From: Candidatus Cybelea sp.
GTDB lineage: Bacteria; Vulcanimicrobiota; Vulcanimicrobiia; Vulcanimicrobiales; Vulcanimicrobiaceae
Assembly: GCA_036489315.1 (NCBI GenBank)
Contig: DASXFZ010000001.1
Location: 1 to 64,000 of the forward strand
Length of the DNA stretch: 64,000 nt
Direction: 5' to 3'
In this document: piece by piece, positions 1 through 64,000 of the stretch
Layout of the letters: each line of letters starts with the position of its first letter
Position numbering within the stretch: position 1 is the first letter of the stretch
Notes under the pieces: model-generated
The model's database searches: none
What the model was told of the DNA's origin: nothing
What the model saw: the letters and a program-made list of their open reading frames with translations, nothing else
Translations under genes and position numbers: made by a program

Positions 1-741
1 GGCGTCGGGCTCGACCTGCTGCCGTGGCCGTCGATCGACTTTGAGAAGTTCGGCGAGGTGGAGCGCGTTGAGCGGTCGCGGATCCAGCGCATCTCGGCCC
101 GCAATCTGGCGCGCAACTGGGTGATGATCCCGCACGTCACCCACAACGATGAGGCCGACATCACCGACCTTGAGGCCTGGCGCAAGCGCCTCAACGAGGA
201 GCATGCCCGCGACGGCGTCAAGTTCACGATGGTCTCATTCCTCGTGGCGGCATGCGTCGCGGCGCTCAAGGAGTTTCCGTTCGTCAACGCCTCGCTTGAC
301 GGCGAGGAACTCGTGCTCAAGCGCTACTACAACATCGGATTCGCCGCCGACACGCCCGGCGGTCTCGTCGTTCCGGTCATAAGAAACGCCGACACGAAGG
401 GCTTGATCGAGATCGCGCGGGAGTGCCAAGAGCTCGCCGGAAAGGCGCGCGAGGGGAAGCTGTCGCTTGCGCAGATGCAAGGCGGAAGCTTCACGATCTC
501 TTCGATCGGCGGAATCGGCGGGACGGCGTTCACCCAGATCGTCAACGCCCCCGAAGTCGCGATCCTCGGCGCGACGAAAACGGAGACCAAGCCGGTCTGG
601 GACGGTAAAAAGTTCGTTCCGCGCCTGATGCTCCCGATCAGCGTCAGCTACGACCACCGCGTCGTCGACGGGGCGGGAGCCGCGCGCTTCCTCGTCTATG
701 TCGCCGAGCTCCTCGCAGACTTCCGCCGGGTCATGCTCTAA
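1..741 (+). CDS. 2-oxoacid dehydrogenase E2 (dihydrolipoyl acyltransferase), C-terminal part
   Basis: The reading frame is open from the first base of the window, so only the last 246 residues are seen. They start in the linker before the catalytic domain ([16 protein letters not shown]) and cover the whole acyltransferase core. The active-site motif DHRVVDG lies at about nt 652-672, and the family phrase NWVMIPHVT is present near the start. E2 transfers the acyl group from lipoamide to CoA in the pyruvate or related dehydrogenase complex. The core resembles proteobacterial AceF-type E2, but the substrate cannot be fixed from this fragment. Lipoyl domains and E1 would lie upstream. An insertion element begins five bases after the stop, so any downstream partner (such as E3) has been separated or was never there. 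Confidence 0.93.
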
Positions 742-745
742 AAGC

Positions 746-777
746 TGACAAGAGGTGGGGGGCGATATACTTGACGC
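746..777 (+). repeat. left terminal inverted repeat of the IS1595 element
   Basis: It begins TGACA, continues through a run of six G and ATATACTTG, and pairs with 2795-2826. The last bases contain the -35 hexamer of the transposase promoter. Confidence 0.75.
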
Positions 778-799
778 ATTAACGCTTGCCTGATATAAT
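771..799 (+). promoter_or_regulatory. sigma-70-type promoter of the transposase
   Basis: TTGACG at 771-776, a 17-base spacer and TATAAT at 794-799 make an almost perfect sigma-70 promoter. The -35 box lies inside the inverted repeat. The expected start of transcription, about seven bases past the -10 box, falls on or beside the transposase ATG at 806. There is no Shine-Dalgarno sequence, so the mRNA is probably leaderless. Confidence 0.75.
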
Positions 800-805
800 G
801 GGTTT

Positions 806-1801
806 ATGCCAGCACGTAAGCCGAAAATCTCCCCTGAGCCCGCCACCCTCCGCGAGGCGGTTGTCTACTTTGGCGACCTTGATCGGGCGCACGATTTCGT
901 AATGAGCCTGCGTTTCCCGAATGGCCTTGCCTGTCCCCGATATGGATGTGGTTCGGCCAACGTCGGTTTCGTCCAAACGCGCCGCCTGATTCAATGCAAG
1001 GACTGCAAGAAGCAATCGTCCCTGAAGGTCGGAACCATCTTTGAGGATTCGCCCATCGGCTTCGACAAATGGCTCCCCGCCATGTGGATGATCGGCGGCG
1101 ACCGGAACGGCATTTCGTCCCATGAACTTGGCCGCGCCATCGGTGTGACGCAAAAGACGGCCTGGTTCATGCTGCACCGTATCCGTTTGGCGATGAAGGA
1201 CAAGTCCATCGAAAAGCCCTTTACGGGCGAGGTCGAGGCGGACGAAACCTTCATCGGCGCTAAGGCTAAGCTGACGTGGAATAAATACCATACCCGCAAA
1301 GTCCAAGCGCACGGACCTGCGACCGACAAGGCCGTCGTGTTCGGCATAGCGGAACGCGGCAACCCGTCCCAAGTACGTGCGATGGTCGTGCCCGATTATA
1401 AGAAAAGCACGCTCGCCCCGATTCTTACCGCGAACGTGGCAAAAGGCTCGACCCTCTATACCGATGCGCTGCGGTCGTACCGTGGACTCGAACCGCATTT
1501 CGTCCACGCCTTTGTGGACCACATGATCGAATACGTGAACGGGCGCGTTCATACGAACACCATCGAAAACTTTTGGTCGTGCTTGAAGCGCACAATCAAC
1601 GGGACGTATATCTGCCCAAAGACGTTCCACATGGAGGCATACGTTGACGAGCAAGCATGGCGGTTCAATAACCGCGAGCTTGCCGATAGTGCACGCCTAA
1701 ACGTCGCGCTAGAGGGTGTCGAGGGCAAGCGTATCACGTACAAAGAACTCAAGACGCGCAACGCTACTCTTCGGGCTCAGGCCGCTCGCAAGGGTCAATA
1801 G
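806..1801 (+). CDS. IS1595-family transposase (ISXO2-like DDE)
   Basis: 331 aa, full length for the family. An N-terminal zinc ribbon has cysteines at about 43, 48, 64 and 67. A helix-turn-helix-like stretch follows (about 100-130), then an ISXO2-type catalytic domain. Candidate acidic residues are D146 in EADETFIG, D220 in YTDALRSY and E254 in TIENFWSCLKR. The protein cuts and joins the element ends. ATG 806 is chosen because it sits at the predicted transcription start and gives the full zinc ribbon. The 3' end overlaps a 42-aa ORF on the other strand. All key residues are present, so the enzyme may be active. Confidence 0.93.
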   Translation: MPARKPKISPEPATLREAVVYFGDLDRAHDFVMSLRFPNGLACPRYGCGSANVGFVQTRRLIQCKDCKKQSSLKVGTIFEDSPIGFDKWLPAMWMIGGDRNGISSHELGRAIGVTQKTAWFMLHRIRLAMKDKSIEKPFTGEVEADETFIGAKAKLTWNKYHTRKVQAHGPATDKAVVFGIAERGNPSQVRAMVVPDYKKSTLAPILTANVAKGSTLYTDALRSYRGLEPHFVHAFVDHMIEYVNGRVHTNTIENFWSCLKRTINGTYICPKTFHMEAYVDEQAWRFNNRELADSARLNVALEGVEGKRITYKELKTRNATLRAQAARKGQ

Positions 1802-1892
1802 CCTCGGGTTCCATATTCTGCACATCCTCTTTGGTAACGGTAAGAATCTGGGAAACGAAGTCCTTGAAGCGGTCCATCGGGCTTTTATCCAT
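1764..1892 (-). CDS. 42-aa small protein, IS passenger
   Basis: This small ORF (ATG at 1892, TAG at 1764) encodes a hydrophilic, acidic-tailed peptide beginning MDKSPMDRFKDFVSQILTV. Its ATG overlaps the stop of the 288-aa passenger gene (TGATG), a normal translational coupling arrangement. Its last 38 bases run antisense through the end of the transposase gene. I recall similar short MDxFK-type ORFs beside other transposases but cannot confirm that here. Function unknown. A regulatory or accessory role is conjecture. Confidence 0.55.
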   Translation of the reverse strand: MDKSPMDRFKDFVSQILTVTKEDVQNMEPEAIDPCERPEPEE

Positions 1893-2758
1893 CAGCGGTC
1901 TTTCCAATCAGGATGCACCGGAAGCTCTTTGAAGCCATAGGGCGGGAACTGCCCGGCGTGCTTTTCCCCCAAGTAGATAGAGCCGTCAAGCCCTGGGTCG
2001 CCATCAAGCGAAGCAAAGGCAACGTTGCCGTTAAAATCCTCACACAGAACTTTTATAGAACGGACGTTTTGCTGTGTTGCGCTGTCCGCCGGAAGAAGTG
2101 CGAGGAAAAATCCCATCGGGCGTTCACCAGATTCGATCGGCCTTGCCGTCATAGTACCAATGTGATCGTCATCGTCGTAGGCTTTCCTGTTGGACAACGC
2201 CTCCGGCGGCTTAACTGACCAATCCACTTCTTGAACCTCTTCGACGTACCGCCAATCGCCAAGCCGTACCTCTGGAACCGGAATGCTCGCTCTCACCTGC
2301 ATTCGCCATTTAGTAGCGGTGCTGCGGTATCCGTTATTTGCTACCGACACAAGCGCTAGGATAAAGAGGCTCTCGTCCGCTCCTACTTGGGACTTTGATT
2401 GAACGGTGAGATGCTCTATGCGAAGCGTAAGTTTCGGCTGTTTCGCAGTCAGGTCCGCGTTGGCTAAGCGTAGGCTATGGGACTGTTCCCCCCACGCCTG
2501 CACTAGAGCTGCAAAAAATGAAACAACCAACCATAAACCAGCACAAATACCGACGTAGGTTGCCAGGTTCTTTGAAATTGCACCCCATTGGGGTAGGTCG
2601 CCGGGAAAACTAGATGCGGCCCGATATATCCCGCCGAAGATAGCGGCCAAGATGATAAGCCCCAAAGTGACCCGCCCGCCGTTCACGTTTGCCGCCCATT
2701 TTCGGGATACGGCGTCGGCCATCTCGATAAAAGTGGCGATCCCGCTGCGACGTTCCAT
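1892..2758 (-). CDS. 288-aa two-helix membrane protein, IS passenger
   Basis: The gene lies wholly inside the element. Two hydrophobic segments are seen at about residues 30-47 (TLGLIILAAIFGGIY) and 68-88 (YVGICAGLWLVVSFFAALV). About 190 soluble residues follow, with a beta-rich look (PKLTLRIEHLTV, ILALVSVANNGY) that recalls an immunoglobulin-like fold. I recognise no enzyme motif. Lower GC than the flanking chromosome fits carriage by the element. It is followed by the coupled 42-aa ORF. It could be cargo, or an immunity-type protein for the host. Neither is shown by sequence. Confidence 0.75.
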   Translation of the reverse strand: MERRSGIATFIEMADAVSRKWAANVNGGRVTLGLIILAAIFGGIYRAASSFPGDLPQWGAISKNLATYVGICAGLWLVVSFFAALVQAWGEQSHSLRLANADLTAKQPKLTLRIEHLTVQSKSQVGADESLFILALVSVANNGYRSTATKWRMQVRASIPVPEVRLGDWRYVEEVQEVDWSVKPPEALSNRKAYDDDDHIGTMTARPIESGERPMGFFLALLPADSATQQNVRSIKVLCEDFNGNVAFASLDGDPGLDGSIYLGEKHAGQFPPYGFKELPVHPDWKDR

Positions 2759-2773
2759 CCGGCCTGCTTCGCC

Positions 2774-2801
2774 ATGTTAGCCCATGCTCCCACTGAGCCA
2801 A
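2774..2801 (-). promoter_or_regulatory. possible promoter of the passenger genes
   Basis: On the minus strand TTGGCT (2801-2796) lies inside the right inverted repeat, with a 16-base spacer and TAACAT (2779-2774). It mirrors the transposase promoter at the other end, but the match to consensus is weaker. Confidence 0.4.
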
Positions 2802-2826
2802 GTATATTGTCCCCCAGAGCGTGTCA
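2795..2826 (-). repeat. right terminal inverted repeat of the IS1595 element
   Basis: Reverse complement of this segment starts TGACACGCTCTGGGGG and matches 746-777 with about eight differences. The outer five bases and the ATATACTTG core are identical. Confidence 0.75.
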
Positions 2827-2982
2827 ACTATCCGGGTTCCCACGTCGAGCCATTCGTTTCTCCGGATGCCAAGAGAAATATTAACTAAAGTCAATATCTG
2901 CAAGAAAAAGTGACTATATTTATTTTTTAGACTCGATTTTATGGTAATAATAATCATCTTTTCGGGGGTGAAGGAGCTCAGA
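2827..2982. other. AT-rich gap before the propeller array
   Basis: About 156 bases, much more AT-rich than the chromosome around it, with no supported gene. A Shine-Dalgarno-like AAGGAG ends about nine bases before the ATG at 2983. A promoter for the array is expected here, but I see no clear -35/-10 pair. Confidence 0.5.
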
Positions 2983-4035
2983 ATGACGCCGTCCGGTTCA
3001 ATGTCGCTCGTTTCTTCGTGCTCCGGTTCACCCGGCGCAGTGCCGGCCGGGGAAAGCGACTCTTTGCAGACGGCGCAGCGCGTACGAGAACGCGTGCCAA
3101 TCAAACAGTTCAGCGATCTCGTGCCTGGAAGCAGCAGCGCGATTTACGATCCGTCTAACCTTGCCGTCGGGCCCGACGGCGCGCTTTGGGTAACGAATAA
3201 CACCGATCAGGATTCGGGCGAAAGCGCGGTCGTGCGCATCTCGACGTCCGGAACACGTACCAACACGTACTTTTTCAGCGGCGTCACCAGCCAGGGTTCG
3301 TACTTGGACGATATTACCACCGGGCCGGACGGCGCGCTTTGGGTCACGGACGGCTACAACGAAGAAATTCTTCGGCTCAGCGTGCAGGGGAAGTATACTC
3401 GCTTCCCCCTCGGCTCGTACGGCAGCCCGTCCGGCATCGTGACGGGTCCAGATAAAGCGCTCTGGTTCACGGAAAACTTTGGAGCGAAAGCCGACGTTGT
3501 GAAGATGACGACGAAGGGCAAGCTGACGCCGTACGCGACCACGGGCGAGTTAATCGACATCGCCTCCGGCTCCGACGGAGCCCTCTGGTTCACGGACTTC
3601 GGAGGTAATCACATCGGCCGCATTACGACGACGGGGAAGATTACCGAGTACTCCAAAGGCATATCCGCCGGTGCGCAGCCGTTCTCGATCGCGCCCGGGC
3701 CGGACGGTGCACTCTGGTTCACGGAGTTGGCAGGGCGCATCGGCAGAATCACGACGGGTGGGAAGGTTACAAAATACTCGAACGGCATCACACAAACCGA
3801 AATGCCGCAAGACCTTGTCGCCGGCCCCGACGGTGCGATGTGGATTACCGAGTTCGGGTCGGGGTCGGGCTCAACAGGCGCCAAGATCGGCCGCACTACG
3901 ATGCAAGGCAAAATCACCGAATATTCAAAGATCGATCCGGCCTCGGGGCCGAGCGGAATCACCAAAGGCCTCAAGGGTGACCTTTGGTTCGGCGAGGGCA
4001 GTACGAACGAAGTCGGACGGCTGCGAATTCGATGA
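2983..4035 (+). CDS. virginiamycin-B-lyase-like beta-propeller protein, array copy 1
   Basis: 350 aa. Repeats of about 40 residues follow the pattern GPDGALWFTE...IGRITT.GKITEY, typical of the streptogramin lyase-like (Vgb/COG4257) propeller fold. ATG 2983 is chosen for its AAGGAG ribosome site. An in-frame ATG at 2941 is also possible. Unlike copies 2-5, the N-terminus has a cysteine in a lipobox-like context (SLVSSC) but no real hydrophobic signal core, so export is doubtful. True Vgb opens streptogramin B rings. Tandem lipoprotein copies like these are more likely sensors or binding proteins, but no ligand is evident. The stop overlaps the possible ATG (4032) of copy 2. Confidence 0.85.
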   Translation: MTPSGSMSLVSSCSGSPGAVPAGESDSLQTAQRVRERVPIKQFSDLVPGSSSAIYDPSNLAVGPDGALWVTNNTDQDSGESAVVRISTSGTRTNTYFFSGVTSQGSYLDDITTGPDGALWVTDGYNEEILRLSVQGKYTRFPLGSYGSPSGIVTGPDKALWFTENFGAKADVVKMTTKGKLTPYATTGELIDIASGSDGALWFTDFGGNHIGRITTTGKITEYSKGISAGAQPFSIAPGPDGALWFTELAGRIGRITTGGKVTKYSNGITQTEMPQDLVAGPDGAMWITEFGSGSGSTGAKIGRTTMQGKITEYSKIDPASGPSGITKGLKGDLWFGEGSTNEVGRLRIR

Positions 4036-4085
4036 ACAACGCTTCGCAATTTGGTTTCACCGGAAGCGGTATCGGGTTGAAGCGT

Positions 4086-5163
4086 ATGAACGTATTTTCG
4101 TTGGTCGCCCTTCTCATAATTGGTGCGCTGCTTGGAATGCCCGCGTGCTCAAGTTCTACCGGCGCGCTGCCGGCCGCCGAAGCTAGCCGGGGTTTGCAAG
4201 CGCCGCCGTCGGTACCCGAACGAATAGAGGTCAAAGAGTTCAACGACCTCGTGCGTGGAAGCAGCAGCGATATTTACGATCCGTCCGACCTCACCGTGGG
4301 ACCCGACGGCGCGCTTTGGGTATTGGATAACGCCGATCCGGATTACGGCGAAAGCGCGGTCGTGCGCATCTCGACATCCGGTAAGACGCACGCACGCGTA
4401 CTTCTTCAGCGGCTTCTCCAGGAGCGGGGGGTCGTACTTGGACGATATCACCACCGGGCCGGACGGTGCGCTCTGGGTCACCGATAGCTACAACGACGAG
4501 ATTGTTCGGCTCAGCGTTCGGGGAAGGTATGCACGCTTTCCGCTCGGAGCGGACGGCACCTTAGGCGGCATCGTGACCGGTCCGGATAAGGCGCTCTGGG
4601 CGACGGAGAACTTTGGAACGGATGCCGCTATTGTGCGGATAACGATGGAGGGCGCGGTAACGTCGTACTCGACCACCGGCAACTTGCTAGACATCGCCTC
4701 CGGCTCCGATGGCGCGCTCTGGTTTACCGACTTTGACAACGGTCGCATCGGCCGGATTACGCCGGCTGGGAAAATTACCTGGTATTCCAAAGGCCTTTCC
4801 CCCGGTGCGAAGCCAGGGTCGATTGCGCCCGGTCCGGACGGCGCGCTCTGGTTTACGGATGTAGGGCGCATCGGCAGAATCACGACGCGCGGGCAGATTA
4901 CGGAATACTCGAGCGGCATCACCCCAACCGAAAGGCCGCAGGATCTCGTCGCCGGCCCCGACGGTGCGATGTGGTTTACCGAATTCGATTTTAGTTACGC
5001 CGGAGACGCAAAGGTTGAGCGCATTACCATGCAAGGCGGAATTACCGAATATTCGAAGATCAATCCGGTCTCGGGCCCGACCGGCATAGCCGAAGGTCTC
5101 AAGGGTGACCTTTGGTTCGTCGAGACCAATACGAACGAAGTCGGGAGGCTACGAATTCGATGA
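4086..5163 (+). pseudogene. Vgb-like propeller lipoprotein, array copy 2, frameshifted
   Basis: The N-terminus is a good lipoprotein signal (VFSLVALLIIGALLGMPAC). The propeller begins normally, then the frame breaks near 4386. After VVRISTSGK the sequence continues in the +1 frame as THAYFFSG and runs in register to 5163. Removing one base at about 4386 (GGTAAG-A-CGCACG) restores the paralogue reading SGKRTHAYFF. The site lies beside three ACGC units, so slippage of four bases would also restore the frame, though one residue short. It is a decayed gene or a sequencing error. An ATG at 4032, overlapping the stop of copy 1, is an alternative start. Confidence 0.8.
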
Positions 5164-5204
5164 GCAACGCTTCGCAATTCGGTTTCACCGAAAGGGGTGA
5201 CGCG

Positions 5205-6297
5205 ATGAAACAGGTGAATAGGTTTTCGCTGGCCGGCCTTCTTATAACGGGCGCGCTGTTTGGAATGCCGGCGTGCTCGGCTTCTCCCGGCGCGCTGCCT
5301 GCCGCCACGATGGGAGGCAGTACGCAAACGCCGCAGGGAGCGCGCGAACGAATAACGATTAAAGCGTTCGAGGATCTTCCGAAGGGGACCCCGCAGCGGC
5401 GTTTCCTACCACCCCTCAAACCTTACGGTTGGACCCGACGGCGCGATCTGGGTAACCGACGACATCGATCAGGACTCCGGGTCGAACGCCGTCGTTCGCA
5501 TTTCGACGTCGGGAAGGCGCACGAATACCTATTTCTACGACGGTCGAACCAGCGAAGGTTCGTCGCTCGGCAGCATTACGACCGGGCCTGACGGAGCGCT
5601 ATGGATGACCGACGCATACAACTTTGAAATTCTTCGGATGACGCTCGACGGAACGTATACGCGCTTTCCGCTCAGCGGCTACGCCACGCCAAACAACATC
5701 GTCGCCGGTCCCGACAAGGCGCTTTGGTTTACCGACGGAGGAGACTCCGGATCGAACGTCGTGCGAATGACGACGGCAGGCGCTATGACGTCATATCCCG
5801 AGCCTGGGGCGCTGGTCGACCTCGCCGTCGGCTCCGATAAGGCGCTTTGGATTACGGACTTTGAGGGGAACATCGACCGCATTACGACCGCGGGCAAAAT
5901 CACCGGATACTCCAAGGGACTCTCGCCCGGCGCGCAGCCGTTCTCGATTGCGCCCGGCCCGGATGGAGCGCTCTGGTTCACGGATTTGGCCGGGCGCATC
6001 GGCAGAATCACGACGCACGGACACATCACCGAATATTCGCGCGGCATCTCCCAAGCCGAAAGACCGCAGTATCTCGTCGCCGGCCCCGACGGCGCGATGT
6101 GGTTTACCGAGCACCAGCAACAATCGAGCCGCGTTGCCGGCTCTAAAATTGGCCACATCACGATGCAAGGCAAAATCACCGAATATTCAAAAATCGATCC
6201 GGACTCGGAGCCGCTCGGAATCGCCCAGGGCGTCAAGGGTGATATCTGGTTTGTCGAAAGCAATACCAACGAAGTCGGTCGCGTGCGAATTCGGTGA
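5205..6297 (+). pseudogene. Vgb-like propeller lipoprotein, array copy 3, frameshifted
   Basis: The signal and lipobox (FSLAGLLITGALFGMPAC) are intact. The reading frame goes wrong at about 5388-5402, just after the FEDLPKGTP segment, and the propeller resumes in the +1 frame as SNLTVGPDGAIWVTDDIDQD, continuing to 6297. A one-base excess in the GGGGACCCCGCAGCGGC stretch explains it. ATG 5205 follows AAAGGGG. ATG 5160, overlapping the stop of copy 2, encodes a leader (SNASQFGF) also seen before copy 2. So two neighbouring paralogues are broken near their 5' ends while the rest of each gene is well kept. Confidence 0.8.
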
Positions 6298-7397
6298 ACA
6301 ACGCTTTACCACTGCGCGTTCTCGCAATTTGCTCGCTGGTAGCCGCTGCCGACTGCTCTGGTTTTAGCGGCGGCGGAACTCTTACTCCGGACACCACTAC
6401 AACGAACGACGCACGATCCGGGAAGGCGACCAGCGAGCGAGCCCGGATCAAGCAGTTCGACGACCTCGTCGCGCCTCGGGGCTACTATAACCCGGCAGCG
6501 GTTACGGTAGGGCCCGACGGCGCGCTCTGGGTAACCGACGACACGGACCAAGATTACGGTGAGTCCGCGGTCGTTCGCGTTCTGCCGTCGGGTAAGCGTT
6601 CAAAAACCTACTTCTATTACGGCCCGGTCAGCGAAGGCTCGGGGCTTGACGCGATTACGACTGGTTCGGACGGCGCCCTATGGCTGGCCGACTCGTTTAA
6701 CCGGCAGATCCTCCGCTTGTCGACCTCGGGCACCTTCACAGGGTTCCCACTGAAGCACTTCGAGTCTCCACGGGACATTACAAGCGGTCCGGACGGCGCG
6801 CTTTGGTTTACCGCTCAATTCGATTCGACGGCTCAGGTCGGCCGCATTACGACGTCAGGGCAAATCACAACGTACGATGTCGGTGAAGGTGCCAATGGCA
6901 TCACCGGCGGCCCCGATAACGCGCTGTGGTTCTGCGAAGCGGGCATCGACACGATCGGTCGCATCACCGTCGATGGAACGGTGACAAACTATTCGAAGGG
7001 CATTACGCCGGGTTCTCAGCCGACCTCCATTGCCGTCGGACCCGACGGCGCGCTTTGGTTCACCGAATCGGCGGGAGGCCGCATCGGGCGTATCACGACG
7101 AGCGGTAAGGTGACCGAATACTCCGGCGGAATAACGGCCGCGGACGAGCCGTCGGGCATCACAGCTGGCCCCGATGGCGCGATGTGGTTCACCGAGTACG
7201 AGAACTACCAGTCGTACTCGGTGCAGAATTCGAAGATCGGACGTATCACGCTGCAAGGCGCCATCACGCAGTACGCTCTCGCCAATCCCGCTTCCGAGCC
7301 GACTGGGATCGCACTGGGCCGCAAAGGCGATCTCTGGTTCGTCGAAACGGGTACGAACGAACTCGGCCGCGTCAGAATTTTAAAGGAACCGCAATGA
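6294..7397 (+). CDS. Vgb-like beta-propeller lipoprotein, array copy 4
   Basis: 367 aa, intact. Starts with GTG 6294, overlapping the TGA of copy 3. A lipoprotein signal ends at LVAAADC, followed by a Gly/Thr-rich linker and then propeller blades with GPDGALWFTE and IGRIT repeats. Cell-surface or periplasmic anchoring by a lipidated cysteine is expected. The overlapping stop-start junctions through the array imply one transcript and translational coupling. Confidence 0.88.
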   Translation: MNNALPLRVLAICSLVAAADCSGFSGGGTLTPDTTTTNDARSGKATSERARIKQFDDLVAPRGYYNPAAVTVGPDGALWVTDDTDQDYGESAVVRVLPSGKRSKTYFYYGPVSEGSGLDAITTGSDGALWLADSFNRQILRLSTSGTFTGFPLKHFESPRDITSGPDGALWFTAQFDSTAQVGRITTSGQITTYDVGEGANGITGGPDNALWFCEAGIDTIGRITVDGTVTNYSKGITPGSQPTSIAVGPDGALWFTESAGGRIGRITTSGKVTEYSGGITAADEPSGITAGPDGAMWFTEYENYQSYSVQNSKIGRITLQGAITQYALANPASEPTGIALGRKGDLWFVETGTNELGRVRILKEPQ

Positions 7398-8494
7398 ACG
7401 TCACTTGGAGTCGCTTTGCCCTCGCAGCGGCTATGCTCTTTGGAGCGCAGGCCTGTTCGAACTCGGGGACGCCGGGGGCGTTGCCGGAGAATACCGCCCA
7501 ATCCACGCAAAGAACCGCGCAAACCCGATCGTCCACCAAACGCGTCACGATCCAGGAGTTTAAAGACTTGCCGCGCGGCTACACCCCCTTCTACTTTCCT
7601 ACCGCGCTCGCGGTTCGCGGCTACGCCCTTTGGATCGCCGACGACATCGATCAGGATGCGGGCGAGAGCGCGGTGGTGCGTATATCGCCATCAGGTAAGC
7701 GCACGAAAACCATTCATTATCAGAACGACGCGAGTCCGGCCTTCGAAGGAATCGCGCAGGGGCCCGATGGGGCTCTGTGGCTCACCGATTTTGGCGACGG
7801 GCTCATTGCTCGGGTCACCGTTGGCGGGCAGATAACGACCTACTCGCTCGCGCCGTACGACCTCGGCGAGCCTCAAGGAATCGCCGCCGGCCCGGACCGC
7901 GCCTTGTGGTTTGCAGACGATGGTTTTTACGGGGCGATCGGACGCGTTGACCTTTCCGGGCATATTTCGATTTATAAGCAGGGACTTTCCCAAGGCGCGG
8001 TGATCCAAGGTATCGCGCTCGGCCCCGACGGCGCTCTTTGGTTTGCCGAATCGAGCGGCGATCGCATCGGCCGCATCACCGTCCAAGGAAAAATCACCGA
8101 GTTCGCTGCAGGCATTACTGCTGGATCCGAGCCTTACTCGATCGTCACGGGTCCAGATGGCGCCCTGTGGTTCACCGAACTGCACGGCGGCAGAATCGGG
8201 CGCATTACCGCCAAGGGTAAGGTGACCGAGTACTCGCGTGGGATTACCGCAGAAGAGCAGCCTAACGGCATCGCCGCGGGTCCGGACGGTTCGTTATGGT
8301 TCACGGAATCGAAGGAGCCGTCTCCCTACTCGTATTCAGATGCGAAGATCGGCCGCGTCACGACCCGCGGCAAGATCACGGAATACGCGGTCCCAAGCGG
8401 CAACGGAAACCCAACCGGAATCGTGCAAGGGCCCGACGGCAACATGTGGTTCGTGGAGACGGGCTCGAACAAGCTGGGGCGCGTCGACCTCTAG
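7394..8494 (+). CDS. Vgb-like beta-propeller lipoprotein, array copy 5
   Basis: 366 aa, intact. ATG 7394 overlaps the TGA of copy 4 and has AAAGGA just upstream. The lipobox is MLFGAQAC. Six to seven blades carry the GPDGALWF and RIGRIT motifs. It is the most divergent member (FPTALAVRGYALWIADD replaces the usual first GPDGALW blade), so it may be the oldest copy or have a different ligand. Last gene of the array. Confidence 0.88.
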   Translation: MNVTWSRFALAAAMLFGAQACSNSGTPGALPENTAQSTQRTAQTRSSTKRVTIQEFKDLPRGYTPFYFPTALAVRGYALWIADDIDQDAGESAVVRISPSGKRTKTIHYQNDASPAFEGIAQGPDGALWLTDFGDGLIARVTVGGQITTYSLAPYDLGEPQGIAAGPDRALWFADDGFYGAIGRVDLSGHISIYKQGLSQGAVIQGIALGPDGALWFAESSGDRIGRITVQGKITEFAAGITAGSEPYSIVTGPDGALWFTELHGGRIGRITAKGKVTEYSRGITAEEQPNGIAAGPDGSLWFTESKEPSPYSYSDAKIGRVTTRGKITEYAVPSGNGNPTGIVQGPDGNMWFVETGSNKLGRVDL

Positions 8495-8504
8495 GCGCGG
8501 CCGG

Positions 8505-9563
8505 CTACGCCTCGCCGTCGTAGTAATCGAGCAGCGGCTCGGAACGCACCAACGTGTCGGTCTTCTCGACGAGCAGTTTCTTCGAATCCGGATAGAAACA
8601 AACGTCGTGCGGCGAGACGTTGGAGATCAAGATAACGGTCGCCGGAGCGTCGCTATTGTTGACCAGTTTGTGCGCGCCGAATTCGCGCGTCGGAAAGGCG
8701 ACGAAGTCGCCGGGGCGCAGCGGTATCGATCCGTGTGGAGTCTCGACCGCCGGCGTGCCTTCCCACACGATGAACAGCTCCTCTTCTGCCGTGTGCCAGT
8801 GCATCGGGCAGAAGACGCCGCCCGGCCCGATGCGCGTCGTCCAGTAGCCGAGCCTTTCCGCCCCGAGGCGAAAACCGATTTCGGCCAACTCGACGGTATA
8901 GTTTGCCGGACCCGTCTCGGTTCGCAAGCGCAGCTCGTCGAGGTTGACGCGGTTGACCGCGGCCTCGCTGCGGCGCTCCAAGCAGTCGTTGATTGCTTCG
9001 TACGCGCGCCCGAAAATCGGCGCGCCGTCGCCGACCAAGAGATTGAGCGGGAAGACCTCGCGCAGCCGGCAGAGCGAACGCGCCGCTCGAATCGGATCGA
9101 TGAGTTTATCGTCGGGCATCATTCGAAGCGAGCCCACCGGTTCGCCCCATAGTGCGTCTCCCGCGATAACGGTGCGCGTCGCGGGGAGGTGCAAGGCAAA
9201 CTCGCCCGCCGTTTTGAGGCCTTCGAGCGCGATCACGCGCGCCGGGCCGATTTCGTCACCGTCGCGCAGGATGCGGTCGGGCGGACGAGCGAGTTCGTTC
9301 GCGTCCGCAGCGCCGGAAGCGATCCGCGCGCCGAAACGGGCTGCCAAGTCGCTCGACGCGCGCTCGTGGTCGCGGTTGGTAACGACGACCCAGGCGACTC
9401 CGCCGGCAGCGAGCATTCCATCGATGTCCGACTCGTCCGCCGGCAACGGATCGACCAGCAGATTCTCCGCGCCACTCTCGACGAAGTAGGAATTGAAAAA
9501 CATGCTGCGGTCGGGTTGCCAGCGAGAGTACATCGCGATGCCGGCGATTGACGTTGGCTGCAC
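8505..9563 (-). CDS. metallo-beta-lactamase-like / cupin fusion protein
   Basis: 352 aa with two parts. Residues 1 to about 200 look like an MBL fold (NSYFVESGAENLLVDPLP, then VVVTNRDHERA, then TVIAGDALWGEP). However, the usual HxHxDH is reduced to NRDH, so the metal site is probably incomplete. Residues about 225-330 form a cupin with HWHTAEEE (H255, H257, E261) and H298, a full metal set. GTG 9563 is preceded by GAGGAG. It lies 17 bases after acnA on the same strand. The cupin half may be the catalytic or ligand-binding part. Substrate unknown. Confidence 0.75.
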   Translation of the reverse strand: MQPTSIAGIAMYSRWQPDRSMFFNSYFVESGAENLLVDPLPADESDIDGMLAAGGVAWVVVTNRDHERASSDLAARFGARIASGAADANELARPPDRILRDGDEIGPARVIALEGLKTAGEFALHLPATRTVIAGDALWGEPVGSLRMMPDDKLIDPIRAARSLCRLREVFPLNLLVGDGAPIFGRAYEAINDCLERRSEAAVNRVNLDELRLRTETGPANYTVELAEIGFRLGAERLGYWTTRIGPGGVFCPMHWHTAEEELFIVWEGTPAVETPHGSIPLRPGDFVAFPTREFGAHKLVNNSDAPATVILISNVSPHDVCFYPDSKKLLVEKTDTLVRSEPLLDYYDGEA

Positions 9564-9580
9564 GTGCGTGCTCCTCGTCG

Positions 9581-12310
9581 TTACCGCTTGTTTCGCAGCT
9601 GGCGAAGCACGTACTGAAGAATTCCGCCGTGCCGGTAATACTCGGCTTCGTTGGGCGTGTCGATGCGAACTCGAACGTCAAACTCGATCGACTTGGCGCT
9701 CTTGGGATCGGTCGCCTTGACGTGCGCGCGCATCTGCGGTTCGACGCCGCCGGCGATGCCGTCGATTTCGAAAATCTCTTCACCGGTGAGAGCAAAGGTC
9801 GAGCGATCCGCTTCGTCGACGTATTCGAGCGGCAGGACGCCCATCCCGATCAGGTTGCTGCGGTGAATCCGTTCGAACGACTCGGCGATTACCGCCTTGA
9901 TTCCGAGCAGGTACGGGCCCTTGGCGGCCCAGTCGCGCGACGAACCAGAACCGTATTCTTTTCCGGCTAAGACGATCAACGGCGTGCCGTCCGCCCGGTA
10001 GCGCATCGCTGCGTCGAAAATCGACATTCGCTCGCCCGACGGCAGATATCGGGTGACGCCGCCTTCGACCCCGTCGGCGAGCGCGTTGCGCAGGCGTACG
10101 TTGGCGAAGGTTCCGCGCACCATGACCTCATGGTTGCCGCGCCGTGCGCCGTACGAGTTGAAATCCGCCGCTTCGATGCCATGTTCCAAAAGATACTTCG
10201 CCGCGGGGCTGATCTTCGAGATGCTGCCGGCCGGCGAGATGTGATCGGTCGTGACCGAGTCGCCGAGCACGGCGATCGCGCGCGCGCCGGGGATGTCCGC
10301 CAACGGGGCCGGCCGCTCGGGCATTCCCTCGAAGTACGGCGGCTTCTTGATGTACTCCGATCTGGGATCCCATTCGTAGCGCTCGCTGCCGTCGACTCGC
10401 AGCTCTCGCCAGTTCTCGTCACCGTCGAAGACGTGCGCGTACTCGGTCGAAAACATCTCTTCGCCGATCGCCCTGGCCATCGTCGCCGAAATCTCGTCGT
10501 CGCTCGGCCAGATCTCTGCAAGGTAGACGGGGCGTCCGTCGCGGCCGACCCCGAGCGGCTCGCTCGTCAGATCGAGATCGATCCGACCGGCGAGCGCGTA
10601 AGCGACGACCAACGGCGGCGAGGCTAAGTAGTTCGCTCGAACCTGCGCGTGGATACGTCCTTCGAAGTTCCGATTGCCCGAAAGCACCGCGGCTACGATC
10701 AAGTCGCGATCGGCAACCGCTTCGGCAACATCGGTTGGCAGCGGCCCCGAGTTTCCGATGCAGGTCGTACAGCCGTAGCCGACGAGGTTAAAGCCGAGCC
10801 GGTCGAGGTACTCGCGCAGCCCGGCCTTGTTGAGATAGTCGGTGACCACCTTTGAGCCCGGCGCCAACGAAGTTTTCACCCACGGCTGCACCGAGAGACC
10901 ACGCTCGACGGCGTTTCGCGCCAGCAGGCCGGCGCCGATGAGCACCGACGGATTCGATGTATTCGTGCAGCTGGTAATCGCGGCGATCACGACGGCGCCG
11001 TCATAGATATCCATCGCCGTCTGCGCGATCGTCGCCGTTCCGCCTCCGCCCTCATCTTCGAAACGCGCGATCGCACCGTTGCGCTCGCGCGAGGCGATCC
11101 ACTCTTTGGCCGCCTCCTGGAAGTTGCGTTTGACGTCGCGTAACGGGACGCGATCCTGCGGCCGGCTCGGCCCCGCGAGGCACGGTTCGACCGTACCGAG
11201 GTCGAGCGAAAGCGTATCGGTAAACTCGGGGTCCGGCGTCGCATCGGTGCGGAAGAGACCTTGCGCTGCAGCGTAGGCTTCCACGAGATCGATTTGCGCC
11301 TGCGAGCGGCCGGTGAGACGCAAGTACTCCAACGTACGTTCGTCGACCGGAAAGATCGCCACCGTCGAACCGAACTCCGGCGACATGTTGCTGATCGTCG
11401 TGCGGTCGACGACCGGCAATGCCGAGAGTCCGCTGCCGTAGAACTCGACGAACTTTCCAACCACGCCCTTGCGCCGAAGCATCTCGGCGACGGTCAGCAC
11501 CAAATCCGTAGCGGTCACGCCTTCTCGCAATGCGCCCTCGAGACGAAAACCGACGACTTGCGGGATCAGCATCGTCACGGGCTGGCCGAGCATCGCCGCT
11601 TCGGCTTCGATCCCGCCGACGCCCCATGCAAGGACGCCCAGACCGTTGACCATCGTCGTGTGCGAATCGGTCCCCACGGCGGTATCCGGATAGGCGAGCG
11701 CAGCGCTCGTCTCGCCGGAGGCACCGAAGACGACGCGCGCAAGATACTCGATATTGACCTGATGCACGATTCCGGTTCCCGGCGGGACCACGCGAAGGCC
11801 GCTCAACGCAGACTGTCCCCACTTCAGGAAGGCGTAGCGCTCGCGATTGCGCTCGAACTCGAGATCGGTGTTCTTTTCCAGCGAGCCGTTTGAGCCGAAA
11901 TAATCCACCTGCACGGAGTGATCGATGACGAGCTCGACGGGCTGCAGCGGATTGATCTTGGCAGGATCGCCCCGCATCGCCGCCATCGCGTCGCGCATCG
12001 CCGCAAGATCAACGACGCAGGGTACGCCGGTAAAATCTTGCAGCAGAACGCGCGCGGGCGAAAAGGCGATTTCCCGCTCCTTCCCGGGGGCTCCGTCGTA
12101 ACGCGCCAAGGTTTCGATATCGTCTCTGCTTACGCCGATGCCGTCCTCGCATCGCAGCAGGTTCTCGAGCAAAATTTTGAGCGAAAATGGGAGCCGCGAG
12201 AGTTTCGTGAGGCCGCTCTCTTCGAGCGCCGCCAGGCGAAAGTACGCATAGGAGCGATCGCCGGCGCGAAGCGTGTCAAGCGCGTTGAAGCTATTCGGGT
12301 GGTTGTTCAT
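9581..12310 (-). CDS. acnA: aconitate hydratase
   Basis: 909 aa, the usual length for AcnA/IRP-type aconitase. It isomerises citrate to isocitrate in the TCA cycle. The [4Fe-4S] cysteines are in SCTNTSNPS and [14 protein letters not shown]. The C-terminal swivel domain has [20 protein letters not shown] 12310 gives the normal N-terminus ([16 protein letters not shown]). An upstream in-frame extension exists but only shadows rnd. It overlaps the end of rnd by 20 bases and is third in the TVP38-rnd-acnA unit. Confidence 0.96.
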
Positions 12311-13478
12311 CGAGCAGCCGTACTTTGGGATCGCCGCTCGCGTAGCCTTCGATCCATAACGAGGCGCGGCCGCACAACAGCCGCCAGAGGGGATCCCCGA
12401 CGAGCGCCAGCCGCCAGGGCTGCAGCGCCAGGCCGCGCTCGAAGCTCGCCCGATCGCGCGGGACCTCGCGCGCGATCCGTTCGAGCGCAGCCCGCGGCAC
12501 CAGCAGGCTCGACGGCAGCCCCGCTTCACGAGCGATCTCGGAGATCGCGGCCCCGAGCAACGAAACGAGCGCATCGCGCGCGGGCGTTGCCGGCCGAACG
12601 GGACGCTGCGGCAAATCGTCCTCGGGCAGCGCCTGGCCGCGCGCAACCGCTTCGAGTATTGCAGGCCCAAGCTGGCGCTTCATTCCGCCATCGAACCGGC
12701 GCAGCTGCGCGAAATCGTCGGCGCGTGCCGGTTTGGTCGTCGCCAGTCCGGCGACGACGTCGTCGGGGAGTATGTATCTCACCGGAAGGTCGCGATCGCG
12801 TGCGACATCGTTGCGCAGCCGTACGAGCTCGCTGAGAATGCCCAGCTCGCGACGGCTCATCCGCATCGCGCCCGGAATGCGTAAATACGCGCGCCGCTCG
12901 TCCATTCGATACCGCTCGATATCGCCGAGTTCGGCGCATTCCTCATAGACCCACTCGTAGCGCCCTTTTTGCTCGAGTCGCGGCTGGAGCGAGTCCCACA
13001 CGGGCAGCAAATGCACGACGTCGCCTACCAGGTACTCGATCTGCCGCTCGGAAAACGGCCTTGCCGACCAGTCGCTGACCGTCTGCGATTTCGACAAACC
13101 TACGGCGCGGACGCTGCGCACGAGGTCGGCGAGTGAGACCTGCATACCGTATCCGAGAAACGCCGCCGCGACTTGCGTATCGAAGACCCGCGACGGCACG
13201 AGGTCGTAACGATCGGCGAAGATCTTCAGATCGGCGGAGAGCGCGTGACCGACGACCGTGGTCTGCGTCAACGCCAGCACCAGCTCTCGAAGGTCGGGCA
13301 ATGCCAGTGCGTCGACGATCGCCGCACCTTCGTCAAAGGCGAGTTGAACGACCATCAGCCGCGGCGAGTACGTGCGCTCGGCGTGGAACTCGGTATCCAA
13401 CGCAACCCGCGCCGCGTCGCGAACCTGCGCGCAGAGGCGCGCGAGGGCGGCTGAATCGGCGACGATGGCGGGCGTCAT
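12291..13478 (-). CDS. rnd: ribonuclease D
   Basis: 395 aa. The DEDD exonuclease motifs are [10 protein letters not shown] (Exo I), [13 protein letters not shown] (Exo II) and YLVGDVVHL (Exo III, Y-x3-D). An HRDC-like region follows (about 210-290). RNase D trims tRNA 3' ends and other structured RNA. ATG 13478 overlaps the TGA of the TVP38 gene (ATGA), so translation is coupled. The pairing with aconitase is probably housekeeping clustering with no functional link. Confidence 0.93.
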
Positions 13479-14125
13479 GGCGAAGGCGAGGGTTCCCCGC
13501 GACGGCGGAAGTGAAAGTGCGGGCAGCGATGCGTGATACAGTACGTACGCGCGTAGTGGCGGGCGCGCCATTCGTAGCCGTGCAGCGCGACCGTCAGCCG
13601 ATCGCCGAAAATCGTCAACAGCGCGCAGATCGGCACGGCGATGGCGCACATCGTCCACACGTGAATCCAGATCGGGACGCGAAAGGTGGCTGCCGTGGTC
13701 GTCGCGACGGTTCCGCCAAAACCCGGGATGACGCGCACTGCCAGCAAAAAGGCGGGAGAACCGACCGGAAAGCGTTTGACCCATGGCGGCAGCCGGTCGA
13801 GCGATTGTTGCAGATCGAAGAGTTTGGTCGCGTGCAGGTTGATCCAATAGCCGAGCAGCGCCGCGAAGAAGAGGCCAACCGCATCGATAAGCGTCCCCTT
13901 AACCGGGCCAAAGATCGCTCCATTCATGATCGCGAGCGCGTCGGTCACCGAAAACGGAGCGGACGCCACGACGGCAAAGATTACGATCGCGAGGGGATAC
14001 GCAAAGGGTCCGATTACCCGAATCACGTGCTCGACGTGCGGTTGATAGCGGATCACGAAGAACGCCAAAGCAAAGGAAGCTGCCAGCAGCGCGACGGCAG
14101 CGCAGCGCCGAAGAAGGCGGGTCAA
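13475..14125 (-). CDS. TVP38/TMEM64 (DedA-like) membrane protein
   Basis: About 216 aa from TTG 14125. Five or so hydrophobic segments, with the SNARE-associated (VTT) domain motif AIMNGAIFGPVKGTLI and the phrase RVIPGFGGTVATTTAA. Family members are thought to move phospholipids or to act in membrane homeostasis. The start is uncertain. TTG 14125 lacks a good ribosome site, and it lies three bases from the ATG of the divergent VKOR-like gene, so their promoters must lie inside each other's coding sequence. The C-terminal tail is rich in His and Arg. Confidence 0.8.
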   Translation of the reverse strand: MTRLLRRCAAVALLAASFALAFFVIRYQPHVEHVIRVIGPFAYPLAIVIFAVVASAPFSVTDALAIMNGAIFGPVKGTLIDAVGLFFAALLGYWINLHATKLFDLQQSLDRLPPWVKRFPVGSPAFLLAVRVIPGFGGTVATTTAATFRVPIWIHVWTMCAIAVPICALLTIFGDRLTVALHGYEWRARHYARTYCITHRCPHFHFRRRGEPSPSP

Positions 14126-14128
14126 GCG

Positions 14129-14530
14129 ATGATCGTACGCGGAATTATCACGGTTCTCTGCGGAGTTGGGCTCTACGCCTCGCTTTTCATGCTTCACAAG
14201 AGCCGGCGCGCCGCGCGCGGCGAGCTTCTCGGACCGAGCGTCGTTAAAACGCCCCGGGCACACCTTTTTGGCGTACCTAATTCCCTGCTCGGCGCGCTTT
14301 ATTACCCCTTTCTCGCGATCGCCGTGTGGTTCGTCGGACCTCCAGCGACGATTCTGCTGCTCGCCGCGGCCTTCTTCGCAGCCGCCACATCGGTCGTGCT
14401 GGGCTACTCCCTGCTCTTCGTAACCCGTCGAGGCTGCCCGTATTGTTGGACCTCCCACGTGGTGAATTGGGCACTGCTTGCTCTCTCTGCCTGGATTTTC
14501 GTTCCAGACGTATTGAGTAAAGGGATATGA
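14129..14530 (+). CDS. vitamin K epoxide reductase-family membrane protein
   Basis: 133 aa, four hydrophobic segments. The redox motif CPYC (in RRGCPYCWTSH, about residue 105-108) and the GVPNSLLGALYYPF helix are typical of bacterial VKOR homologues, which pass electrons from DsbA-like proteins to quinones. The extra loop cysteine pair of classical VKOR is not evident, so it may be a short, partner-dependent form. AAGGCGGG upstream supports ATG 14129. Confidence 0.85.
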   Translation: MIVRGIITVLCGVGLYASLFMLHKSRRAARGELLGPSVVKTPRAHLFGVPNSLLGALYYPFLAIAVWFVGPPATILLLAAAFFAAATSVVLGYSLLFVTRRGCPYCWTSHVVNWALLALSAWIFVPDVLSKGI

Positions 14531-14542
14531 TTTTGGTAAAAT
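14513..14542 (+). promoter_or_regulatory. promoter of the candidate small RNA
   Basis: TTGAGT (14513-14518), an 18-base spacer and TAAAAT (14537-14542), with TGG in front forming an extended -10. It overlaps the end of the VKOR gene. Predicted transcription start is about 14549. Confidence 0.55.
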
Positions 14543-14548
14543 CGGCGT

Positions 14549-14684
14549 CTCTGGTCAGGACGGCGAGAACGGTCGCCGAAACCGCCCGAGAAGCGGTGCC
14601 GGAAGCGTAGCGTTAGTTTCTACTTTCCGGCAAACGGCAGAAAATGAGGGGGTGGCGCGAGCGCGCCACCCCTCTGCTTTTCCT
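14549..14684 (+). ncRNA. candidate structured small RNA
   Basis: No ORF. Three successive hairpins are visible: CGGCGA/TCGCCG (14561-14566 with 14573-14578), ACCGC/GCGGT (14581-14585 with 14593-14597) and GCCGGAA/TTCCGGC (14598-14604 with 14625-14631), the last with an inner GTAG/CTAC stem. About 14 unpaired bases lead to a strong terminator. With the promoter upstream this forms a self-contained unit of about 135 nt. I recognise no known family (it does not look like SRP RNA, tmRNA, RNase P or a standard riboswitch). Expression is inferred only. Confidence 0.5.
14646..14684 (+). terminator. Rho-independent terminator of the small RNA
   Basis: GAGGGGGTGGCGC and GCGCCACCCCTC pair around GAGC, giving a 12-bp stem with one bulged G, followed by TGCTTTTCC. 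It would end the small RNA and any read-through from the VKOR gene. Confidence 0.75.
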
Positions 14685-14790
14685 TTTCGCGTTTTGCGGA
14701 CCGTTCGCGTTGTCGCGCGGGCCCTTGTGAACGATCGGAGTTCACGGCGGGCCCGCGCTCCTAGCGCCCGGCCCGCAAAACGTGAAAAGG
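14682..14790. repeat. 109-base rod-shaped inverted repeat
   Basis: The outer arms 14682-14699 and 14773-14790 match at 17 of 18 positions. Inner arms GCGCGGGCCC (14715-14724) and GGGCCCGCGC (14749-14758) pair perfectly, followed by GTGAAC/GTTCAC (14727-14732 with 14740-14745) and a seven-base loop. A central unpaired bubble of about 14-15 bases separates outer and inner stems. No T-run follows on either strand, so it is not an ordinary terminator. It may be a second structured RNA or a mobile palindromic relic. It also lies downstream of rpiB. Confidence 0.6.
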
Positions 14791-14818
14791 CTCCCCTCGG
14801 TCCTATGGGTCAATGGCC

Positions 14819-15253
14819 CTATTGGTGGCGGAGGGTGTCGATCATTGCGCGGTAGGCTGGGTCTTGCGTGGGGCAGGCGGCAAGCCACGCGGTCAGCATC
14901 TCGCCGGCGAGCGCCGGCGGCGTGGCGCGGATGCTCAAGCAGAGGACATTAGCGTCGTTCCATTCGCGCGCGCCTTCGGCGGTCTGGGCGTCGGCACAGA
15001 GCGCCGCTCGAACGCCGGCGACCTTGTTCGCGGCAATGCTCACCCCGGTGCCGGTCCAGCAGCAGAGAACCCCAAAATCGGCTTCGCCGGCGGCGACCGC
15101 CTCGGCGACGCTGCGTCCCACCGATGGCCACGCGTCGTCTGCGCCCGGCGCCAGCGCTCCGTAGCGGCGAACGCTGTGCGCTCGCTCGCGCAGCCAACGA
15201 TCGATCGCCTCCGGCAGCTCGCCGGCCATATCGCTTCCCAGTGCTACTCGCAT
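14819..15253 (-). CDS. rpiB: RpiB/LacAB-family sugar-phosphate isomerase
   Basis: 144 aa. Motifs of ribose-5-phosphate isomerase B are clear: GSDMAGELP at the N-terminus, CCWTGTGVSIAANKVAGVRA with the catalytic-type cysteine (about residues 64-66), and AREWNDANVLCLS. It interconverts ribose-5-phosphate and ribulose-5-phosphate, or a related sugar phosphate. Monocistronic, divergent from the NUDIX gene. The assignment to ribose rather than allose or galactose is by default. Confidence 0.9.
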   Translation of the reverse strand: MRVALGSDMAGELPEAIDRWLRERAHSVRRYGALAPGADDAWPSVGRSVAEAVAAGEADFGVLCCWTGTGVSIAANKVAGVRAALCADAQTAEGAREWNDANVLCLSIRATPPALAGEMLTAWLAACPTQDPAYRAMIDTLRHQ

Positions 15254-15273
15254 CGAGAGGTTTTCGCCACGCG

Positions 15274-16095
15274 GTGACAGGACGCTACTCTTTCGTGAAC
15301 GATGTGCGTTTGGCGGCTACGGTGATCCTCGCCCGTGCGCCGTTCGAGGTCTACCTAACGCGACGCAGCGCTCGCAGCGCGTTCGCTCCCGACGCGTTCG
15401 TCTTTCCAGGCGGTACGATCGAAGCGCAAGACTCTTCGGCCGCCATGCGAGAGCGGGCCGTGGGGCTGCAGGCCGAGCGCGTCAGCGAAGAGTTTCGCGC
15501 AACCGTTCCTGCGGCGCTGTCGACCAGCGAGCCGGCCGTCGATACCGACGCCGGCCGCGCGCTGCTCGTCGCCGCGGTGCGCGAGCTCTTCGAAGAAGCG
15601 GGCGTGCTCCTCGCCTGCGACGCCGCCAAGCACCCCGTCGGCGTGACGGGCGCCGATTTGGAAGCGGCTGCACGCGATCGGGTTGCGCTGCGATCGGGCG
15701 AGCTCGCGTTTTCCGAGTATCTGCGCCGCCGCGATTGGTTTGCCGACACGCGGACCCTCACGCTCTTCTCGCACTGGATTACGCCGCGCAGCGAGCCGCG
15801 CCGATATAACACGCACTTCTTCTTTGCGCTCGCGCCGCCGAACCAGGCCGCGCAAGCCGATGCCTACGAAACCCACGACGGTATTTGGATCCCCCCGCGC
15901 CTCGCTCTCGAACGCTACCGCGACAAAGAGCTGCATCTCGTCTATCCGACCATCAAACACCTCGAGCGTCTGGCGCTCTTCGATTCCCTGGGGCAAGCGC
16001 AGCGCTACGCGCGCAGCAAACCGGTTTTGACGATCATGCCGACGGACGGCGACGACGAATTTGCGATTCCGGCGGTGCTCGAAAACGCATGGTAA
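15274..16095 (+). CDS. NUDIX hydrolase with long insertion in the Nudix box (NUDT19-like)
   Basis: About 273 aa from GTG 15274. GTG 15295 is an alternative, and neither has a strong ribosome site. The Nudix signature is split: FPGGTIE is followed by more than 50 residues before AAVRELFEEAGVLL. Such an insertion is characteristic of the NUDT19/RP2 subgroup, some of whose members hydrolyse CoA esters. Catalytic glutamates of REL-EEAG are present. The stop overlaps the ATG of the following MBL hydrolase, as in the LACTB2-NUDT19-like pairing, so the two are co-translated. Confidence 0.85.
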   Translation: MTGRYSFVNDVRLAATVILARAPFEVYLTRRSARSAFAPDAFVFPGGTIEAQDSSAAMRERAVGLQAERVSEEFRATVPAALSTSEPAVDTDAGRALLVAAVRELFEEAGVLLACDAAKHPVGVTGADLEAAARDRVALRSGELAFSEYLRRRDWFADTRTLTLFSHWITPRSEPRRYNTHFFFALAPPNQAAQADAYETHDGIWIPPRLALERYRDKELHLVYPTIKHLERLALFDSLGQAQRYARSKPVLTIMPTDGDDEFAIPAVLENAW

Positions 16096-17012
16096 CGCTC
16101 GTCAGCGCTCCCAATCCGTCGCCGATGACGCTCTCGGGTACCAACTCGTATTTGCTCGACTGCGGCGAAGACACGGCGCTGGTTATCGATCCGGGGCCGC
16201 CGCTGCAACGGCACGTCGATGCCCTGCTCGAAGCCGCCGCCGCGCGCAACGCGACGATTCGCCACATCGTCTTGACGCACGGTCACCCCGACCACTCGGC
16301 CGGCACCGCGAAACTCGCGGCGATGACGGGCGCGGTGATTCACGCCCATGCCGCGTGTCGAGTCGCCCATGACGTCGACCTCCCGCTCGAAGGCGAGCTC
16401 TCGGTCAACTCGCTGCGGCTGCGTACGATCGACGCACCCGGGCACACCTTCGATCACGCGATCTTCTATCTCGCCTCGGAACGCGCACTCTTTACCGGCG
16501 ATACGATTCTCGGCGAAGGAACGACCGTCGTCGCTCCCCCGGGCGGGGCGATGCGCCCCTATATGAAGACACTGGCGAGGCTGGCAGACGAGTTTGCCGG
16601 CGCGCGTACGATCTACGGGGGCCACGGACCGGTCGTAGACGACGCCCCGGCAAAGATCGCCGAGTACATCGCGCACCGGAAGATGCGCGAGGAACAGATC
16701 GTCGCCGCGCTGGGGGTTGGAGCGCGCACGATTCCGGATCTCGTCCGCGCGATCTACTCGCAGCAGCGGGTCGCGCTTTGGCCGGCGATGGCGCGCCAGG
16801 TCCTCGCGCACCTTCTCGCGCTCGAAGAGGAGGGTCGCGTCACGTCTACGCCCGTACGCCGCGCGCTGCGTCCCGAAGAGTCCGAGATGCTCAATCCGAA
16901 TCTCGAAGAGATCGTCGGCCCCGAGGAGGCGGCGCTTCTCGAAGCCGAGCTGGGCACGCAAATGCGTCTGGAGTCGCTCGATGAATACCGGCTCGCCGAA
17001 GGGGGCTCCTGA
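16089..17012 (+). CDS. MBL-fold hydrolase (LACTB2-like)
   Basis: 307 aa. All metallo-beta-lactamase ligands are visible: THGHPDH, PGHTFDH, FTGDTILGEG and YGGHGP, which should bind two zincs. The C-terminal part (about 210-270) is a winged-helix-like LACTB2_WH region. Relatives of this architecture include the RNA endonuclease LACTB2 and various thioesterase-like enzymes, so the substrate is open. ATG 16089 overlaps the upstream NUDIX stop. Confidence 0.88.
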   Translation: MVTLVSAPNPSPMTLSGTNSYLLDCGEDTALVIDPGPPLQRHVDALLEAAAARNATIRHIVLTHGHPDHSAGTAKLAAMTGAVIHAHAACRVAHDVDLPLEGELSVNSLRLRTIDAPGHTFDHAIFYLASERALFTGDTILGEGTTVVAPPGGAMRPYMKTLARLADEFAGARTIYGGHGPVVDDAPAKIAEYIAHRKMREEQIVAALGVGARTIPDLVRAIYSQQRVALWPAMARQVLAHLLALEEEGRVTSTPVRRALRPEESEMLNPNLEEIVGPEEAALLEAELGTQMRLESLDEYRLAEGGS

Positions 17013-17032
17013 GGCGCTTCGAACCACGCGTC

Positions 17033-17662
17033 ATGCCGATGCGCCCGCGCCGCTGGCTCCTCCTTACGATCGTCGTCGCGCTCGCCTCTTGCGGCCGGTC
17101 CGCCGGCCCTTTGCTTCCTCCCGGCGCCGCGCCCGCGAATCACGCCTCGTGTTACGCCGTCAAGCAAGATCCGCAGACGGTCTCCGCGACGATTACCTTC
17201 TACGGCTGGCCGGACAACTCACCGCCCGGCAATAAGATCGCCCACGGCGTCATCCACAAACGGGCGGGCGGTGACGGAACGTACTGCAATCCGACGACCT
17301 TCGCAACGGAACGCGCGAACGACAAGCAGATTCCCTACGGCATCAAGATCTACGTGCCGTTCATCAAGCAGTACTTCATTCGCGAAGACCTCTGCGCCGC
17401 GTCCGGTCCGAAGAAAGGCAGCGGCAGCAACGGCTGCAAGAAGTTGTGGTTCGATCTTTGGATCGGCGGCGACGGGAAATCCCGATCCCGGGCGGTGATC
17501 AAATGCGAACGCGAGTTAACGCCGAACGAGAAGGTCTCGGTGATACTCTATCCCAACGAGGGAATGCCGGTCGCGCACGCTGGACCGATCTATCGAGACG
17601 ATCCCCCGCCCAACGGTACGTGCGACGGCGCGCCGGAAGGCTCGTCAGCCGTCGACGTTTAG
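17033..17662 (+). CDS. secreted lipoprotein of unknown function (possible double-psi barrel)
   Basis: 209 aa with a lipoprotein signal ending at VVALASC. The mature part has several cysteines (SCYAVK, GTYCNP, REDLCAAS, NGCKKLW, VIKCERE) that could form disulfides. A FDLWIGGDG segment recalls the DxWxGG pattern of 3D/RlpA-like barrels. I would not assign enzymatic function on this alone. It meets the quinone-oxidoreductase-like gene tail to tail with an 18-base overlap. Confidence 0.7.
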   Translation: MPMRPRRWLLLTIVVALASCGRSAGPLLPPGAAPANHASCYAVKQDPQTVSATITFYGWPDNSPPGNKIAHGVIHKRAGGDGTYCNPTTFATERANDKQIPYGIKIYVPFIKQYFIREDLCAASGPKKGSGSNGCKKLWFDLWIGGDGKSRSRAVIKCERELTPNEKVSVILYPNEGMPVAHAGPIYRDDPPPNGTCDGAPEGSSAVDV

Positions 17663-18628
17663 TACGACTTTGCCGAACTGATTGGAGTCGAGCAAGTGCT
17701 GCGCCGCGGCCGGCGCATCCCCGAGCGGAAAGACGCAGTCGACGACGGGACGCAGACCCGCCGCGAAGAGATCGAGCATAGCTTCAAAATCCTGGGGACT
17801 TCCCATCGACGTACCGAGGATCGTTACGTGCTTCCAAAAGAGCGGGAAGAGTTTGATGCTCGCTTCGCCGTTGGTTCCTCCGTAGATAACGATGCGTCCT
17901 CCGGGCCGCACGGCCTCGAGCGCCACGCGCAGCGTCTCCCCTCCGGTCGAGTCGACGACCAGATCGATCGGGCCGGCGCGAAGCGCCTTCCGCCAGTCGG
18001 AATCGGTGCGGTAGTTGAGGCAGAGATCGGCGCCGAGCGCCTTCGCTCGTTCGAGCTTTGCGTCGCTGCTCGACGTAACGATCGTGCGCGCACCGGCGTG
18101 CTTGGCAAAGAGCAGTACGAAGGTCTGGACGCCGCCGCCGACGCCGGGTATCAGTACGGTTTCGCCGCGCGTTAAGGCGCCGCGCTTGAAGAGCGCGCGA
18201 TAGGCCGTCAAACCCGCGAGCGGAATCGCCGCGGCCTCCTCCATAGAGAGGTTCGCCGGCTTGGGGTAGACGTTGGCTTTCGGTACGGCAACGTAACCCG
18301 CGAACGTTCCGTCGTGGGGCATGCCCAAGATGTTTGCCGTCTCGGGATCCCAGACGCGTGGGTCATTTCCCCACGCCAGCATCGGATCGATGACCACCTC
18401 CTCGCCGGTTTCAACGAGCTCGCCGGCACCGTCCGCTCCGAGGATCACGGGTAACGCAATCTTCGGGTAAAGACCCTGCGTGATGAAGACGTCACGGCGA
18501 TTGAACGCCGCCGCCCGAACTCGAACGAGTACCTCACCGGGCGCCGGCACCGGCAGCGCAACTTCGTCGAGACGCAGGCCCTGCGGCCCCGAGATCTCGT
18601 GCAGCCGCACGGCCCGCATCCTCGTCAT
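17645..18628 (-). CDS. MDR-family NADPH:quinone reductase-like / alcohol dehydrogenase
   Basis: 327 aa. GroES-like N-terminal half (PGEVLVRVRAAAFNRRDVFITQGLYP) and a Rossmann half with GVGGGVQTFVLLFAKHAGA for NAD(P)H. The cysteine-rich structural zinc loop of true zinc alcohol dehydrogenases is absent, favouring a quinone- or enone-reductase role. ATG 18628 is chosen for a GGGAG site seven bases upstream. An ATG at 18619 is close. Substrate cannot be predicted. Confidence 0.87.
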   Translation of the reverse strand: MTRMRAVRLHEISGPQGLRLDEVALPVPAPGEVLVRVRAAAFNRRDVFITQGLYPKIALPVILGADGAGELVETGEEVVIDPMLAWGNDPRVWDPETANILGMPHDGTFAGYVAVPKANVYPKPANLSMEEAAAIPLAGLTAYRALFKRGALTRGETVLIPGVGGGVQTFVLLFAKHAGARTIVTSSSDAKLERAKALGADLCLNYRTDSDWRKALRAGPIDLVVDSTGGETLRVALEAVRPGGRIVIYGGTNGEASIKLFPLFWKHVTILGTSMGSPQDFEAMLDLFAAGLRPVVDCVFPLGDAPAAAQHLLDSNQFGKVVLNVDG

Positions 18629-18726
18629 TCGTGCGCTCCCTTGGCATTGCAGAAAAACATGGCTTGCTCGCTTCGGCCGCAAGGGTGCCAGGCCTTCCCG
18701 GACGATTCGACGTAAAACGCTGCTGC

Positions 18727-18981
18727 ATGAATAATCGAGCGCGGACGCTGCGCGCACTTCTCCGCGGTTTCGCGCGCGTACAAAAGAGCTTCACGATCGA
18801 AATTGGCCCGCTGCGCGCCACCGGCGTCCCGGCGATCCTGCTCGGCGTAACCGGAATCATACTCGCCGGCGGCGTAACGACGGCGCTTTCGAAGAGCGCC
18901 GACCGGCTGCCGGAAACGTTCGGCGAGGCGCGTAAATTGGCGGACAGCCTCAACGCGAACTCGCCGCGTTTGCGATCGTGA
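18727..18981 (+). CDS. small single-pass membrane protein, unknown
   Basis: 84 aa with one hydrophobic helix (TGVPAILLGVTGIILAGGVTTAL, about 38-60). The N-terminus is basic and the tail amphipathic. No family recognised. The TGA overlaps the GTG of the BolA gene (GTGA), so it is probably cotranslated with it. The start could lie upstream, since the frame is open to 18631. Confidence 0.6.
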   Translation: MNNRARTLRALLRGFARVQKSFTIEIGPLRATGVPAILLGVTGIILAGGVTTALSKSADRLPETFGEARKLADSLNANSPRLRS

Positions 18982-19214
18982 TCGACTACGACGCGTTGGC
19001 GGGCCTCATCGTCGCGCGGCTTCCCGACGCGCAGGTCAACATCGAGGATCGAACCGGAACGATGGACCATTTCAACGTCACCGTACGCTCGCAGGCCTTT
19101 CGCGATCAGTCGAAGCTCGACCAGCACCGGCTCGTGCTATCCGCGCTGCGGGCGGCGCTCGACGACGGGCGCATTCATGCAGTCGAACTCAAGACCATCG
19201 TTGACGAAAGTTAA
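18978..19214 (+). CDS. BolA/IbaG-family protein
   Basis: 78 aa. The BolA fold is recognised from VNIEDRTGTMDHFNVTV, FRDQSKLDQHRLVLSAL (with the conserved His) and the final HAVELKT. BolA proteins bind monothiol glutaredoxins through a shared [2Fe-2S] cluster and act in iron-sulfur trafficking. The GTG start 18978 overlaps the preceding stop. The partner gene follows after 14 bases. Confidence 0.9.
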   Translation: MIDYDALAGLIVARLPDAQVNIEDRTGTMDHFNVTVRSQAFRDQSKLDQHRLVLSALRAALDDGRIHAVELKTIVDES

Positions 19215-19228
19215 GGAGAACTCGTTTT

Positions 19229-19588
19229 ATGCCCGAGGATTTGAAAGAGGAGATCGCGCGCGAGATTGCCGGCGCCCGCATCGTAATTTTTGGAAAAGGA
19301 ACCAAGACCGCTCCGCGTTGCGGATTCACGCTCGAGACGATCGAGTTCTTCAATCGCTACGGCTATCCGTTCGAAGTAGTCGACGTCTTGGAAAATCTTC
19401 CCAAGCGCGAAGCGCTCTCGGAGCTGACCGATTGGCCGACGCTGCCGAAAGTTTTCATCAACGGAAAATTTTACGGAGATACCGACGTGCTCGAACCCAT
19501 GGCGCAGAGTGGGGAGTTGAAGGCCGCGCTCGAGGAGGCCTTTGGAGCCGCGCCGCCCGAGCCCAAGCAAACGATCAATCTGCACTAG
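19229..19588 (+). CDS. grxD: monothiol glutaredoxin (Grx4/GrxD type)
   Basis: 119 aa, single glutaredoxin domain. The hallmark KG(T)...PxCGFS is present as KGTKTAPRCGFT, with threonine in place of serine. WPTLPKVFINGKFYGDTDVL supplies the usual TVP-like and GG-like glutathione-binding positions. These proteins carry [2Fe-2S] clusters and pair with BolA, whose gene is next door. A good AAGGAG site precedes ATG 19229. The Pro/Lys tail is an extra. Confidence 0.92.
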   Translation: MPEDLKEEIAREIAGARIVIFGKGTKTAPRCGFTLETIEFFNRYGYPFEVVDVLENLPKREALSELTDWPTLPKVFINGKFYGDTDVLEPMAQSGELKAALEEAFGAAPPEPKQTINLH

Positions 19589-19592
19589 CCTC

Positions 19593-20438
19593 GTGGCGTT
19601 CACGACGATCGTCGCCCCGCGGGAACTCTACGAACGGCTCGGCTCAGCCGAACTGGTCGTTATCGACTGCCGTCACTCGCTCGGCGATTTTGCGCTCGGG
19701 CGGCGGCTTTACGAGGAGTCGCACATTCCCGGCGCCTTCTTCGCCGGCGTCGAGGAGGATCTCGCGGGCGAAAAAACCGGCCGCAACGGCCGCCACCCGC
19801 TCCCCGATCCGCAAGTCTTCGCGCAGTTTCTTTCCGGGCTCGGTGTCGAAGACGGCACGCAAATCGTTGCCTACGACGCGGGCGGCGACATGTTTGCCGC
19901 ACGCTTGTGGTTTCTGTGCCGCTGGATCGGTCACGATTCGGTGGCGATTCTCGACGGCGGCCTCGCCGCGTGGACGAAAGCGGGCTACTCCGTAACGGCT
20001 GCGCCGTCGGTGCCCGCGCGCGAAGGCCGCGTCAGCGTGCGCTTACGCCCGGAACTCGTCGTCGACGCGCAGTACGTTCTCGCCAACCTGCACGACGAAG
20101 CGACGCAGCTGCTCGACGCGAGGGCACGCGAGCGTTTCTCCGGGGAGACCGAGCCGATCGACCCGGTCGGCGGCCACATCCCGGGAGCCCGCAACCGCTG
20201 GTTCAAAGCGAACTTCGAAGCCGACGGGTCGCTGAAATCGCCCGAAAGCCTGCGGCGCGAGTTCGCGCAGGCAGCGCTCGACGCGCAACGGACGATCCAT
20301 CAGTGCGGTTCGGGCGTCTCCTCCGCGGTCAACGTGCTGGCGATGGAACACGCGGGACTCACCGGCTCACGCATCTACAACGGCTCGTGGAGCGAGTGGG
20401 TCGCCGATACCTCGCGCCCGGTCGAGACCGGCTCCTAG
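19593..20438 (+). CDS. sulfurtransferase (3-mercaptopyruvate sulfurtransferase-like)
   Basis: 281 aa from GTG 19593. Two rhodanese domains: the N-terminal one is inactive (IDCRHSLGDFALG...YDAGGDMFAARLWF). The C-terminal one has the active cysteine in HQCGSGVSS. The CGSGV loop is that of mercaptopyruvate sulfurtransferases and not the CRKGV of thiosulfate rhodanese. Immediately follows grxD, suggesting a sulfur and Fe-S cluster. Confidence 0.9.
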   Translation: MAFTTIVAPRELYERLGSAELVVIDCRHSLGDFALGRRLYEESHIPGAFFAGVEEDLAGEKTGRNGRHPLPDPQVFAQFLSGLGVEDGTQIVAYDAGGDMFAARLWFLCRWIGHDSVAILDGGLAAWTKAGYSVTAAPSVPAREGRVSVRLRPELVVDAQYVLANLHDEATQLLDARARERFSGETEPIDPVGGHIPGARNRWFKANFEADGSLKSPESLRREFAQAALDAQRTIHQCGSGVSSAVNVLAMEHAGLTGSRIYNGSWSEWVADTSRPVETGS

Positions 20439-20442
20439 GCTC

Positions 20443-20925
20443 CTAACGTTTAACCGGAGGCGGAACGGCGTTCGGCTTCGCGATCGCTCCAGCCGGCGAA
20501 GCGTTCAGCCGCTCGAGTTCCTCGCTGCTCGGGACTTGCGGAAAATCGCGGCAACTCTCGACGAAACAGTAGAAGCCGAACGGCGTCTCGCCACGGTTGA
20601 CGAACTGATGTAGTTCGTGTGGGCCGACGTAGACGACGTCATCCGCGCTAAGCTCCGTGACGTCGTTGCCGATAACGGCGTAGCCGAGGCCCGTCCGCAC
20701 GACGACGTAGTGCTCGTGCTCGTGCTTCTCGAGACGCGACGCGGCTCCGGGAGCCACTTCAAAGTAGCGCAACTCCATCTTGGGTCCCGGCTCGCTTGCA
20801 TCGTTCTTGCGGGTTCCGACGATCGTGTGACGAGCGACGCCCGTACGGGGCGCGTTCGGGTCGTAACCGCTGGGTTCCACACCTTCCCAACCGTGCTCGG
20901 CCGCACGGATAATTCGCTGCTGCAT
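20443..20925 (-). CDS. cupin-domain protein
   Basis: 160 aa. One cupin: GAASRLEKHEHEHYVVVRTGLGYAV holds the metal-binding HxH-type cluster, and VVYVGPHELHQFVN the second motif. Such proteins can be dioxygenases, isomerases or small-molecule sensors. No further clue here. ATG 20925 follows a G-rich site. The last residues are a Pro-rich tail. Faces the sulfurtransferase tail to tail. Confidence 0.82.
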   Translation of the reverse strand: MQQRIIRAAEHGWEGVEPSGYDPNAPRTGVARHTIVGTRKNDASEPGPKMELRYFEVAPGAASRLEKHEHEHYVVVRTGLGYAVIGNDVTELSADDVVYVGPHELHQFVNRGETPFGFYCFVESCRDFPQVPSSEELERLNASPAGAIAKPNAVPPPVKR

Positions 20926-20998
20926 GGCCGCCCCCACGATAGCATAGGGGGCGCTCGGATAGCCAGGGCATACCTCACGCCCCGCGAAAGGCGCCCGT

Positions 20999-21967
20999 AT
21001 GCTGAAGCTTCTTGAGAAGGCGCGCTGCGCGGCGTGCCTATCTGCATTTGCCGCTCTCTCCGCCTGCGCGGGAAACCAAATGCAGGCGGCTCCGGCGGTG
21101 CCCGCACAGCAGGCTTCTGCGCATCGGGCGGCTCGCGGCAGCGGCGATCTCCTCTACGTCGGCGCCCAGCGCGAAGGAACGATTTATTCGTATCCGGGCG
21201 GACGCCTCATCGGCACGTTCAGCACCGCGGCAACGATTCACGGCATGTGTTCCGACGCAACGGGCGACGTTTTCGTCGTCGCCGGCAAAAACGGCGCGGA
21301 GCCGTCGGCCGCGGGCTACGTCTACGAGTTCGCGCACGGCGGCACGTCGCCGGTCGCAACGCTGAATCTTCCGAAGCGCGAAATCCCGGTCAGCTGCTCG
21401 AGCGACCGGGGGAGCGGCGATCTCGCCGTCACTAGTTACAACAGCCGCAACTTTGCACCAATGATCGAAGTCTACGCGGGCGCGCACGGCACGCCGACGA
21501 CGTTTATGAGCCGCGCGCTCGGAGCGAATCCGCAAGCCGGGTACGATGCCGGCGGCGATCTGTTCGTGACCAGCGGCGGCAATGTCGGCGTAGAACTTGT
21601 CAAGGGGAGCCGGCAACTCGCAACGATCAACCTCGATCAGACGCTCGGGGGTGTCGACCACGTTCAATGGGACGGCGCTCACTTCGCGCTGCAGTCGTTC
21701 CAAGACTCGGAGCACAATAAAGAGCGCATCTTCGAGCACATCTATCGCCTAAAGATCTCCGGAGACCGGGCGACGATTCTGGGATCGAGCCAGTTCAAGA
21801 ACTGGCACGCGGGTGAGCCGGGACAATCGTGGATCGACGGTCATACGCTCGTCGCGACGCCGGGCAGCAACATCGCGCTCTGGAAGTACCCGGCGGGCGG
21901 CCAAGCCTACCTCGTTCTTCACCCTTCGCGCGTCAGCAAAGCGGTAACGATTAGCAGCGCGCCCTAA
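20999..21967 (+). CDS. propeller-like lipoprotein, unknown
   Basis: 322 aa. Lipobox ALSAC at about residue 23. The mature part shows repeated beta strands (GDLLYVGAQREGTIYSYPGG, GDVFVVAGKNG, GDLFVTSGGNVGVELVKG), consistent with an NHL/SMP-30-like propeller, though the repeat is much looser than in the array at 3-8.5 kb. Function unknown. Its TAA overlaps the ATG of the EVE gene (TAATG). Confidence 0.75.
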   Translation: MLKLLEKARCAACLSAFAALSACAGNQMQAAPAVPAQQASAHRAARGSGDLLYVGAQREGTIYSYPGGRLIGTFSTAATIHGMCSDATGDVFVVAGKNGAEPSAAGYVYEFAHGGTSPVATLNLPKREIPVSCSSDRGSGDLAVTSYNSRNFAPMIEVYAGAHGTPTTFMSRALGANPQAGYDAGGDLFVTSGGNVGVELVKGSRQLATINLDQTLGGVDHVQWDGAHFALQSFQDSEHNKERIFEHIYRLKISGDRATILGSSQFKNWHAGEPGQSWIDGHTLVATPGSNIALWKYPAGGQAYLVLHPSRVSKAVTISSAP

Positions 21968-22446
21968 TGCCGCGCTACTGGCTGTTCAAGACCGAACCGG
22001 GGGCCTATTCGTTCGAACAGCTTCGCACGGACGGCAACACGCCGTGGACGGGAGTGCGCAGCTTTCAAGCACGCAACAACATGATGGAGATGAAGCTCGG
22101 CGATCTGGGGCTCTTCTATCATTCGAGCATCGCCCAACCGGCTGCGGTCGGCATTTGCCGGGTCGTAAAAGCGGCCTACCCCGATTTCACGCAGTTCGAT
22201 CGCGCCGGCGAGTACTTCGACGGACGCGCAAAGCCGGACAAGCCGATCTGGTTCATGGTCGACGTCGAGTACGAGAAAGCATTCGACCGGCCCGTCACCC
22301 TCGCCCAAATACGCGCGGAACCGCGGCTAGTGGGCATGGCCTTGCTACGCCGCGGCCAGCGCCTTTCGGTGCAGCCCGTCATGCCGCATGAATGGAACGT
22401 GGTCCTCGCCCTCGGTAAAGCCGCGCGAATCTCGGACAAGCTCTAA
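21967..22446 (+). CDS. EVE-domain (thymocyte nuclear protein 1-like) protein
   Basis: 159 aa, all one EVE domain: YWLFKTEPGAYSFEQL at the start, WTGVRSFQARNNMMEMKLGDLGLFYHS, and LVGMALLRRGQRLSVQPV near the end. EVE domains are PUA-like readers of modified bases in DNA or RNA. In bacteria some are linked to restriction and others are housekeeping. No restriction genes lie nearby. Confidence 0.9.
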   Translation: MPRYWLFKTEPGAYSFEQLRTDGNTPWTGVRSFQARNNMMEMKLGDLGLFYHSSIAQPAAVGICRVVKAAYPDFTQFDRAGEYFDGRAKPDKPIWFMVDVEYEKAFDRPVTLAQIRAEPRLVGMALLRRGQRLSVQPVMPHEWNVVLALGKAARISDKL

Positions 22447-23552
22447 AGGGCGACTCCGGTGCTCGTTACCAGCACCGTCCAGGTTGCGGGTCCGAGGACG
22501 TTGCCGAGCGTCGCCGCCGTTCCGCCCCCGGCGAGCGGAATGGATACGCCCCCTCCGTAGATCGGCACGACGCCGGACCACGCGTTGAAGATGTTGTTTC
22601 CCGAGATCTGCAGCGCCAGCGAGCGCGTCACGGAGTAGCGCAGCGTAACGTACCCGTACCCAAACGGCGGCTCGTTGTACGAGTTGTTATTTCCGTAGTA
22701 CGTCGTTCCGAGCAGGGCGTAGGCCCCGTTGGGAAACGCATAGGAGAGCGACGCGTTGCCTTGCGCGTACGGAATGCGCGTATTGAGCGATCCGACGGTG
22801 CTTCCAAAACCGAAAAACGGCGAGAAGGCGACCGTACCGATACCCTCGCCGTTGAGGTTCTGATTCGCGATGATGTTGAGATTCTGGTTGTATTGGCAGC
22901 GTGGGCCGGGACTGCTGCAATAGAAGTACGGCGGCAAATTATAAACGTAGCCGCGCATCAGCGAGCCGGCGAGATCGAAGCCCCAGCCAACGTGCGGTGC
23001 GCGCTGCAGCTGCAACTCGATCCCCTCAAAGCGGAAATTGCTGATGTTGGTGTTGAGCGCGTAGTAGAGCGGCGTCGCACCGGGCGCCTTCATCCCACTC
23101 TCGGAGAGGCAGGGGTACGGGGCCTGAGCGCAGGTCATGCCGCTGTAGAGCGTCTCCCCGAAGTAGTGATTGAAGAGGTTATTTTCATAGACGTCGCCGG
23201 ATGCGACCGTCGCGCCGTCCTTGAACCGGTAGTCCGCACCCAGATCGTACCCGAAGGCCGTCTCCGGGAGCAGCTGCCCGCTGTTCTTCGTCAGGGTTGC
23301 GATGTTGGTCTGCTGGTCCCAAAGAGCGGTCGGCGCCGTCACCTGGCTCAACAGATCGAGGTAGGGCGGTGCGATCGCGCTGCCCGCCGCAAACCGGACG
23401 GCAAGGTCGTGCGACGGCTGCCAGACCAATCCGAGGCGCGGATCGTTGTGCGCCGTCGTCGAGCTCGCGAAGGTGACGTTGCTGCCGTCGATCGCGCAGT
23501 TCGAAAAGCCGAAGGCGAACGGACAATTCGTTGCGTACCGAACGCAACGCAC
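22443..23552 (-). pseudogene. truncated TonB-dependent receptor (barrel part only)
   Basis: About 370 aa of outer-membrane beta-barrel sequence (DLAVRFAAGSAIAPPYLDLL, ETAFGYDLGADYRFKDG, SLALQISGNNIFNAWSG). Complete receptors are 700-1000 aa and begin with a signal peptide and plug domain, both missing here. Only about 100 bases separate it from ppk, so the 5' two thirds are gone. The open frame starts without a usable signal, and a barrel lacking its plug would not be exported. Best read as a remnant. Confidence 0.75.
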
Positions 23553-23649
23553 CGGAGTAGCCGCTTCCGGGGCGGTACATACTCGCCGGCTACGTGCCTG
23601 CGAGTTAAGGCGTCTTTACCGCAGTCTTAACGAATTATTGGTCTGATGA
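23553..23649. other. gap between ppk and the receptor remnant
   Basis: About 97 bases, no gene. An inverted repeat GTTAAG...CTTAAC (23604-23609 with 23626-23631) could be a weak terminator or a binding site. Confidence 0.35.
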
Positions 23650-25755
23650 TTACGCGAGCGCTTGCGCTTGCGTGAGAAAGACGCGCTGCGCATCGACGGG
23701 CATCTGACCCGTGCCGGGCGTGCAGCGGCGATAGCTGCCGTCGCTTTGCAGCTCGCGGCTCTTGACGTTGTCGGAGAGCAAGACTGAGAGGATTTGCGAA
23801 GCGACCGTCTCGGCCATTACCGGGTCCAAAACCGGTACCGCCAGCTCGACGCGGCGGTCGAGGTTTCGGCCCATCCAGTCGGCGCTGGCGATGTGAACCT
23901 CCAGCTCGCCGCCGTTTTCGAAGACGAACATTCGCGAGTGCTCGAGGAAGCGTCCGACGATGCTGCGCACCCGAATGTTCTCGCTCACGCCGGCGATACC
24001 GGGCCGCAGGACGCACATTCCGCGGACGAGGAGGTCGACCGGTACCCCCGCCTGCGACGCGCGGTAGAGCGCGCGCACGACGTCGCCTTCGGTGATGGCG
24101 TTGATCTTTGCCCGGATGCCGGCGCGGCGACCCGCGCGCGCGTGCTCTGTTTCCCGGTCGATTCGCGCGATCAGCTCGCGGTGCAGCGTCACCGGCGCGA
24201 CCCAAAGATCCTCGTAATCGGTAACCTTCGAAAAACCCGTGAGCGCGTTGAAGAGCTGCGCGTCGTCGGTTCCGATCTCGGGGCGGCAGGTGAAGAGGCT
24301 GAGGTCCGTGTAGAGGCGCGCCGTTTTCTCGTTGTAGTTTCCGGTTCCAAAGTGCATGTAGCGGCGCAGTCCGTCTTCGTCTTCGCGGACGACGAGCAGC
24401 GTCTTCGCGTGGACCTTCTGATTGGCAAACCCGTAGACTACATGCGCCCCGGCGCGCTCCAGGCGCTTGGCCCACTCGATGTTGTTCTCTTCGTCGAATC
24501 TCGCTTTGAGCTCGATGACGACGGCGACTTGCTTTTCGTTCTCCGCTGCGGTCAAAAGCGCTCGTACGATCGGCGAGTTCTTCCCCGACGTGCGGTACAG
24601 GGTCGCCTTGATGGCAAGAACCTTTTCGTCCTCCGCGGCCTGCTGCAAGAACTGGATCACCGGGTCGAACGACTCGTACGGATGGTGCAGAAGAACGTCG
24701 CCGTCGCGAATCTGTGCGAAGATATCCGTCACGCCGATGAGACGCTTGGGGATCGCCGGCATGAACGGCTTGTCGCGCAGGTGCGCGTAGCCGGGCAGGT
24801 TGACGATCTGCCAGAGATCGCTCAACGCCATCAGCCCTTCGATCTCGTAACAATCGACGGCTTCGAGCTCGAGCGACGTGCATAGGAAGTCTCGCATGTA
24901 CTCGGGCATGCCGCGCTCGATCTCTAGGCGCACCGGTTCGCCGAAGCGGCGCCGGCGAAGTTCCGACTCGATCGCCCGGAGCAGATCGTCGGCCTCGTCC
25001 TCTTGCAAATCCAGGTCGGCGTCGCGCGTTACCCGGAAGAGATACGAATCCCGCACGTGCATTCCGGGGAAGAGCCCGTCGAGATGATGGGCGATCAAGT
25101 CTTCGAGCAGCACGAAGGTGCGTTCGCTCGAGCCCTCGACCGGCACGAATCTCGGAAGGGTCGGCGGGATCTTTACGCGCGCAAAGTGCAGCTCAACACC
25201 GTCGCTGGTGGGCTCCTCGAGCTCGACGGCTAGCGAGAGCGAGAGATTCGAGATATAGGGGAACGGGTGCCCGCTATCGACGGCCAGCGGCGTCAGCACC
25301 GGGAAGACGCTGTCGTCAAAGGTTCGCTCGAGCGCGGCCTGGGTCTCGTCGTCGAGCTCGGCGACGCGCAACAGACGGATGCCCTCACGCTCGAGTGCCG
25401 GGAGCAGGCCGTCGTTGAGCAGGTGCATCTGCTGCGGGAGCGACGAGCGCAGGCGCGCCGAGATGGCGGCGAGGTGCTCCGTGGGCGTTCGCCCGTCCTC
25501 GGAGCGGCGGACGACCTGCGCCTCGATCTGCTGCTTGATCGCGGCCACGCGAATCATAAAGAATTCGTCGAGGTTCGTACCGTAGATCGCGACGAACTTG
25601 AGGCGCTCCATCAACGGGTTGCGCGCGTCGAGGGCTTCCTCAAGGACTCGGTCATTGAACTCGAGCCACGAGAGTTCGCGGCTGATGTAAAGCGACGGGT
25701 CGTCGAGGGCGACTGTGGGAGGCGCTGGCTGGGCCGGGAGCGGTTTCGCGATCAC
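23650..25755 (-). CDS. ppk1: polyphosphate kinase 1
   Basis: 701 aa, normal length. N-terminal SRELSWLEFNDRVLEEA is typical. The catalytic region has KVHAKTLLVV, with the His that becomes phosphorylated, and HFGTGNYNEKTARLYTD. ELKARFDEENNIEWAKRLE binds the substrate. It makes inorganic polyphosphate from ATP, reversibly, at the membrane. Monocistronic with GTG 25755 as start. No ppx gene beside it. Confidence 0.96.
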   Translation of the reverse strand: MIAKPLPAQPAPPTVALDDPSLYISRELSWLEFNDRVLEEALDARNPLMERLKFVAIYGTNLDEFFMIRVAAIKQQIEAQVVRRSEDGRTPTEHLAAISARLRSSLPQQMHLLNDGLLPALEREGIRLLRVAELDDETQAALERTFDDSVFPVLTPLAVDSGHPFPYISNLSLSLAVELEEPTSDGVELHFARVKIPPTLPRFVPVEGSSERTFVLLEDLIAHHLDGLFPGMHVRDSYLFRVTRDADLDLQEDEADDLLRAIESELRRRRFGEPVRLEIERGMPEYMRDFLCTSLELEAVDCYEIEGLMALSDLWQIVNLPGYAHLRDKPFMPAIPKRLIGVTDIFAQIRDGDVLLHHPYESFDPVIQFLQQAAEDEKVLAIKATLYRTSGKNSPIVRALLTAAENEKQVAVVIELKARFDEENNIEWAKRLERAGAHVVYGFANQKVHAKTLLVVREDEDGLRRYMHFGTGNYNEKTARLYTDLSLFTCRPEIGTDDAQLFNALTGFSKVTDYEDLWVAPVTLHRELIARIDRETEHARAGRRAGIRAKINAITEGDVVRALYRASQAGVPVDLLVRGMCVLRPGIAGVSENIRVRSIVGRFLEHSRMFVFENGGELEVHIASADWMGRNLDRRVELAVPVLDPVMAETVASQILSVLLSDNVKSRELQSDGSYRRCTPGTGQMPVDAQRVFLTQAQALA

Positions 25756-25829
25756 AAGTGGTCTCTTTGCTTAGCTCTCGGGGCCGGGTTTCGCCTTCCG
25801 TTGGACAAAAAACGGCAGGGATGGCCTCG

Positions 25830-26423
25830 ATGGACCTCGTCGCGCACGTGGGCGAGCACTTGCAGCTCGCGTTCTCCGCACTGGGCTTGGCCCTAGCGGC
25901 GGGGTTGCCGCTGGGAATTCTGGCCGCGCAAGCCTCTCGGCTGCGAGGCGCCGTCCTTTCTTTGGCCGGCATCGGACGCACGCTCCCCAGTCTCGCGGTG
26001 CTGATGCTGTTGCTGCCTTGGCTCGGCGTCGGCACCACGCCGGCGATCGTCGCGCTTGCGCTGCTCGCCATTCCGCCGATCGTCATCAGCGTGGACCTCG
26101 GGATCCGCGGCGTCTCGGCTGCCGCGCTCGACGCGGCGGCCGGTATGGGCATGACCTCGGTGCAGCGTTTCGGCCGGGTCGTCGTGCCGTTGGCGCTGCC
26201 CGTCTCATTCGTCGGCCTGCGCACCGCGACGACTGAGACGATTGCCAGCGCCACGCTGGCGACCTTCATCGGTGCCGGAGGCCTCGGCGACGAGATCGTT
26301 CGCGGTCTACAGACCGACGATGCGGCACTGCTCTTTATCGGCGCCGCACTGGTTGCCGCCCTCGCGTTGGGAGCCGATCTTCTCTTGGGCCTCCTGGGCC
26401 GGCGCTGGGCGGAGCGATGGTGA
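25830..26423 (+). CDS. opuCB: osmoprotectant ABC transporter permease
   Basis: About 197 aa, five to six transmembrane helices. The permease loop SAAALDAAAGMGMTSVQRFGRVVVPLALP is the EAA-type coupling motif. GRTLPSLAVLMLLLP and FIGAGGLGDEI are typical of the OpuC/ProW family that imports glycine betaine, carnitine or choline. ATG 25830 has AGGG at a good distance. ATG 25821 is possible. It opens a four-gene operon. Confidence 0.9.
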   Translation: MDLVAHVGEHLQLAFSALGLALAAGLPLGILAAQASRLRGAVLSLAGIGRTLPSLAVLMLLLPWLGVGTTPAIVALALLAIPPIVISVDLGIRGVSAAALDAAAGMGMTSVQRFGRVVVPLALPVSFVGLRTATTETIASATLATFIGAGGLGDEIVRGLQTDDAALLFIGAALVAALALGADLLLGLLGRRWAERW

Positions 26424-27312
26424 ACTTCTCGCGCGGTCGCGCCATCGCGCTGCTGGCCGGGCCAGCGCTGCTCCCGTGCTGCGCGTTCGATGCTTCTCGC
26501 GTTCGCGTCGGCTCGAAGAACTTTACCGAGTCCTTTCTGATCGCAGAGATCTACGCACAGGCGCTGGAAAACGCCGGCATGCGGGTCGAGCGCATCTTCA
26601 ACCTCGGTTCCACGCAGATTGCAATGGCGGCCATGCGACGCGGTAATATCGATCTCTATCCCGAGTACACCGGAACGGCGCTCATCGACGTCTTGCACCG
26701 CGCACCGATTTCAGACGCGCGCGAGGCCTACCGCGTCGTCGCGCAAGTCTTCGAGCAGCGCTACGGCATCATTTGGCTGCCGCCGTCGCCGATGAACGAT
26801 TCGCAGGGGCTCGCGACGACTCGAGAGATCTCGGCGAAGCGTCATCTTCTCACGCTCTCCGACGTCGCCGCCGCTGCATCGCACCTCCGCCTCGCGACGA
26901 TTCAGGAGTTCCTGGCCCGACCCGATGGATTGCCGGGCCTGCAGCGCGCTTACGGCGGCTTTCAATTCGCATCCGTGCGAACCTACGACATCGCACTGAA
27001 GTATCGAGCCCTGCTCGACGGCAACGCCGACGTCGCGAGCGCATTTACGACCGACGGGGCTATCGCCTCCGACGAGCTCGTCGTTCTGCGTGACGACAAG
27101 CACTTCTGGTCGGCCTATAACGTCGCCCCTGTCGTGCGACGCGCGGCCCTGACCGCTCGGCCCCAGATCGCCCGCGTTCTCAACGCCGTTTCGCCGGCGA
27201 TCACCGACAGCGCGGCGCGCAGGATGAACGCCGAGATCGAGACCGGACAACAGGACCCGGCCGACGTCGCGGCCGCGTTTCTCAAATCGCGCCACGGCGC
27301 GGAACCGAAAAC

Positions 27313-27316
<4 letters not shown>
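26417..27316 (+). CDS. opuCC: osmoprotectant ABC transporter substrate-binding protein
   Basis: 299 aa. A signal of lipoprotein type (ALLAGPALLPCC) is followed by VRVGSKNFTESFLIAEIYAQ, the standard opening of OpuAC/OpuCC binding proteins, then DLYPEYTGTALIDVL and the hinge-proximal DLVVLRDDK-like DELVVLRDDKHFWSAYN. It captures a quaternary ammonium osmolyte outside the membrane. ATG 26417 overlaps the permease stop by seven bases. Confidence 0.92.
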
Positions 27317-28106
<790 letters not shown>

Positions 28107-28110
<4 letters not shown>

Positions 28111-28721
28111 ACTATCTCTTCTCGCACGCCGCCCGCGTGGCGGCGTTGTCGCTCGAGCACCTGGAAATCGTCGCCGTCTCGCTCGCAGCCGCGGCCGTCA
28201 TTGCCGTTCCCCTGGGCTTGTGGGCTGCGCGGCGGCCACACGTCGCGCCCTGGCTGCTGGGCATACTCGGGGCTATCTATACGATTCCGAGCCTCGCGCT
28301 CTTGGCGATGCTCGTCGAACTCTTCGGCCTTGGCTTTACGCCGATCTTCGCCGCATTGGTGGTCTACGCGCAGTTCATGCTGGCGCGCAACGTCGTCGCC
28401 GGCATCAATGCCGTCGATCCGGCGCAGATCGACGCGGCACGGGGGCTCGGGATGTCGCCGTTCCAGGTACTGCTGCGAGTAGAGTTCCCGCAGGCGCTCC
28501 CCATACTCATCGGCGGCGTCCGAGTCGCCGCGATCGCCTTGATCTCTATCGCAACGCTCGGCGGTTACGTCGGGGGCGTGGGGCTCGGCGTGCTGATCTT
28601 CAACGGGCTGACCCTGCATCAGCCGCAGATGATCGTCGCCGGAAGCCTCGCCGCGTGCCTCCTGGCGATCGCCGCGGATGCCTCACTACGCTTCGTCGAA
28701 CGCCGAACCGCACCAAGGTAA
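28107..28721 (+). CDS. opuCD: osmoprotectant ABC transporter permease
   Basis: 204 aa, five to six helices. AIYTIPSLALLAMLVELFGLG and DAARGLGMSPFQVLLRVEFP (EAA loop) identify the second permease of the OpuC system. ATG 28107 overlaps the stop of the ATPase gene. Last in the operon. Confidence 0.92.
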
Positions 28722-28768
28722 CAACTGAGCCGCGCTCATTTCATCGGCGAGGAGCCCGGATCTTAGCA

Positions 28769-28899
28769 ACAACGAGATCCGCGAAATAATGAATCGAGGC
28801 GCGTGCTCTAGGGCCGAGATTTCGTCGAGCTCTAGGAGCCGGGGGACGAAGTTTGCTTCGCAAACGAGGCCCCCGGCGACAACGAGATCGGCGAAATAA
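28769..28899. repeat. 21-bp direct repeat pair flanking a strong hairpin
   Basis: ACAACGAGATCsGCGAAATAA occurs at 28769-28789 and 28879-28899 with one mismatch. Between them GCCGGGGG (28838-28845) pairs with CCCCCGGC (28870-28877) and GTTTGC (28851-28856) with GCAAAC (28860-28865). The site lies between two convergent genes, so the hairpin may be a bidirectional transcription stop, though no T-run is seen. The rest of 28722-28905 holds nothing I recognise. Confidence 0.6.
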
Positions 28900-28905
28900 C
28901 GGCCC

Positions 28906-30585
28906 TTAGATGACTTCGATCTTGGCCATCATTCCTAGATCTTCATGATCCAAGATGTGGCAATGGAAGACGAACTCGCCACGGATAACGGGATCGCGGA
29001 AATCCATCAAGAGCACGAGCGTACCGGGCGTCGCCTTCTTGCCATTGGTAATGCGATGAGGAACCACGACGCTGTCGGCCCAGTACGGATGTTCCACCTT
29101 TACGCCGTTCACGCTCTCCACCAAGAAATGGATTTGGTGAATGTGGAAATCGTGAACCTCCTGCGTAACGTTCTCAATAGTCCACTCCTCGGTCGTCCCG
29201 CTGTGCACGACGAACATCGGCTTGGAGTGGATGTTGAACGCTTTGCCGTTGATGAAAAAGCGCGGCTTCAGTATTTCGCTGAAGATCACGACGCGTTTGA
29301 CCGTGGGACGCGGAAGGCCCGTGTTATAGTCGTTGGGCACCAGCGGGGCGGCGACCGCTACCGGCCCGTAGTAGCCGGCTTCTTTGTGCGGCGGCGGCAC
29401 GATAGTGGCTAAGAAGATCTGACGATCCGGATCGCCGTTCGGACCGGTATTGTAACAGAGCGTGCGAAGCCGATCGCGTTTGGGCAGACCAGTCACGATG
29501 AACTCCGCGCGAGCCGCGGGCGGAATGATAAGGAAGTGGCGTTTCTGAAACTCGGGCGTGCCCGGGTAGGTATCGAGCGCAAAGCCGTCGATCGCGACGA
29601 GCGAAACGTCTTCGTCTTCCAAGTTGAGCTTCAGCGTCTTATGGCCGGTCGCATTGACGACCCGGAAGAACTGCTTCTCGCCGGGCGAGATCGTGATGAG
29701 GGGCCGGTACGCGCCGTTGAGCGTCGTCGTCAGCAGGTCTTTACTCTTGGCCGAGCACGGGGTCTTGTTGCTGCCGTCGGGATTGATCCCGTTCTTTCCG
29801 CTCATATCGGTCATGCTTTGAATCCCGAGCTTATCTAATGCGTCGTCGGGAGCATTCGACATATTCTGATCGGACATGTCGTTGTCCGACATGTCCATGC
29901 CGCCATCGTGCGGCGGGGCGTTGATGCCGACGCCGGTCGAGCGGACAATGATAACGCGCTGCTTCATCTTCGCGAGGGCGGGGATGTGCTGCTCGAGCCC
30001 GTCGATGATGATGGCGCCGGATGCGCCGCCTTCACCGACTTGGTAACTGGTCTGCCCGTGAACGTGCGGGTGGTACCAGTAGAGACCCGGCTCTTGGTTC
30101 TTCGGAACGTGCACGACGTAGTGGAGGCTTTGCCCCGGCGTCGCGAGCCGGAAAAGAACGTCGTCGGCATTACCCCGCGGAGAGACCGTCAGGCCGTGAA
30201 AGTGGAGATTGATGTCATCGTACATCTTGCCGCTGGCCGGCAGATCGTCGGTAAGGTCGACTTTAAAAGTCTCGCCGGGTTTTACCTCGATCGTGGGGAT
30301 GACCCCCTGCATGCCGTCGTAGCGGAAGGTCGGCAATCCGGTCGCCGGGTTCACGTCGGCGATGAGCGAGACGTTCGCGACGCCGTGAACGGCCTTGATG
30401 ACCGGCGGTTCGGGCAGTTCGTTCACGCTGTAATCCGGCGTTGCGTTCGCGCCCGGGCCGGCCTGCGGCAGCGATTGCGGCCCCGCAGCCGTTCCCGGTG
30501 GGAGCGCGCCGGTTGGTCCGCTGGCTCCGCGGCATCCGGCGATGCAGGCGCAGGCGAAAATAAAGAGCAGTAGGCGTGGTTTCAT
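28906..30585 (-). CDS. multicopper oxidase lipoprotein with Met-rich insert
   Basis: 559 aa. Lipobox IAGC at residue 18, then a Pro/Gly-rich linker. Copper motifs: HFHG, YHPHVHG, HDFHIHQIHF and HCHILDHEDLGMM, a complete type 1/2/3 set with axial Met. Between domains 1 and 2 is GGMDMSDNDMSDQNMSN, a Met-rich patch like the copper-loading region of CueO. Probable role: oxidation of Cu(I), other metals or phenols in the periplasm. The Met-rich patch favours copper tolerance. The nearby inverted repeat could be its operator. Confidence 0.92.
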   Translation of the reverse strand: MKPRLLLFIFACACIAGCRGASGPTGALPPGTAAGPQSLPQAGPGANATPDYSVNELPEPPVIKAVHGVANVSLIADVNPATGLPTFRYDGMQGVIPTIEVKPGETFKVDLTDDLPASGKMYDDINLHFHGLTVSPRGNADDVLFRLATPGQSLHYVVHVPKNQEPGLYWYHPHVHGQTSYQVGEGGASGAIIIDGLEQHIPALAKMKQRVIIVRSTGVGINAPPHDGGMDMSDNDMSDQNMSNAPDDALDKLGIQSMTDMSGKNGINPDGSNKTPCSAKSKDLLTTTLNGAYRPLITISPGEKQFFRVVNATGHKTLKLNLEDEDVSLVAIDGFALDTYPGTPEFQKRHFLIIPPAARAEFIVTGLPKRDRLRTLCYNTGPNGDPDRQIFLATIVPPPHKEAGYYGPVAVAAPLVPNDYNTGLPRPTVKRVVIFSEILKPRFFINGKAFNIHSKPMFVVHSGTTEEWTIENVTQEVHDFHIHQIHFLVESVNGVKVEHPYWADSVVVPHRITNGKKATPGTLVLLMDFRDPVIRGEFVFHCHILDHEDLGMMAKIEVI

Positions 30586-30611
30586 GGAAGTCCCCGTCGC
30601 AACAATGAGGT

Positions 30612-30644
30612 GTAACGCGCCAGGCTAGCGCGTCGGGGCGTTAC
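30612..30644. promoter_or_regulatory. inverted repeat upstream of the multicopper oxidase
   Basis: GTAACGC (30612-30618) and GCGTTAC (30638-30644) face each other across 19 bases, in the gap between egtD and the oxidase gene. It may be an operator for the oxidase or the terminator of egtD. Confidence 0.35.
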
Positions 30645-30671
30645 TTCCAATAAACGGTTCTACAGCCTTCT

Positions 30672-31670
30672 TTAGTTCCTCACGAGGAGGCTGACGCTGA
30701 AGCGCTTGGCGCGGTCCCGCCAGACTGAGACCGCTCGAAAATCCGCGTCGGCCGCGAGTCGCGCTACGTCGGCCTCGGCGAATTTGTACGAAGACTCTGT
30801 GTGGATGCGCTCGCCCGCCTCAAACGCGGCGTCGAACGCGGCACCAGGTATGTGAACGAGCGTACGCTCGCGCGCTTCGAGGAAGGAGGCAACGCGGCCC
30901 TGGGCCTCCTCGTACTGCGCGACGTGCCGGAAGTTGCGCAGATCGAAGTCCCCGCCCAGCTCGCGATTGATGCGCGCGAGCAGGTTGCGATTGAAGGCAG
31001 CCGTAACGCCGGCCGGATCGTCGTAGGCGAGCTCAAGCGTCGCGGGATCCTTTTTCAGATCGGTGCCGATCAACAATCCGTCGCCGCGGCGCAGGGCGGA
31101 GCCGAGGAGCCGCAAAAGCCGCTGCGCTTCCTCGGGTTCATAGTTGCCGATGTTCGATCCCATGAACATCGCGAGCATCTTGCGGTCCGAATGCACCGCG
31201 TGCGATCCGAGCACGTCGAAATAATCTCCGGCATACGCGCGCACGCGCAATCCCGGATAACTCTCGACGAGCGCGAGGGACGAGGCGCAGATCGCCTCGG
31301 TCGAGATGTCGATCGGACTGTAGCGCAACTCTCCTTGAACGCGCAGCGCTTCGCCGATGAGCAGCCGCGTCTTCACCGCGCTTCCGCTTCCGAGTTCGAG
31401 AAAGTCGACCGGCGCATCGAGCAGCCGCACGATCTGCCACCCCCACTCGGAGAGTATCTGGGTTTCAGCGCGCGTCAGGTAGTATTCGGGCAGCCGCGTG
31501 ATCGCGTCGAAGAGCGCGGAGCCGACCTCGTCATAGAAATATTTCGACGGCAGGCGCTTGGGCGATGCGCTCAAGCCCCCGGCGACGACCTCGGCAAAGG
31601 AGGGCAGCCCCTTCGCCGGGGGTACGGTGACGAGTTCGAAGCGGTCGGAGACCGCGGTTTGCAAGCTCAA
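30672..31670 (-). CDS. egtD: L-histidine N-alpha-methyltransferase
   Basis: 332 aa. EgtD signature segments: LPSKYFYDEVGSALFDAIT, EYYLTRAETQIL, FLELGSGSAVKTRLLI (SAM site), MFMGSNIGNYEP and IGTDLKKDPATLELAYDD. It trimethylates histidine to hercynine, the first step of ergothioneine synthesis. TTG 31670 follows AGGGGG. No egtB, egtC or egtE is in the window, so the pathway would need to be completed elsewhere. Confidence 0.92.
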   Translation of the reverse strand: MSLQTAVSDRFELVTVPPAKGLPSFAEVVAGGLSASPKRLPSKYFYDEVGSALFDAITRLPEYYLTRAETQILSEWGWQIVRLLDAPVDFLELGSGSAVKTRLLIGEALRVQGELRYSPIDISTEAICASSLALVESYPGLRVRAYAGDYFDVLGSHAVHSDRKMLAMFMGSNIGNYEPEEAQRLLRLLGSALRRGDGLLIGTDLKKDPATLELAYDDPAGVTAAFNRNLLARINRELGGDFDLRNFRHVAQYEEAQGRVASFLEARERTLVHIPGAAFDAAFEAGERIHTESSYKFAEADVARLAADADFRAVSVWRDRAKRFSVSLLVRN

Positions 31671-31734
31671 CTGAGCCCCCTAGTTCCCATGTAGGTGGTG
31701 CTTATAAACAAGGATCGCCCCCAGGGTTGCACTT

Positions 31735-33150
31735 TTAGGGCTCGACGGCCTCGAACCGCAGGCGCGAATTGTGAAATCCGTAGAGGGCGTAGACCAGGAT
31801 TCCGACACCGAACCAGATCCCATAGCGCACCCAGGTCGCGACCTGCAAGCCGCTGATCAGATAGAGGCACGCCGCCGCACCCACGATCGAAAAGAGCGGC
31901 ACCAGCGGTGCCCGGAAGGGCCTCGCCGCCGAGGGATTGACGATTCGTAGAACCAGTACGCCCGCGCAGACGATCGCGAATGCCGCGAGCGTGCCGATGT
32001 TGACGAGCAGCAGCAGCTGCGTCAGCGGAAGCACGGCGGCAAAGATCGCGACGATGCTTCCCGTGATTATCGTCATGCGCGCCGGCGTTCGGAAGACGTG
32101 GTGAATCTGCGCAACGGCGGGAGGCAGCATTCGATCGCGCGCCATCACGTAGAAAATGCGCACCTGTCCGAGCAGCGAGGTGAGCATCACGGTGGCGTTT
32201 CCGGCCAATCCGCCGATCGCTACGATCCAATAGAGCGCGTGGCTCTTGCTCACCGCCGCCAAGGCGTCGAGCATCGCCGCTCCGTCGGAAAGCCGGTCGA
32301 AACGCACCACGCCGACGGTACAAAGCGTCAGCGCGACGTAGAGAATACCGCCCAGCGTCAGCGCGAGGATGATGCCAATGGGCACGTTGCGCTCGGGCTG
32401 TTTTGCCTCTTCCGACGCCACCGTTACGGTATCGAAGCCGATGTAGGCAAAGAAAACCAGCGCGGTACTCGCGAGAACGCCGTGATACCCCATCGGCGCG
32501 AACGGCCGCAGGTTCGACGGGTGCACGGCGTGCGCGACCGCGACGATGAAGACAATCATCGATACGATCTGCACGATTACGAGCGCGCCGTTCACGCTCG
32601 CCGATTCTCTGATGCCGCTCGCGACCAGCATGGTCACCGCGAGCGTCACGATGCAGGCGAAGAGATCGATCTGGGGATGACTCGCGTGGACGTTCGCGGT
32701 TTGCGCCCACATGGGAAGAACGATTCCCACGTTGGCGAGCATGTGCTGGAGGTAGTCGGAGAGCGATGACGCCGTCGGCGCGAGCGACAGGCCGTACTCC
32801 AAGATCAGATCCCAGCCGATGATCCAGGCGACGATTTCGCCCATCGTTGCGTAAGCGTACGTGTAGGCGCTTCCCGCAACGGGCACCATCGACGCAAACT
32901 CCGCATAGCACAGCGCGACGCAGAGGCTGACCAGTCCCGAAAGGACGTACGCCAGGATGACGGCGGGCCCGGCGGCGTGCGCTCCGGCGCCGATCGTCGG
33001 AAAGATGCCGCCGAGCATCGTTCCGAGCCCGATTCCCGTCAGCGCGGGCCAACTCAAGACGCGCCGCAGGGGCGGCCCCGACGATTGCGGCGCAGTCCAC
33101 CCGAGGGGCTGTCGCGCGAAGAGCTGTCTTAACGCACTGCGCTGCGCCAA
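31735..33150 (-). CDS. APC-family amino acid permease
   Basis: 471 aa with about 12 helices. GIGLGTMLGGIFPTIGAGA is the unwound helix 1 region, FFAYIGFDTVTVASEEAKQPERNVP the helix 6 region of cationic-amino-acid-type transporters. Substrate not determined. TTG 33150 starts the unusually hydrophilic N-terminus. An in-frame GTG or ATG further in is possible. A second APC permease of the same kind lies at 60.6 kb. Confidence 0.9.
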   Translation of the reverse strand: MAQRSALRQLFARQPLGWTAPQSSGPPLRRVLSWPALTGIGLGTMLGGIFPTIGAGAHAAGPAVILAYVLSGLVSLCVALCYAEFASMVPVAGSAYTYAYATMGEIVAWIIGWDLILEYGLSLAPTASSLSDYLQHMLANVGIVLPMWAQTANVHASHPQIDLFACIVTLAVTMLVASGIRESASVNGALVIVQIVSMIVFIVAVAHAVHPSNLRPFAPMGYHGVLASTALVFFAYIGFDTVTVASEEAKQPERNVPIGIILALTLGGILYVALTLCTVGVVRFDRLSDGAAMLDALAAVSKSHALYWIVAIGGLAGNATVMLTSLLGQVRIFYVMARDRMLPPAVAQIHHVFRTPARMTIITGSIVAIFAAVLPLTQLLLLVNIGTLAAFAIVCAGVLVLRIVNPSAARPFRAPLVPLFSIVGAAACLYLISGLQVATWVRYGIWFGVGILVYALYGFHNSRLRFEAVEP

Positions 33151-33154
33151 ACGA

Positions 33155-33640
33155 TCACGGTTTCGCGCAAAGCTCTCTCAGGGATGCCATCGCCATCGGA
33201 TTGGGCGGCGCGTCAACCGGCCGCACGTACATCGCGATGTACGACGTGCCGCCGACGTCGCTTAGCACGAGGTCGACGCGGTCCGAGCGCCCCTTTGAGG
33301 ACGAGCCGCGGGCCTCGACGTAGGTGGCCGGCTGTCTCCCGCAGATCGTGATCGGCTGGCGCCGGACGATTGAGGCGTCCTGCAGCGTATCCTTCATGCG
33401 ATCGCTCGAGAAGATGTCGTCGGGCGTCAGTCTCTTCGGCGAGCGAAAGAGCATCAGGAACTCGCCGTTGTTCGCCGGGGCGCGCCAGAACTGCATGAAG
33501 CCCAGGACCCCGGGGGAGGCTTTCCAGCCGAGCGGCGCCGCAAAGTTCAGGCCTTGAGCCGGACTGCTTTGGAACCCGCATCCGGCCGGCACGAGAGCGA
33601 GCAGCGCGACGAGGGCACAGCGTGCGGGCGAACCGATCAC
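33155..33640 (-). CDS. lipoprotein of unknown function
   Basis: 161 aa. Signal ends at LALVPAGC. The mature part resembles single-domain surface proteins (GLNFAAPLGWKASPG, VLSDVGGTSYIAMYVRP), with no recognised motif. GTG 33640 is chosen because AGGAGG lies five bases upstream. GTG 33646 is too close to that site. Upstream of, and on the same strand as, the APC permease. Confidence 0.7.
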   Translation of the reverse strand: MIGSPARCALVALLALVPAGCGFQSSPAQGLNFAAPLGWKASPGVLGFMQFWRAPANNGEFLMLFRSPKRLTPDDIFSSDRMKDTLQDASIVRRQPITICGRQPATYVEARGSSSKGRSDRVDLVLSDVGGTSYIAMYVRPVDAPPNPMAMASLRELCAKP

Positions 33641-33666
33641 GACCACCTCCTATGGGCGGGTACGCT

Positions 33667-34332
33667 TCAACGCTGCGACGCGAATTCCGCCGGGCGCTCG
33701 TACGACAGGATCCGAGCCCAGCGCTCGTAGATCAGCGCGATGTACTCGCGCGTTTCGGGATACGGCGGTACGCCGTCATAGCGCGCGACCGCGAGCGGGC
33801 CCGCGTTGTAGGCCGCGAGTGCGAGCGCATAGCGGTCGCCCGAACGGTAGCGGTACGCGGCAACGTAGCTCCCCGCCAGCGCGGCCGCGCCGTCGATCGA
33901 GTCGAACGGATCGTACGGATCGATCCCCATCCCCGCCGCGGTCTCCGGCATGAACTGCGCGAGCCCGATCGCACCGGCCGACGAGATGGCCTGCGGATCG
34001 TATGCCGATTCCTGAAGCAGCATCGCTCCCAGAAACTCGGGGGGAAGCAGGTGCGCGCGCGCAGCGCGCGTCGTCGCTCCGGCAAACACGAGGGCGTACG
34101 CCTGCACGAGCCGCGGATTCGTTCGCAGGATCGCACGCGTAATCGCCAGCTCCGGCGCATCGACGGGCCCGCCGTCGCGCAAGAGCACCGCTCCGGCAAG
34201 CGCGTCGATGTCAGCCGGCGCCGGCCAGCTTAGTACGATATTAAGAGCACGCTGCAATCTGGGCGCTTTAGGCGTGACGCCAGTATGGTATATGGTAGGT
34301 ATGGTGCATGTGCACAACACTATGACCGCCAT
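33667..34332 (-). CDS. lytic transglycosylase (SLT domain)
   Basis: 221 aa from ATG 34332. A hydrophobic segment at the N-terminus (MAVIVLCTCTIPTIYH) may be a signal or anchor. The SLT domain (about 115-210) has the catalytic Glu in LLQESAYDP, GAIGLAQFMPETA, and ALAAYNAGPLAVARYD. It cuts peptidoglycan glycan strands. The frame stays open further upstream, but earlier starts would overlap the ATG of the divergent gene at 34385. Confidence 0.87.
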   Translation of the reverse strand: MAVIVLCTCTIPTIYHTGVTPKAPRLQRALNIVLSWPAPADIDALAGAVLLRDGGPVDAPELAITRAILRTNPRLVQAYALVFAGATTRAARAHLLPPEFLGAMLLQESAYDPQAISSAGAIGLAQFMPETAAGMGIDPYDPFDSIDGAAALAGSYVAAYRYRSGDRYALALAAYNAGPLAVARYDGVPPYPETREYIALIYERWARILSYERPAEFASQR

Positions 34333-34384
34333 AACGAACGAGATACTGTGAATCTGCAAAAGGCCGCCTGAGGGAAAGGAACGC

Positions 34385-34912
34385 ATGCTCTTCATTACGG
34401 CTCTCATCGTCACGCTGGTCGTGGGAGACTTTGGTTCGACCTTCTTCTATCACGTTCCGCAGCATCTTTGGTTCACGCTTCACCTGCGCACCCACCACGA
34501 CCGCCGCCGTCCTTACTTCGATCACGCCGTGCTCTCGATCGATCCGGCCGTACTGCTCGATGGATTTCTCGGTGCCGTACCCTACATCGTCGCCGCCGCC
34601 GTCGTCTGGCACCTCTCGTGGCCGGGAGCGCTTGCCGGACTCCTGCTCGGCCAGCTGCACGTCTGGTGGCGGCACACGACCGAGCTGGGATGGCGGACTC
34701 CGGGCTGGGTCCGAGGCACCCTTCGCCCGCTCTGTGTCGTGCTTCCCGAGGACCACGACGGGCACCACCGAAACCCGGATGTCGAGTTCGGCGACATCTT
34801 TCGTTTCTACGATGTGCCGGCTCGAGCGCTATTAGCTTGGCTCGCCCCAACGAGCCGGAGAGCGCGAAACGCCGGCCGGCGCACAACGAGGAGGGTTCCG
34901 GCCAGAGCCTAA
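34385..34912 (+). CDS. fatty acid hydroxylase/sterol desaturase-like membrane protein
   Basis: 175 aa, several hydrophobic helices. The eight-histidine box pattern of the non-haem diiron family is present: HVPQH (HX3H), HLRTHH (HX3HH), HVWWRH (HX4H) and HDGHH (HX2HH). AAAGGA precedes ATG 34385. The next gene, a diacylglycerol glycosyltransferase-like gene, follows after 12 bases. Possible substrates include acyl lipids, carotenoids or sterol-like molecules. The tail is Arg-rich. Confidence 0.75.
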   Translation: MLFITALIVTLVVGDFGSTFFYHVPQHLWFTLHLRTHHDRRRPYFDHAVLSIDPAVLLDGFLGAVPYIVAAAVVWHLSWPGALAGLLLGQLHVWWRHTTELGWRTPGWVRGTLRPLCVVLPEDHDGHHRNPDVEFGDIFRFYDVPARALLAWLAPTSRRARNAGRRTTRRVPARA

Positions 34913-34924
34913 TCGGGAGGTCGA

Positions 34925-36088
34925 ATGGCCAAACGGGCGCTTCTTTTGATTTCGGACACCGGCGGCGGCCATCGCAGCGCCGCCAATGCGATCGTGGCCG
35001 CGCTAGAGGAGCCCAGCGCGCCAAACGCCTTCGAGACCCGGATCGAAGATGTCGCAGCTCATTGTGCCTTCCCGCTGACGCAGCTGGGCCTCGGATACAG
35101 CATGGCCCTGCGTTACGCTCCGCCGGTCTACGGCGCGCTGTACTACGCTACCAATGGCCGGCGGCGCTACCGGGCGCTCGTGCGCTTTTGCGAGCCGCTC
35201 TATCGCGAGCGTCTGCGCGACCTCTTCATCAGTTACCAGCCCGACGTTATCATCTCGGTTCACCCGCTGCTTAACCACGCGGCGTTGCGAGCCCGCGACG
35301 ATGCGCGCATGCAGCACGTTCCGGTCATCACGGTCATTACCGACCTCGGGAAGGTCCACGAGTCGTGGCTGGTGCCTAATGCCGATGCCGTCGTCGTACC
35401 CGCGCGCGAAGTCTACCAGCGAGCGCTATCGCGAGGCGTCCCGACCTCGCGTCTGCATCTGCTCGGCCATCCGATCCATCCGAAATTCGACGACGTAACA
35501 GGAAGCAAGGAAAACCTGCGCGCGGCGCTCGGTCTCTCGCCCGACTTACCGGTCGTCATGCTGATGGCCGGCGGCGAGGGCGGAGGAAAACTTCTCTCGA
35601 CGGCGCTGGCACTGGCGCGCGCAAAGCTTCCGATCGAACTCGTCGTCGTCTGCGGTCGCAACGAACCGCTGGAACAAAAACTGCGCGACGTCGCGCCGTC
35701 GCTCCCGACGCGGATGCACGTCCTCGGCTTTACCGACAAGATTCCCGAGTATTTCCGGGCCGTCGATCTGCTCGTCACCAAGGCCGGCCCGGGGACGCTC
35801 GCCGAGGCCAACGCCGCGCAGCTTCCAATCATCGTTTACGATTACGTTCCCGGTCAGGAACGCGGCAACGTCGACTTCGTACGGCACAACGGCCTCGGTC
35901 TCATCGCCCTCAACGGTGCCGCGGGCGTCGTGCGCGCGGTCAAAACGCTGATCGACGCGCCGGATCGCCTCGAAATGATCCGGCACAATCAGGAGGTCGT
36001 CGCGCCTCGCCGCAGTTCTCGCCGCATCGCCGCACTGATCTCCGACATCACCGAGCACGCGGCGCACCCAACGCTCGCAGCAGTCTAG
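34925..36088 (+). CDS. MGDG synthase-type glycosyltransferase (GT28)
   Basis: 387 aa. Two Rossmann halves: LLISDTGGGHRSAANAI at the N-terminus is the MGDG-synthase start, ITVITDLGKVHESWL follows, and the C-terminal half has MLMAGGEGGGKLL and VTKAGPGTLAEANAAQLPIIVYDY, the nucleotide-sugar binding region. Enzymes of this family glycosylate diacylglycerol (plant MGD1, bacterial UgtP). Sugar donor unknown. AGGTCG upstream is a weak ribosome site. Coupled to the hydroxylase-like gene. Confidence 0.88.
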   Translation: MAKRALLLISDTGGGHRSAANAIVAALEEPSAPNAFETRIEDVAAHCAFPLTQLGLGYSMALRYAPPVYGALYYATNGRRRYRALVRFCEPLYRERLRDLFISYQPDVIISVHPLLNHAALRARDDARMQHVPVITVITDLGKVHESWLVPNADAVVVPAREVYQRALSRGVPTSRLHLLGHPIHPKFDDVTGSKENLRAALGLSPDLPVVMLMAGGEGGGKLLSTALALARAKLPIELVVVCGRNEPLEQKLRDVAPSLPTRMHVLGFTDKIPEYFRAVDLLVTKAGPGTLAEANAAQLPIIVYDYVPGQERGNVDFVRHNGLGLIALNGAAGVVRAVKTLIDAPDRLEMIRHNQEVVAPRRSSRRIAALISDITEHAAHPTLAAV

Positions 36089-37483
36089 CTACTTGGCGTC
36101 GACGCCGTTCCAGACGATCGCGTTGGGCAGCACTTCGGGCGCGCGCGGCGCCTGAGAAAAGTCGAAGTCTTTACGAAGGTCGCCGAGGATTTCCACGTTC
36201 TCGCGAACCGTGGGACGGCGGTCGGGGCGGCCGTCGGTGCTTGGATCGATCCGCGAACCGCCCAAGAAATCGTCCTCGATGAATTTGACGTAGGCGTCGT
36301 GGCTGAGGGTTTGGTGGTCGATGAAACCGCGGCGAGCGTACGGGCTGATCACAATTCCCGGTACGCGAAGGCCATAACCGTTCTGGTCGACGCGCGGCGG
36401 AACGACGTGATCGTAGAATCCGCCCCAATCGTCCCAGCTCAAGAAGATCGCCGTACTCTTCCAATCGGGGCTTCGCATGACCGCATTGACGAGGCCGGTT
36501 ACATAGGACTGACCGCGGCTGATTAATGCGGGCGGATGCTCGCTAAATGGGCCGGCCGGGCAGATCCAGACGACTTCGGGCAGCGTGCCGTTGTGCGCGG
36601 CAGTGTAGAAATCGCGCAGATCGCGGATGTTCCCGAGCTCGCCGTCCTTTTTGACCGTATCGAAATAGGGCAGGACGTTCCAGATTCCCGGGGTGTGGTA
36701 CCGCTGGTCCATCGGCGCGCAATCCTCTTCGTTGTTGACGCAGTCGGGCGCAGTACCGGACATGATGTAGTAGGCCCAACTGACGTGGCGCGCGTGGAGC
36801 AGGTACGTGAGATCGGTCCAGGCGTAGTCCGGATGTCCGGGCGCGTGGACGCGACTATTGCGCTTGTCGTAATCCGGCGGAAGGTCGGGGTTCTGCAGTT
36901 CGTTGATACAGCTTATCGGGTCGCCGATTCGCGAACACGCGGCCGACCACTCCGAAACCATGAAGAGATGCTGCGGCAGACTCCACGACGCATTTGGTTC
37001 GAAGAGTCGATCCTGCAGCACGTAGTCGCGAGCGTAGCGCCAATAGTTGACGAGCTGCCTCCCGTCGTGGTAGCCCATCACGTCGGGCGAGCCCCCGCAG
37101 TTCGGTGCGTTGGGATCGCGGCATGGGCGCCGTGCGCGACGCGACTGCTCGAGAAAACCGTCCATCCGTCCGTCGTCGACGTCGCCGCTCGCCGCTTTGG
37201 CGTTGTGCGGACCGCCGCGATCGACGTCCTTCGTATCGTAGAAGGGCCGCACGCAGTTGCCTCCGCGCGGATTTGGTAGGCAAACCGCGGGCACGCCGTC
37301 CGCCATCGGAATACCTTGAGCTCCGGGGTAGGTCCCGAAGTAGGTATCGAACGAGCGATTCTCTTGCATGATGATGACGATGTGGCGGATCTTGTGAATC
37401 GCGTCACCGGACTGCGAACGCGCCGGCAAGCCGCCCAGTGCAAGCAGACCCGCAAGAAAAAGAAGTCTATACCGCGACCGCAT
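36089..37483 (-). CDS. secreted phosphoesterase (phospholipase C/acid phosphatase family)
   Basis: 464 aa with a signal peptide ([18 protein letters not shown]). The alkaline-phosphatase-like fold of phospholipase C/AcpA is shown by [19 protein letters not shown], with the metal-binding residue block, and [19 protein letters not shown] and [15 protein letters not shown]. Substrates may be phospholipids or phosphate monoesters. It overlaps the sugar kinase end by 17 bases, in the same orientation. Confidence 0.88.
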
Positions 37484-38429
37484 CTCCCGCTACCAATCCT
37501 CTGCGCAGCGCCATCGTCGCCGCGCCGACCTGACCCGCGTCGTTCCCCAGCGACGCAATCACGATCTCCGTCGTTCCTTTCGGCACCATCGTGGTCAGCG
37601 CATCCACCGGACCGCGGACCGCGTCGAGCAGGTAGTCTTCCGCACTCGAGACTCCGCCGCCGAGCGCGATCTTCTCGGGGTTCACGAACGCGATGATATT
37701 CGCGAGCCCAATCGCCAGATCGGCGCTAAAGCGCTTCCACGCGGCCATCGCATGGCCGTCACCGGCCTGCGCCGCTTTGCGGATCTTCTTGGAGCTGAGC
37801 TTGTCGCGCGCGACGTCGAGCATCGTGCTGCGCGGAAACGAGGGCGCAACTGCAAACGCGTGGCGGATCAAGCCGGTTCCCGAAGCCTGAGCCTCAAAGC
37901 AGCCGATCTTTCCGCACCCGCAGACGAAACCGTCGGTCGGCCGAATCTGATGATGGCCGATCTCGCCGGCGCCCCAACGGTAGCCCAGGACCAGCTCGCC
38001 GCCCGCGACGATCCCGCCGCCGATGCCCGTTCCCAGGGTCAACAGCGCAAAGTCTTTCGTCCCGCGGCCGGTACCGAACGTATACTCTCCCAGCGTGGCA
38101 CATCGGGCATCGTTGGCGACGTAGACCGGAACCGAGAACTTCTTGCGCAGCGCCTCACCCAGCGGCTGGTTCTCCCAGCCGAAGTTCGGGCTGTACAGCA
38201 CGGCGCCGGAAGCCGCGTCGATGTTCCCCGGCGAGCCGATACCGATTCCGCTGACCTGCCCGGCATCGCGCAGCGCCAGCGAAACCATCTCTTCGATCGC
38301 ACCGACCACGGACTCGAAGCGAAGGTCCTCGAGGTCCTCCTCGTGCTGGCTGTGGATCTTCCCATCCTCGGTTACGACGGCCGCCGTTACGTGACTGCCG
38401 CCGAGATCGACGCCGATTGCCGTCTGCAT
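37467..38429 (-). CDS. ROK-family sugar kinase
   Basis: 320 aa. [16 protein letters not shown] is the ATP-binding phosphate 1 loop, [15 protein letters not shown] and [10 protein letters not shown] contain catalytic and zinc-coordination features, and [11 protein letters not shown] is the ROK zinc motif (three Cys). Most likely glucokinase. NagK or other hexokinases are alternatives. ATG 38429 gives the standard N-terminus. Sits just upstream of the phosphoesterase gene. Confidence 0.9.
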
Positions 38430-38491
38430 GCTCCGCTCTTTTGATGCCAACGGAGGCCGCACCCGCAGGGCGCGGGAATCGAAGAGCCGTT

Positions 38492-39175
38492 ATGGAGACG
38501 ATCGACCTTACCACTTTACGAAACTTCACGCGCCGCACCGGACAAGCGACGCATCCCGAGCTTCTCGACGCTCGTCCGCTGCAGCACGTCAACAAGATCG
38601 AGATCGACGAAGAGCACGTGACGATGGAGTTCGACGAACAGACGACGCGTTATTATAACGTCAACGAAATCACGCACCGCGAGTGGGTCTACAAATACAA
38701 CGACGACCCTGAATTCGTGGAGGCCGTTGCCCGCGTCATCGACCTGGCCCGAAAGCATCTCAAGGACATGCCGGACAACATCGCCTGCCCTCCGGGGTGC
38801 GCGGAGTGCTGCAGCGGCTACGAGCCATTCGTCAGCCAGGCCGACGTGCAGCGCATCGCCGACCACCTCGGCATGAGCTATGATGAAACGCTCCGCCGCT
38901 ATGTCGTCGAACGTTCTTCTGCCGACGGCTTCCACGTGGGCTGGCTGCGCAAGGTCGGAGACGATCTCGGCGATCAGTGCGTCTTCCTCATGGGCTCGCG
39001 CAGCGGGCGCCACTACTGCGGCATCTACGAAGGGCGCCCGCACGATTGCCGCGACTTCACCCCGATCGGCTGCGGCGACGTCGATACGTCGCTGCCGCGT
39101 AAGACGAGCTGGAAGATCGGTCCGGCCTTCCAACCGAAGCGGCGCGGGCGCAGCCCCAACGGCCGGCGACTTTGA
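38492..39175 (+). CDS. YkgJ-family cysteine-cluster protein
   Basis: 227 aa. Cysteine pattern CPPGCAECC (about 99-107) with HYCGIYEGRPHDCRDF and IGCG downstream is the YkgJ/CxxxCxxCC domain believed to bind zinc or an iron-sulfur cluster. The N-terminal 90 residues (NKIEIDEEHVTMEFDEQTTRY) are an extra domain of no clear family. ATG 38492 is used. Its TGA overlaps the TTG of the next gene. Confidence 0.8.
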   Translation: METIDLTTLRNFTRRTGQATHPELLDARPLQHVNKIEIDEEHVTMEFDEQTTRYYNVNEITHREWVYKYNDDPEFVEAVARVIDLARKHLKDMPDNIACPPGCAECCSGYEPFVSQADVQRIADHLGMSYDETLRRYVVERSSADGFHVGWLRKVGDDLGDQCVFLMGSRSGRHYCGIYEGRPHDCRDFTPIGCGDVDTSLPRKTSWKIGPAFQPKRRGRSPNGRRL

Positions 39176-42108
39176 AAATCGCGCCGGCGGCCCTCGCCGT
39201 TGCGCTGACGCTCGCAACCGCCTCGGCCGCCGGCCCCGCGATCGATTCGTCGCTTTATGCCGCAATGCACTGGCGGTTCATCGGTCCGCTGCGGGCCGGA
39301 CGGACCGTCGCGCTCGACGGAGTCCCCGAACTGCCAAACCTTTTCTACGTCGGCGCGGTCAATGGCGGGATCTGGAAGAGCCCAGATGCGGGACGAACCT
39401 GGATGCCCATCTTCGATCGCGAACCGACCGGCTCGATCGGAGCGATCGCCGTCGCCCCCAGCAATCCCAGCGTCATCTACGCCGGCAGCGGCGAGGGGCT
39501 GCAGCGTCCCGATCTGGCGGTGGGCGACGGTGTCTATAAGTCGATCGATGCCGGCGCGACGTGGACGCATCTCGGGCTGCGCGACGGCCAACAGATCGCC
39601 TCGATGGCGATCGATCCGAAGGATCCCAACCGCCTCTTCGTCGCCGTGCTGGGCCATCCGTACGGTCCCAACGAGCAGCGCGGCCTCTATCGGACGCTCG
39701 ACGGCGGGGCCACGTTTTCGCGCGTGCTTTACAAAAACGAGAACGTCGGCGCGTTCGACGTCGTGCTCGATCCCGCCAACCCGAAGGTCGTCTACGCAAC
39801 CCTCTGGGCGGCACGCCAAGCACCTTGGGAGATTGGGAGTTCCTTCGAGATTCCGGGAAGCGGTCTCTTCAAATCCAGCGACGGCGGCGCGAGCTGGACG
39901 CAGCTGACCGCGGGGCTCCCGTCGCGCATCGGCCGCGCCGAAGTCGCCGTCGCGCCGAGCAACGCCAACGTCGTCTACGCGTACGCCGACGCCGAGAACA
40001 AAGGCGACGAAGCGGGGGCGCTGTACCGCAGCGACGACGGCGGCGCGCACTTCATCGTCGTCAACCGTGAGAATGAGATCGCGCAGCGCGGCGACGACCT
40101 CGTTTCGCTAGCCGTCGATCCGCGCAACGCGCAGACCGTTTACTTAACGAACACTTCGACCTACCGCTCGACGGACGGCGGGGAGACGCTGGCCCCGATC
40201 AAAGGCGCACCCGGCGGCGACGACTACCACAACGTGTGGATCAATCCTCGCAATCCCGAAATCGTCGCGCTCGCGAGCGACCAGGGCGCGACGATCAGCG
40301 TCGATGGCGGTGCGACGTGGAGCTCTTGGTACAATCAGCCAACCGCGGAGATGTATCACGTGAACGCCGACGATCGGTTCCCGTATTGGGTCTGCGGAGG
40401 CCAGCAGGAAAGCGGCTCGGCCTGCGTCGTCAGCCGCGGAGACTGGGGACGGATCACCGAGCGCGACTGGCACACGGCCGGCGCGCAAGAGTACGGTTAC
40501 GTCGTCCCCGACCCGCAGCATCCCGGGGTTACGTTTGGCGGAAAAGTCGAAAAGCACGACGAGCGCACCGGTCAAACGCAGGAAGTCTCACCGATCGCCC
40601 TGCCCTCCAAACGATATCGAGTCGTCCGCACCGAGCCGATCGCCTTCGACCATTTCGACCGGCACCGTCTCTACTTTGGCGCAAACGTCGTCTTCGCAAC
40701 CAGCAACGGCGGCCAGAGCTGGCGCGCGATCAGCCCCGATCTGACAAGGGGCCACCCGGGAGTCCCGCCGGTGCTCGGTTCGTTCGAGCAAGACGATCCG
40801 CAGGGCGGCGCGCACCGCGGCGTCGTCTACGCGATCGCGCCCTCGTACGTGCACTCCGGAACGATCTGGGCCGGCACCGACGACGGGCAGGTTTGGATTA
40901 CGCGCAATGCTTCGACGGCTAGCGCGCGCTGGAAAAATATTACGCCCCCGGAGCTGACGCCGTGGAGCAAGGTTTCGCAGATCGACGCCTCACGGTTCGA
41001 CGACGAGACCGCCTTCGTTGCGGTCAAGCGCTTCCGCCTCGACGACCTGCGGCCGTACGTCTACATTACTCACGACGGCGGAACGCACTGGGAGCTCAGC
41101 GTCGCGGGCCTTCCGCAACAGCCGGTCAACGCCGTACGCGAAGATCCCATCGCGCGCCCCCTGCTCTACGCTGCGACCGAAAACGGCGTTTACGTTTCGT
41201 TCGACGGTGGAGTACGCTGGCAGTCGCTGCAGCAGAATCTGCCGCACACGTCGGTACGGGATCTGATCGTGCACGATAACGACGTCGTCGTCGCGACGCA
41301 CGGCCGCGGCTTCTGGATCCTCGACGACGTCGAACCGCTGCGCGAACTCGCCGGGGGCGCAGCAGCGCCGCACCTCTTCACTCCCGAGCACGCGTACCGC
41401 GTCCGCCGCAGTACGAATACCGACACGCCCCTGCCGCCGGAGGAACCGTCCGGCCAGAATCCTCCCGACGGCGCGATCGTCGACTACGCGCTCGCGTCGC
41501 CGGCAAACCGCGTCGTGCTCTCGTTCTACGACACGCAGGGGCGACTCGAGCGCCGCTATTCGAGCGACGACGCCGCGCCCGCTCCGATCCCCCATCTCGA
41601 CAAGCCGGCGTATTGGGAGCGTCCATTCGTCAGACCGGCGACCTCGGCGGGAATGCACCGCTTCGTCTGGGATCTGCGCGAAACGGCGCCGCGCTCGACC
41701 GTGCAGGATCTGCCGATCTCGGCCGTTCCGCACGACACACCGCGTACGCCGGAGGGGCCGCTCGTAACGCCGGGCACCTACGTCGTACGGCTCTCGATCG
41801 ACGGAAAGATCTCCGAGCAGCGGTTCGTCGTGCTGATGGACCCGCGCGTATCGATCTCGCACGAAGCTCTGGCGATGCAGTATTCTCTCTCACGACGTCT
41901 GGAGTCGCTGATGAATCGCAGCTTCGCCGCCGAAGCGCGCGCACCCAAGAGCACCAAGCCGGCGTACGAGCGCATCAACGAATCGGCCGCAGTCTTGCTC
42001 GACGTCGTCGACGGTTCGGATTCGCCGCCAACGGCACAGGCAGGTGCGGCGGTCACGACGCTCGAGGGGCGGCTGAACGCGCTCGGGCGCGCCCGCTCGG
42101 CGCCCTAG
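39172..42108 (+). CDS. large secreted sortilin-type beta-propeller (BNR/VPS10-like) protein
   Basis: 978 aa, TTG start overlapping the preceding TGA, signal peptide ending near ATASAAG. Many BNR/sortilin repeats: GGIWKSPDAGRTW, GVYKSIDAGATW, GLYRTLDGGATF, GLFKSSDGGASW, ISVDGGATWSS, form one or two propellers. The last 250 residues are a beta-rich domain (LASPANRVVLSFYDTQGRL, GTYVVRLSIDGK) like the C-terminal domain of these exported glycosidase-like proteins. Often annotated as glycosyl hydrolase, but I see no proven catalytic site. Confidence 0.8.
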   Translation: MKIAPAALAVALTLATASAAGPAIDSSLYAAMHWRFIGPLRAGRTVALDGVPELPNLFYVGAVNGGIWKSPDAGRTWMPIFDREPTGSIGAIAVAPSNPSVIYAGSGEGLQRPDLAVGDGVYKSIDAGATWTHLGLRDGQQIASMAIDPKDPNRLFVAVLGHPYGPNEQRGLYRTLDGGATFSRVLYKNENVGAFDVVLDPANPKVVYATLWAARQAPWEIGSSFEIPGSGLFKSSDGGASWTQLTAGLPSRIGRAEVAVAPSNANVVYAYADAENKGDEAGALYRSDDGGAHFIVVNRENEIAQRGDDLVSLAVDPRNAQTVYLTNTSTYRSTDGGETLAPIKGAPGGDDYHNVWINPRNPEIVALASDQGATISVDGGATWSSWYNQPTAEMYHVNADDRFPYWVCGGQQESGSACVVSRGDWGRITERDWHTAGAQEYGYVVPDPQHPGVTFGGKVEKHDERTGQTQEVSPIALPSKRYRVVRTEPIAFDHFDRHRLYFGANVVFATSNGGQSWRAISPDLTRGHPGVPPVLGSFEQDDPQGGAHRGVVYAIAPSYVHSGTIWAGTDDGQVWITRNASTASARWKNITPPELTPWSKVSQIDASRFDDETAFVAVKRFRLDDLRPYVYITHDGGTHWELSVAGLPQQPVNAVREDPIARPLLYAATENGVYVSFDGGVRWQSLQQNLPHTSVRDLIVHDNDVVVATHGRGFWILDDVEPLRELAGGAAAPHLFTPEHAYRVRRSTNTDTPLPPEEPSGQNPPDGAIVDYALASPANRVVLSFYDTQGRLERRYSSDDAAPAPIPHLDKPAYWERPFVRPATSAGMHRFVWDLRETAPRSTVQDLPISAVPHDTPRTPEGPLVTPGTYVVRLSIDGKISEQRFVVLMDPRVSISHEALAMQYSLSRRLESLMNRSFAAEARAPKSTKPAYERINESAAVLLDVVDGSDSPPTAQAGAAVTTLEGRLNALGRARSAP

Positions 42109-42149
42109 CGAAGCGAGGGTAGACCGCTCGAACGCAGAACCGCCCGCAG

Positions 42150-42563
42150 ATGAAGAGAATTATAATGTTCGCGGGATGCCTGGCCCTCGCGGCAACCTGC
42201 ATCGCTTCCACCTCTGCGGCGACAAACACCCTGACCGTCAACTTGAAAGCTCAGAACGGATCGGGCGAGAACGGAACCGCAACGCTCACGCAGACTCCCG
42301 ACGGCGTGACGGTCGTCGTCAGCATTCCCAACGGCCCCGCGGGACCGCAGCCCGCGCACATTCACGACGGAACCTGCGCGCAGCTCGGCGCCGTCGTCTA
42401 TCCGCTCACCAGCGTCGTCAGCGGCAACGCGACCTCAACCGTCAAGGGGGTAACGATCGACAAGCTGCTCGCGGGCAAGTATGCGATCAACGTGCACAAG
42501 AGCACGTCCGATCTCGGTACCTACGTCTCTTGCGGCGAGATCGTTACATCGTCTTCGATGTGA
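42150..42563 (+). CDS. small secreted protein (CHRD/superoxide-dismutase-like)
   Basis: 137 aa with signal peptide (FAGCLALAATCIASTSA). The mature part has the PAHIHDGTC and YAINVHKSTSDL motifs, recalling the His-containing strands of CHRD and Cu-Zn SOD-like folds. Function unknown, perhaps metal binding. It meets ilvA tail to tail with a 20-base overlap. Confidence 0.72.
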   Translation: MKRIIMFAGCLALAATCIASTSAATNTLTVNLKAQNGSGENGTATLTQTPDGVTVVVSIPNGPAGPQPAHIHDGTCAQLGAVVYPLTSVVSGNATSTVKGVTIDKLLAGKYAINVHKSTSDLGTYVSCGEIVTSSSM

Positions 42564-43524
42564 GCAACGCCGCGTAGCGGCTCGGATCGATATTCCCGCC
42601 GCTGATCACGGCACCCACGCGCTTATTTGCAAGCTCTGGTATGCGCCGCGCGAGCAGCGCTGCCAGAGCCGCCGCTCCGCTCGGCTCGACCACAACCTTC
42701 ATCCGCTCGAACATGAAGCGCATCGCGTCGCGGAGCTCGTCGTCGCTGACGGTAACGACCGCACGGACGTGCTCGCGGACGATCTCGAAGGTAAGATCGC
42801 CCGGGGCGGTCGTCTGCAATCCGTCGGCGATCGTTTTTGGAACTCCGATCGAGACGCGCCGCCCTTCGTTCAACGAGCGTACGAAGTCGTCTCCGGCTTC
42901 CGGCTCGACCCCATAGAGGGCGATCGCCGGATCGATCGCGTGCGCGGCGATCGCCGTTCCCGAGAGTAATCCGCCGCCCCCGAGCGGCACGACGATCGCG
43001 TCGAGGCCGCCGGCCTCCTCGATCAGCTCTAGCGCTACCGTGCCGGCGCCGGCGACGATTCGTTCGTCGTCGAATGGGGGCACGAGCGTAGCGTTGCGCT
43101 CCCGCGCCAAGTCCCGCGCAATCTCTTCACGATGCGAGCTTTCGCGTTCGTAGTGAACGACTTCGGCGCCATATCCCTGGGTTGCCGACAGCTTGACGGC
43201 CGGCGCGTCGGTCGGCATGACGATCGTTGCGGGTACGCCGAAAAGCCGCGCGGCCAAGGCGACGCCCTGGGCGTGATTGCCGCTCGAGAACGCCACGACG
43301 CCGCGTTCCCGCTGCGACGGCGGCAGCGACGCCAAGAAATTGTACGCACCGCGAAACTTGAAGGCCCCCATACGCTGCAGGTTCTCGCACTTGACGAAGA
43401 GGCGCGCACCGCACGCATCATCGAGACTACGAGAATGCAATACCGGCGTACGATGCGCCACACCGGCGAGCCGCTGCGCTGCGTCGCGGACGTTTTCAAT
43501 CGTAACGCGGGCGGTCAACGTCAC
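42544..43524 (-). CDS. ilvA: threonine ammonia-lyase (PLP)
   Basis: 326 aa, about the length of catabolic/short threonine deaminases, with no C-terminal ACT regulatory domain. The PLP lysine is in GAFKFRGAYN, the phosphate loop GGGGLLSG, and SSGNHAQGVALAAR is characteristic. It converts threonine to 2-oxobutyrate, serving isoleucine synthesis or threonine breakdown. Serine racemase is an alternative fold-mate. ATG 43524 overlaps the stop of the preceding small gene (ATGA). Confidence 0.9.
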   Translation of the reverse strand: MTLTARVTIENVRDAAQRLAGVAHRTPVLHSRSLDDACGARLFVKCENLQRMGAFKFRGAYNFLASLPPSQRERGVVAFSSGNHAQGVALAARLFGVPATIVMPTDAPAVKLSATQGYGAEVVHYERESSHREEIARDLARERNATLVPPFDDERIVAGAGTVALELIEEAGGLDAIVVPLGGGGLLSGTAIAAHAIDPAIALYGVEPEAGDDFVRSLNEGRRVSIGVPKTIADGLQTTAPGDLTFEIVREHVRAVVTVSDDELRDAMRFMFERMKVVVEPSGAAALAALLARRIPELANKRVGAVISGGNIDPSRYAALLTSKTM

Positions 43525-43883
43525 TGCGGGGCCATGTGAAAGTCCCAGTTGACGACCTTATGGTTCTCGTCGAAGCGCATGCGCTCGACGTACGCGCGCT
43601 TGGCAAACTTCACGTCGAAGCAGTGCCAGCCGGGTTCGCAGCCGGTCGTCGTCTCCTTGACCGAGATCAGTTTTCCTTGATCGTTGAGCTCGTCAGACCA
43701 CTGCGCGACCTTGACGCGCGTAATGCCCACGCCTTTGGCGATATCGTCCTGGACCGGTCGAAGGTCGTTGCCGATCACCGCCTTCGTGATTTTATCGGCC
43801 TCCCGCTCGTTGCCGTTCTGGAACGAACAGGCCGCCAATACGCCGGCCGCGGCGACGGCTAGGAGCGTGCGAACAAGCTTCAC
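43521..43883 (-). CDS. small lipoprotein of unknown function
   Basis: 120 aa, GTG 43883 overlapping the prfC stop. Signal of lipoprotein type (LLAVAAAGVLAAC). The mature part ends with CFDVKFAKRAYVERMRFDEN, with two cysteines (TGCEPGWHC). No family recognised. Locked between prfC and ilvA by stop-start overlaps on both sides. Confidence 0.72.
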   Translation of the reverse strand: MKLVRTLLAVAAAGVLAACSFQNGNEREADKITKAVIGNDLRPVQDDIAKGVGITRVKVAQWSDELNDQGKLISVKETTTGCEPGWHCFDVKFAKRAYVERMRFDENHKVVNWDFHMAPQ

Positions 43884-45487
43884 GATGCGAGTGCCTCCGC
43901 ACCGCTCTGCGCGGAGAACGCGGTAAAGCGCAGGTTGGGATTCCACTCCCGTGCGAGCCGCACGCTCCACTCGCTTTCGAACACGGCGGCCGCGCGCCCA
44001 TGCCAATCTTCGACCAGCTTAGCGTTCGACGGAAGGTGGGCGGCGGCGAGATCTTCGCGCTCCCCGTCGACGTAGAGCGCGAGCGAGTACGGCAGCGTCG
44101 AAACGATCGTCTTTACGCCGTACTCCGACTCCAGGCGATACTTCGCAACCTCGACTTGCAGCTCGCCGACCGCGCCGACGATCGGTTCGGTGCGCGGCGT
44201 TCCCCATGGATAAAAGACTTGCACGGCCCCCTCTTCCCGCAACTGCGATATGCCTTTGCCGAACGATTTGTAACCCGAAACGTCGATACTCCGAATCGAG
44301 GCGAAATGTTCCGGAGCAAAGGCTGGGATCGGCGGAAAAGCGACGGGGGCCCCTTCGTACAGGGTATCGCCGATCGCGAAGGCGCCCGGATTCACGAGGC
44401 CGACGACATCGCCGGCATACGCAACGTCGAGAGATTCCCGGTCGTCGGCAAAGAGCCGCATCGCCCGCGAAAGCCGCACGGCGTTTCCGGTGCGCGCGTT
44501 TCGTACGGTCATGTCGCGCGCAAACTCTCCCGAACAGACGCGCACGAAGGCGACGCGATCGCGATGCCGCGGATCCATGTTCGCCTGGATCTTGAAGACG
44601 AACCCGGTAAAATCGCCGGCGTCCGGATCGACTCCGGCCCTCGCCGCCGGCGGCGGCGCCATCTGCACGAACTCGTCGAGAAAGAGACCGACGCCGAAGT
44701 TCGTTACGGCGCTGCCGAAAAAGACCGGAGTCGTCTCGCCGCGCAGCATGGCGTCACGATCGAAACGCTCGCCCGCGCCGTCCAAGAGCTCGATCGCCTC
44801 GCGAAACTGCTGGTACGAATGATCGTCTACCAGCGCGCGCAGCGCGGGGTCGCTCGCGTCGGTTACGGAGACCGTGGCGCGGGTCGCGCCGTGCGCGGCG
44901 CGCTCGAAGAGGTGTACCGCTTTGCTTTGCCGGTCGTACACGCCGCGGAAACTCTCGCCGTTTCCCAGCGGCCAGTTCATCGGAAACGCCCCGATGCCCA
45001 GCACGCTCTCCAACTCGTCTAGCAGTTCGAGCGGATCGCGGCTCGGGCGATCGAGCTTGTTCATGAAGGTGAAGAGCGGGATGCCGCGCTCGGCGCAGAT
45101 TGCAAACAGCTTTTTCGTTTGCGGTTCTACGCCTTTGGCTGCGTCGATGAGCATTACTGCGCTGTCGGCGGCTAAGAGCGTCCGATACGTGTCTTCTCCA
45201 AAGTCTTGGTGACCCGGCGTGTCGAGCAGGTTGAGCGTGTAGCCGCCGTAATCGAACTGAAGTACCGTAGAGGTGATCGAGATGCCGCGCTCGCGTTCCA
45301 GCGCCATCCAGTCACTGGTCGCCTGACGCTGACGCTTGCGCGCCGAGACCTGCCCTGCGACGTGAATCGCGCCGCCGTACAGCAAGAGCTTCTCCGTGAG
45401 CGTCGTCTTGCCGGCGTCGGGATGTGAGATGATCGCAAAGCTTCGCCGCTTGCGAACCTGCTCTGCAATCGTCTCGTTCTCACTCAT
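43880..45487 (-). CDS. prfC: peptide chain release factor 3
   Basis: 535 aa, full length. GTPase boxes: SHPDAGKTT (G1), DTPGHQDFGEDTYRTL (G3), NKLDRPSRD (G4). RF3 recycles RF1/RF2 after termination. ATG 45487 overlaps the stop of the next upstream small gene. The C-terminal end is normal for the family. Confidence 0.96.
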   Translation of the reverse strand: MSENETIAEQVRKRRSFAIISHPDAGKTTLTEKLLLYGGAIHVAGQVSARKRQRQATSDWMALERERGISITSTVLQFDYGGYTLNLLDTPGHQDFGEDTYRTLLAADSAVMLIDAAKGVEPQTKKLFAICAERGIPLFTFMNKLDRPSRDPLELLDELESVLGIGAFPMNWPLGNGESFRGVYDRQSKAVHLFERAAHGATRATVSVTDASDPALRALVDDHSYQQFREAIELLDGAGERFDRDAMLRGETTPVFFGSAVTNFGVGLFLDEFVQMAPPPAARAGVDPDAGDFTGFVFKIQANMDPRHRDRVAFVRVCSGEFARDMTVRNARTGNAVRLSRAMRLFADDRESLDVAYAGDVVGLVNPGAFAIGDTLYEGAPVAFPPIPAFAPEHFASIRSIDVSGYKSFGKGISQLREEGAVQVFYPWGTPRTEPIVGAVGELQVEVAKYRLESEYGVKTIVSTLPYSLALYVDGEREDLAAAHLPSNAKLVEDWHGRAAAVFESEWSVRLAREWNPNLRFTAFSAQSGAEALAS

Positions 45488-45966
45488 GGCCGTACGGGTT
45501 GATAGACTCGGAGTTCCACGTTGCCGTCACTCTCGCGCATCATCGCGAGCAAACCTGCCGCACGGTAGAACGCGACGCTCGGCGGGATCCGAAACCGGTC
45601 GGCACCCCGGGCTACGAGCGCGGTGTTCCCCGTAATCGCGATCGTGCAATCGCCGTAGGTCAAACGTGCCGGAGGCTCGATCCGCATCGCACCGGGGGGG
45701 ATGCGGGCCCGCACGTAACGCGCGGAACCGCTCGACATCGAGACCTGCGAGAGACACTCGGGCAACGCGGAGAGCGCCCAGGGCGCGTCGCCGGCGAAGC
45801 CGGGGGCGCGGCCGCTGCCGGAGTGCTGCGGCGCGGCGGCTTTCGGCGCGACCCGCGCGTAAACCGACGCGATCTTGATGCGAATCAAATCGCGATTCAC
45901 CCACGCGGCAACGGCGATCGCGACGCCCAAAACGAGCAGCGTCGAGATCGCGAGGTACTTGAGCAC
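45484..45966 (-). CDS. membrane-anchored protein of unknown function
   Basis: 160 aa. One N-terminal hydrophobic helix (LAISTLLVLGVAIAVAAWV, about 5-23) anchors a small domain with two cysteines (LPECLS and YGDCTI). ATGA overlap with prfC suggests co-translation, but no functional link is known. Confidence 0.7.
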   Translation of the reverse strand: MLKYLAISTLLVLGVAIAVAAWVNRDLIRIKIASVYARVAPKAAAPQHSGSGRAPGFAGDAPWALSALPECLSQVSMSSGSARYVRARIPPGAMRIEPPARLTYGDCTIAITGNTALVARGADRFRIPPSVAFYRAAGLLAMMRESDGNVELRVYQPVRP

Positions 45967-45975
45967 CGCCCCAGT

Positions 45976-47088
45976 TCACGCTTTCGGGGTTTCAATCGTC
46001 ATCCGCGCGGCACCGATCGCATAGTCGCTCATACCGTAATAGATGTCGTACACGTGCTCGCCGAGGTCGGGTCGCGGATCGAGGCCGGTGGGAAAAACGA
46101 CGTTGTCGACGATGCCTTTGCGCTCTTCTTTCATCTGCGGCGCGAGAATCGGTTGGGGCGAGCGGTACAGGATCTTGTCGGGGCGTTCGAGGTCGTGCAG
46201 CACGATGCCGGCCCGGTACTGCAGCGAAGGCTTGCGCGCGCCGTTACCGATCGAATCGACCCCGTGGAAGAGCGAGAGCCACATCTCCGTGCCGTCGAGT
46301 GCGATCTTGACCGGCGGCGTGCCCGCGCCGATCTTGATCGAACCCCAGGATGCATCCGGAGAGAGAACCTGGCGGCTCTCGGCGACGTTGCAAAGCTTGT
46401 TGCGGTCTTTCAGGACCGGCGCCAGCGGCACGTAGCCGATGCGGATCGATTCGCGATCCTCAAACGGCATGCGCTCGATCATCGGAATTGCAGCGCGTCC
46501 GTCGACACTCGAAAGATGGAGCATGGGCCGGTGATAGAACGCCAGCGACTTGCGGCCCTGGGGCGAAAGCACCGGTTCGGGAAAGAAGGCTGCGTCCTTG
46601 TCGTCCCCGACGACGTTTGCAGAACCCGCGAAACGCACCGGGCCGAGACGCTCCCAGTGATACGCATCCTTCGAGAGCGCGATCGCGATGCGCGGGCCGT
46701 CGGGCCCAAACGCGGTGTACGCCATCACGTACGCCTCGAGCTGGGGCACATAGGTGACGCGAGGATCCTCGCACCCGTAGCCAGGACGAGGCCGCACTTC
46801 GTACGGAGCCTCCGGCTGCAGCGCAAAGTCGAGACGATCGCAGCGAAATCCGTCGGGTTCCTGCTGCGTCCGCATCGTTCCGACACGCGAAATGTTTCCC
46901 TCGGCAACACAGCGAGGGTAGAGCAGCAGCTCTCCGCCGGGCGCTCGCGCCGCTGCCGGATTCAGGATGCCCCCGGCCTCGTCCGGAGTTCCGTCCGGCA
47001 TCGTCACGACGCCCAGGCGGTCGACCTGCACCGCGAGGTTCTCGAGTGCGTCTGAATCTGAGGATGATTGTTCTTTCGGAGAGAGCAC
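45976..47088 (-). CDS. GH130-family glycosidase/phosphorylase-like protein
   Basis: 370 aa. LLYPRCVAEGNISRVG, GCEDPRVTYV (candidate catalytic Asp), FFPEPVLSPQGRKSLAFYHRP and HDLERPDKILYRSPQPIL are typical of the five-bladed propeller GH130 enzymes that phosphorolyse beta-mannosides. GTG 47088 is chosen with AGGG about seven bases upstream. The start may be a little further in. Substrate open. Confidence 0.85.
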   Translation of the reverse strand: MLSPKEQSSSDSDALENLAVQVDRLGVVTMPDGTPDEAGGILNPAAARAPGGELLLYPRCVAEGNISRVGTMRTQQEPDGFRCDRLDFALQPEAPYEVRPRPGYGCEDPRVTYVPQLEAYVMAYTAFGPDGPRIAIALSKDAYHWERLGPVRFAGSANVVGDDKDAAFFPEPVLSPQGRKSLAFYHRPMLHLSSVDGRAAIPMIERMPFEDRESIRIGYVPLAPVLKDRNKLCNVAESRQVLSPDASWGSIKIGAGTPPVKIALDGTEMWLSLFHGVDSIGNGARKPSLQYRAGIVLHDLERPDKILYRSPQPILAPQMKEERKGIVDNVVFPTGLDPRPDLGEHVYDIYYGMSDYAIGAARMTIETPKA

Positions 47089-47095
47089 GGCTACC

Positions 47096-47539
47096 CTATG
47101 GCAAGTAGGTCGTTGCGATCGGTGCATCGCTCGGCGTTACGACTTCAACTCGAACGCCTCGACGATAGACCGAGTTCGGAACGATCCAGAGCGTAAAAGT
47201 ACGGTATGGCGCCGATGGCTCGCCGGCGTCGGCGGGCGCCTGTTCGAACGCGACGACGCGCACGCGCTGGGGACTGGCACTAATCGATTCCACGATTTGC
47301 TTATAACCCGTTCGGTCGTGCGGGCCCATTAAAAGCGCGACGCCGAACTCGCCTTTGAAGTGAACGGGCGCACGGATGCCGAGCTTGCTCAGGGAGACCG
47401 CATCGCGTACTATAGTGATTTGGTTGCCTCCTAAGACGGTGGTTGTGCCCGTTGCAAGCGTTTTTACGCGCACCTCGCGACATCCGACCAGCACGATGAG
47501 CCCCAAGGCTAGACCGGCCAGGGTCAAGCAGCGCTTCAC
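47096..47539 (-). CDS. lipoprotein of unknown function
   Basis: 147 aa. Lipobox LIVLVGC at residue 20. Mature beta-rich domain (GNQITIVRDAVSLSKLGI). No family recognised. Ends seven bases before the GH130 start, so probably cotranscribed with it. Confidence 0.7.
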   Translation of the reverse strand: MKRCLTLAGLALGLIVLVGCREVRVKTLATGTTTVLGGNQITIVRDAVSLSKLGIRAPVHFKGEFGVALLMGPHDRTGYKQIVESISASPQRVRVVAFEQAPADAGEPSAPYRTFTLWIVPNSVYRRGVRVEVVTPSDAPIATTYLP

Positions 47540-47573
47540 GGCCGACCGCTTCGCCCGAGCCGTTCATTTGTCA

Positions 47574-47602
47574 TTGCCGCCCGGCTCCAACCGGGCTACG
47601 CT
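47574..47602 (+). promoter_or_regulatory. possible promoter of the ctaA operon
   Basis: TTGCCG (47574-47579) and TACGCT (47597-47602) with a 17-base spacer that contains a palindrome GCCCGG-CTCCAA-CCGGGC. Predicted start would fall at the ctaA ATG, while a GAGG ribosome site argues for a leader, so this is weak. Confidence 0.25.
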
Positions 47603-47611
47603 GAGGATCGG

Positions 47612-48547
47612 ATGAAACGACTCCTGCGCCTCGCGCTCGCTGCCGATGCCGTCGCCATGATGACTATCGTGCTCGGGAGCTGGACGCGCATCAATGGGGC
47701 CGGGCTCACTTGCCCGGATTGGCCGCTTTGCAACGGGCACCTGATTCCGGCCATGACCGGCGGGACGCTGTGGGAGTGGACGCACCGGCTGCTCGCGTTC
47801 CTGGTGGCGCCTCTCACGATCGCCCTGATCGCCGTCGCGTGGCCTGAACGGCGGCGTTTCGCCTTCGTGGGCCCCACCATCGCCGTGATCGTCGCCCTCT
47901 TCACGCTGCAAGTCGTGCTCGGCGCCGAAACGGTGCGGCTCGGAAACTCGCCCGCCTCGGTGGTCCTGCACTGGGCCACCGCAATGGCCTTCATCGCGTC
48001 GCTGACCGCGATGGCGGTCTTCGCCGGGGCCTCGCAGGGAGCCGGAGAGGCTTCCAGCACGTCCTCGGAGCGCTCCTCGCCATACCTGCTCGTCACGGTC
48101 GGGGCGACCGCGGCGCTCGCATTCGCGACGATGTGCGTGGGAGCGTACGTGAGCTCGAGCGGCGCCGGCCTCGCCTGTCTTTCGATTCCCGGCTGCGCCG
48201 GCAACGTCGTCGTCTACACGACGGGCCAGTTCGTGCAGATGGTGCATCGCATCGCGGCGGGCGTCACGCTCGCCAGTGCAGCCGCCGCGCTCGCGCTCGC
48301 GTGGGCGCGTCCCGCGTCCGTTCGCGTTCGCGCAGCCGTCGCGACGGGCGTCGTGCTCGTCTCCATTCAAATCCTGTTGGGTCTGCTCAACGTTGCGCTG
48401 CGCTTGCCGGTAGATCTGCGTGAGGCGCACGCGGTCAATGCCGCGCTCCTCTTCTTGGCCTTCTTCGTTGCAACCGTCTTTGCGCTGATGGACGCGGCGG
48501 TACCGCGGCCCGCGCGCGAGTTGGGGTCCGGCGGGTCTGGGCGTTGA
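47612..48547 (+). CDS. ctaA: haem A synthase (CtaA/COX15)
   Basis: 311 aa, about eight helices. GSWTRINGAGLTCPDWPLCNGHLIP is the haem-binding loop of helix 1-2. EWTHRLLAFLV and QMVHRIAAGVTLA provide the paired histidines. It oxidises haem O to haem A. It heads a plus-strand group that supplies the cytochrome oxidase encoded nearby on the minus strand. The stop overlaps the TTG of ctaB. Confidence 0.93.
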   Translation: MKRLLRLALAADAVAMMTIVLGSWTRINGAGLTCPDWPLCNGHLIPAMTGGTLWEWTHRLLAFLVAPLTIALIAVAWPERRRFAFVGPTIAVIVALFTLQVVLGAETVRLGNSPASVVLHWATAMAFIASLTAMAVFAGASQGAGEASSTSSERSSPYLLVTVGATAALAFATMCVGAYVSSSGAGLACLSIPGCAGNVVVYTTGQFVQMVHRIAAGVTLASAAAALALAWARPASVRVRAAVATGVVLVSIQILLGLLNVALRLPVDLREAHAVNAALLFLAFFVATVFALMDAAVPRPARELGSGGSGR

Positions 48548-49413
48548 CCGCACTAACTCGCGTACGCGATTACTACGAGCTTTCGAAGCCGCGTATCATC
48601 GTATTGCTGCTCGTCACGACCGCCGCGTCGATGGTGATGGCCGCACGGGGCTTGCCGCCGCTCGTGCTGGTCTTTTGGACGCTGCTGGCCGGAGCGCTAG
48701 CCGCCGCATCGGCCGGGGCGTTCAACTGCGTCTGGGATGCCGACATCGATCGCGTGATGAAGCGCACCCAAGATCGGCCGATTCCCGCCGGGCGAATCTC
48801 GCGGCGCGCTGGAACCGTTTACGCTGCCCTCGCCGGCGCGTTGTCGTTCGGGCTGTTCTACGTCTTCGTCGATCCGCTGGCCGCGTGGCTTTCCTTGGCG
48901 GGGAATGTCTACTACGTCGGAATCTACACGATGTGGCTCAAGCGCATCACGCCGCTCAACATCGTGATCGGCGGAGCCGCAGGTTCGGTGCCGCCGCTGG
49001 TCGGCTGGGCCGCCGTCACGAACCACATCGGCGGCCCCGCATTAGGGCTTTTCGCGCTGATCTTTCTTTGGACGCCGCCGCATTTTTGGTCGCTCGCTCT
49101 GATGACCGAGACCGATTACGGCAAGGCGAACATCCCGATGCTGCCAAACGTCTGCGGCCGCGAACGAACCAAGCGCGAGATCGTCTACTACAGCCTCTTG
49201 CTCGTCGCGGCGTCGCTCTTGCTTTACCCCCTGCACGTGATGGGTGCGCTCTACTTCGGCGCGGCCGCGGTTCTCGGCGGCATCTTCGTCCTCGATGCGT
49301 GGCGAACGTGGCGCGAGCGCAGTGGAACGATCGCAGCGCGGAAACTCTTCCGCTTCTCGCTCGTCTACCTCGCCTTGATGTGCGCGGTGATGGTGATCGA
49401 CAGGGTCGTCTAG
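48544..49413 (+). CDS. ctaB: protohaem IX farnesyltransferase (haem O synthase)
   Basis: 289 aa, TTG 48544. Prenyltransferase Asp motif NCVWDADIDRVMKRTQDRPIP and SKPRIIVLLLVT start are standard for UbiA-type CtaB. About nine helices. Adds farnesyl to haem B, giving the substrate for CtaA. The gene order ctaA-ctaB matches its role with the oxidase operon. Confidence 0.94.
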   Translation: MTALTRVRDYYELSKPRIIVLLLVTTAASMVMAARGLPPLVLVFWTLLAGALAAASAGAFNCVWDADIDRVMKRTQDRPIPAGRISRRAGTVYAALAGALSFGLFYVFVDPLAAWLSLAGNVYYVGIYTMWLKRITPLNIVIGGAAGSVPPLVGWAAVTNHIGGPALGLFALIFLWTPPHFWSLALMTETDYGKANIPMLPNVCGRERTKREIVYYSLLLVAASLLLYPLHVMGALYFGAAAVLGGIFVLDAWRTWRERSGTIAARKLFRFSLVYLALMCAVMVIDRVV

Positions 49414-49423
49414 TGGGGCCGCG

Positions 49424-50752
49424 ATGAGTCGCCTGCTGTGGACGCTCTCGCTCGGCGTCTTTGCCGGTGCGCTCGATTTGAGCGTGCTCTCTCCGGCGCT
49501 GCCGGCGCTCGGGCGAGCCTTCAGCGTCGAGAGCGGTGACCTAGCCTGGGTCTTCACCCTTTACTTGCTCGTGACGGTGATCTCGATCGCGGTGGCGAGC
49601 GCGATGGCCGATCGTTTCGGCCGCCGGCCGGTCTATCTCGTCTGCATCTCGCTCTTTGCCGCCGGAAGCATCGTCGCGATCCTCGCGCCGAACTACGGCG
49701 TCTTCCTCGCCGCGCGCGGAATTCAAGCGCTGGGAGCGGGCGGGATTTTTCCCGTCGCTACCGCTGCCATCGGCGACGCCGTTCCGGCGCAGCGGCGCGG
49801 CGCGGCGCTGGGCATCGTTGCCGCGACGTGGGGCTTGGCGGCCGTCATCGGCCCCAGCCTCGGCGGGCTCGTTACGCACTACGTTTCGTGGCGCTATATC
49901 TTCGTCGCGAACGTTCCGCTCGCGGGCGCCGTCTTCTGGATGGCGATGCGCGACCTGCCGGTGGCGATTCCGCAGCGCAAGCGCCGGCTCGATCTCGTTG
50001 GATTGACGCTGCTCTGCGTCGGCCTGCTCGCGCTGACCGAAGGCCTGATCGAGATGCGGCTGGCGGTCGGAATCGGCGGAATCGGGATACTCGCCGCGTT
50101 CGTCGCCTACGAGTTCGGAGCGGACGATCCCCTGCTGCCGGTCGGCGTTTTGCGTACGACGCAGCTCTTCAAAACGTACGCGCTCGAGCTCGTCATCGGC
50201 GTCTTGGAGGGTTCGCTCTTCTTCATACCGGCGGCACTGGTCGCCGCGCAGGGCCTATCGTATGCCGCCGCGGGCTTTATCGCCGCGCTGGGCGCGCTGA
50301 TGTTCGTCCTGGTCATTCCGGCGTCGGGACGCGCGCTCGATCGAGTGGGCAGCCGCGACGTTCTGCTGGCCGGCACCGTCTGCAGCGAGATCGGCCTCGC
50401 CGTCTTCGCGTTGGGATTTACGTCGCTGCCGCTGGCCTTGCTCGCGATCGTCGTCGCGGGTGCAGGGTTCGGCGCGCTGCTCGGTGCGCCGACGCGTTAC
50501 ATCGTCACCAACGAGACTCCGCGAAGCGCACGCGCAACCGCGGTCGGCCTCTTGAGCCAGGCCTTGATCGTCGGACAGATCCTCGGGAGCTCGCTTGCAG
50601 GCGGCTTCTTGAGCGCCGCGCAGAGCGACGTCGCCGGTTACCGGCACGCGTACCTCGCATTTTGCGCGGTCGCCTTCGTTGCGGTCCTGCTGGCAGCAAC
50701 GCTGAAGCCGCGCGCACAGGAGCGAACGCACCCAATCGAGGAGGCTGCTTAA
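49424..50752 (+). CDS. MFS drug-type transporter
   Basis: 442 aa, about 12 to 14 hydrophobic helices. DRFGRRPVYLVCI is motif A in the loop after helix 2, and SPALPALGRAFSVESGDLAWVFT is typical of DHA-type exporters. Substrate unknown. Ten bases after ctaB. Confidence 0.88.
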   Translation: MSRLLWTLSLGVFAGALDLSVLSPALPALGRAFSVESGDLAWVFTLYLLVTVISIAVASAMADRFGRRPVYLVCISLFAAGSIVAILAPNYGVFLAARGIQALGAGGIFPVATAAIGDAVPAQRRGAALGIVAATWGLAAVIGPSLGGLVTHYVSWRYIFVANVPLAGAVFWMAMRDLPVAIPQRKRRLDLVGLTLLCVGLLALTEGLIEMRLAVGIGGIGILAAFVAYEFGADDPLLPVGVLRTTQLFKTYALELVIGVLEGSLFFIPAALVAAQGLSYAAAGFIAALGALMFVLVIPASGRALDRVGSRDVLLAGTVCSEIGLAVFALGFTSLPLALLAIVVAGAGFGALLGAPTRYIVTNETPRSARATAVGLLSQALIVGQILGSSLAGGFLSAAQSDVAGYRHAYLAFCAVAFVAVLLAATLKPRAQERTHPIEEAA

Positions 50753-50766
50753 CGGCCCCACCTGCC

Positions 50767-52392
50767 ATGCTCGACAATCAACCGCCCGCGCTCGAGAACT
50801 ACAACCTCTTCCGAACGGATCGCGTTTTGCGGGAGGCGGTCGCGCGCGAGGCGCCCGACGGCGTAAACGGCGAGTTAACGGTATTGGGCGAGCTGGCCGG
50901 ACGAGCCGAAACGATCGCGCTCGGATTCGACGCAAACGAACATCCTCCAGAGCTTCGCACGCACGACCGGTTCGGCGAACGCATCGATGAGGTTCGCTTT
51001 CATCCCGCGTGGCATACGCTCATGTCGCACGCACTGCGTGCGGGCCTTGCGGGGCTAGCCTGGGACGATCCCAGACCGAACCCGCACGTGCGCCGCGCGG
51101 CGAAGTTCTTTCTGTGGTCGCAGGTCGAAGCGGGGCACGGCTGCCCGCTCTCGATGACCTACGCTGCGGTACCGGTCGTACGCGCCCTGCAGCACGCCGG
51201 CGCAACGTGGGTCCGGGCGCTGACGCAGCCGCACTACGACGCGCGAACGCTGCCGATCGAGCAAAAGAGCGGCGGACTCTGCGGCATGGGCATGACGGAG
51301 CGGCAAGGCGGGTCCGACATTAGAACCAACCAGACGCGCGCGATTGCCGCAACGACGCCCGGCAGCGGGCAAGAGTACCTGCTGGACGGCCAAAAATGGT
51401 TTTGCAGCGCGCCGGCCAGCGATGCATTCCTCGTTCTCGCGCAGGCGCCGAGTGGAATCTCCTGCTTTCTCGTGCCGCGCGTGCTTCCCGACGCGACCCG
51501 CAACGCAATGCAGCTCGTTCGGCTAAAAGACAAACTCGGTAATCGCAGCAACGCATCGGCCGAAGTCGAATTTCACGCGGCGCATGGGTGGCTGATCGGC
51601 GACGAGGGCGAAGGGCTCGTCCGGATCGTCGAGATGGTCAACCACACGCGCCTCGACTGCGCGCTCGGTTCGGCCGGCCTCATGCGGGCCGCGCTTGCAC
51701 AAGCGATCCACCACGCAATCTACCGTCGCGCGTTCGGCAAAGCGCTGATCGATCAGCCGCTGATGCAAAACGTACTGGCGGACCTCGCGCTGGAGTCCGA
51801 GGCGGCGACGCTCCTCGTCTTGCGCGTCGCGCGGACGATCGACGCGCCGAATTCGCCCGCGGCGTCGGCGCTCAAACGCATCGGAACCGCGCTCGCGAAG
51901 TACTACATTTGCAAGCGAGCGCCGGCGATCGCTGCAGAAGCCCTCGAATGCCTTGGCGGCAATGGGTACGTTGAGGAATCGATCATGCCGCGGCTCTACC
52001 GGGAAGCGCCTCTGAACTCGATCTGGGAAGGCTCTGGGAACGTCAACGCGCTCGACGTCGTCCGGGTGCTGCAAAAACAGCCCGAAGCCTATGCGGCCTG
52101 GCGAGCCGAACTCGAAGCTGCGCTCGACGAGCCGCTCATCGCGGCGGAACTGCGCGGCTTCGAACGCGACCTGCGCGATCGATCCCTCGCGCAGGCGCAA
52201 GCCCGCGCGCTCGGCGAGAAAATGGCGCTTCTCTGGCAGGCGGCGCTGCTCCATCGCTACGCACCGAGTTTGGTCGCGGAAGCCTTTTTGCGCAGCCGTC
52301 TCGGTGCGGCGGGACGAACGCTGGGAACGCTGCCGCCGGCTATCGATTTCCGCAGCATCATCGATCGCGCCGCGCCGATGGAAGCGCCGTGA
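50767..52392 (+). CDS. acyl-CoA dehydrogenase, AidB type
   Basis: 541 aa. N-terminal NQPPALENYNLFRTDRVL is the extra AidB region, followed by an acyl-CoA dehydrogenase fold with GMGMTERQGGSDIRTN, FCSAPASDAFLVLAQ, and GGNGYVEESIMPRLYREAP. AidB relatives bind DNA and FAD and are linked to alkylation response. Acyl-CoA substrates are less certain. ATG 50767 is used. The last four bases overlap the next GTG. Confidence 0.9.
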   Translation: MLDNQPPALENYNLFRTDRVLREAVAREAPDGVNGELTVLGELAGRAETIALGFDANEHPPELRTHDRFGERIDEVRFHPAWHTLMSHALRAGLAGLAWDDPRPNPHVRRAAKFFLWSQVEAGHGCPLSMTYAAVPVVRALQHAGATWVRALTQPHYDARTLPIEQKSGGLCGMGMTERQGGSDIRTNQTRAIAATTPGSGQEYLLDGQKWFCSAPASDAFLVLAQAPSGISCFLVPRVLPDATRNAMQLVRLKDKLGNRSNASAEVEFHAAHGWLIGDEGEGLVRIVEMVNHTRLDCALGSAGLMRAALAQAIHHAIYRRAFGKALIDQPLMQNVLADLALESEAATLLVLRVARTIDAPNSPAASALKRIGTALAKYYICKRAPAIAAEALECLGGNGYVEESIMPRLYREAPLNSIWEGSGNVNALDVVRVLQKQPEAYAAWRAELEAALDEPLIAAELRGFERDLRDRSLAQAQARALGEKMALLWQAALLHRYAPSLVAEAFLRSRLGAAGRTLGTLPPAIDFRSIIDRAAPMEAP

Positions 52393-52985
52393 AGGCGCGC
52401 GAGTTCGACCAGCGCAAGCACGGTCTCGCGCACCGGCGGTGGACCGCGCAGGAACGCCGTATCGTCTGGCGCGGGCTCACGGGCCGGTTCGCACTGGCGG
52501 TCGAGCCTCTGATCGGGATGGCCTTCATGGCGTTGCTGACGTGGGGAATCGTCTACCGCGCGCAGCACGTTGCGTCGGACGCCACCTTGATCAAGATCGC
52601 CTGGATTTTCGCCGTGGGCACGATCGCGTTTGCGGGCTACTTCGTCGCGGTTCTGGTCGCCCCGGCCGTCGCCTACCTGCACACGTTCCGGCCGATCTAC
52701 ATTCTCGACGGCTACGTCCGCTATCGCGAGCCCGATGCCCAGTCGCGCAGCGATGCTTGCGGCTATGCGGCGGCGCTCTTTGCGGATCGCGAGCTCGCCG
52801 GCGAGTGGGAATGGCTCGGCCAGCGTCGCCTCCCGAACACGACGATCCCGGCGCTGATCGAGTTCTCGCTCTACGCGGGGATTCACAAGATCGACGGAAG
52901 GGCTACGGGCGTATTGCCCGATGAGGACTTGCCGCTGCTCGCGATCGGCATTGCGACGCGTCGCGGCAAACGGATCGACCTCTAG
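52389..52985 (+). CDS. two- to three-helix membrane protein, unknown
   Basis: 198 aa, GTG 52389. Two hydrophobic helices (about 32-55 and 70-92) with a C-terminal cytosolic part (DGYVRYREPDAQSR). No recognised domain. Translationally coupled to the acyl-CoA dehydrogenase gene. Confidence 0.65.
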   Translation: MKAREFDQRKHGLAHRRWTAQERRIVWRGLTGRFALAVEPLIGMAFMALLTWGIVYRAQHVASDATLIKIAWIFAVGTIAFAGYFVAVLVAPAVAYLHTFRPIYILDGYVRYREPDAQSRSDACGYAAALFADRELAGEWEWLGQRRLPNTTIPALIEFSLYAGIHKIDGRATGVLPDEDLPLLAIGIATRRGKRIDL

Positions 52986-53003
52986 GAGCGACAGGCTCCT
53001 GAG

Positions 53004-53195
53004 TTATTTCAGGGGAACGCGCTGCGTCGTATCGGCGGGCCAGTGATGCCCGTAGCCGGACTGCAGGCAGACCGCCGCGCCGATGGCGAAAATTATCAGC
53101 AGCCCGACGCTGGCAATCCGAATGAGGCCCGGCGGAATGCCGCGGCTCTCGGGAACTTTGCTAAAATCCATGTACTCGTCGTCTCGAACGATCAT
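53004..53195 (-). CDS. 63-aa membrane protein in the oxidase operon
   Basis: One hydrophobic helix (LIRIASVGLLIIFAIGAAV). Starts just after the 69-aa gene ends, and is the last gene of the cytochrome oxidase operon. Likely a small subunit or assembly factor by position only. Confidence 0.65.
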   Translation of the reverse strand: MIVRDDEYMDFSKVPESRGIPPGLIRIASVGLLIIFAIGAAVCLQSGYGHHWPADTTQRVPLK

Positions 53196-53196
53196 C

Positions 53197-53406
53197 CTAT
53201 GCCCCCTTCGGCGCGAAGCCGACGATGTTCAGCCCGGCCAAGAGCGCCAGCACCGCGCCGATGCCGAGCAGCACCAGCATCAACTTGAAAACTTGGTTCT
53301 CGACGCCGGTCGCTTGCCAATCCTTATAGAGCGCGTAAAAAGCCACGACGGCAACGATGATTCCGCCGATCACGGCTCCCATTCGTTCGATCAGTTGTGC
53401 GTTCAC
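53197..53406 (-). CDS. 69-aa membrane protein in the oxidase operon
   Basis: Two hydrophobic helices (AVIGGIIVAVVAFYALY and LMLVLLGIGAVLALLAGL). It sits between subunit III and the 63-aa gene, where some operons carry a small subunit IV. No sequence similarity to CtaF is evident to me. Confidence 0.65.
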   Translation of the reverse strand: MNAQLIERMGAVIGGIIVAVVAFYALYKDWQATGVENQVFKLMLVLLGIGAVLALLAGLNIVGFAPKGA

Positions 53407-53418
53407 GAACGTCGCTCC

Positions 53419-54033
53419 TTAAATTAGATAGAAGATCGAAAAGAGCACGACCCAGATCACGTCGACGAAATGCCAGTAGAGCGTGCCCGCCGTGATCCCA
53501 AAGTACTTTCCCTTAGTGTAGACGCCGGCCGCCGACTGCAGGACGAGCACCGTGAGATAGCAGACACCGAAGAAGACGTGCATTCCGTGCATGCCGGTCA
53601 AGGTGAAGAACGATGCGCCGAAGATGCCGCTGCCCCACCAGGTCACGTGCTCGCCGAAGATCAGGTGATTGTATTCGTAGGCTTGTCCGCCGAGAAATCC
53701 GGCGCCGAGTACGATCGTCGCCAGCAGGAACCACATGTACCTTATGAAGTTGCCGTGCTTGAAGTTCTCGAGCGCATAGTGCATCGTCGCGCCTGAGCCG
53801 AAGAGCACGACCGAGTTCCACGCCGCGAAGCCCACGTCGAGGCGCTGGATGCCGGGCGGCGGCCAGCCCTGCCCGCTGTTGCGCAGGTAGAGATAGGCGA
53901 AGATGAACGACGAGAACAACACGCAGTCGCTGACCAGGAAGAGCAGGAAGCCCTGGAGACGCAGTTCGCGCGTCTCGACGTAGAGCTGGTCTACTCCATC
54001 GTGACCGTCTGCGCCGATCGCCGCAACCGACAT
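53419..54033 (-). CDS. ctaE: cytochrome c oxidase subunit III
   Basis: 204 aa, about five helices, the short form of subunit III found in caa3 and bo3 type oxidases. LFLVSDCVLFSSFIFAYLYLRN, FFTLTGMHGMHVFFGVCYL and HFVDVIWVVLFSIFYLI are typical. ATG 54033 overlaps the TGA of ctaD by one base. Confidence 0.93.
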   Translation of the reverse strand: MSVAAIGADGHDGVDQLYVETRELRLQGFLLFLVSDCVLFSSFIFAYLYLRNSGQGWPPPGIQRLDVGFAAWNSVVLFGSGATMHYALENFKHGNFIRYMWFLLATIVLGAGFLGGQAYEYNHLIFGEHVTWWGSGIFGASFFTLTGMHGMHVFFGVCYLTVLVLQSAAGVYTKGKYFGITAGTLYWHFVDVIWVVLFSIFYLI

Positions 54034-55709
54034 CAGTGAGCTCCCGCCGCAACCGGCGGCGGAGAATCGGTGAGTTCTTCCTCCAGCCCCTTATACGGCA
54101 GCGGCTGGCTGAAGTCGTACGGCAGACCGTAGATCGTCGGGATGTGCTTGAAGTTGTAATAGTTCGGCGGGGACGGAATCTGCCACTCGAGCGTCCGCGC
54201 GCCCCACGGATTCGGGCCGGAACGCTTCCCGTTGCGGATGCTCCAGAGCACGTTGACGAAGAAGATTAGGATCGCAAACGTCATGAGGTAGGACGAGAAC
54301 GACTCGAAGCGATTCCAGAAGGTGAACTGCGGATCGTAGGTCGCGACTTCGCGCGGCATGCCGAGCATTCCGAGCCAGTGCATCGGGATGAACGTTCCGT
54401 TGAAGCCGATGAAGAAGAGCCAGAAGTGCAGCTTGCCAAGCGTCTCGTTCAGCAGCCGCCCCGACATCTTGGGGAACCAGTAGTACATGCCGGCGAAGAC
54501 GCCCATCAGGCTTCCTCCCACCAGCACGTAGTGGATGTGACCGACGATAAAGTACGTGCCATGGACGTGCAGATCGAACGGAATCGCCGCCAGGAAGATA
54601 CCCGTGATGCCGCCGAGCGTGAAGAGGCCCACGAAGCCGATCGCAAAGAGCATCGCCGTCGTGTAGTGGATCTTTCCGCGCCACAGCGTCGCAGTCCACG
54701 AGAAGATCTTGATGCCGGTGGGGACGCCGATCACAAAGGTGATGATCATGAAGGGGATCTGCAAGAACGGCGCGAGGCCCGAGGTGAACATATGGTGCGC
54801 CCACACCATGAAGCCGGCCAGCGCAATCGCCATCGACGAGAACGCGATCAGCTTGTAACCGAAGATCGGCTTTCGGGAGAACGTGGGGAGCACTTCGGAG
54901 ATGATGCCGAAGGCCGGCAGAATCATTATGTAGACGGCGGGGTGCGAATAAAACCAGAACATGTGCTGCCACATCACCGGGCTGCCGCCTTTGGTCGGGT
55001 CGAAGAACGGCACGCCGAACTGGCGCTCGATGAAGAGCGCGGCGAGCGCCGCCGCGAGCGCGGTCGTCGCGATCATTAGCAGGGGTGCGGTGGCGAACTG
55101 GCCCCAGACGAAGAGCGGCATGCGGGTAAACGTCATTCCGGGCGCCCGCATCTTCAAGATCGTGACGACGAAGTTTATGCCGGTCATCGTCGAGCTGACG
55201 CCGACCAAAAAGATCGCCGCGGCCCACATCGAGGTCCCCGCGGCTCCTTGCAGCGAGACCGGCGGATACTCCATCCACCCGGCGGTAGGCGCTCCCATTA
55301 AGAACGACGAGAACAGCATCAAGCCCGCAACCGGAAATATCCAGAAACTGAGCATGTTCAGCCAAGGAAACGCGACGTCACGCGCCCCGATCTGCAGCGG
55401 AAACACGAGGTTGCCGAAGCCGCCGGTCAAGACTGGAATGATGACCAGCCAGACCATCGCGCTCCCGTGGACGCTGTAGACTTCGTTATACGTATCGGGA
55501 GCGACGAACCCGCCGTTGGCGTTGAGCAGCTGCGTGCGAATGACCTCAGCGAGCAATCCGGCCAAGACCATGAAGACAAAAGCGGTGATGATGTACTGAA
55601 TGCCGATGATCTTGTGGTCGAGCGAGAAAACGTACCGGCGGACGAACCCCTGAGGTTCGGGATGGATGTGACCGGCGATTCCGCCCGCGGGTACTGCTGC
55701 TACTGCCAT
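54033..55709 (-). CDS. ctaD: cytochrome c oxidase subunit I (A2-type)
   Basis: 558 aa, about 12 helices. Haem and CuB ligands are in SVHGSAMVW, HPAVYIMILPAFG and WAHHMFTSGL, with HVHGTYFIVGHIHYVL for the haem histidines. Helix VI reads FYSHPAVY: the Glu of A1-type oxidases (GHPEVY) is absent and replaced by the YS motif that defines the A2 subfamily, while the cross-linked Tyr is kept. Proton-pumping terminal oxidase. Confidence 0.95.
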   Translation of the reverse strand: MAVAAVPAGGIAGHIHPEPQGFVRRYVFSLDHKIIGIQYIITAFVFMVLAGLLAEVIRTQLLNANGGFVAPDTYNEVYSVHGSAMVWLVIIPVLTGGFGNLVFPLQIGARDVAFPWLNMLSFWIFPVAGLMLFSSFLMGAPTAGWMEYPPVSLQGAAGTSMWAAAIFLVGVSSTMTGINFVVTILKMRAPGMTFTRMPLFVWGQFATAPLLMIATTALAAALAALFIERQFGVPFFDPTKGGSPVMWQHMFWFYSHPAVYIMILPAFGIISEVLPTFSRKPIFGYKLIAFSSMAIALAGFMVWAHHMFTSGLAPFLQIPFMIITFVIGVPTGIKIFSWTATLWRGKIHYTTAMLFAIGFVGLFTLGGITGIFLAAIPFDLHVHGTYFIVGHIHYVLVGGSLMGVFAGMYYWFPKMSGRLLNETLGKLHFWLFFIGFNGTFIPMHWLGMLGMPREVATYDPQFTFWNRFESFSSYLMTFAILIFFVNVLWSIRNGKRSGPNPWGARTLEWQIPSPPNYYNFKHIPTIYGLPYDFSQPLPYKGLEEELTDSPPPVAAGAH

Positions 55710-55722
55710 TATTTCCGTAATC

Positions 55723-56817
55723 TCATTTCAGTGTGTTGAGGAAGGCGACGAGGTCGGCGATATCCTTGGCTGAAAGCCCGTTCGCGCTCGCGTTGGGCAT
55801 GGCGCCCATACTCCCCGTATATCCATTCTGAAGGATCGTCGCGACGTCTGCCGGAGTTGCCGCCTGACCGTTTACCAAATTGGGGTGCGACGGGTCGTGC
55901 AGCACGCCGAGAAGTCCCGGCCCGACGAGTTTCTGATCGAAGGGCGCGAGCTTGTGACAGGCCGTGCACTTTTGTGAGAAGAGCTGCTTGCCGGAAGCAA
56001 CGTCACCGCCTTGCAGCGAGATCGCGCCCCCTCCCGCGGATGACAGCGCATTGCTCGCGTGCGCGTTCTTCTGCTGCCACCCCTTGAACCAACGATCGAA
56101 CGAGGCTTTGTCTTCTATTACGAGGACCTGTTTGTCCATCTGACTGTGCAGCACGCCGCAGAACTGCGTGCAGATGATCGGGTAACGGCCGGCAAGGCGC
56201 GGGGTAAAGCGAATCGACGTCACGAGCCCCGGAACCGTGTCGTTTTTGAGGCGCATCGCCGGAACCCAGAAGCCGTGGATGACATCGGCCGACGTCAAGT
56301 TGAGCGTGACCGGCACGCCCAGCGGCAGGTGCATCTCGTCGGTAACTTCGCCGTTGATCTGCGGATACCGGAACGTAAAATCGAATTGGTGTCCGATCGC
56401 TTCGACGACCAGGCCGTTCTCCGGCTCCAGCATGATCTCATACCAGATGCGCACGCTGACGATCGAGAGGAGCACGACGAAGAGCGTCGGGATGAGCGTC
56501 CACCAAAATTCGAGCTTACGATTGTCGTGGATCTGCACGCCGACCGCGCCCGGCGGATCGCTCGCTTTGGCTCGATAGGCGATCGAGAAAAAGACCAGAT
56601 AGCCGGCGACGAAGATGTAGAGCGCGCTGCCGGTTGCGGCCATGAAACGGAAGAGCGTGTCGACCTGGCGCGCGGTAACGATCGCCTCCGGCAGATACCG
56701 GTCGATCGGAAAGACGTACCAAAAGACGATCGCAGCAACGGCGAGCAGGGTCAGGACCGCGGTGGCACCCCAGAAGCCACCATCGAGTCTGACTGGCTCC
56801 GCTCCGTTTTCTATCAA
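55723..56817 (-). CDS. ctaC: cytochrome c oxidase subunit II fused to cytochrome c
   Basis: 364 aa. Two N-terminal helices, then the CuA domain with CTQFCGVLHSQM, which supplies the Cys, Cys, His and Met ligands. The C-terminal 95 residues are a cytochrome c domain with CTACHK (haem c) and an axial Met in GSMGAMP. This caa3 layout removes the need for a separate cytochrome c. First gene of the operon. Confidence 0.95.
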   Translation of the reverse strand: MIENGAEPVRLDGGFWGATAVLTLLAVAAIVFWYVFPIDRYLPEAIVTARQVDTLFRFMAATGSALYIFVAGYLVFFSIAYRAKASDPPGAVGVQIHDNRKLEFWWTLIPTLFVVLLSIVSVRIWYEIMLEPENGLVVEAIGHQFDFTFRYPQINGEVTDEMHLPLGVPVTLNLTSADVIHGFWVPAMRLKNDTVPGLVTSIRFTPRLAGRYPIICTQFCGVLHSQMDKQVLVIEDKASFDRWFKGWQQKNAHASNALSSAGGGAISLQGGDVASGKQLFSQKCTACHKLAPFDQKLVGPGLLGVLHDPSHPNLVNGQAATPADVATILQNGYTGSMGAMPNASANGLSAKDIADLVAFLNTLK

Positions 56818-56882
56818 AGAATGCTCTCCCTAACAGCTACTATAAGGCACAGCGCAGCGTCTCGCACCGACTAAACGGGCTG

Positions 56883-57560
56883 TTAAGAGCGCCCGTCGGC
56901 GGCCCCTGCAAACTCCCTGACCAACCAGTCCACGTTCGTGATGGCGCTCCCGACGACAACCGCATTCGCGCCGGCATCCAGTGCGGCGCGAACCTCGGCG
57001 GGCGTTCGAACGCCACCCTCGCAAACGGTGAAGCATCCGAGCGCCGCAATCTCTGCGACGAGATCCAGTGCTGGAAGCGATCGGTCTGCGGTCTCCCGCG
57101 TATATCCGCAGAGCGTGGTTGCGACCACGTCGGCGCCGGCCTCGCAAGCGGCTATCGCCTCCCCGGAGGTCGAGCAATCGGCCATCGCAAGGCGCCCGGC
57201 AGCGTGCACCGCAGAGACCACGTCGGTCAGAACGCTGCCGTCGGGCCGGCGGCGCGCCGTGGCGTCGAAGGCGACAATCTCGGCGTCCGAGCCGATGACG
57301 GCGCCGACCTCGGCGAGTGACGGCGTAATGTAAGGTTCGAAGCCGGGATACTCGCGCTTGATCAGGCCGATCATCGGCAGCGCGATCCGGCTGCGGACGG
57401 CGCGCAGGTTCGCCTGACCCTCGATCCGCACCGCGCGGCTGCCGCCGTCCTGCGACGAGCGCGCCATCGCCGCGATGATCTGCGGATCGTCAATCGCCGA
57501 GCCGCGCCAGGCTTGGACCGAAACGATCAATCCGCCGCGAAGGCCGTCGAGGAGGTTCAC
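56883..57560 (-). CDS. nanE: N-acetylmannosamine-6-phosphate 2-epimerase
   Basis: 225 aa, full length. TIM-barrel signature: GGLIVSVQAWRGSAIDDP, MIGLIKREYPGFEPYITPSL and ADVVATTLCGYT (catalytic Lys in the LIKRE motif). It converts ManNAc-6-P to GlcNAc-6-P. Overlaps the kinase gene by four bases. Confidence 0.92.
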   Translation of the reverse strand: MNLLDGLRGGLIVSVQAWRGSAIDDPQIIAAMARSSQDGGSRAVRIEGQANLRAVRSRIALPMIGLIKREYPGFEPYITPSLAEVGAVIGSDAEIVAFDATARRRPDGSVLTDVVSAVHAAGRLAMADCSTSGEAIAACEAGADVVATTLCGYTRETADRSLPALDLVAEIAALGCFTVCEGGVRTPAEVRAALDAGANAVVVGSAITNVDWLVREFAGAADGRS

Positions 57561-58462
57561 TCCGACAACTCCGGGATCGGCCGGCCGATCTCCCGGTACG
57601 CCAAGAGGAGCGCACCCAGAGCGGGCTCGTAGCGCGGATCCACGATCCGCGCAGCGGGCACGAGCTCGAGGACGCGACGCGAAACGCGCTCTCGAAACGG
57701 CGGGTCGGCGAAGAGTCCGCCTAAGAGCGAGATGTTCGGACGAGCGATCGGCTCTGCCGCCGTACGGATCAGCCCGGCGAGCCGATCGGCGCCGCGCCGC
57801 GCGATTCGGCGAAAGAACGGAAACGCAAGGGCGGCCGGCGCAAACGACGCGAGCTTGTCGCGCGTAATCTCACCGGCGTAGATCGCGCGTGACAGCTCGC
57901 GCAGCGTACGCACACCGAAGAACGCGCACGCTGCGGCCGACTCGCGTTGGCGCAAGCCGGCGTCGTGCCCCTGCATCACGCCCGCGAGCCCCTCGCGCAC
58001 GATCCCGAAGCCGCTCCCCTCGTCGCCGAAGAGGGGCCCCCAACCGCCGAAGGTTCGCTCCGAGCCGCGCTCGTCGCGCGCGTAGACGACCGACCCGGTT
58101 CCGGCGATCGCGACGACGCCCGGCGCGCCGGCGAGCGCACCTGCATGCGCGATCGGCGCATCGTGCAGCAGCGTGAAGCGCTGCGCCCGAAACTCGGGCT
58201 TGCGGCCGTAGACTCGCCCTTCGTAGCCGCTAACCCCCGCGACGATCCCGGCGAATTCGGACTGCGGGCCCAGGCCTGCGCGCGCGCACGCGTCGCCAAG
58301 CGCGGCATGCAGCGCATCGTGCAACCGCGTCGAACTTGCCCCCACGCCGATCTCATCGGCCGGCCCGGCTCGCCCGCGCGCCAGAATTCGGCCCGTTTCA
58401 TCGGCGATTGCCGCGACCGTCGAGCTTTGGCCGCCGTCGATCCCCGCGAACAAACGGCTCAT
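57557..58462 (-). CDS. BadF/BadG/BcrA-type ATPase, probable N-acetylglucosamine kinase
   Basis: 301 aa. FAGIDGGQSSTVAAIAD is the phosphate-1 loop. VAIAGTGSVVYARD and GWGPLFGDEGSGFGI are the second ATP site typical of GlcNAc kinases. Together with nanE it suggests amino-sugar catabolism or recycling. No nanA or nagA lies in the window, so the pathway is incomplete here. ATG 58462 overlaps the stop of the HExxH gene. Confidence 0.87.
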   Translation of the reverse strand: MSRLFAGIDGGQSSTVAAIADETGRILARGRAGPADEIGVGASSTRLHDALHAALGDACARAGLGPQSEFAGIVAGVSGYEGRVYGRKPEFRAQRFTLLHDAPIAHAGALAGAPGVVAIAGTGSVVYARDERGSERTFGGWGPLFGDEGSGFGIVREGLAGVMQGHDAGLRQRESAAACAFFGVRTLRELSRAIYAGEITRDKLASFAPAALAFPFFRRIARRGADRLAGLIRTAAEPIARPNISLLGGLFADPPFRERVSRRVLELVPAARIVDPRYEPALGALLLAYREIGRPIPELSE

Positions 58463-58737
58463 CCCTCGGTCGCCGTGAGCTCGCGGGCGTATGCGTCGGC
58501 GGCGGCTTCCCGGGCCGCGCGCGTCGGCAACAAAGAGACTTCGCCGATTGCTTCCCGATGGTGATACAGCTCGTGGCCGATCGCGAAGGCGACCAACTCG
58601 GGCGCCAGCCGCACGTGCACGCGAATCTCCGGGAGTGCCGGATCGTACTCCGAGCGCAGTTCGTGCTCGCCCCATTCGCCGAGATCGGTAAAGCGGATTA
58701 CGACGCCGTACTTGCGCGCGAGCTCGCGAGCGCTCAC
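58459..58737 (-). CDS. 92-aa HExxH protein
   Basis: Contains GHELYHHRE, a zinc-protease-type HExxH motif, in an otherwise small alpha/beta domain (VRLAPELVAFAIGHELYHH, about 47-65). Too short for a known peptidase family (IrrE/ImmA-like regions are longer). A third zinc ligand is not evident. Overlaps both neighbours by four bases, so it is a regular member of the operon. Confidence 0.65.
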   Translation of the reverse strand: MSARELARKYGVVIRFTDLGEWGEHELRSEYDPALPEIRVHVRLAPELVAFAIGHELYHHREAIGEVSLLPTRAAREAAADAYARELTATEG

Positions 58738-60107
58738 TGCGCGCGCCGCAAGTCGACGCCGTCGGCGATCAGCTGCTCGCGCAAGCGCGCGGCGTCGACG
58801 TCGCCGACTCGCACCCTCTGCGCACAGGCAATGGCGGCGGCGGTGCCGGCGGCTTGTCCGAGCGTCATCACCGTCGGCGTGAGTCGCGTCGACGCCAGCG
58901 CCTCGTGCGTCGTCGAGATGCAGCGGCCGGCGACGATCAGCCGCTCGCGGTTGACCGGCAGCATCGTACGGTACGGAATCTCGTAGCTGGCGCCGGGCGC
59001 CAGCCGATGCGTCGTCGTTCCGCTGCCGCTGGGATTGTGCACGTCGATAGGGTACGCGCTGCGCGCGACCGCATCATCGAAGCTGCGGCCCTGCAGGACG
59101 TCGTCGCGCGTCAGCGTGTATCGCCCGACGATGCGCCGCGATTCGCGGATACCGACCTGCGTACCGGTCGCCGCGATTCGCGCGTTCTCGAAGCCCGCAA
59201 CGCGCCGGCGAAAGAACTCGAGCAGCTGCATCGCCTGCAGACGCGATTGGACTTCGGCGCGCGTGAGGTCGTCGGGATCGAGCGGATCGACGTTGACGAC
59301 CCGCGTCATGTTCACCGTCACTTCGTCGGGATAGGGAGAGATAAAGAACGAGACGAGCTCCCGCGGTACGTCGACGAGACCGTCGCTGCGCGCCTGCTCC
59401 CACAGGTCGCCCAGGCCGGCGACCGCGGTCAGCGCCTGCGGGACCCGCTCCTGCGGCGCCAGCGACGTGCGCATCTGGTCGGGATGATCGCGCAGATACT
59501 CGGCGAGCTTCGCGAGGTCGACGTGACTCAGGCGAAACATCAGCGTTGCCGGCTGAACGCGGCCTCGCTCGTCGCCTTGCTGCGTCGGCACGCCGGCCGA
59601 GGCAGCGACCAGCGCATCGGCGGTCGCGTCGACGACGACCGGCGCAGCGTACGTGCGACTTCCGCCGATGGTCGCAAACGTCGCGCTCCGTACTTCGTCG
59701 CCTTCGACGTGCGCCGACAAGAAGTAGGCGTGCAAGAGCAAGCTGACACCGGCCTCCTGCATCAACTCGAAGAGCAGCGCTTTGTGAACTTCCGGATCGA
59801 ACGGAGTGATCGTCGCTACGTAATCGGAAGAGTCACGAAGATGACCGGGCGAGGCGCCTTTGCGCTGTAGGCGCTCGACGATCTCCTGCGCGATCGCGCC
59901 GACGATGCGCTCGTTGGACGAATGAAAGGTCATCCACGGCCCAACCATCGCGGCGGTTGCGGTGCCGCCGAGGAAGCCGTAGCGTTCGACCAGCAGCGTT
60001 CGCGCGCCGTGGCGAGCCGCGGCGATCGCTGCGGCGCAACCGGCGTTGCCGCCTCCGACGACCAACACGTCGTAACCGGCACCTTGCGTGTGTGGCGATG
60101 AGCGCAC
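58734..60107 (-). CDS. FAD-dependent oxidoreductase
   Basis: 457 aa. VVGGGNAGCAAAIAAARHG and VERYGFLGGTATAAMVGPW are the FAD-binding Rossmann motif and second loop of the FAD_oxidored family, and VAGRCISTTHEALASTR is the typical C-terminal FAD contact. Substrate unknown. First gene of the amino-sugar cassette, which may point to oxidation of a sugar or lactone. Confidence 0.88.
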   Translation of the reverse strand: MRSSPHTQGAGYDVLVVGGGNAGCAAAIAAARHGARTLLVERYGFLGGTATAAMVGPWMTFHSSNERIVGAIAQEIVERLQRKGASPGHLRDSSDYVATITPFDPEVHKALLFELMQEAGVSLLLHAYFLSAHVEGDEVRSATFATIGGSRTYAAPVVVDATADALVAASAGVPTQQGDERGRVQPATLMFRLSHVDLAKLAEYLRDHPDQMRTSLAPQERVPQALTAVAGLGDLWEQARSDGLVDVPRELVSFFISPYPDEVTVNMTRVVNVDPLDPDDLTRAEVQSRLQAMQLLEFFRRRVAGFENARIAATGTQVGIRESRRIVGRYTLTRDDVLQGRSFDDAVARSAYPIDVHNPSGSGTTTHRLAPGASYEIPYRTMLPVNRERLIVAGRCISTTHEALASTRLTPTVMTLGQAAGTAAAIACAQRVRVGDVDAARLREQLIADGVDLRRAQ

Positions 60108-60168
60108 GCAAGCGCAATTCGTCGCCCTGCAGAGCAGGCCATTCCGGAGCGCCCGGCAATAGAGCGGA

Positions 60169-60603
60169 ATGCAGGTTCAAATCGCTCCCCAAGAGCGGAA
60201 TTGGGCTATGGCCGCACACTTGAGCGCGCTCGTCGCGATTGCCGGCTTGCCCTTCGGCCATATCGTCGGCCCACTGATCGTTTACCTGATCAAGGCGCAC
60301 GAATCAGCGTTCGTGGCCGAGCATGCACGTGCGTCACTGAACTACCAGATCACGGTTTCTATCGTCGGGCTCGTGGGGATTCTCGTGGCCGTGGGAGCGA
60401 TGTTCGGCCTGATCGCAACGGGTGCGACGGTTCATACCAGAGATGCCGGCTATGCAGCAGGGCTCATCGCCCTCTGGGTGTTTTTCGGAATTGCCGTCGC
60501 GCTCGTCTTCTTGGTTTCGCTGATCTTCATCGTCGCCGGAACGGTTGCCGCCAGCAGTGGGCGCCCGTACACCTATCCGTTTGCTATCCGATTTTTGCGT
60601 TAG
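60169..60603 (+). CDS. DUF4870 (Tic20-like) membrane protein
   Basis: 144 aa, three to four helices. The DUF4870 pattern is clear: NWAMAAHLSALVAIAGLPFG, FVAEHARASLNYQITVSIVG and a YPFAIRFLR ending. Function in bacteria is not established. Followed by the APC permease gene. Confidence 0.87.
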   Translation: MQVQIAPQERNWAMAAHLSALVAIAGLPFGHIVGPLIVYLIKAHESAFVAEHARASLNYQITVSIVGLVGILVAVGAMFGLIATGATVHTRDAGYAAGLIALWVFFGIAVALVFLVSLIFIVAGTVAASSGRPYTYPFAIRFLR

Positions 60604-60618
60604 GAGCACGTACGCAGC

Positions 60619-62136
60619 ATGTTGATGTCCCGAGTTAAACCGCTCGCGCGAATTCTCGCCGAGGGAGCCGACGAAGAACACGGTCTCAAGCGTTCGCTGG
60701 GTCCGTGGGCGCTGACCGCGATGGGTATCGGCGCGATCATCGGCACGGGCATCTTCGTATTGACCGGCGTCGCTTCAGCAACGCGCGCCGGCCCGTCGCT
60801 CACCCTTTCATTCGTCGTCGCCGGCTTCGTCAGCGCACTCGCCGCGCTCTGCTACGCGGAGGTGTCGAGCAAGATCCCGATCTCGGGCAGCGCGTACACA
60901 TACACGTACGCCACGCTAGGCGAGTTCCTGGCGTGGATCATCGGATGGGACCTCGTGCTCGAGTACGCGCTCGGTGCCGCGACCGTGAGCATCGGATGGT
61001 CGGGGTACTTCGCCAACATCCTGCATCAGACCGGGATCTCGTGGCTGGCGATTCCGCCGCAATGGGCGAACGGGCCGCACTGGGGCCTCGCGGGTCAAGC
61101 CGGCGTCAGCGGTTACGCGAACCTGCCTGCCGCCGGGATCATCCTCGTGATCACTGCATTGCTCTGTCGCGGAACTCGCGAATCCGGTTCGGTGAACGCC
61201 GTGATCGTCGCCATCAAGCTGCTGATCGTGCTCTTCTTCATCGCCATCGGCGTCGGTCACATCAACGGTGCCAACTATCACTTGCCGCCGGGCGGCTCGA
61301 ACGGCCTCGGCGGCTACTTCCCGTTCGGCATAAGCGGCATGCTCGGCGGCGCCGCCTTTATCTTCTTCGCGTACATCGGTTTCGACGCCGTTTCGACGAC
61401 CGCGGAAGAGGCCAAGAATCCCGGGCGAGACCTGCCGTTTGGAATCATCATGAGCCTCGTGATCTGCACGCTCCTGTACATCGTCGTCGTTGCGATCCTC
61501 AACGGCATGGTGCCGTTCTATCGGCTCAACGTCGCGTATCCGGTCGCCTTTGCGATGAACTACGTCGGCCTGAGCTGGGCGGGCGTCATCATCTCGATCG
61601 GGGCTATCGCCGGACTGACGACCGTCCTGCTCGTGATGATGTTCGGGCAGAGCCGAATATTCTATGCGATGTCGCGCGACGGGTTGATACCCGCCTCGTT
61701 TACACGCATCCACCCGACGTGGCGCACGCCGATCTTCTCGACGCTCTTTTTCGGCATCTGCATCGCGGCGATCGCTGCCTTTACACCGATCAACATCGTC
61801 GGCTCGCTGACGAACATGGGCACCCTCGTCGCCTTCATTCTCGTCTCGATCGCCGTGCCGATTCTTCGCCAACGTCACCCGGAGATGAAGGGCCAGTTCA
61901 CACTGCCGCTCGGCCCATACGTCATTCCGATTGCTTCGGCGGTTACCGCCCTGGGACTGATTTACTACCTCAGGGTCGGTAACCCAGTTTGGTTCCACGT
62001 TCCGATCGTTTGGGCGTGGTTCCTGATCTGGATGATCCTCGGTCTCGCGTTCTACTTCGCCTACGGGCGCAACAAGAGCTACGTGGCGCTCGAGGAGGCC
62101 GAGCAGCTCGCGATCGTCCAACCGCCAGTGAATTGA
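60619..62136 (+). CDS. APC-family amino acid permease (CAT type)
   Basis: 505 aa, about 12-13 helices. GIGAIIGTGIFVLTGV (helix 1 substrate loop) and FFAYIGFDAVSTTAEEAKNPGRD (helix 6-7) are typical of cationic amino acid transporter-like members. Similar in layout to the permease at 31.7-33.2 kb. Substrate unknown. GGAGCACG precedes the ATG. Confidence 0.92.
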   Translation: MLMSRVKPLARILAEGADEEHGLKRSLGPWALTAMGIGAIIGTGIFVLTGVASATRAGPSLTLSFVVAGFVSALAALCYAEVSSKIPISGSAYTYTYATLGEFLAWIIGWDLVLEYALGAATVSIGWSGYFANILHQTGISWLAIPPQWANGPHWGLAGQAGVSGYANLPAAGIILVITALLCRGTRESGSVNAVIVAIKLLIVLFFIAIGVGHINGANYHLPPGGSNGLGGYFPFGISGMLGGAAFIFFAYIGFDAVSTTAEEAKNPGRDLPFGIIMSLVICTLLYIVVVAILNGMVPFYRLNVAYPVAFAMNYVGLSWAGVIISIGAIAGLTTVLLVMMFGQSRIFYAMSRDGLIPASFTRIHPTWRTPIFSTLFFGICIAAIAAFTPINIVGSLTNMGTLVAFILVSIAVPILRQRHPEMKGQFTLPLGPYVIPIASAVTALGLIYYLRVGNPVWFHVPIVWAWFLIWMILGLAFYFAYGRNKSYVALEEAEQLAIVQPPVN

Positions 62137-62161
62137 TCACTCCGCTTTGAGCCGGACCTAA

Positions 62162-64000
62162 CTATGCGACGCGCGGCTCGACGAGCACGACGATGGGCTC
62201 GCCGGCCGCACAGCCCTGCAGCTCTTCGGCGGCGAGCGCAACCGCTTGCTCTACGCTCGTCAATCCGTCGAAGACCGCAACGCGCGAATGCCGGAGCAGA
62301 TAGAGCGCCGGTAGGGCGCGGCCGACGTCGCCGAATTGCGTCGCGCCTTCGACGACCTCGCGCAGGTGCGGCTCCAGCTCGGCGACCGTCGTCGTCGTCA
62401 GCTCGTAGTCGGTGACCGCAAGGCGGATGACGCCGTGATCGTCGACGGCGCGAAGCCGGCGCCGTTTGCGTTCGGTGTGAACGTAACCGCTCAACTCGCC
62501 GGTTAGCGACACCGGTTCGAGCGCGCTCGCCTCGCACGCCAGCGATTGCGCGGCGATCGCGCGACGCTCCTCCGGCGTGCAGCCGGCGCCGGCGGCCGCC
62601 TCCACAAGCGCGGTGGCGCCGGAGGCGGTCGCGGTGACGCGGCTGCGCTGTGAGTCGATCTCGACTTCAACGACGACGCGGTCGGGAGCGGCGCCGGCGG
62701 CGATCACTCGATCGGCCGCCTCGCGGCGAATGCTCGCGATCTCCTCGGGCGTCGGTGAGGGAATCGTCCGTTCGACGACGTCGCGCACGAGCGCGAGCGC
62801 TACGCCGATCGGCGCGATGACCTCCGCGTCTCGCGCAATGCGATGGGGAAGCTGCATCGCTTCTGCGAGCGCCGGCACGAGCGCGCCACACCCGCCGCCG
62901 CCACCGACGATGACGAGCCGCTGCGGATCGAGCGAGTAGTCGGCAATCAGTGCGCCCAGCGCCGCGCGAAGCTTTGCGACGCCCAGCTCGATCGTGCGCT
63001 TCGCTAGCGAAAGCGCATCGCCGCCGAGATGCTCCGCGAGCAGCTCGAACGCGCGCCGTGCCGAGCGTTCGTTGCCCCGCGCAAACGCGCCCGCCGGCAC
63101 GAAGCCGGCAGCATTTGCCGCGCAGGTTACCGTCGGCGCGATGCGAGTTCCGTTTCGCGCGACGAGCACGGCGTAATCGGTACGATCCTGCGGCGTCGGT
63201 GCAACGAGCTCGACGCGTGACCCCTCGAGCAGCTCCGGTTCGACGAAAGACGCATAGAGGCAGCCGGCAATATGGGCGCTGCGCGGCCCGACGTCGGAGA
63301 GGCTCGCCTCGTTGACGCGCAGCATGCTGCCGCCTCCGATGCCGAGCGTGCGCACGTCGAGCGTGCGCAGCATCGTCCGGTGGCCGCCGATCCTCGCGGG
63401 CTGCATCTGCGGCCGCCCCTGCACGATGGCCGAGCAATCCGAGCTCGTGCCGCCGACCTCGACGAAAATTCCGTCGCTCAAGCGTTCGTAGAGCAGCGCC
63501 CCGGCGATGCCGGCGGCCGGACCGGAGAGCAGCGTAAGAATTGGGCGGCGCTCGATCTCCCGAACGTCCATGACGCCGCCGTCGCTGCGCATCACCATCA
63601 GCGGCGCGGGGATCGCGGCGCGCTCGACGGCACTCGCGGTCATTCGCGCGGTGCGCAGCATCTTCGGCAAGATGGCGGCGTTGAGCGCCGCCGTGCGCGT
63701 GCGAGATCGCAGCCCGTACGTGGAGCTGACGTCGTGCCCGCTCGTCGCTTCGATGCCGCGCTCGCGCGCATAATCGATCGCTTCCGACTCGCGTTCCGGC
63801 CGGTCGACGCCGAAGCTGCGACTCGCCGCCAGCGCTCGCGTGCCGCCGTCGATCAGGCGATCGATTCCGGCACGCACGGCTGTATCGTCTTGCGCGTTTG
63901 CGAATTCGAACGCCGGCGCAAACGTGACCCCTGAGGCGAGCGCCATCGGCGCGAAACGCATTTGCCGGCGTGCCGGCCACGAGAAACCGTCGAGCAATCC
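62162..64000 (-). CDS. hydantoinase/oxoprolinase subunit A, partial
   Basis: The frame is open through the window end, so 612 residues are seen and the N-terminal part is missing. HyuA signatures: GGVMDVREIERRPILTLLSGPAAG, FVEVGGTSSDCSAI and RLVIVGGGGGCGALVPALA (ATPase fold). Enzymes of this group hydrolyse hydantoins, 5-oxoproline or carboxylate acetone with a separate B subunit, which is not on this side. It is convergent with the APC permease gene. The pairing with a permease is by position only. Confidence 0.88.
   Translation of the reverse strand, partial: GLLDGFSWPARRQMRFAPMALASGVTFAPAFEFANAQDDTAVRAGIDRLIDGGTRALAASRSFGVDRPERESEAIDYARERGIEATSGHDVSSTYGLRSRTRTAALNAAILPKMLRTARMTASAVERAAIPAPLMVMRSDGGVMDVREIERRPILTLLSGPAAGIAGALLYERLSDGIFVEVGGTSSDCSAIVQGRPQMQPARIGGHRTMLRTLDVRTLGIGGGSMLRVNEASLSDVGPRSAHIAGCLYASFVEPELLEGSRVELVAPTPQDRTDYAVLVARNGTRIAPTVTCAANAAGFVPAGAFARGNERSARRAFELLAEHLGGDALSLAKRTIELGVAKLRAALGALIADYSLDPQRLVIVGGGGGCGALVPALAEAMQLPHRIARDAEVIAPIGVALALVRDVVERTIPSPTPEEIASIRREAADRVIAAGAAPDRVVVEVEIDSQRSRVTATASGATALVEAAAGAGCTPEERRAIAAQSLACEASALEPVSLTGELSGYVHTERKRRRLRAVDDHGVIRLAVTDYELTTTTVAELEPHLREVVEGATQFGDVGRALPALYLLRHSRVAVFDGLTSVEQAVALAAEELQGCAAGEPIVVLVEPRVA

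Follow-up and report, generated by a model that had tools for sequence, protein, structure and literature searches.

A structured small RNA gene predicted behind vkor in one family of Candidatus Eremiobacterota

Does the space behind a bacterial VKOR-like gene hold a separate gene for an RNA, and if so, what kind of RNA is it? We addressed this question in a 64,000-nucleotide window, the whole stretch of DNA analysed, which belongs to a MAG (G000; 3.09 Mb in 64 contigs) whose nearest named relatives are Candidatus Eremiobacterota MAGs originating from soils and permafrost. The feature sits between a VKOR-like gene (vkor) on the plus strand and a convergent rpiB-like gene on the minus strand. 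An initial annotation, made from the letters of the window, had placed an unannotated, self-contained small RNA candidate here, in a gap free of open reading frames. The RNA itself is borne out, being conserved, covarying and located at the same place in relatives. The gap is not entirely ORF-free, as the −35 element and part of the promoter spacer lie inside the 3' end of vkor, a gene that spans 14129-14530. Judged by sequence comparison, the locus is a real, structured and selected RNA gene found in one family of Candidatus Eremiobacterota. Its features are:

14129..14530, plus strand: VKOR-like gene with a CPYC motif, of the vitamin K epoxide reductase family, from Pfam PF07884 and adjacent homologues in relatives
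14513..14518, plus strand: TTGAGT as −35 element, located within the vkor frame; TTG in 27/27 loci scored
14534..14542, plus strand: extended −10, TG-N-TAAAAT; TG-N-TAnnAT in 25/27 loci scored
14547..14682, plus strand: predicted sRNA transcript of about 136 nt, from its fold, a covariance-model match and a 5' end placed by the −10
14548..14591, plus strand: P1 hairpin; folds predicted in relatives with differing apical stems
14581-14585/14593-14597, plus strand: middle hairpin stem ACCGC/GCGGT, in the G000 sequence and not seen in relatives
14598..14631, plus strand: P2 hairpin, GCCGGAA/UUCCGGC with inner GUAG/CUAC and loop CGUUAGUUU; two-sided changes
14636..14682, plus strand: terminator domain with basal stem, A-rich bulge, upper stem, loop GAGC and U-rich tail; covariation
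14819..15253, minus strand: rpiB-like gene, convergent to the sRNA, from Pfam PF02502

The locus and its distribution

The RNA recurs throughout the host genus and reaches into other genera of the same family. BLASTN detected the RNA stretch in 15 of the 17 other same-genus genomes. A covariance model built from 14 same-genus sequences only (R1) found it in 16 of these 17, the exception being G006, which is 65% complete, and also gave strong matches in other genera. A second model, R2, built from the R1 matches, aligns to 14544-14682 of the window with an E-value of 1.8e-25, this very sequence being included in R2. Across 37 genomes in 9 genera, R2 gave 38 matches with E<1e-5, most of the matched sequences being themselves part of R2. 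All 38 come from a single family of Candidatus Eremiobacterota, and among 117 class genomes R2 had no match at E<=0.01 outside that family. Two kinds of match were discarded: a BLASTN match in another family (L017) has the look of a chance 32-nt match within a coding region, and weak model matches (E about 1e-3 or worse, such as L059) look like terminator only.

Beyond its presence, the position of the RNA is constant. The gene upstream matches Pfam PF07884 at 58.2 bits (cut-off 27.5) and is a gene for disulfide-bond formation, and the sRNA lies directly 3' of vkor in relatives also. Matches at E<1e-5 stand directly behind a VKOR-like gene wherever this could be checked (the contig of L051 starts 60 bases upstream), and the models contain no vkor sequence. 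Evidence for vkor is weak or partial at L055, L035 and L038; nowhere was the RNA clearly found in the absence of vkor. Several sibling genera carry vkor with no RNA detected (for example G019, G060 and G083), which shows that the RNA is dispensable.

The P2 motif, together with a promoter-like site, also occurs at the same locus in six further genera (g52, g45, g48, g47, g2 and g5), whose sequences score weakly or not at all with the model. These are probably divergent versions of the RNA; the version in g52 reads CUCGAGAG...GGGAGCUGAGUCUACCGCCGGU.

A structured RNA that ends in a terminator could in principle be a leader or riboswitch of the gene downstream. The neighbouring gene makes this almost certainly wrong: rpiB adjoins the sRNA in the same-genus loci that have enough sequence, and is convergent in the genus. 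Other genera also show long open frames on the opposite strand; such frames occur on both strands, however, and L055 may differ.

Fold and covariation

The RNA is predicted to consist of a P1 hairpin, a P2 hairpin and a two-part terminator stem, in that order. The predicted transcript (14549-14684) folds at z = −4.5 relative to dinucleotide shuffles. Without the terminator, the remaining portion folds better than shuffles across 12 genera (Stouffer z about −6.0), single sequences being mixed.

Support for the fold comes from A5, in which 23 sequences from six genera were aligned with plain MAFFT and no fitting to structure. The pairs of P2 and the terminator form in 95.5% of cells (84.4% in shuffles; 32-54% for slid partners), and two-sided changes occur at 15 of 23 pairs, a result reached by 0 of 500 shuffles. 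They fall in six of the seven P2 pairs counted and in nine of the 11 pairs of the upper terminator stem (14648-14658/14663-14673). Both P2 and the upper stem of the terminator thus show clear covariation, which together with the shuffles rules out a chance structure. The basal stem (GGCAG 14636-14640/CUGCU 14674-14678) pairs in all 23 sequences and is almost invariant; because it hardly varies, it gives no covariation information.

P1 has a closing helix (UCUC 14548-14551/GAGA 14588-14591) and an apical stem (CGGCGA 14561-14566/UCGCCG 14573-14578). The hairpin appears in most predicted folds, with the apical variants CGGCGA/UCGCCG, GGUC/GACC, GCGGA/UCCGC and GGUGA/UCACC. Tested sequence by sequence, the closing helix did not reach significance, and its register slides between lineages; recurrent folds and consistent placement are what point to P1.

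This architecture revises the one first proposed, which comprised three perfect stems of 6, 5 and 7 bp ahead of a terminator stem with a T-rich tail. All three stems are in the sequence. The first belongs to P1 as its apical part, closed by UCUC/GAGA, and does not stand alone. The third, the P2 outer stem GCCGGAA/TTCCGGC at 14598-14604/14625-14631, is extended by inner GUAG/CUAC pairs. The 5-bp middle hairpin (ACCGC/GCGGT) is not conserved, and we dropped it as a structural element since it was not seen in relatives and the P1 closure is supported instead. The terminator stem and its tail are present at about 14648-14673, with the stem lengthened by the basal GGCAG/CUGCU pairs.

The primary sequence is conserved as well. 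Pairwise identity within the genus is 80% for the RNA, compared with 71% for the vkor coding sequence and 48% at vkor fourfold sites, and the RNA exceeds the whole vkor coding sequence in 87 of 91 pairs. The conserved parts are the promoter, P1, P2 and the terminator, so conservation extends beyond the terminator. Open reading frames inside the RNAs do not exceed 78 nt, a length at which we rejected a coding sequence.

Promoter, terminator and the link to vkor

The extended −10 promoter that had been proposed is present, with TTGAGT and TAAAAT (14537-14542) separated by an 18-nt spacer and TG at 14534-14535. It is the only such promoter-like site in 1.5 kb (shuffles gave 0.1 +/- 0.3). Among the loci scored, TTG precedes TAnnAT by 17 or 18 nt in 27 of 27, the extended TG is kept in 25 of 27, and the −35 often falls within the last part of vkor. 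In G000 the promoter lies at the end of the upstream coding sequence, with the vkor stop codon in the spacer; the stop falls within the −35 in G005 and G013, and upstream of the −35 in g19. Because the stop codon shifts relative to a constant promoter, it is the DNA motif of the predicted promoter that is conserved, rather than the end of the vkor protein. By its motifs the promoter is sigma-70-like and located at the gene end.

The terminator may serve two transcripts. On the plus strand, the region 13800-15300 contains a single terminator-like site, which is that of the sRNA. We saw no separate vkor terminator upstream of the sRNA, so the intrinsic terminator is probably shared with the vkor mRNA, for which its sequence would make it usable. 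Some relatives have a weak U tail (CTGCTCATT, CTGCTATGT). Self-contained, as the RNA was initially called, thus holds for its own predicted promoter and terminator; it does not hold in the strict sense, since the promoter overlaps the vkor end and the terminator may also end the vkor mRNA.

These features invite a reading in which the structure acts in cis, as a 3' UTR or terminator that sets the stability or termination of the vkor mRNA, the promoter-like motif being minor. The fixed position behind vkor, the lack of another terminator seen before that of the sRNA and the very stable fold all agree with such a role. We nonetheless regard it as rather unlikely: the extended −10 is preserved as a DNA motif in different genera, also where the vkor stop has moved, the sequence conservation of P1 and P2 goes beyond the needs of a stabilising hairpin, and several sibling genera have vkor with no RNA detected.

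As a separate observation, the terminator loops (for example 14655-14666) are nearly always GAGU/GAGC, GAUU or GUGU in a GCGC-type stem, across genera. Such a loop may be a preferred one for terminators of this lineage, though over the entire window the motif shows no enrichment.

Known RNA classes and a possible function

The statement that the RNA matches no nameable family holds. Rfam 15 at gathering thresholds returned no match for the window or for 16 related loci, and its E-value mode gave weak matches only, far below gathering scores. In the papers searched we found nothing on sRNAs in Eremiobacterota. The RNA family therefore appears newly described and confined to a single family within a phylum that is largely uncultured.

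Two housekeeping RNAs, 6S RNA (RF00013) and bacterial small SRP RNA (RF00169), share the size range of small structured RNAs with the sRNA, which is single-copy as well, and a divergent copy of either could be imagined. Each differs in having its own distinct matches elsewhere in the genomes tested. SRP RNA is located elsewhere in G000 and five relatives, and weak 6S-like matches occur in four of six genomes, all at other places and none in G000; no covariance-model match to either RNA falls on the sRNA locus. With a structure unlike SRP or 6S RNA and no Rfam match, we rejected this identity as very improbable.

The closest known kind, as far as anatomy can tell, is the 3'-end sRNA whose promoter is embedded in the upstream gene. 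In Salmonella, the promoter of DapZ lies at the 3' end of dapB, shortly before the stop codon (PMC9438474). DapZ and similar 3'-end sRNAs share with the RNA described here an ORF-embedded promoter, a short transcript and, probably, use of the host gene's terminator (PMC9438474); host gene, sequence and phylum differ. MicL of E. coli also has its promoter inside the upstream gene, cutC (PMC9438474), but it starts mid-gene, is processed from a precursor of ~300 nt and is sigma-E dependent, in contrast to the sigma-70-like promoter at the vkor gene end.

Dependence on Hfq further separates the vkor RNA from DapZ. Hfq had no match in 17 of the 18 genus genomes (G000-G017), G000 among them, with one match in G017; nor was it found in any of the eight genomes of genus g19. 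DapZ is Hfq-dependent. Nearly all of the Hfq-less genomes of these two genera carry the RNA, and g10, g51 and g49 have Hfq and carry it too, so genomes retain the RNA whether or not they have Hfq. Elsewhere in the host family, Hfq is present in most genera. Given the 17 of 18 genus genomes without a match, the most likely role of the RNA is that of a small regulator that works independently of Hfq, which would make it a case for how sRNAs function in the absence of this protein.

The P2 loop offers a candidate site of action. Its pattern, AGC-N2-4-AG-N0-2-CU, is common to most genera, with conserved flanks and variable middle bases; g19 lacks it. If the RNA bound a protein as a sponge or scaffold, instead of acting as an antisense RNA, this loop would be the putative binding site. 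Conserved flanks around a variable middle resemble a recognition motif more than an antisense seed, the motif is present in most genera, and Hfq was not found in the genus. We hold this to be unlikely all the same, as g19 retains the RNA although its P2 loop differs. The version of it in which CsrA is the protein fares no better: CsrB/RsmZ-type RNAs, which titrate CsrA, carry many GGA motifs in hairpin loops. The RNAs described here are likewise hairpin RNAs in CsrA-encoding genomes, but with 1-4 GGA each they have too few for a CsrA sponge.

We return to a dedicated sRNA gene with its own predicted transcript, acting in trans as a regulator without Hfq, which we consider reasonably probable. 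RNA polymerase would start at the extended −10 promoter embedded in the vkor gene end and produce an RNA of roughly 136 nt comprising hairpins P1 and P2, followed by the intrinsic terminator. Transcribed on its own, this RNA would regulate in trans by short base pairing, by a protein that recognises the conserved P2 loop, or by both. Linkage to vkor may couple the RNA to the disulfide-forming (redox) state of the cell; the adjacency could also be passive, which would count against this part. We think it quite unlikely that the whole of a more specific proposal applies: an Hfq-independent, lineage-specific regulator tied to disulfide formation, with a dedicated protein reading the P2 loop and divergent versions, such as that of g52, at vkor. 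The constant place behind vkor nevertheless suggests a testable link between the sRNA and periplasmic redox, and a covariance model and alignment now exist for annotating the RNA in other genomes.

Two further observations concern the surroundings of the RNA. One genome, G035, has two vkor-sRNA-rpiB loci, L048 (contig C12) and L050 (contig C23), which reflect either a duplication or a mixed bin. Directly 3' of the sRNA terminator lies a palindromic hairpin of ~107 nt (14683-14791), single-copy in G000 and so not a multi-copy repeat. It is missing in the close relative G014. G003, G004, G009 and G011 have it at the corresponding site, with an outer stem that differs in sequence and still pairs.
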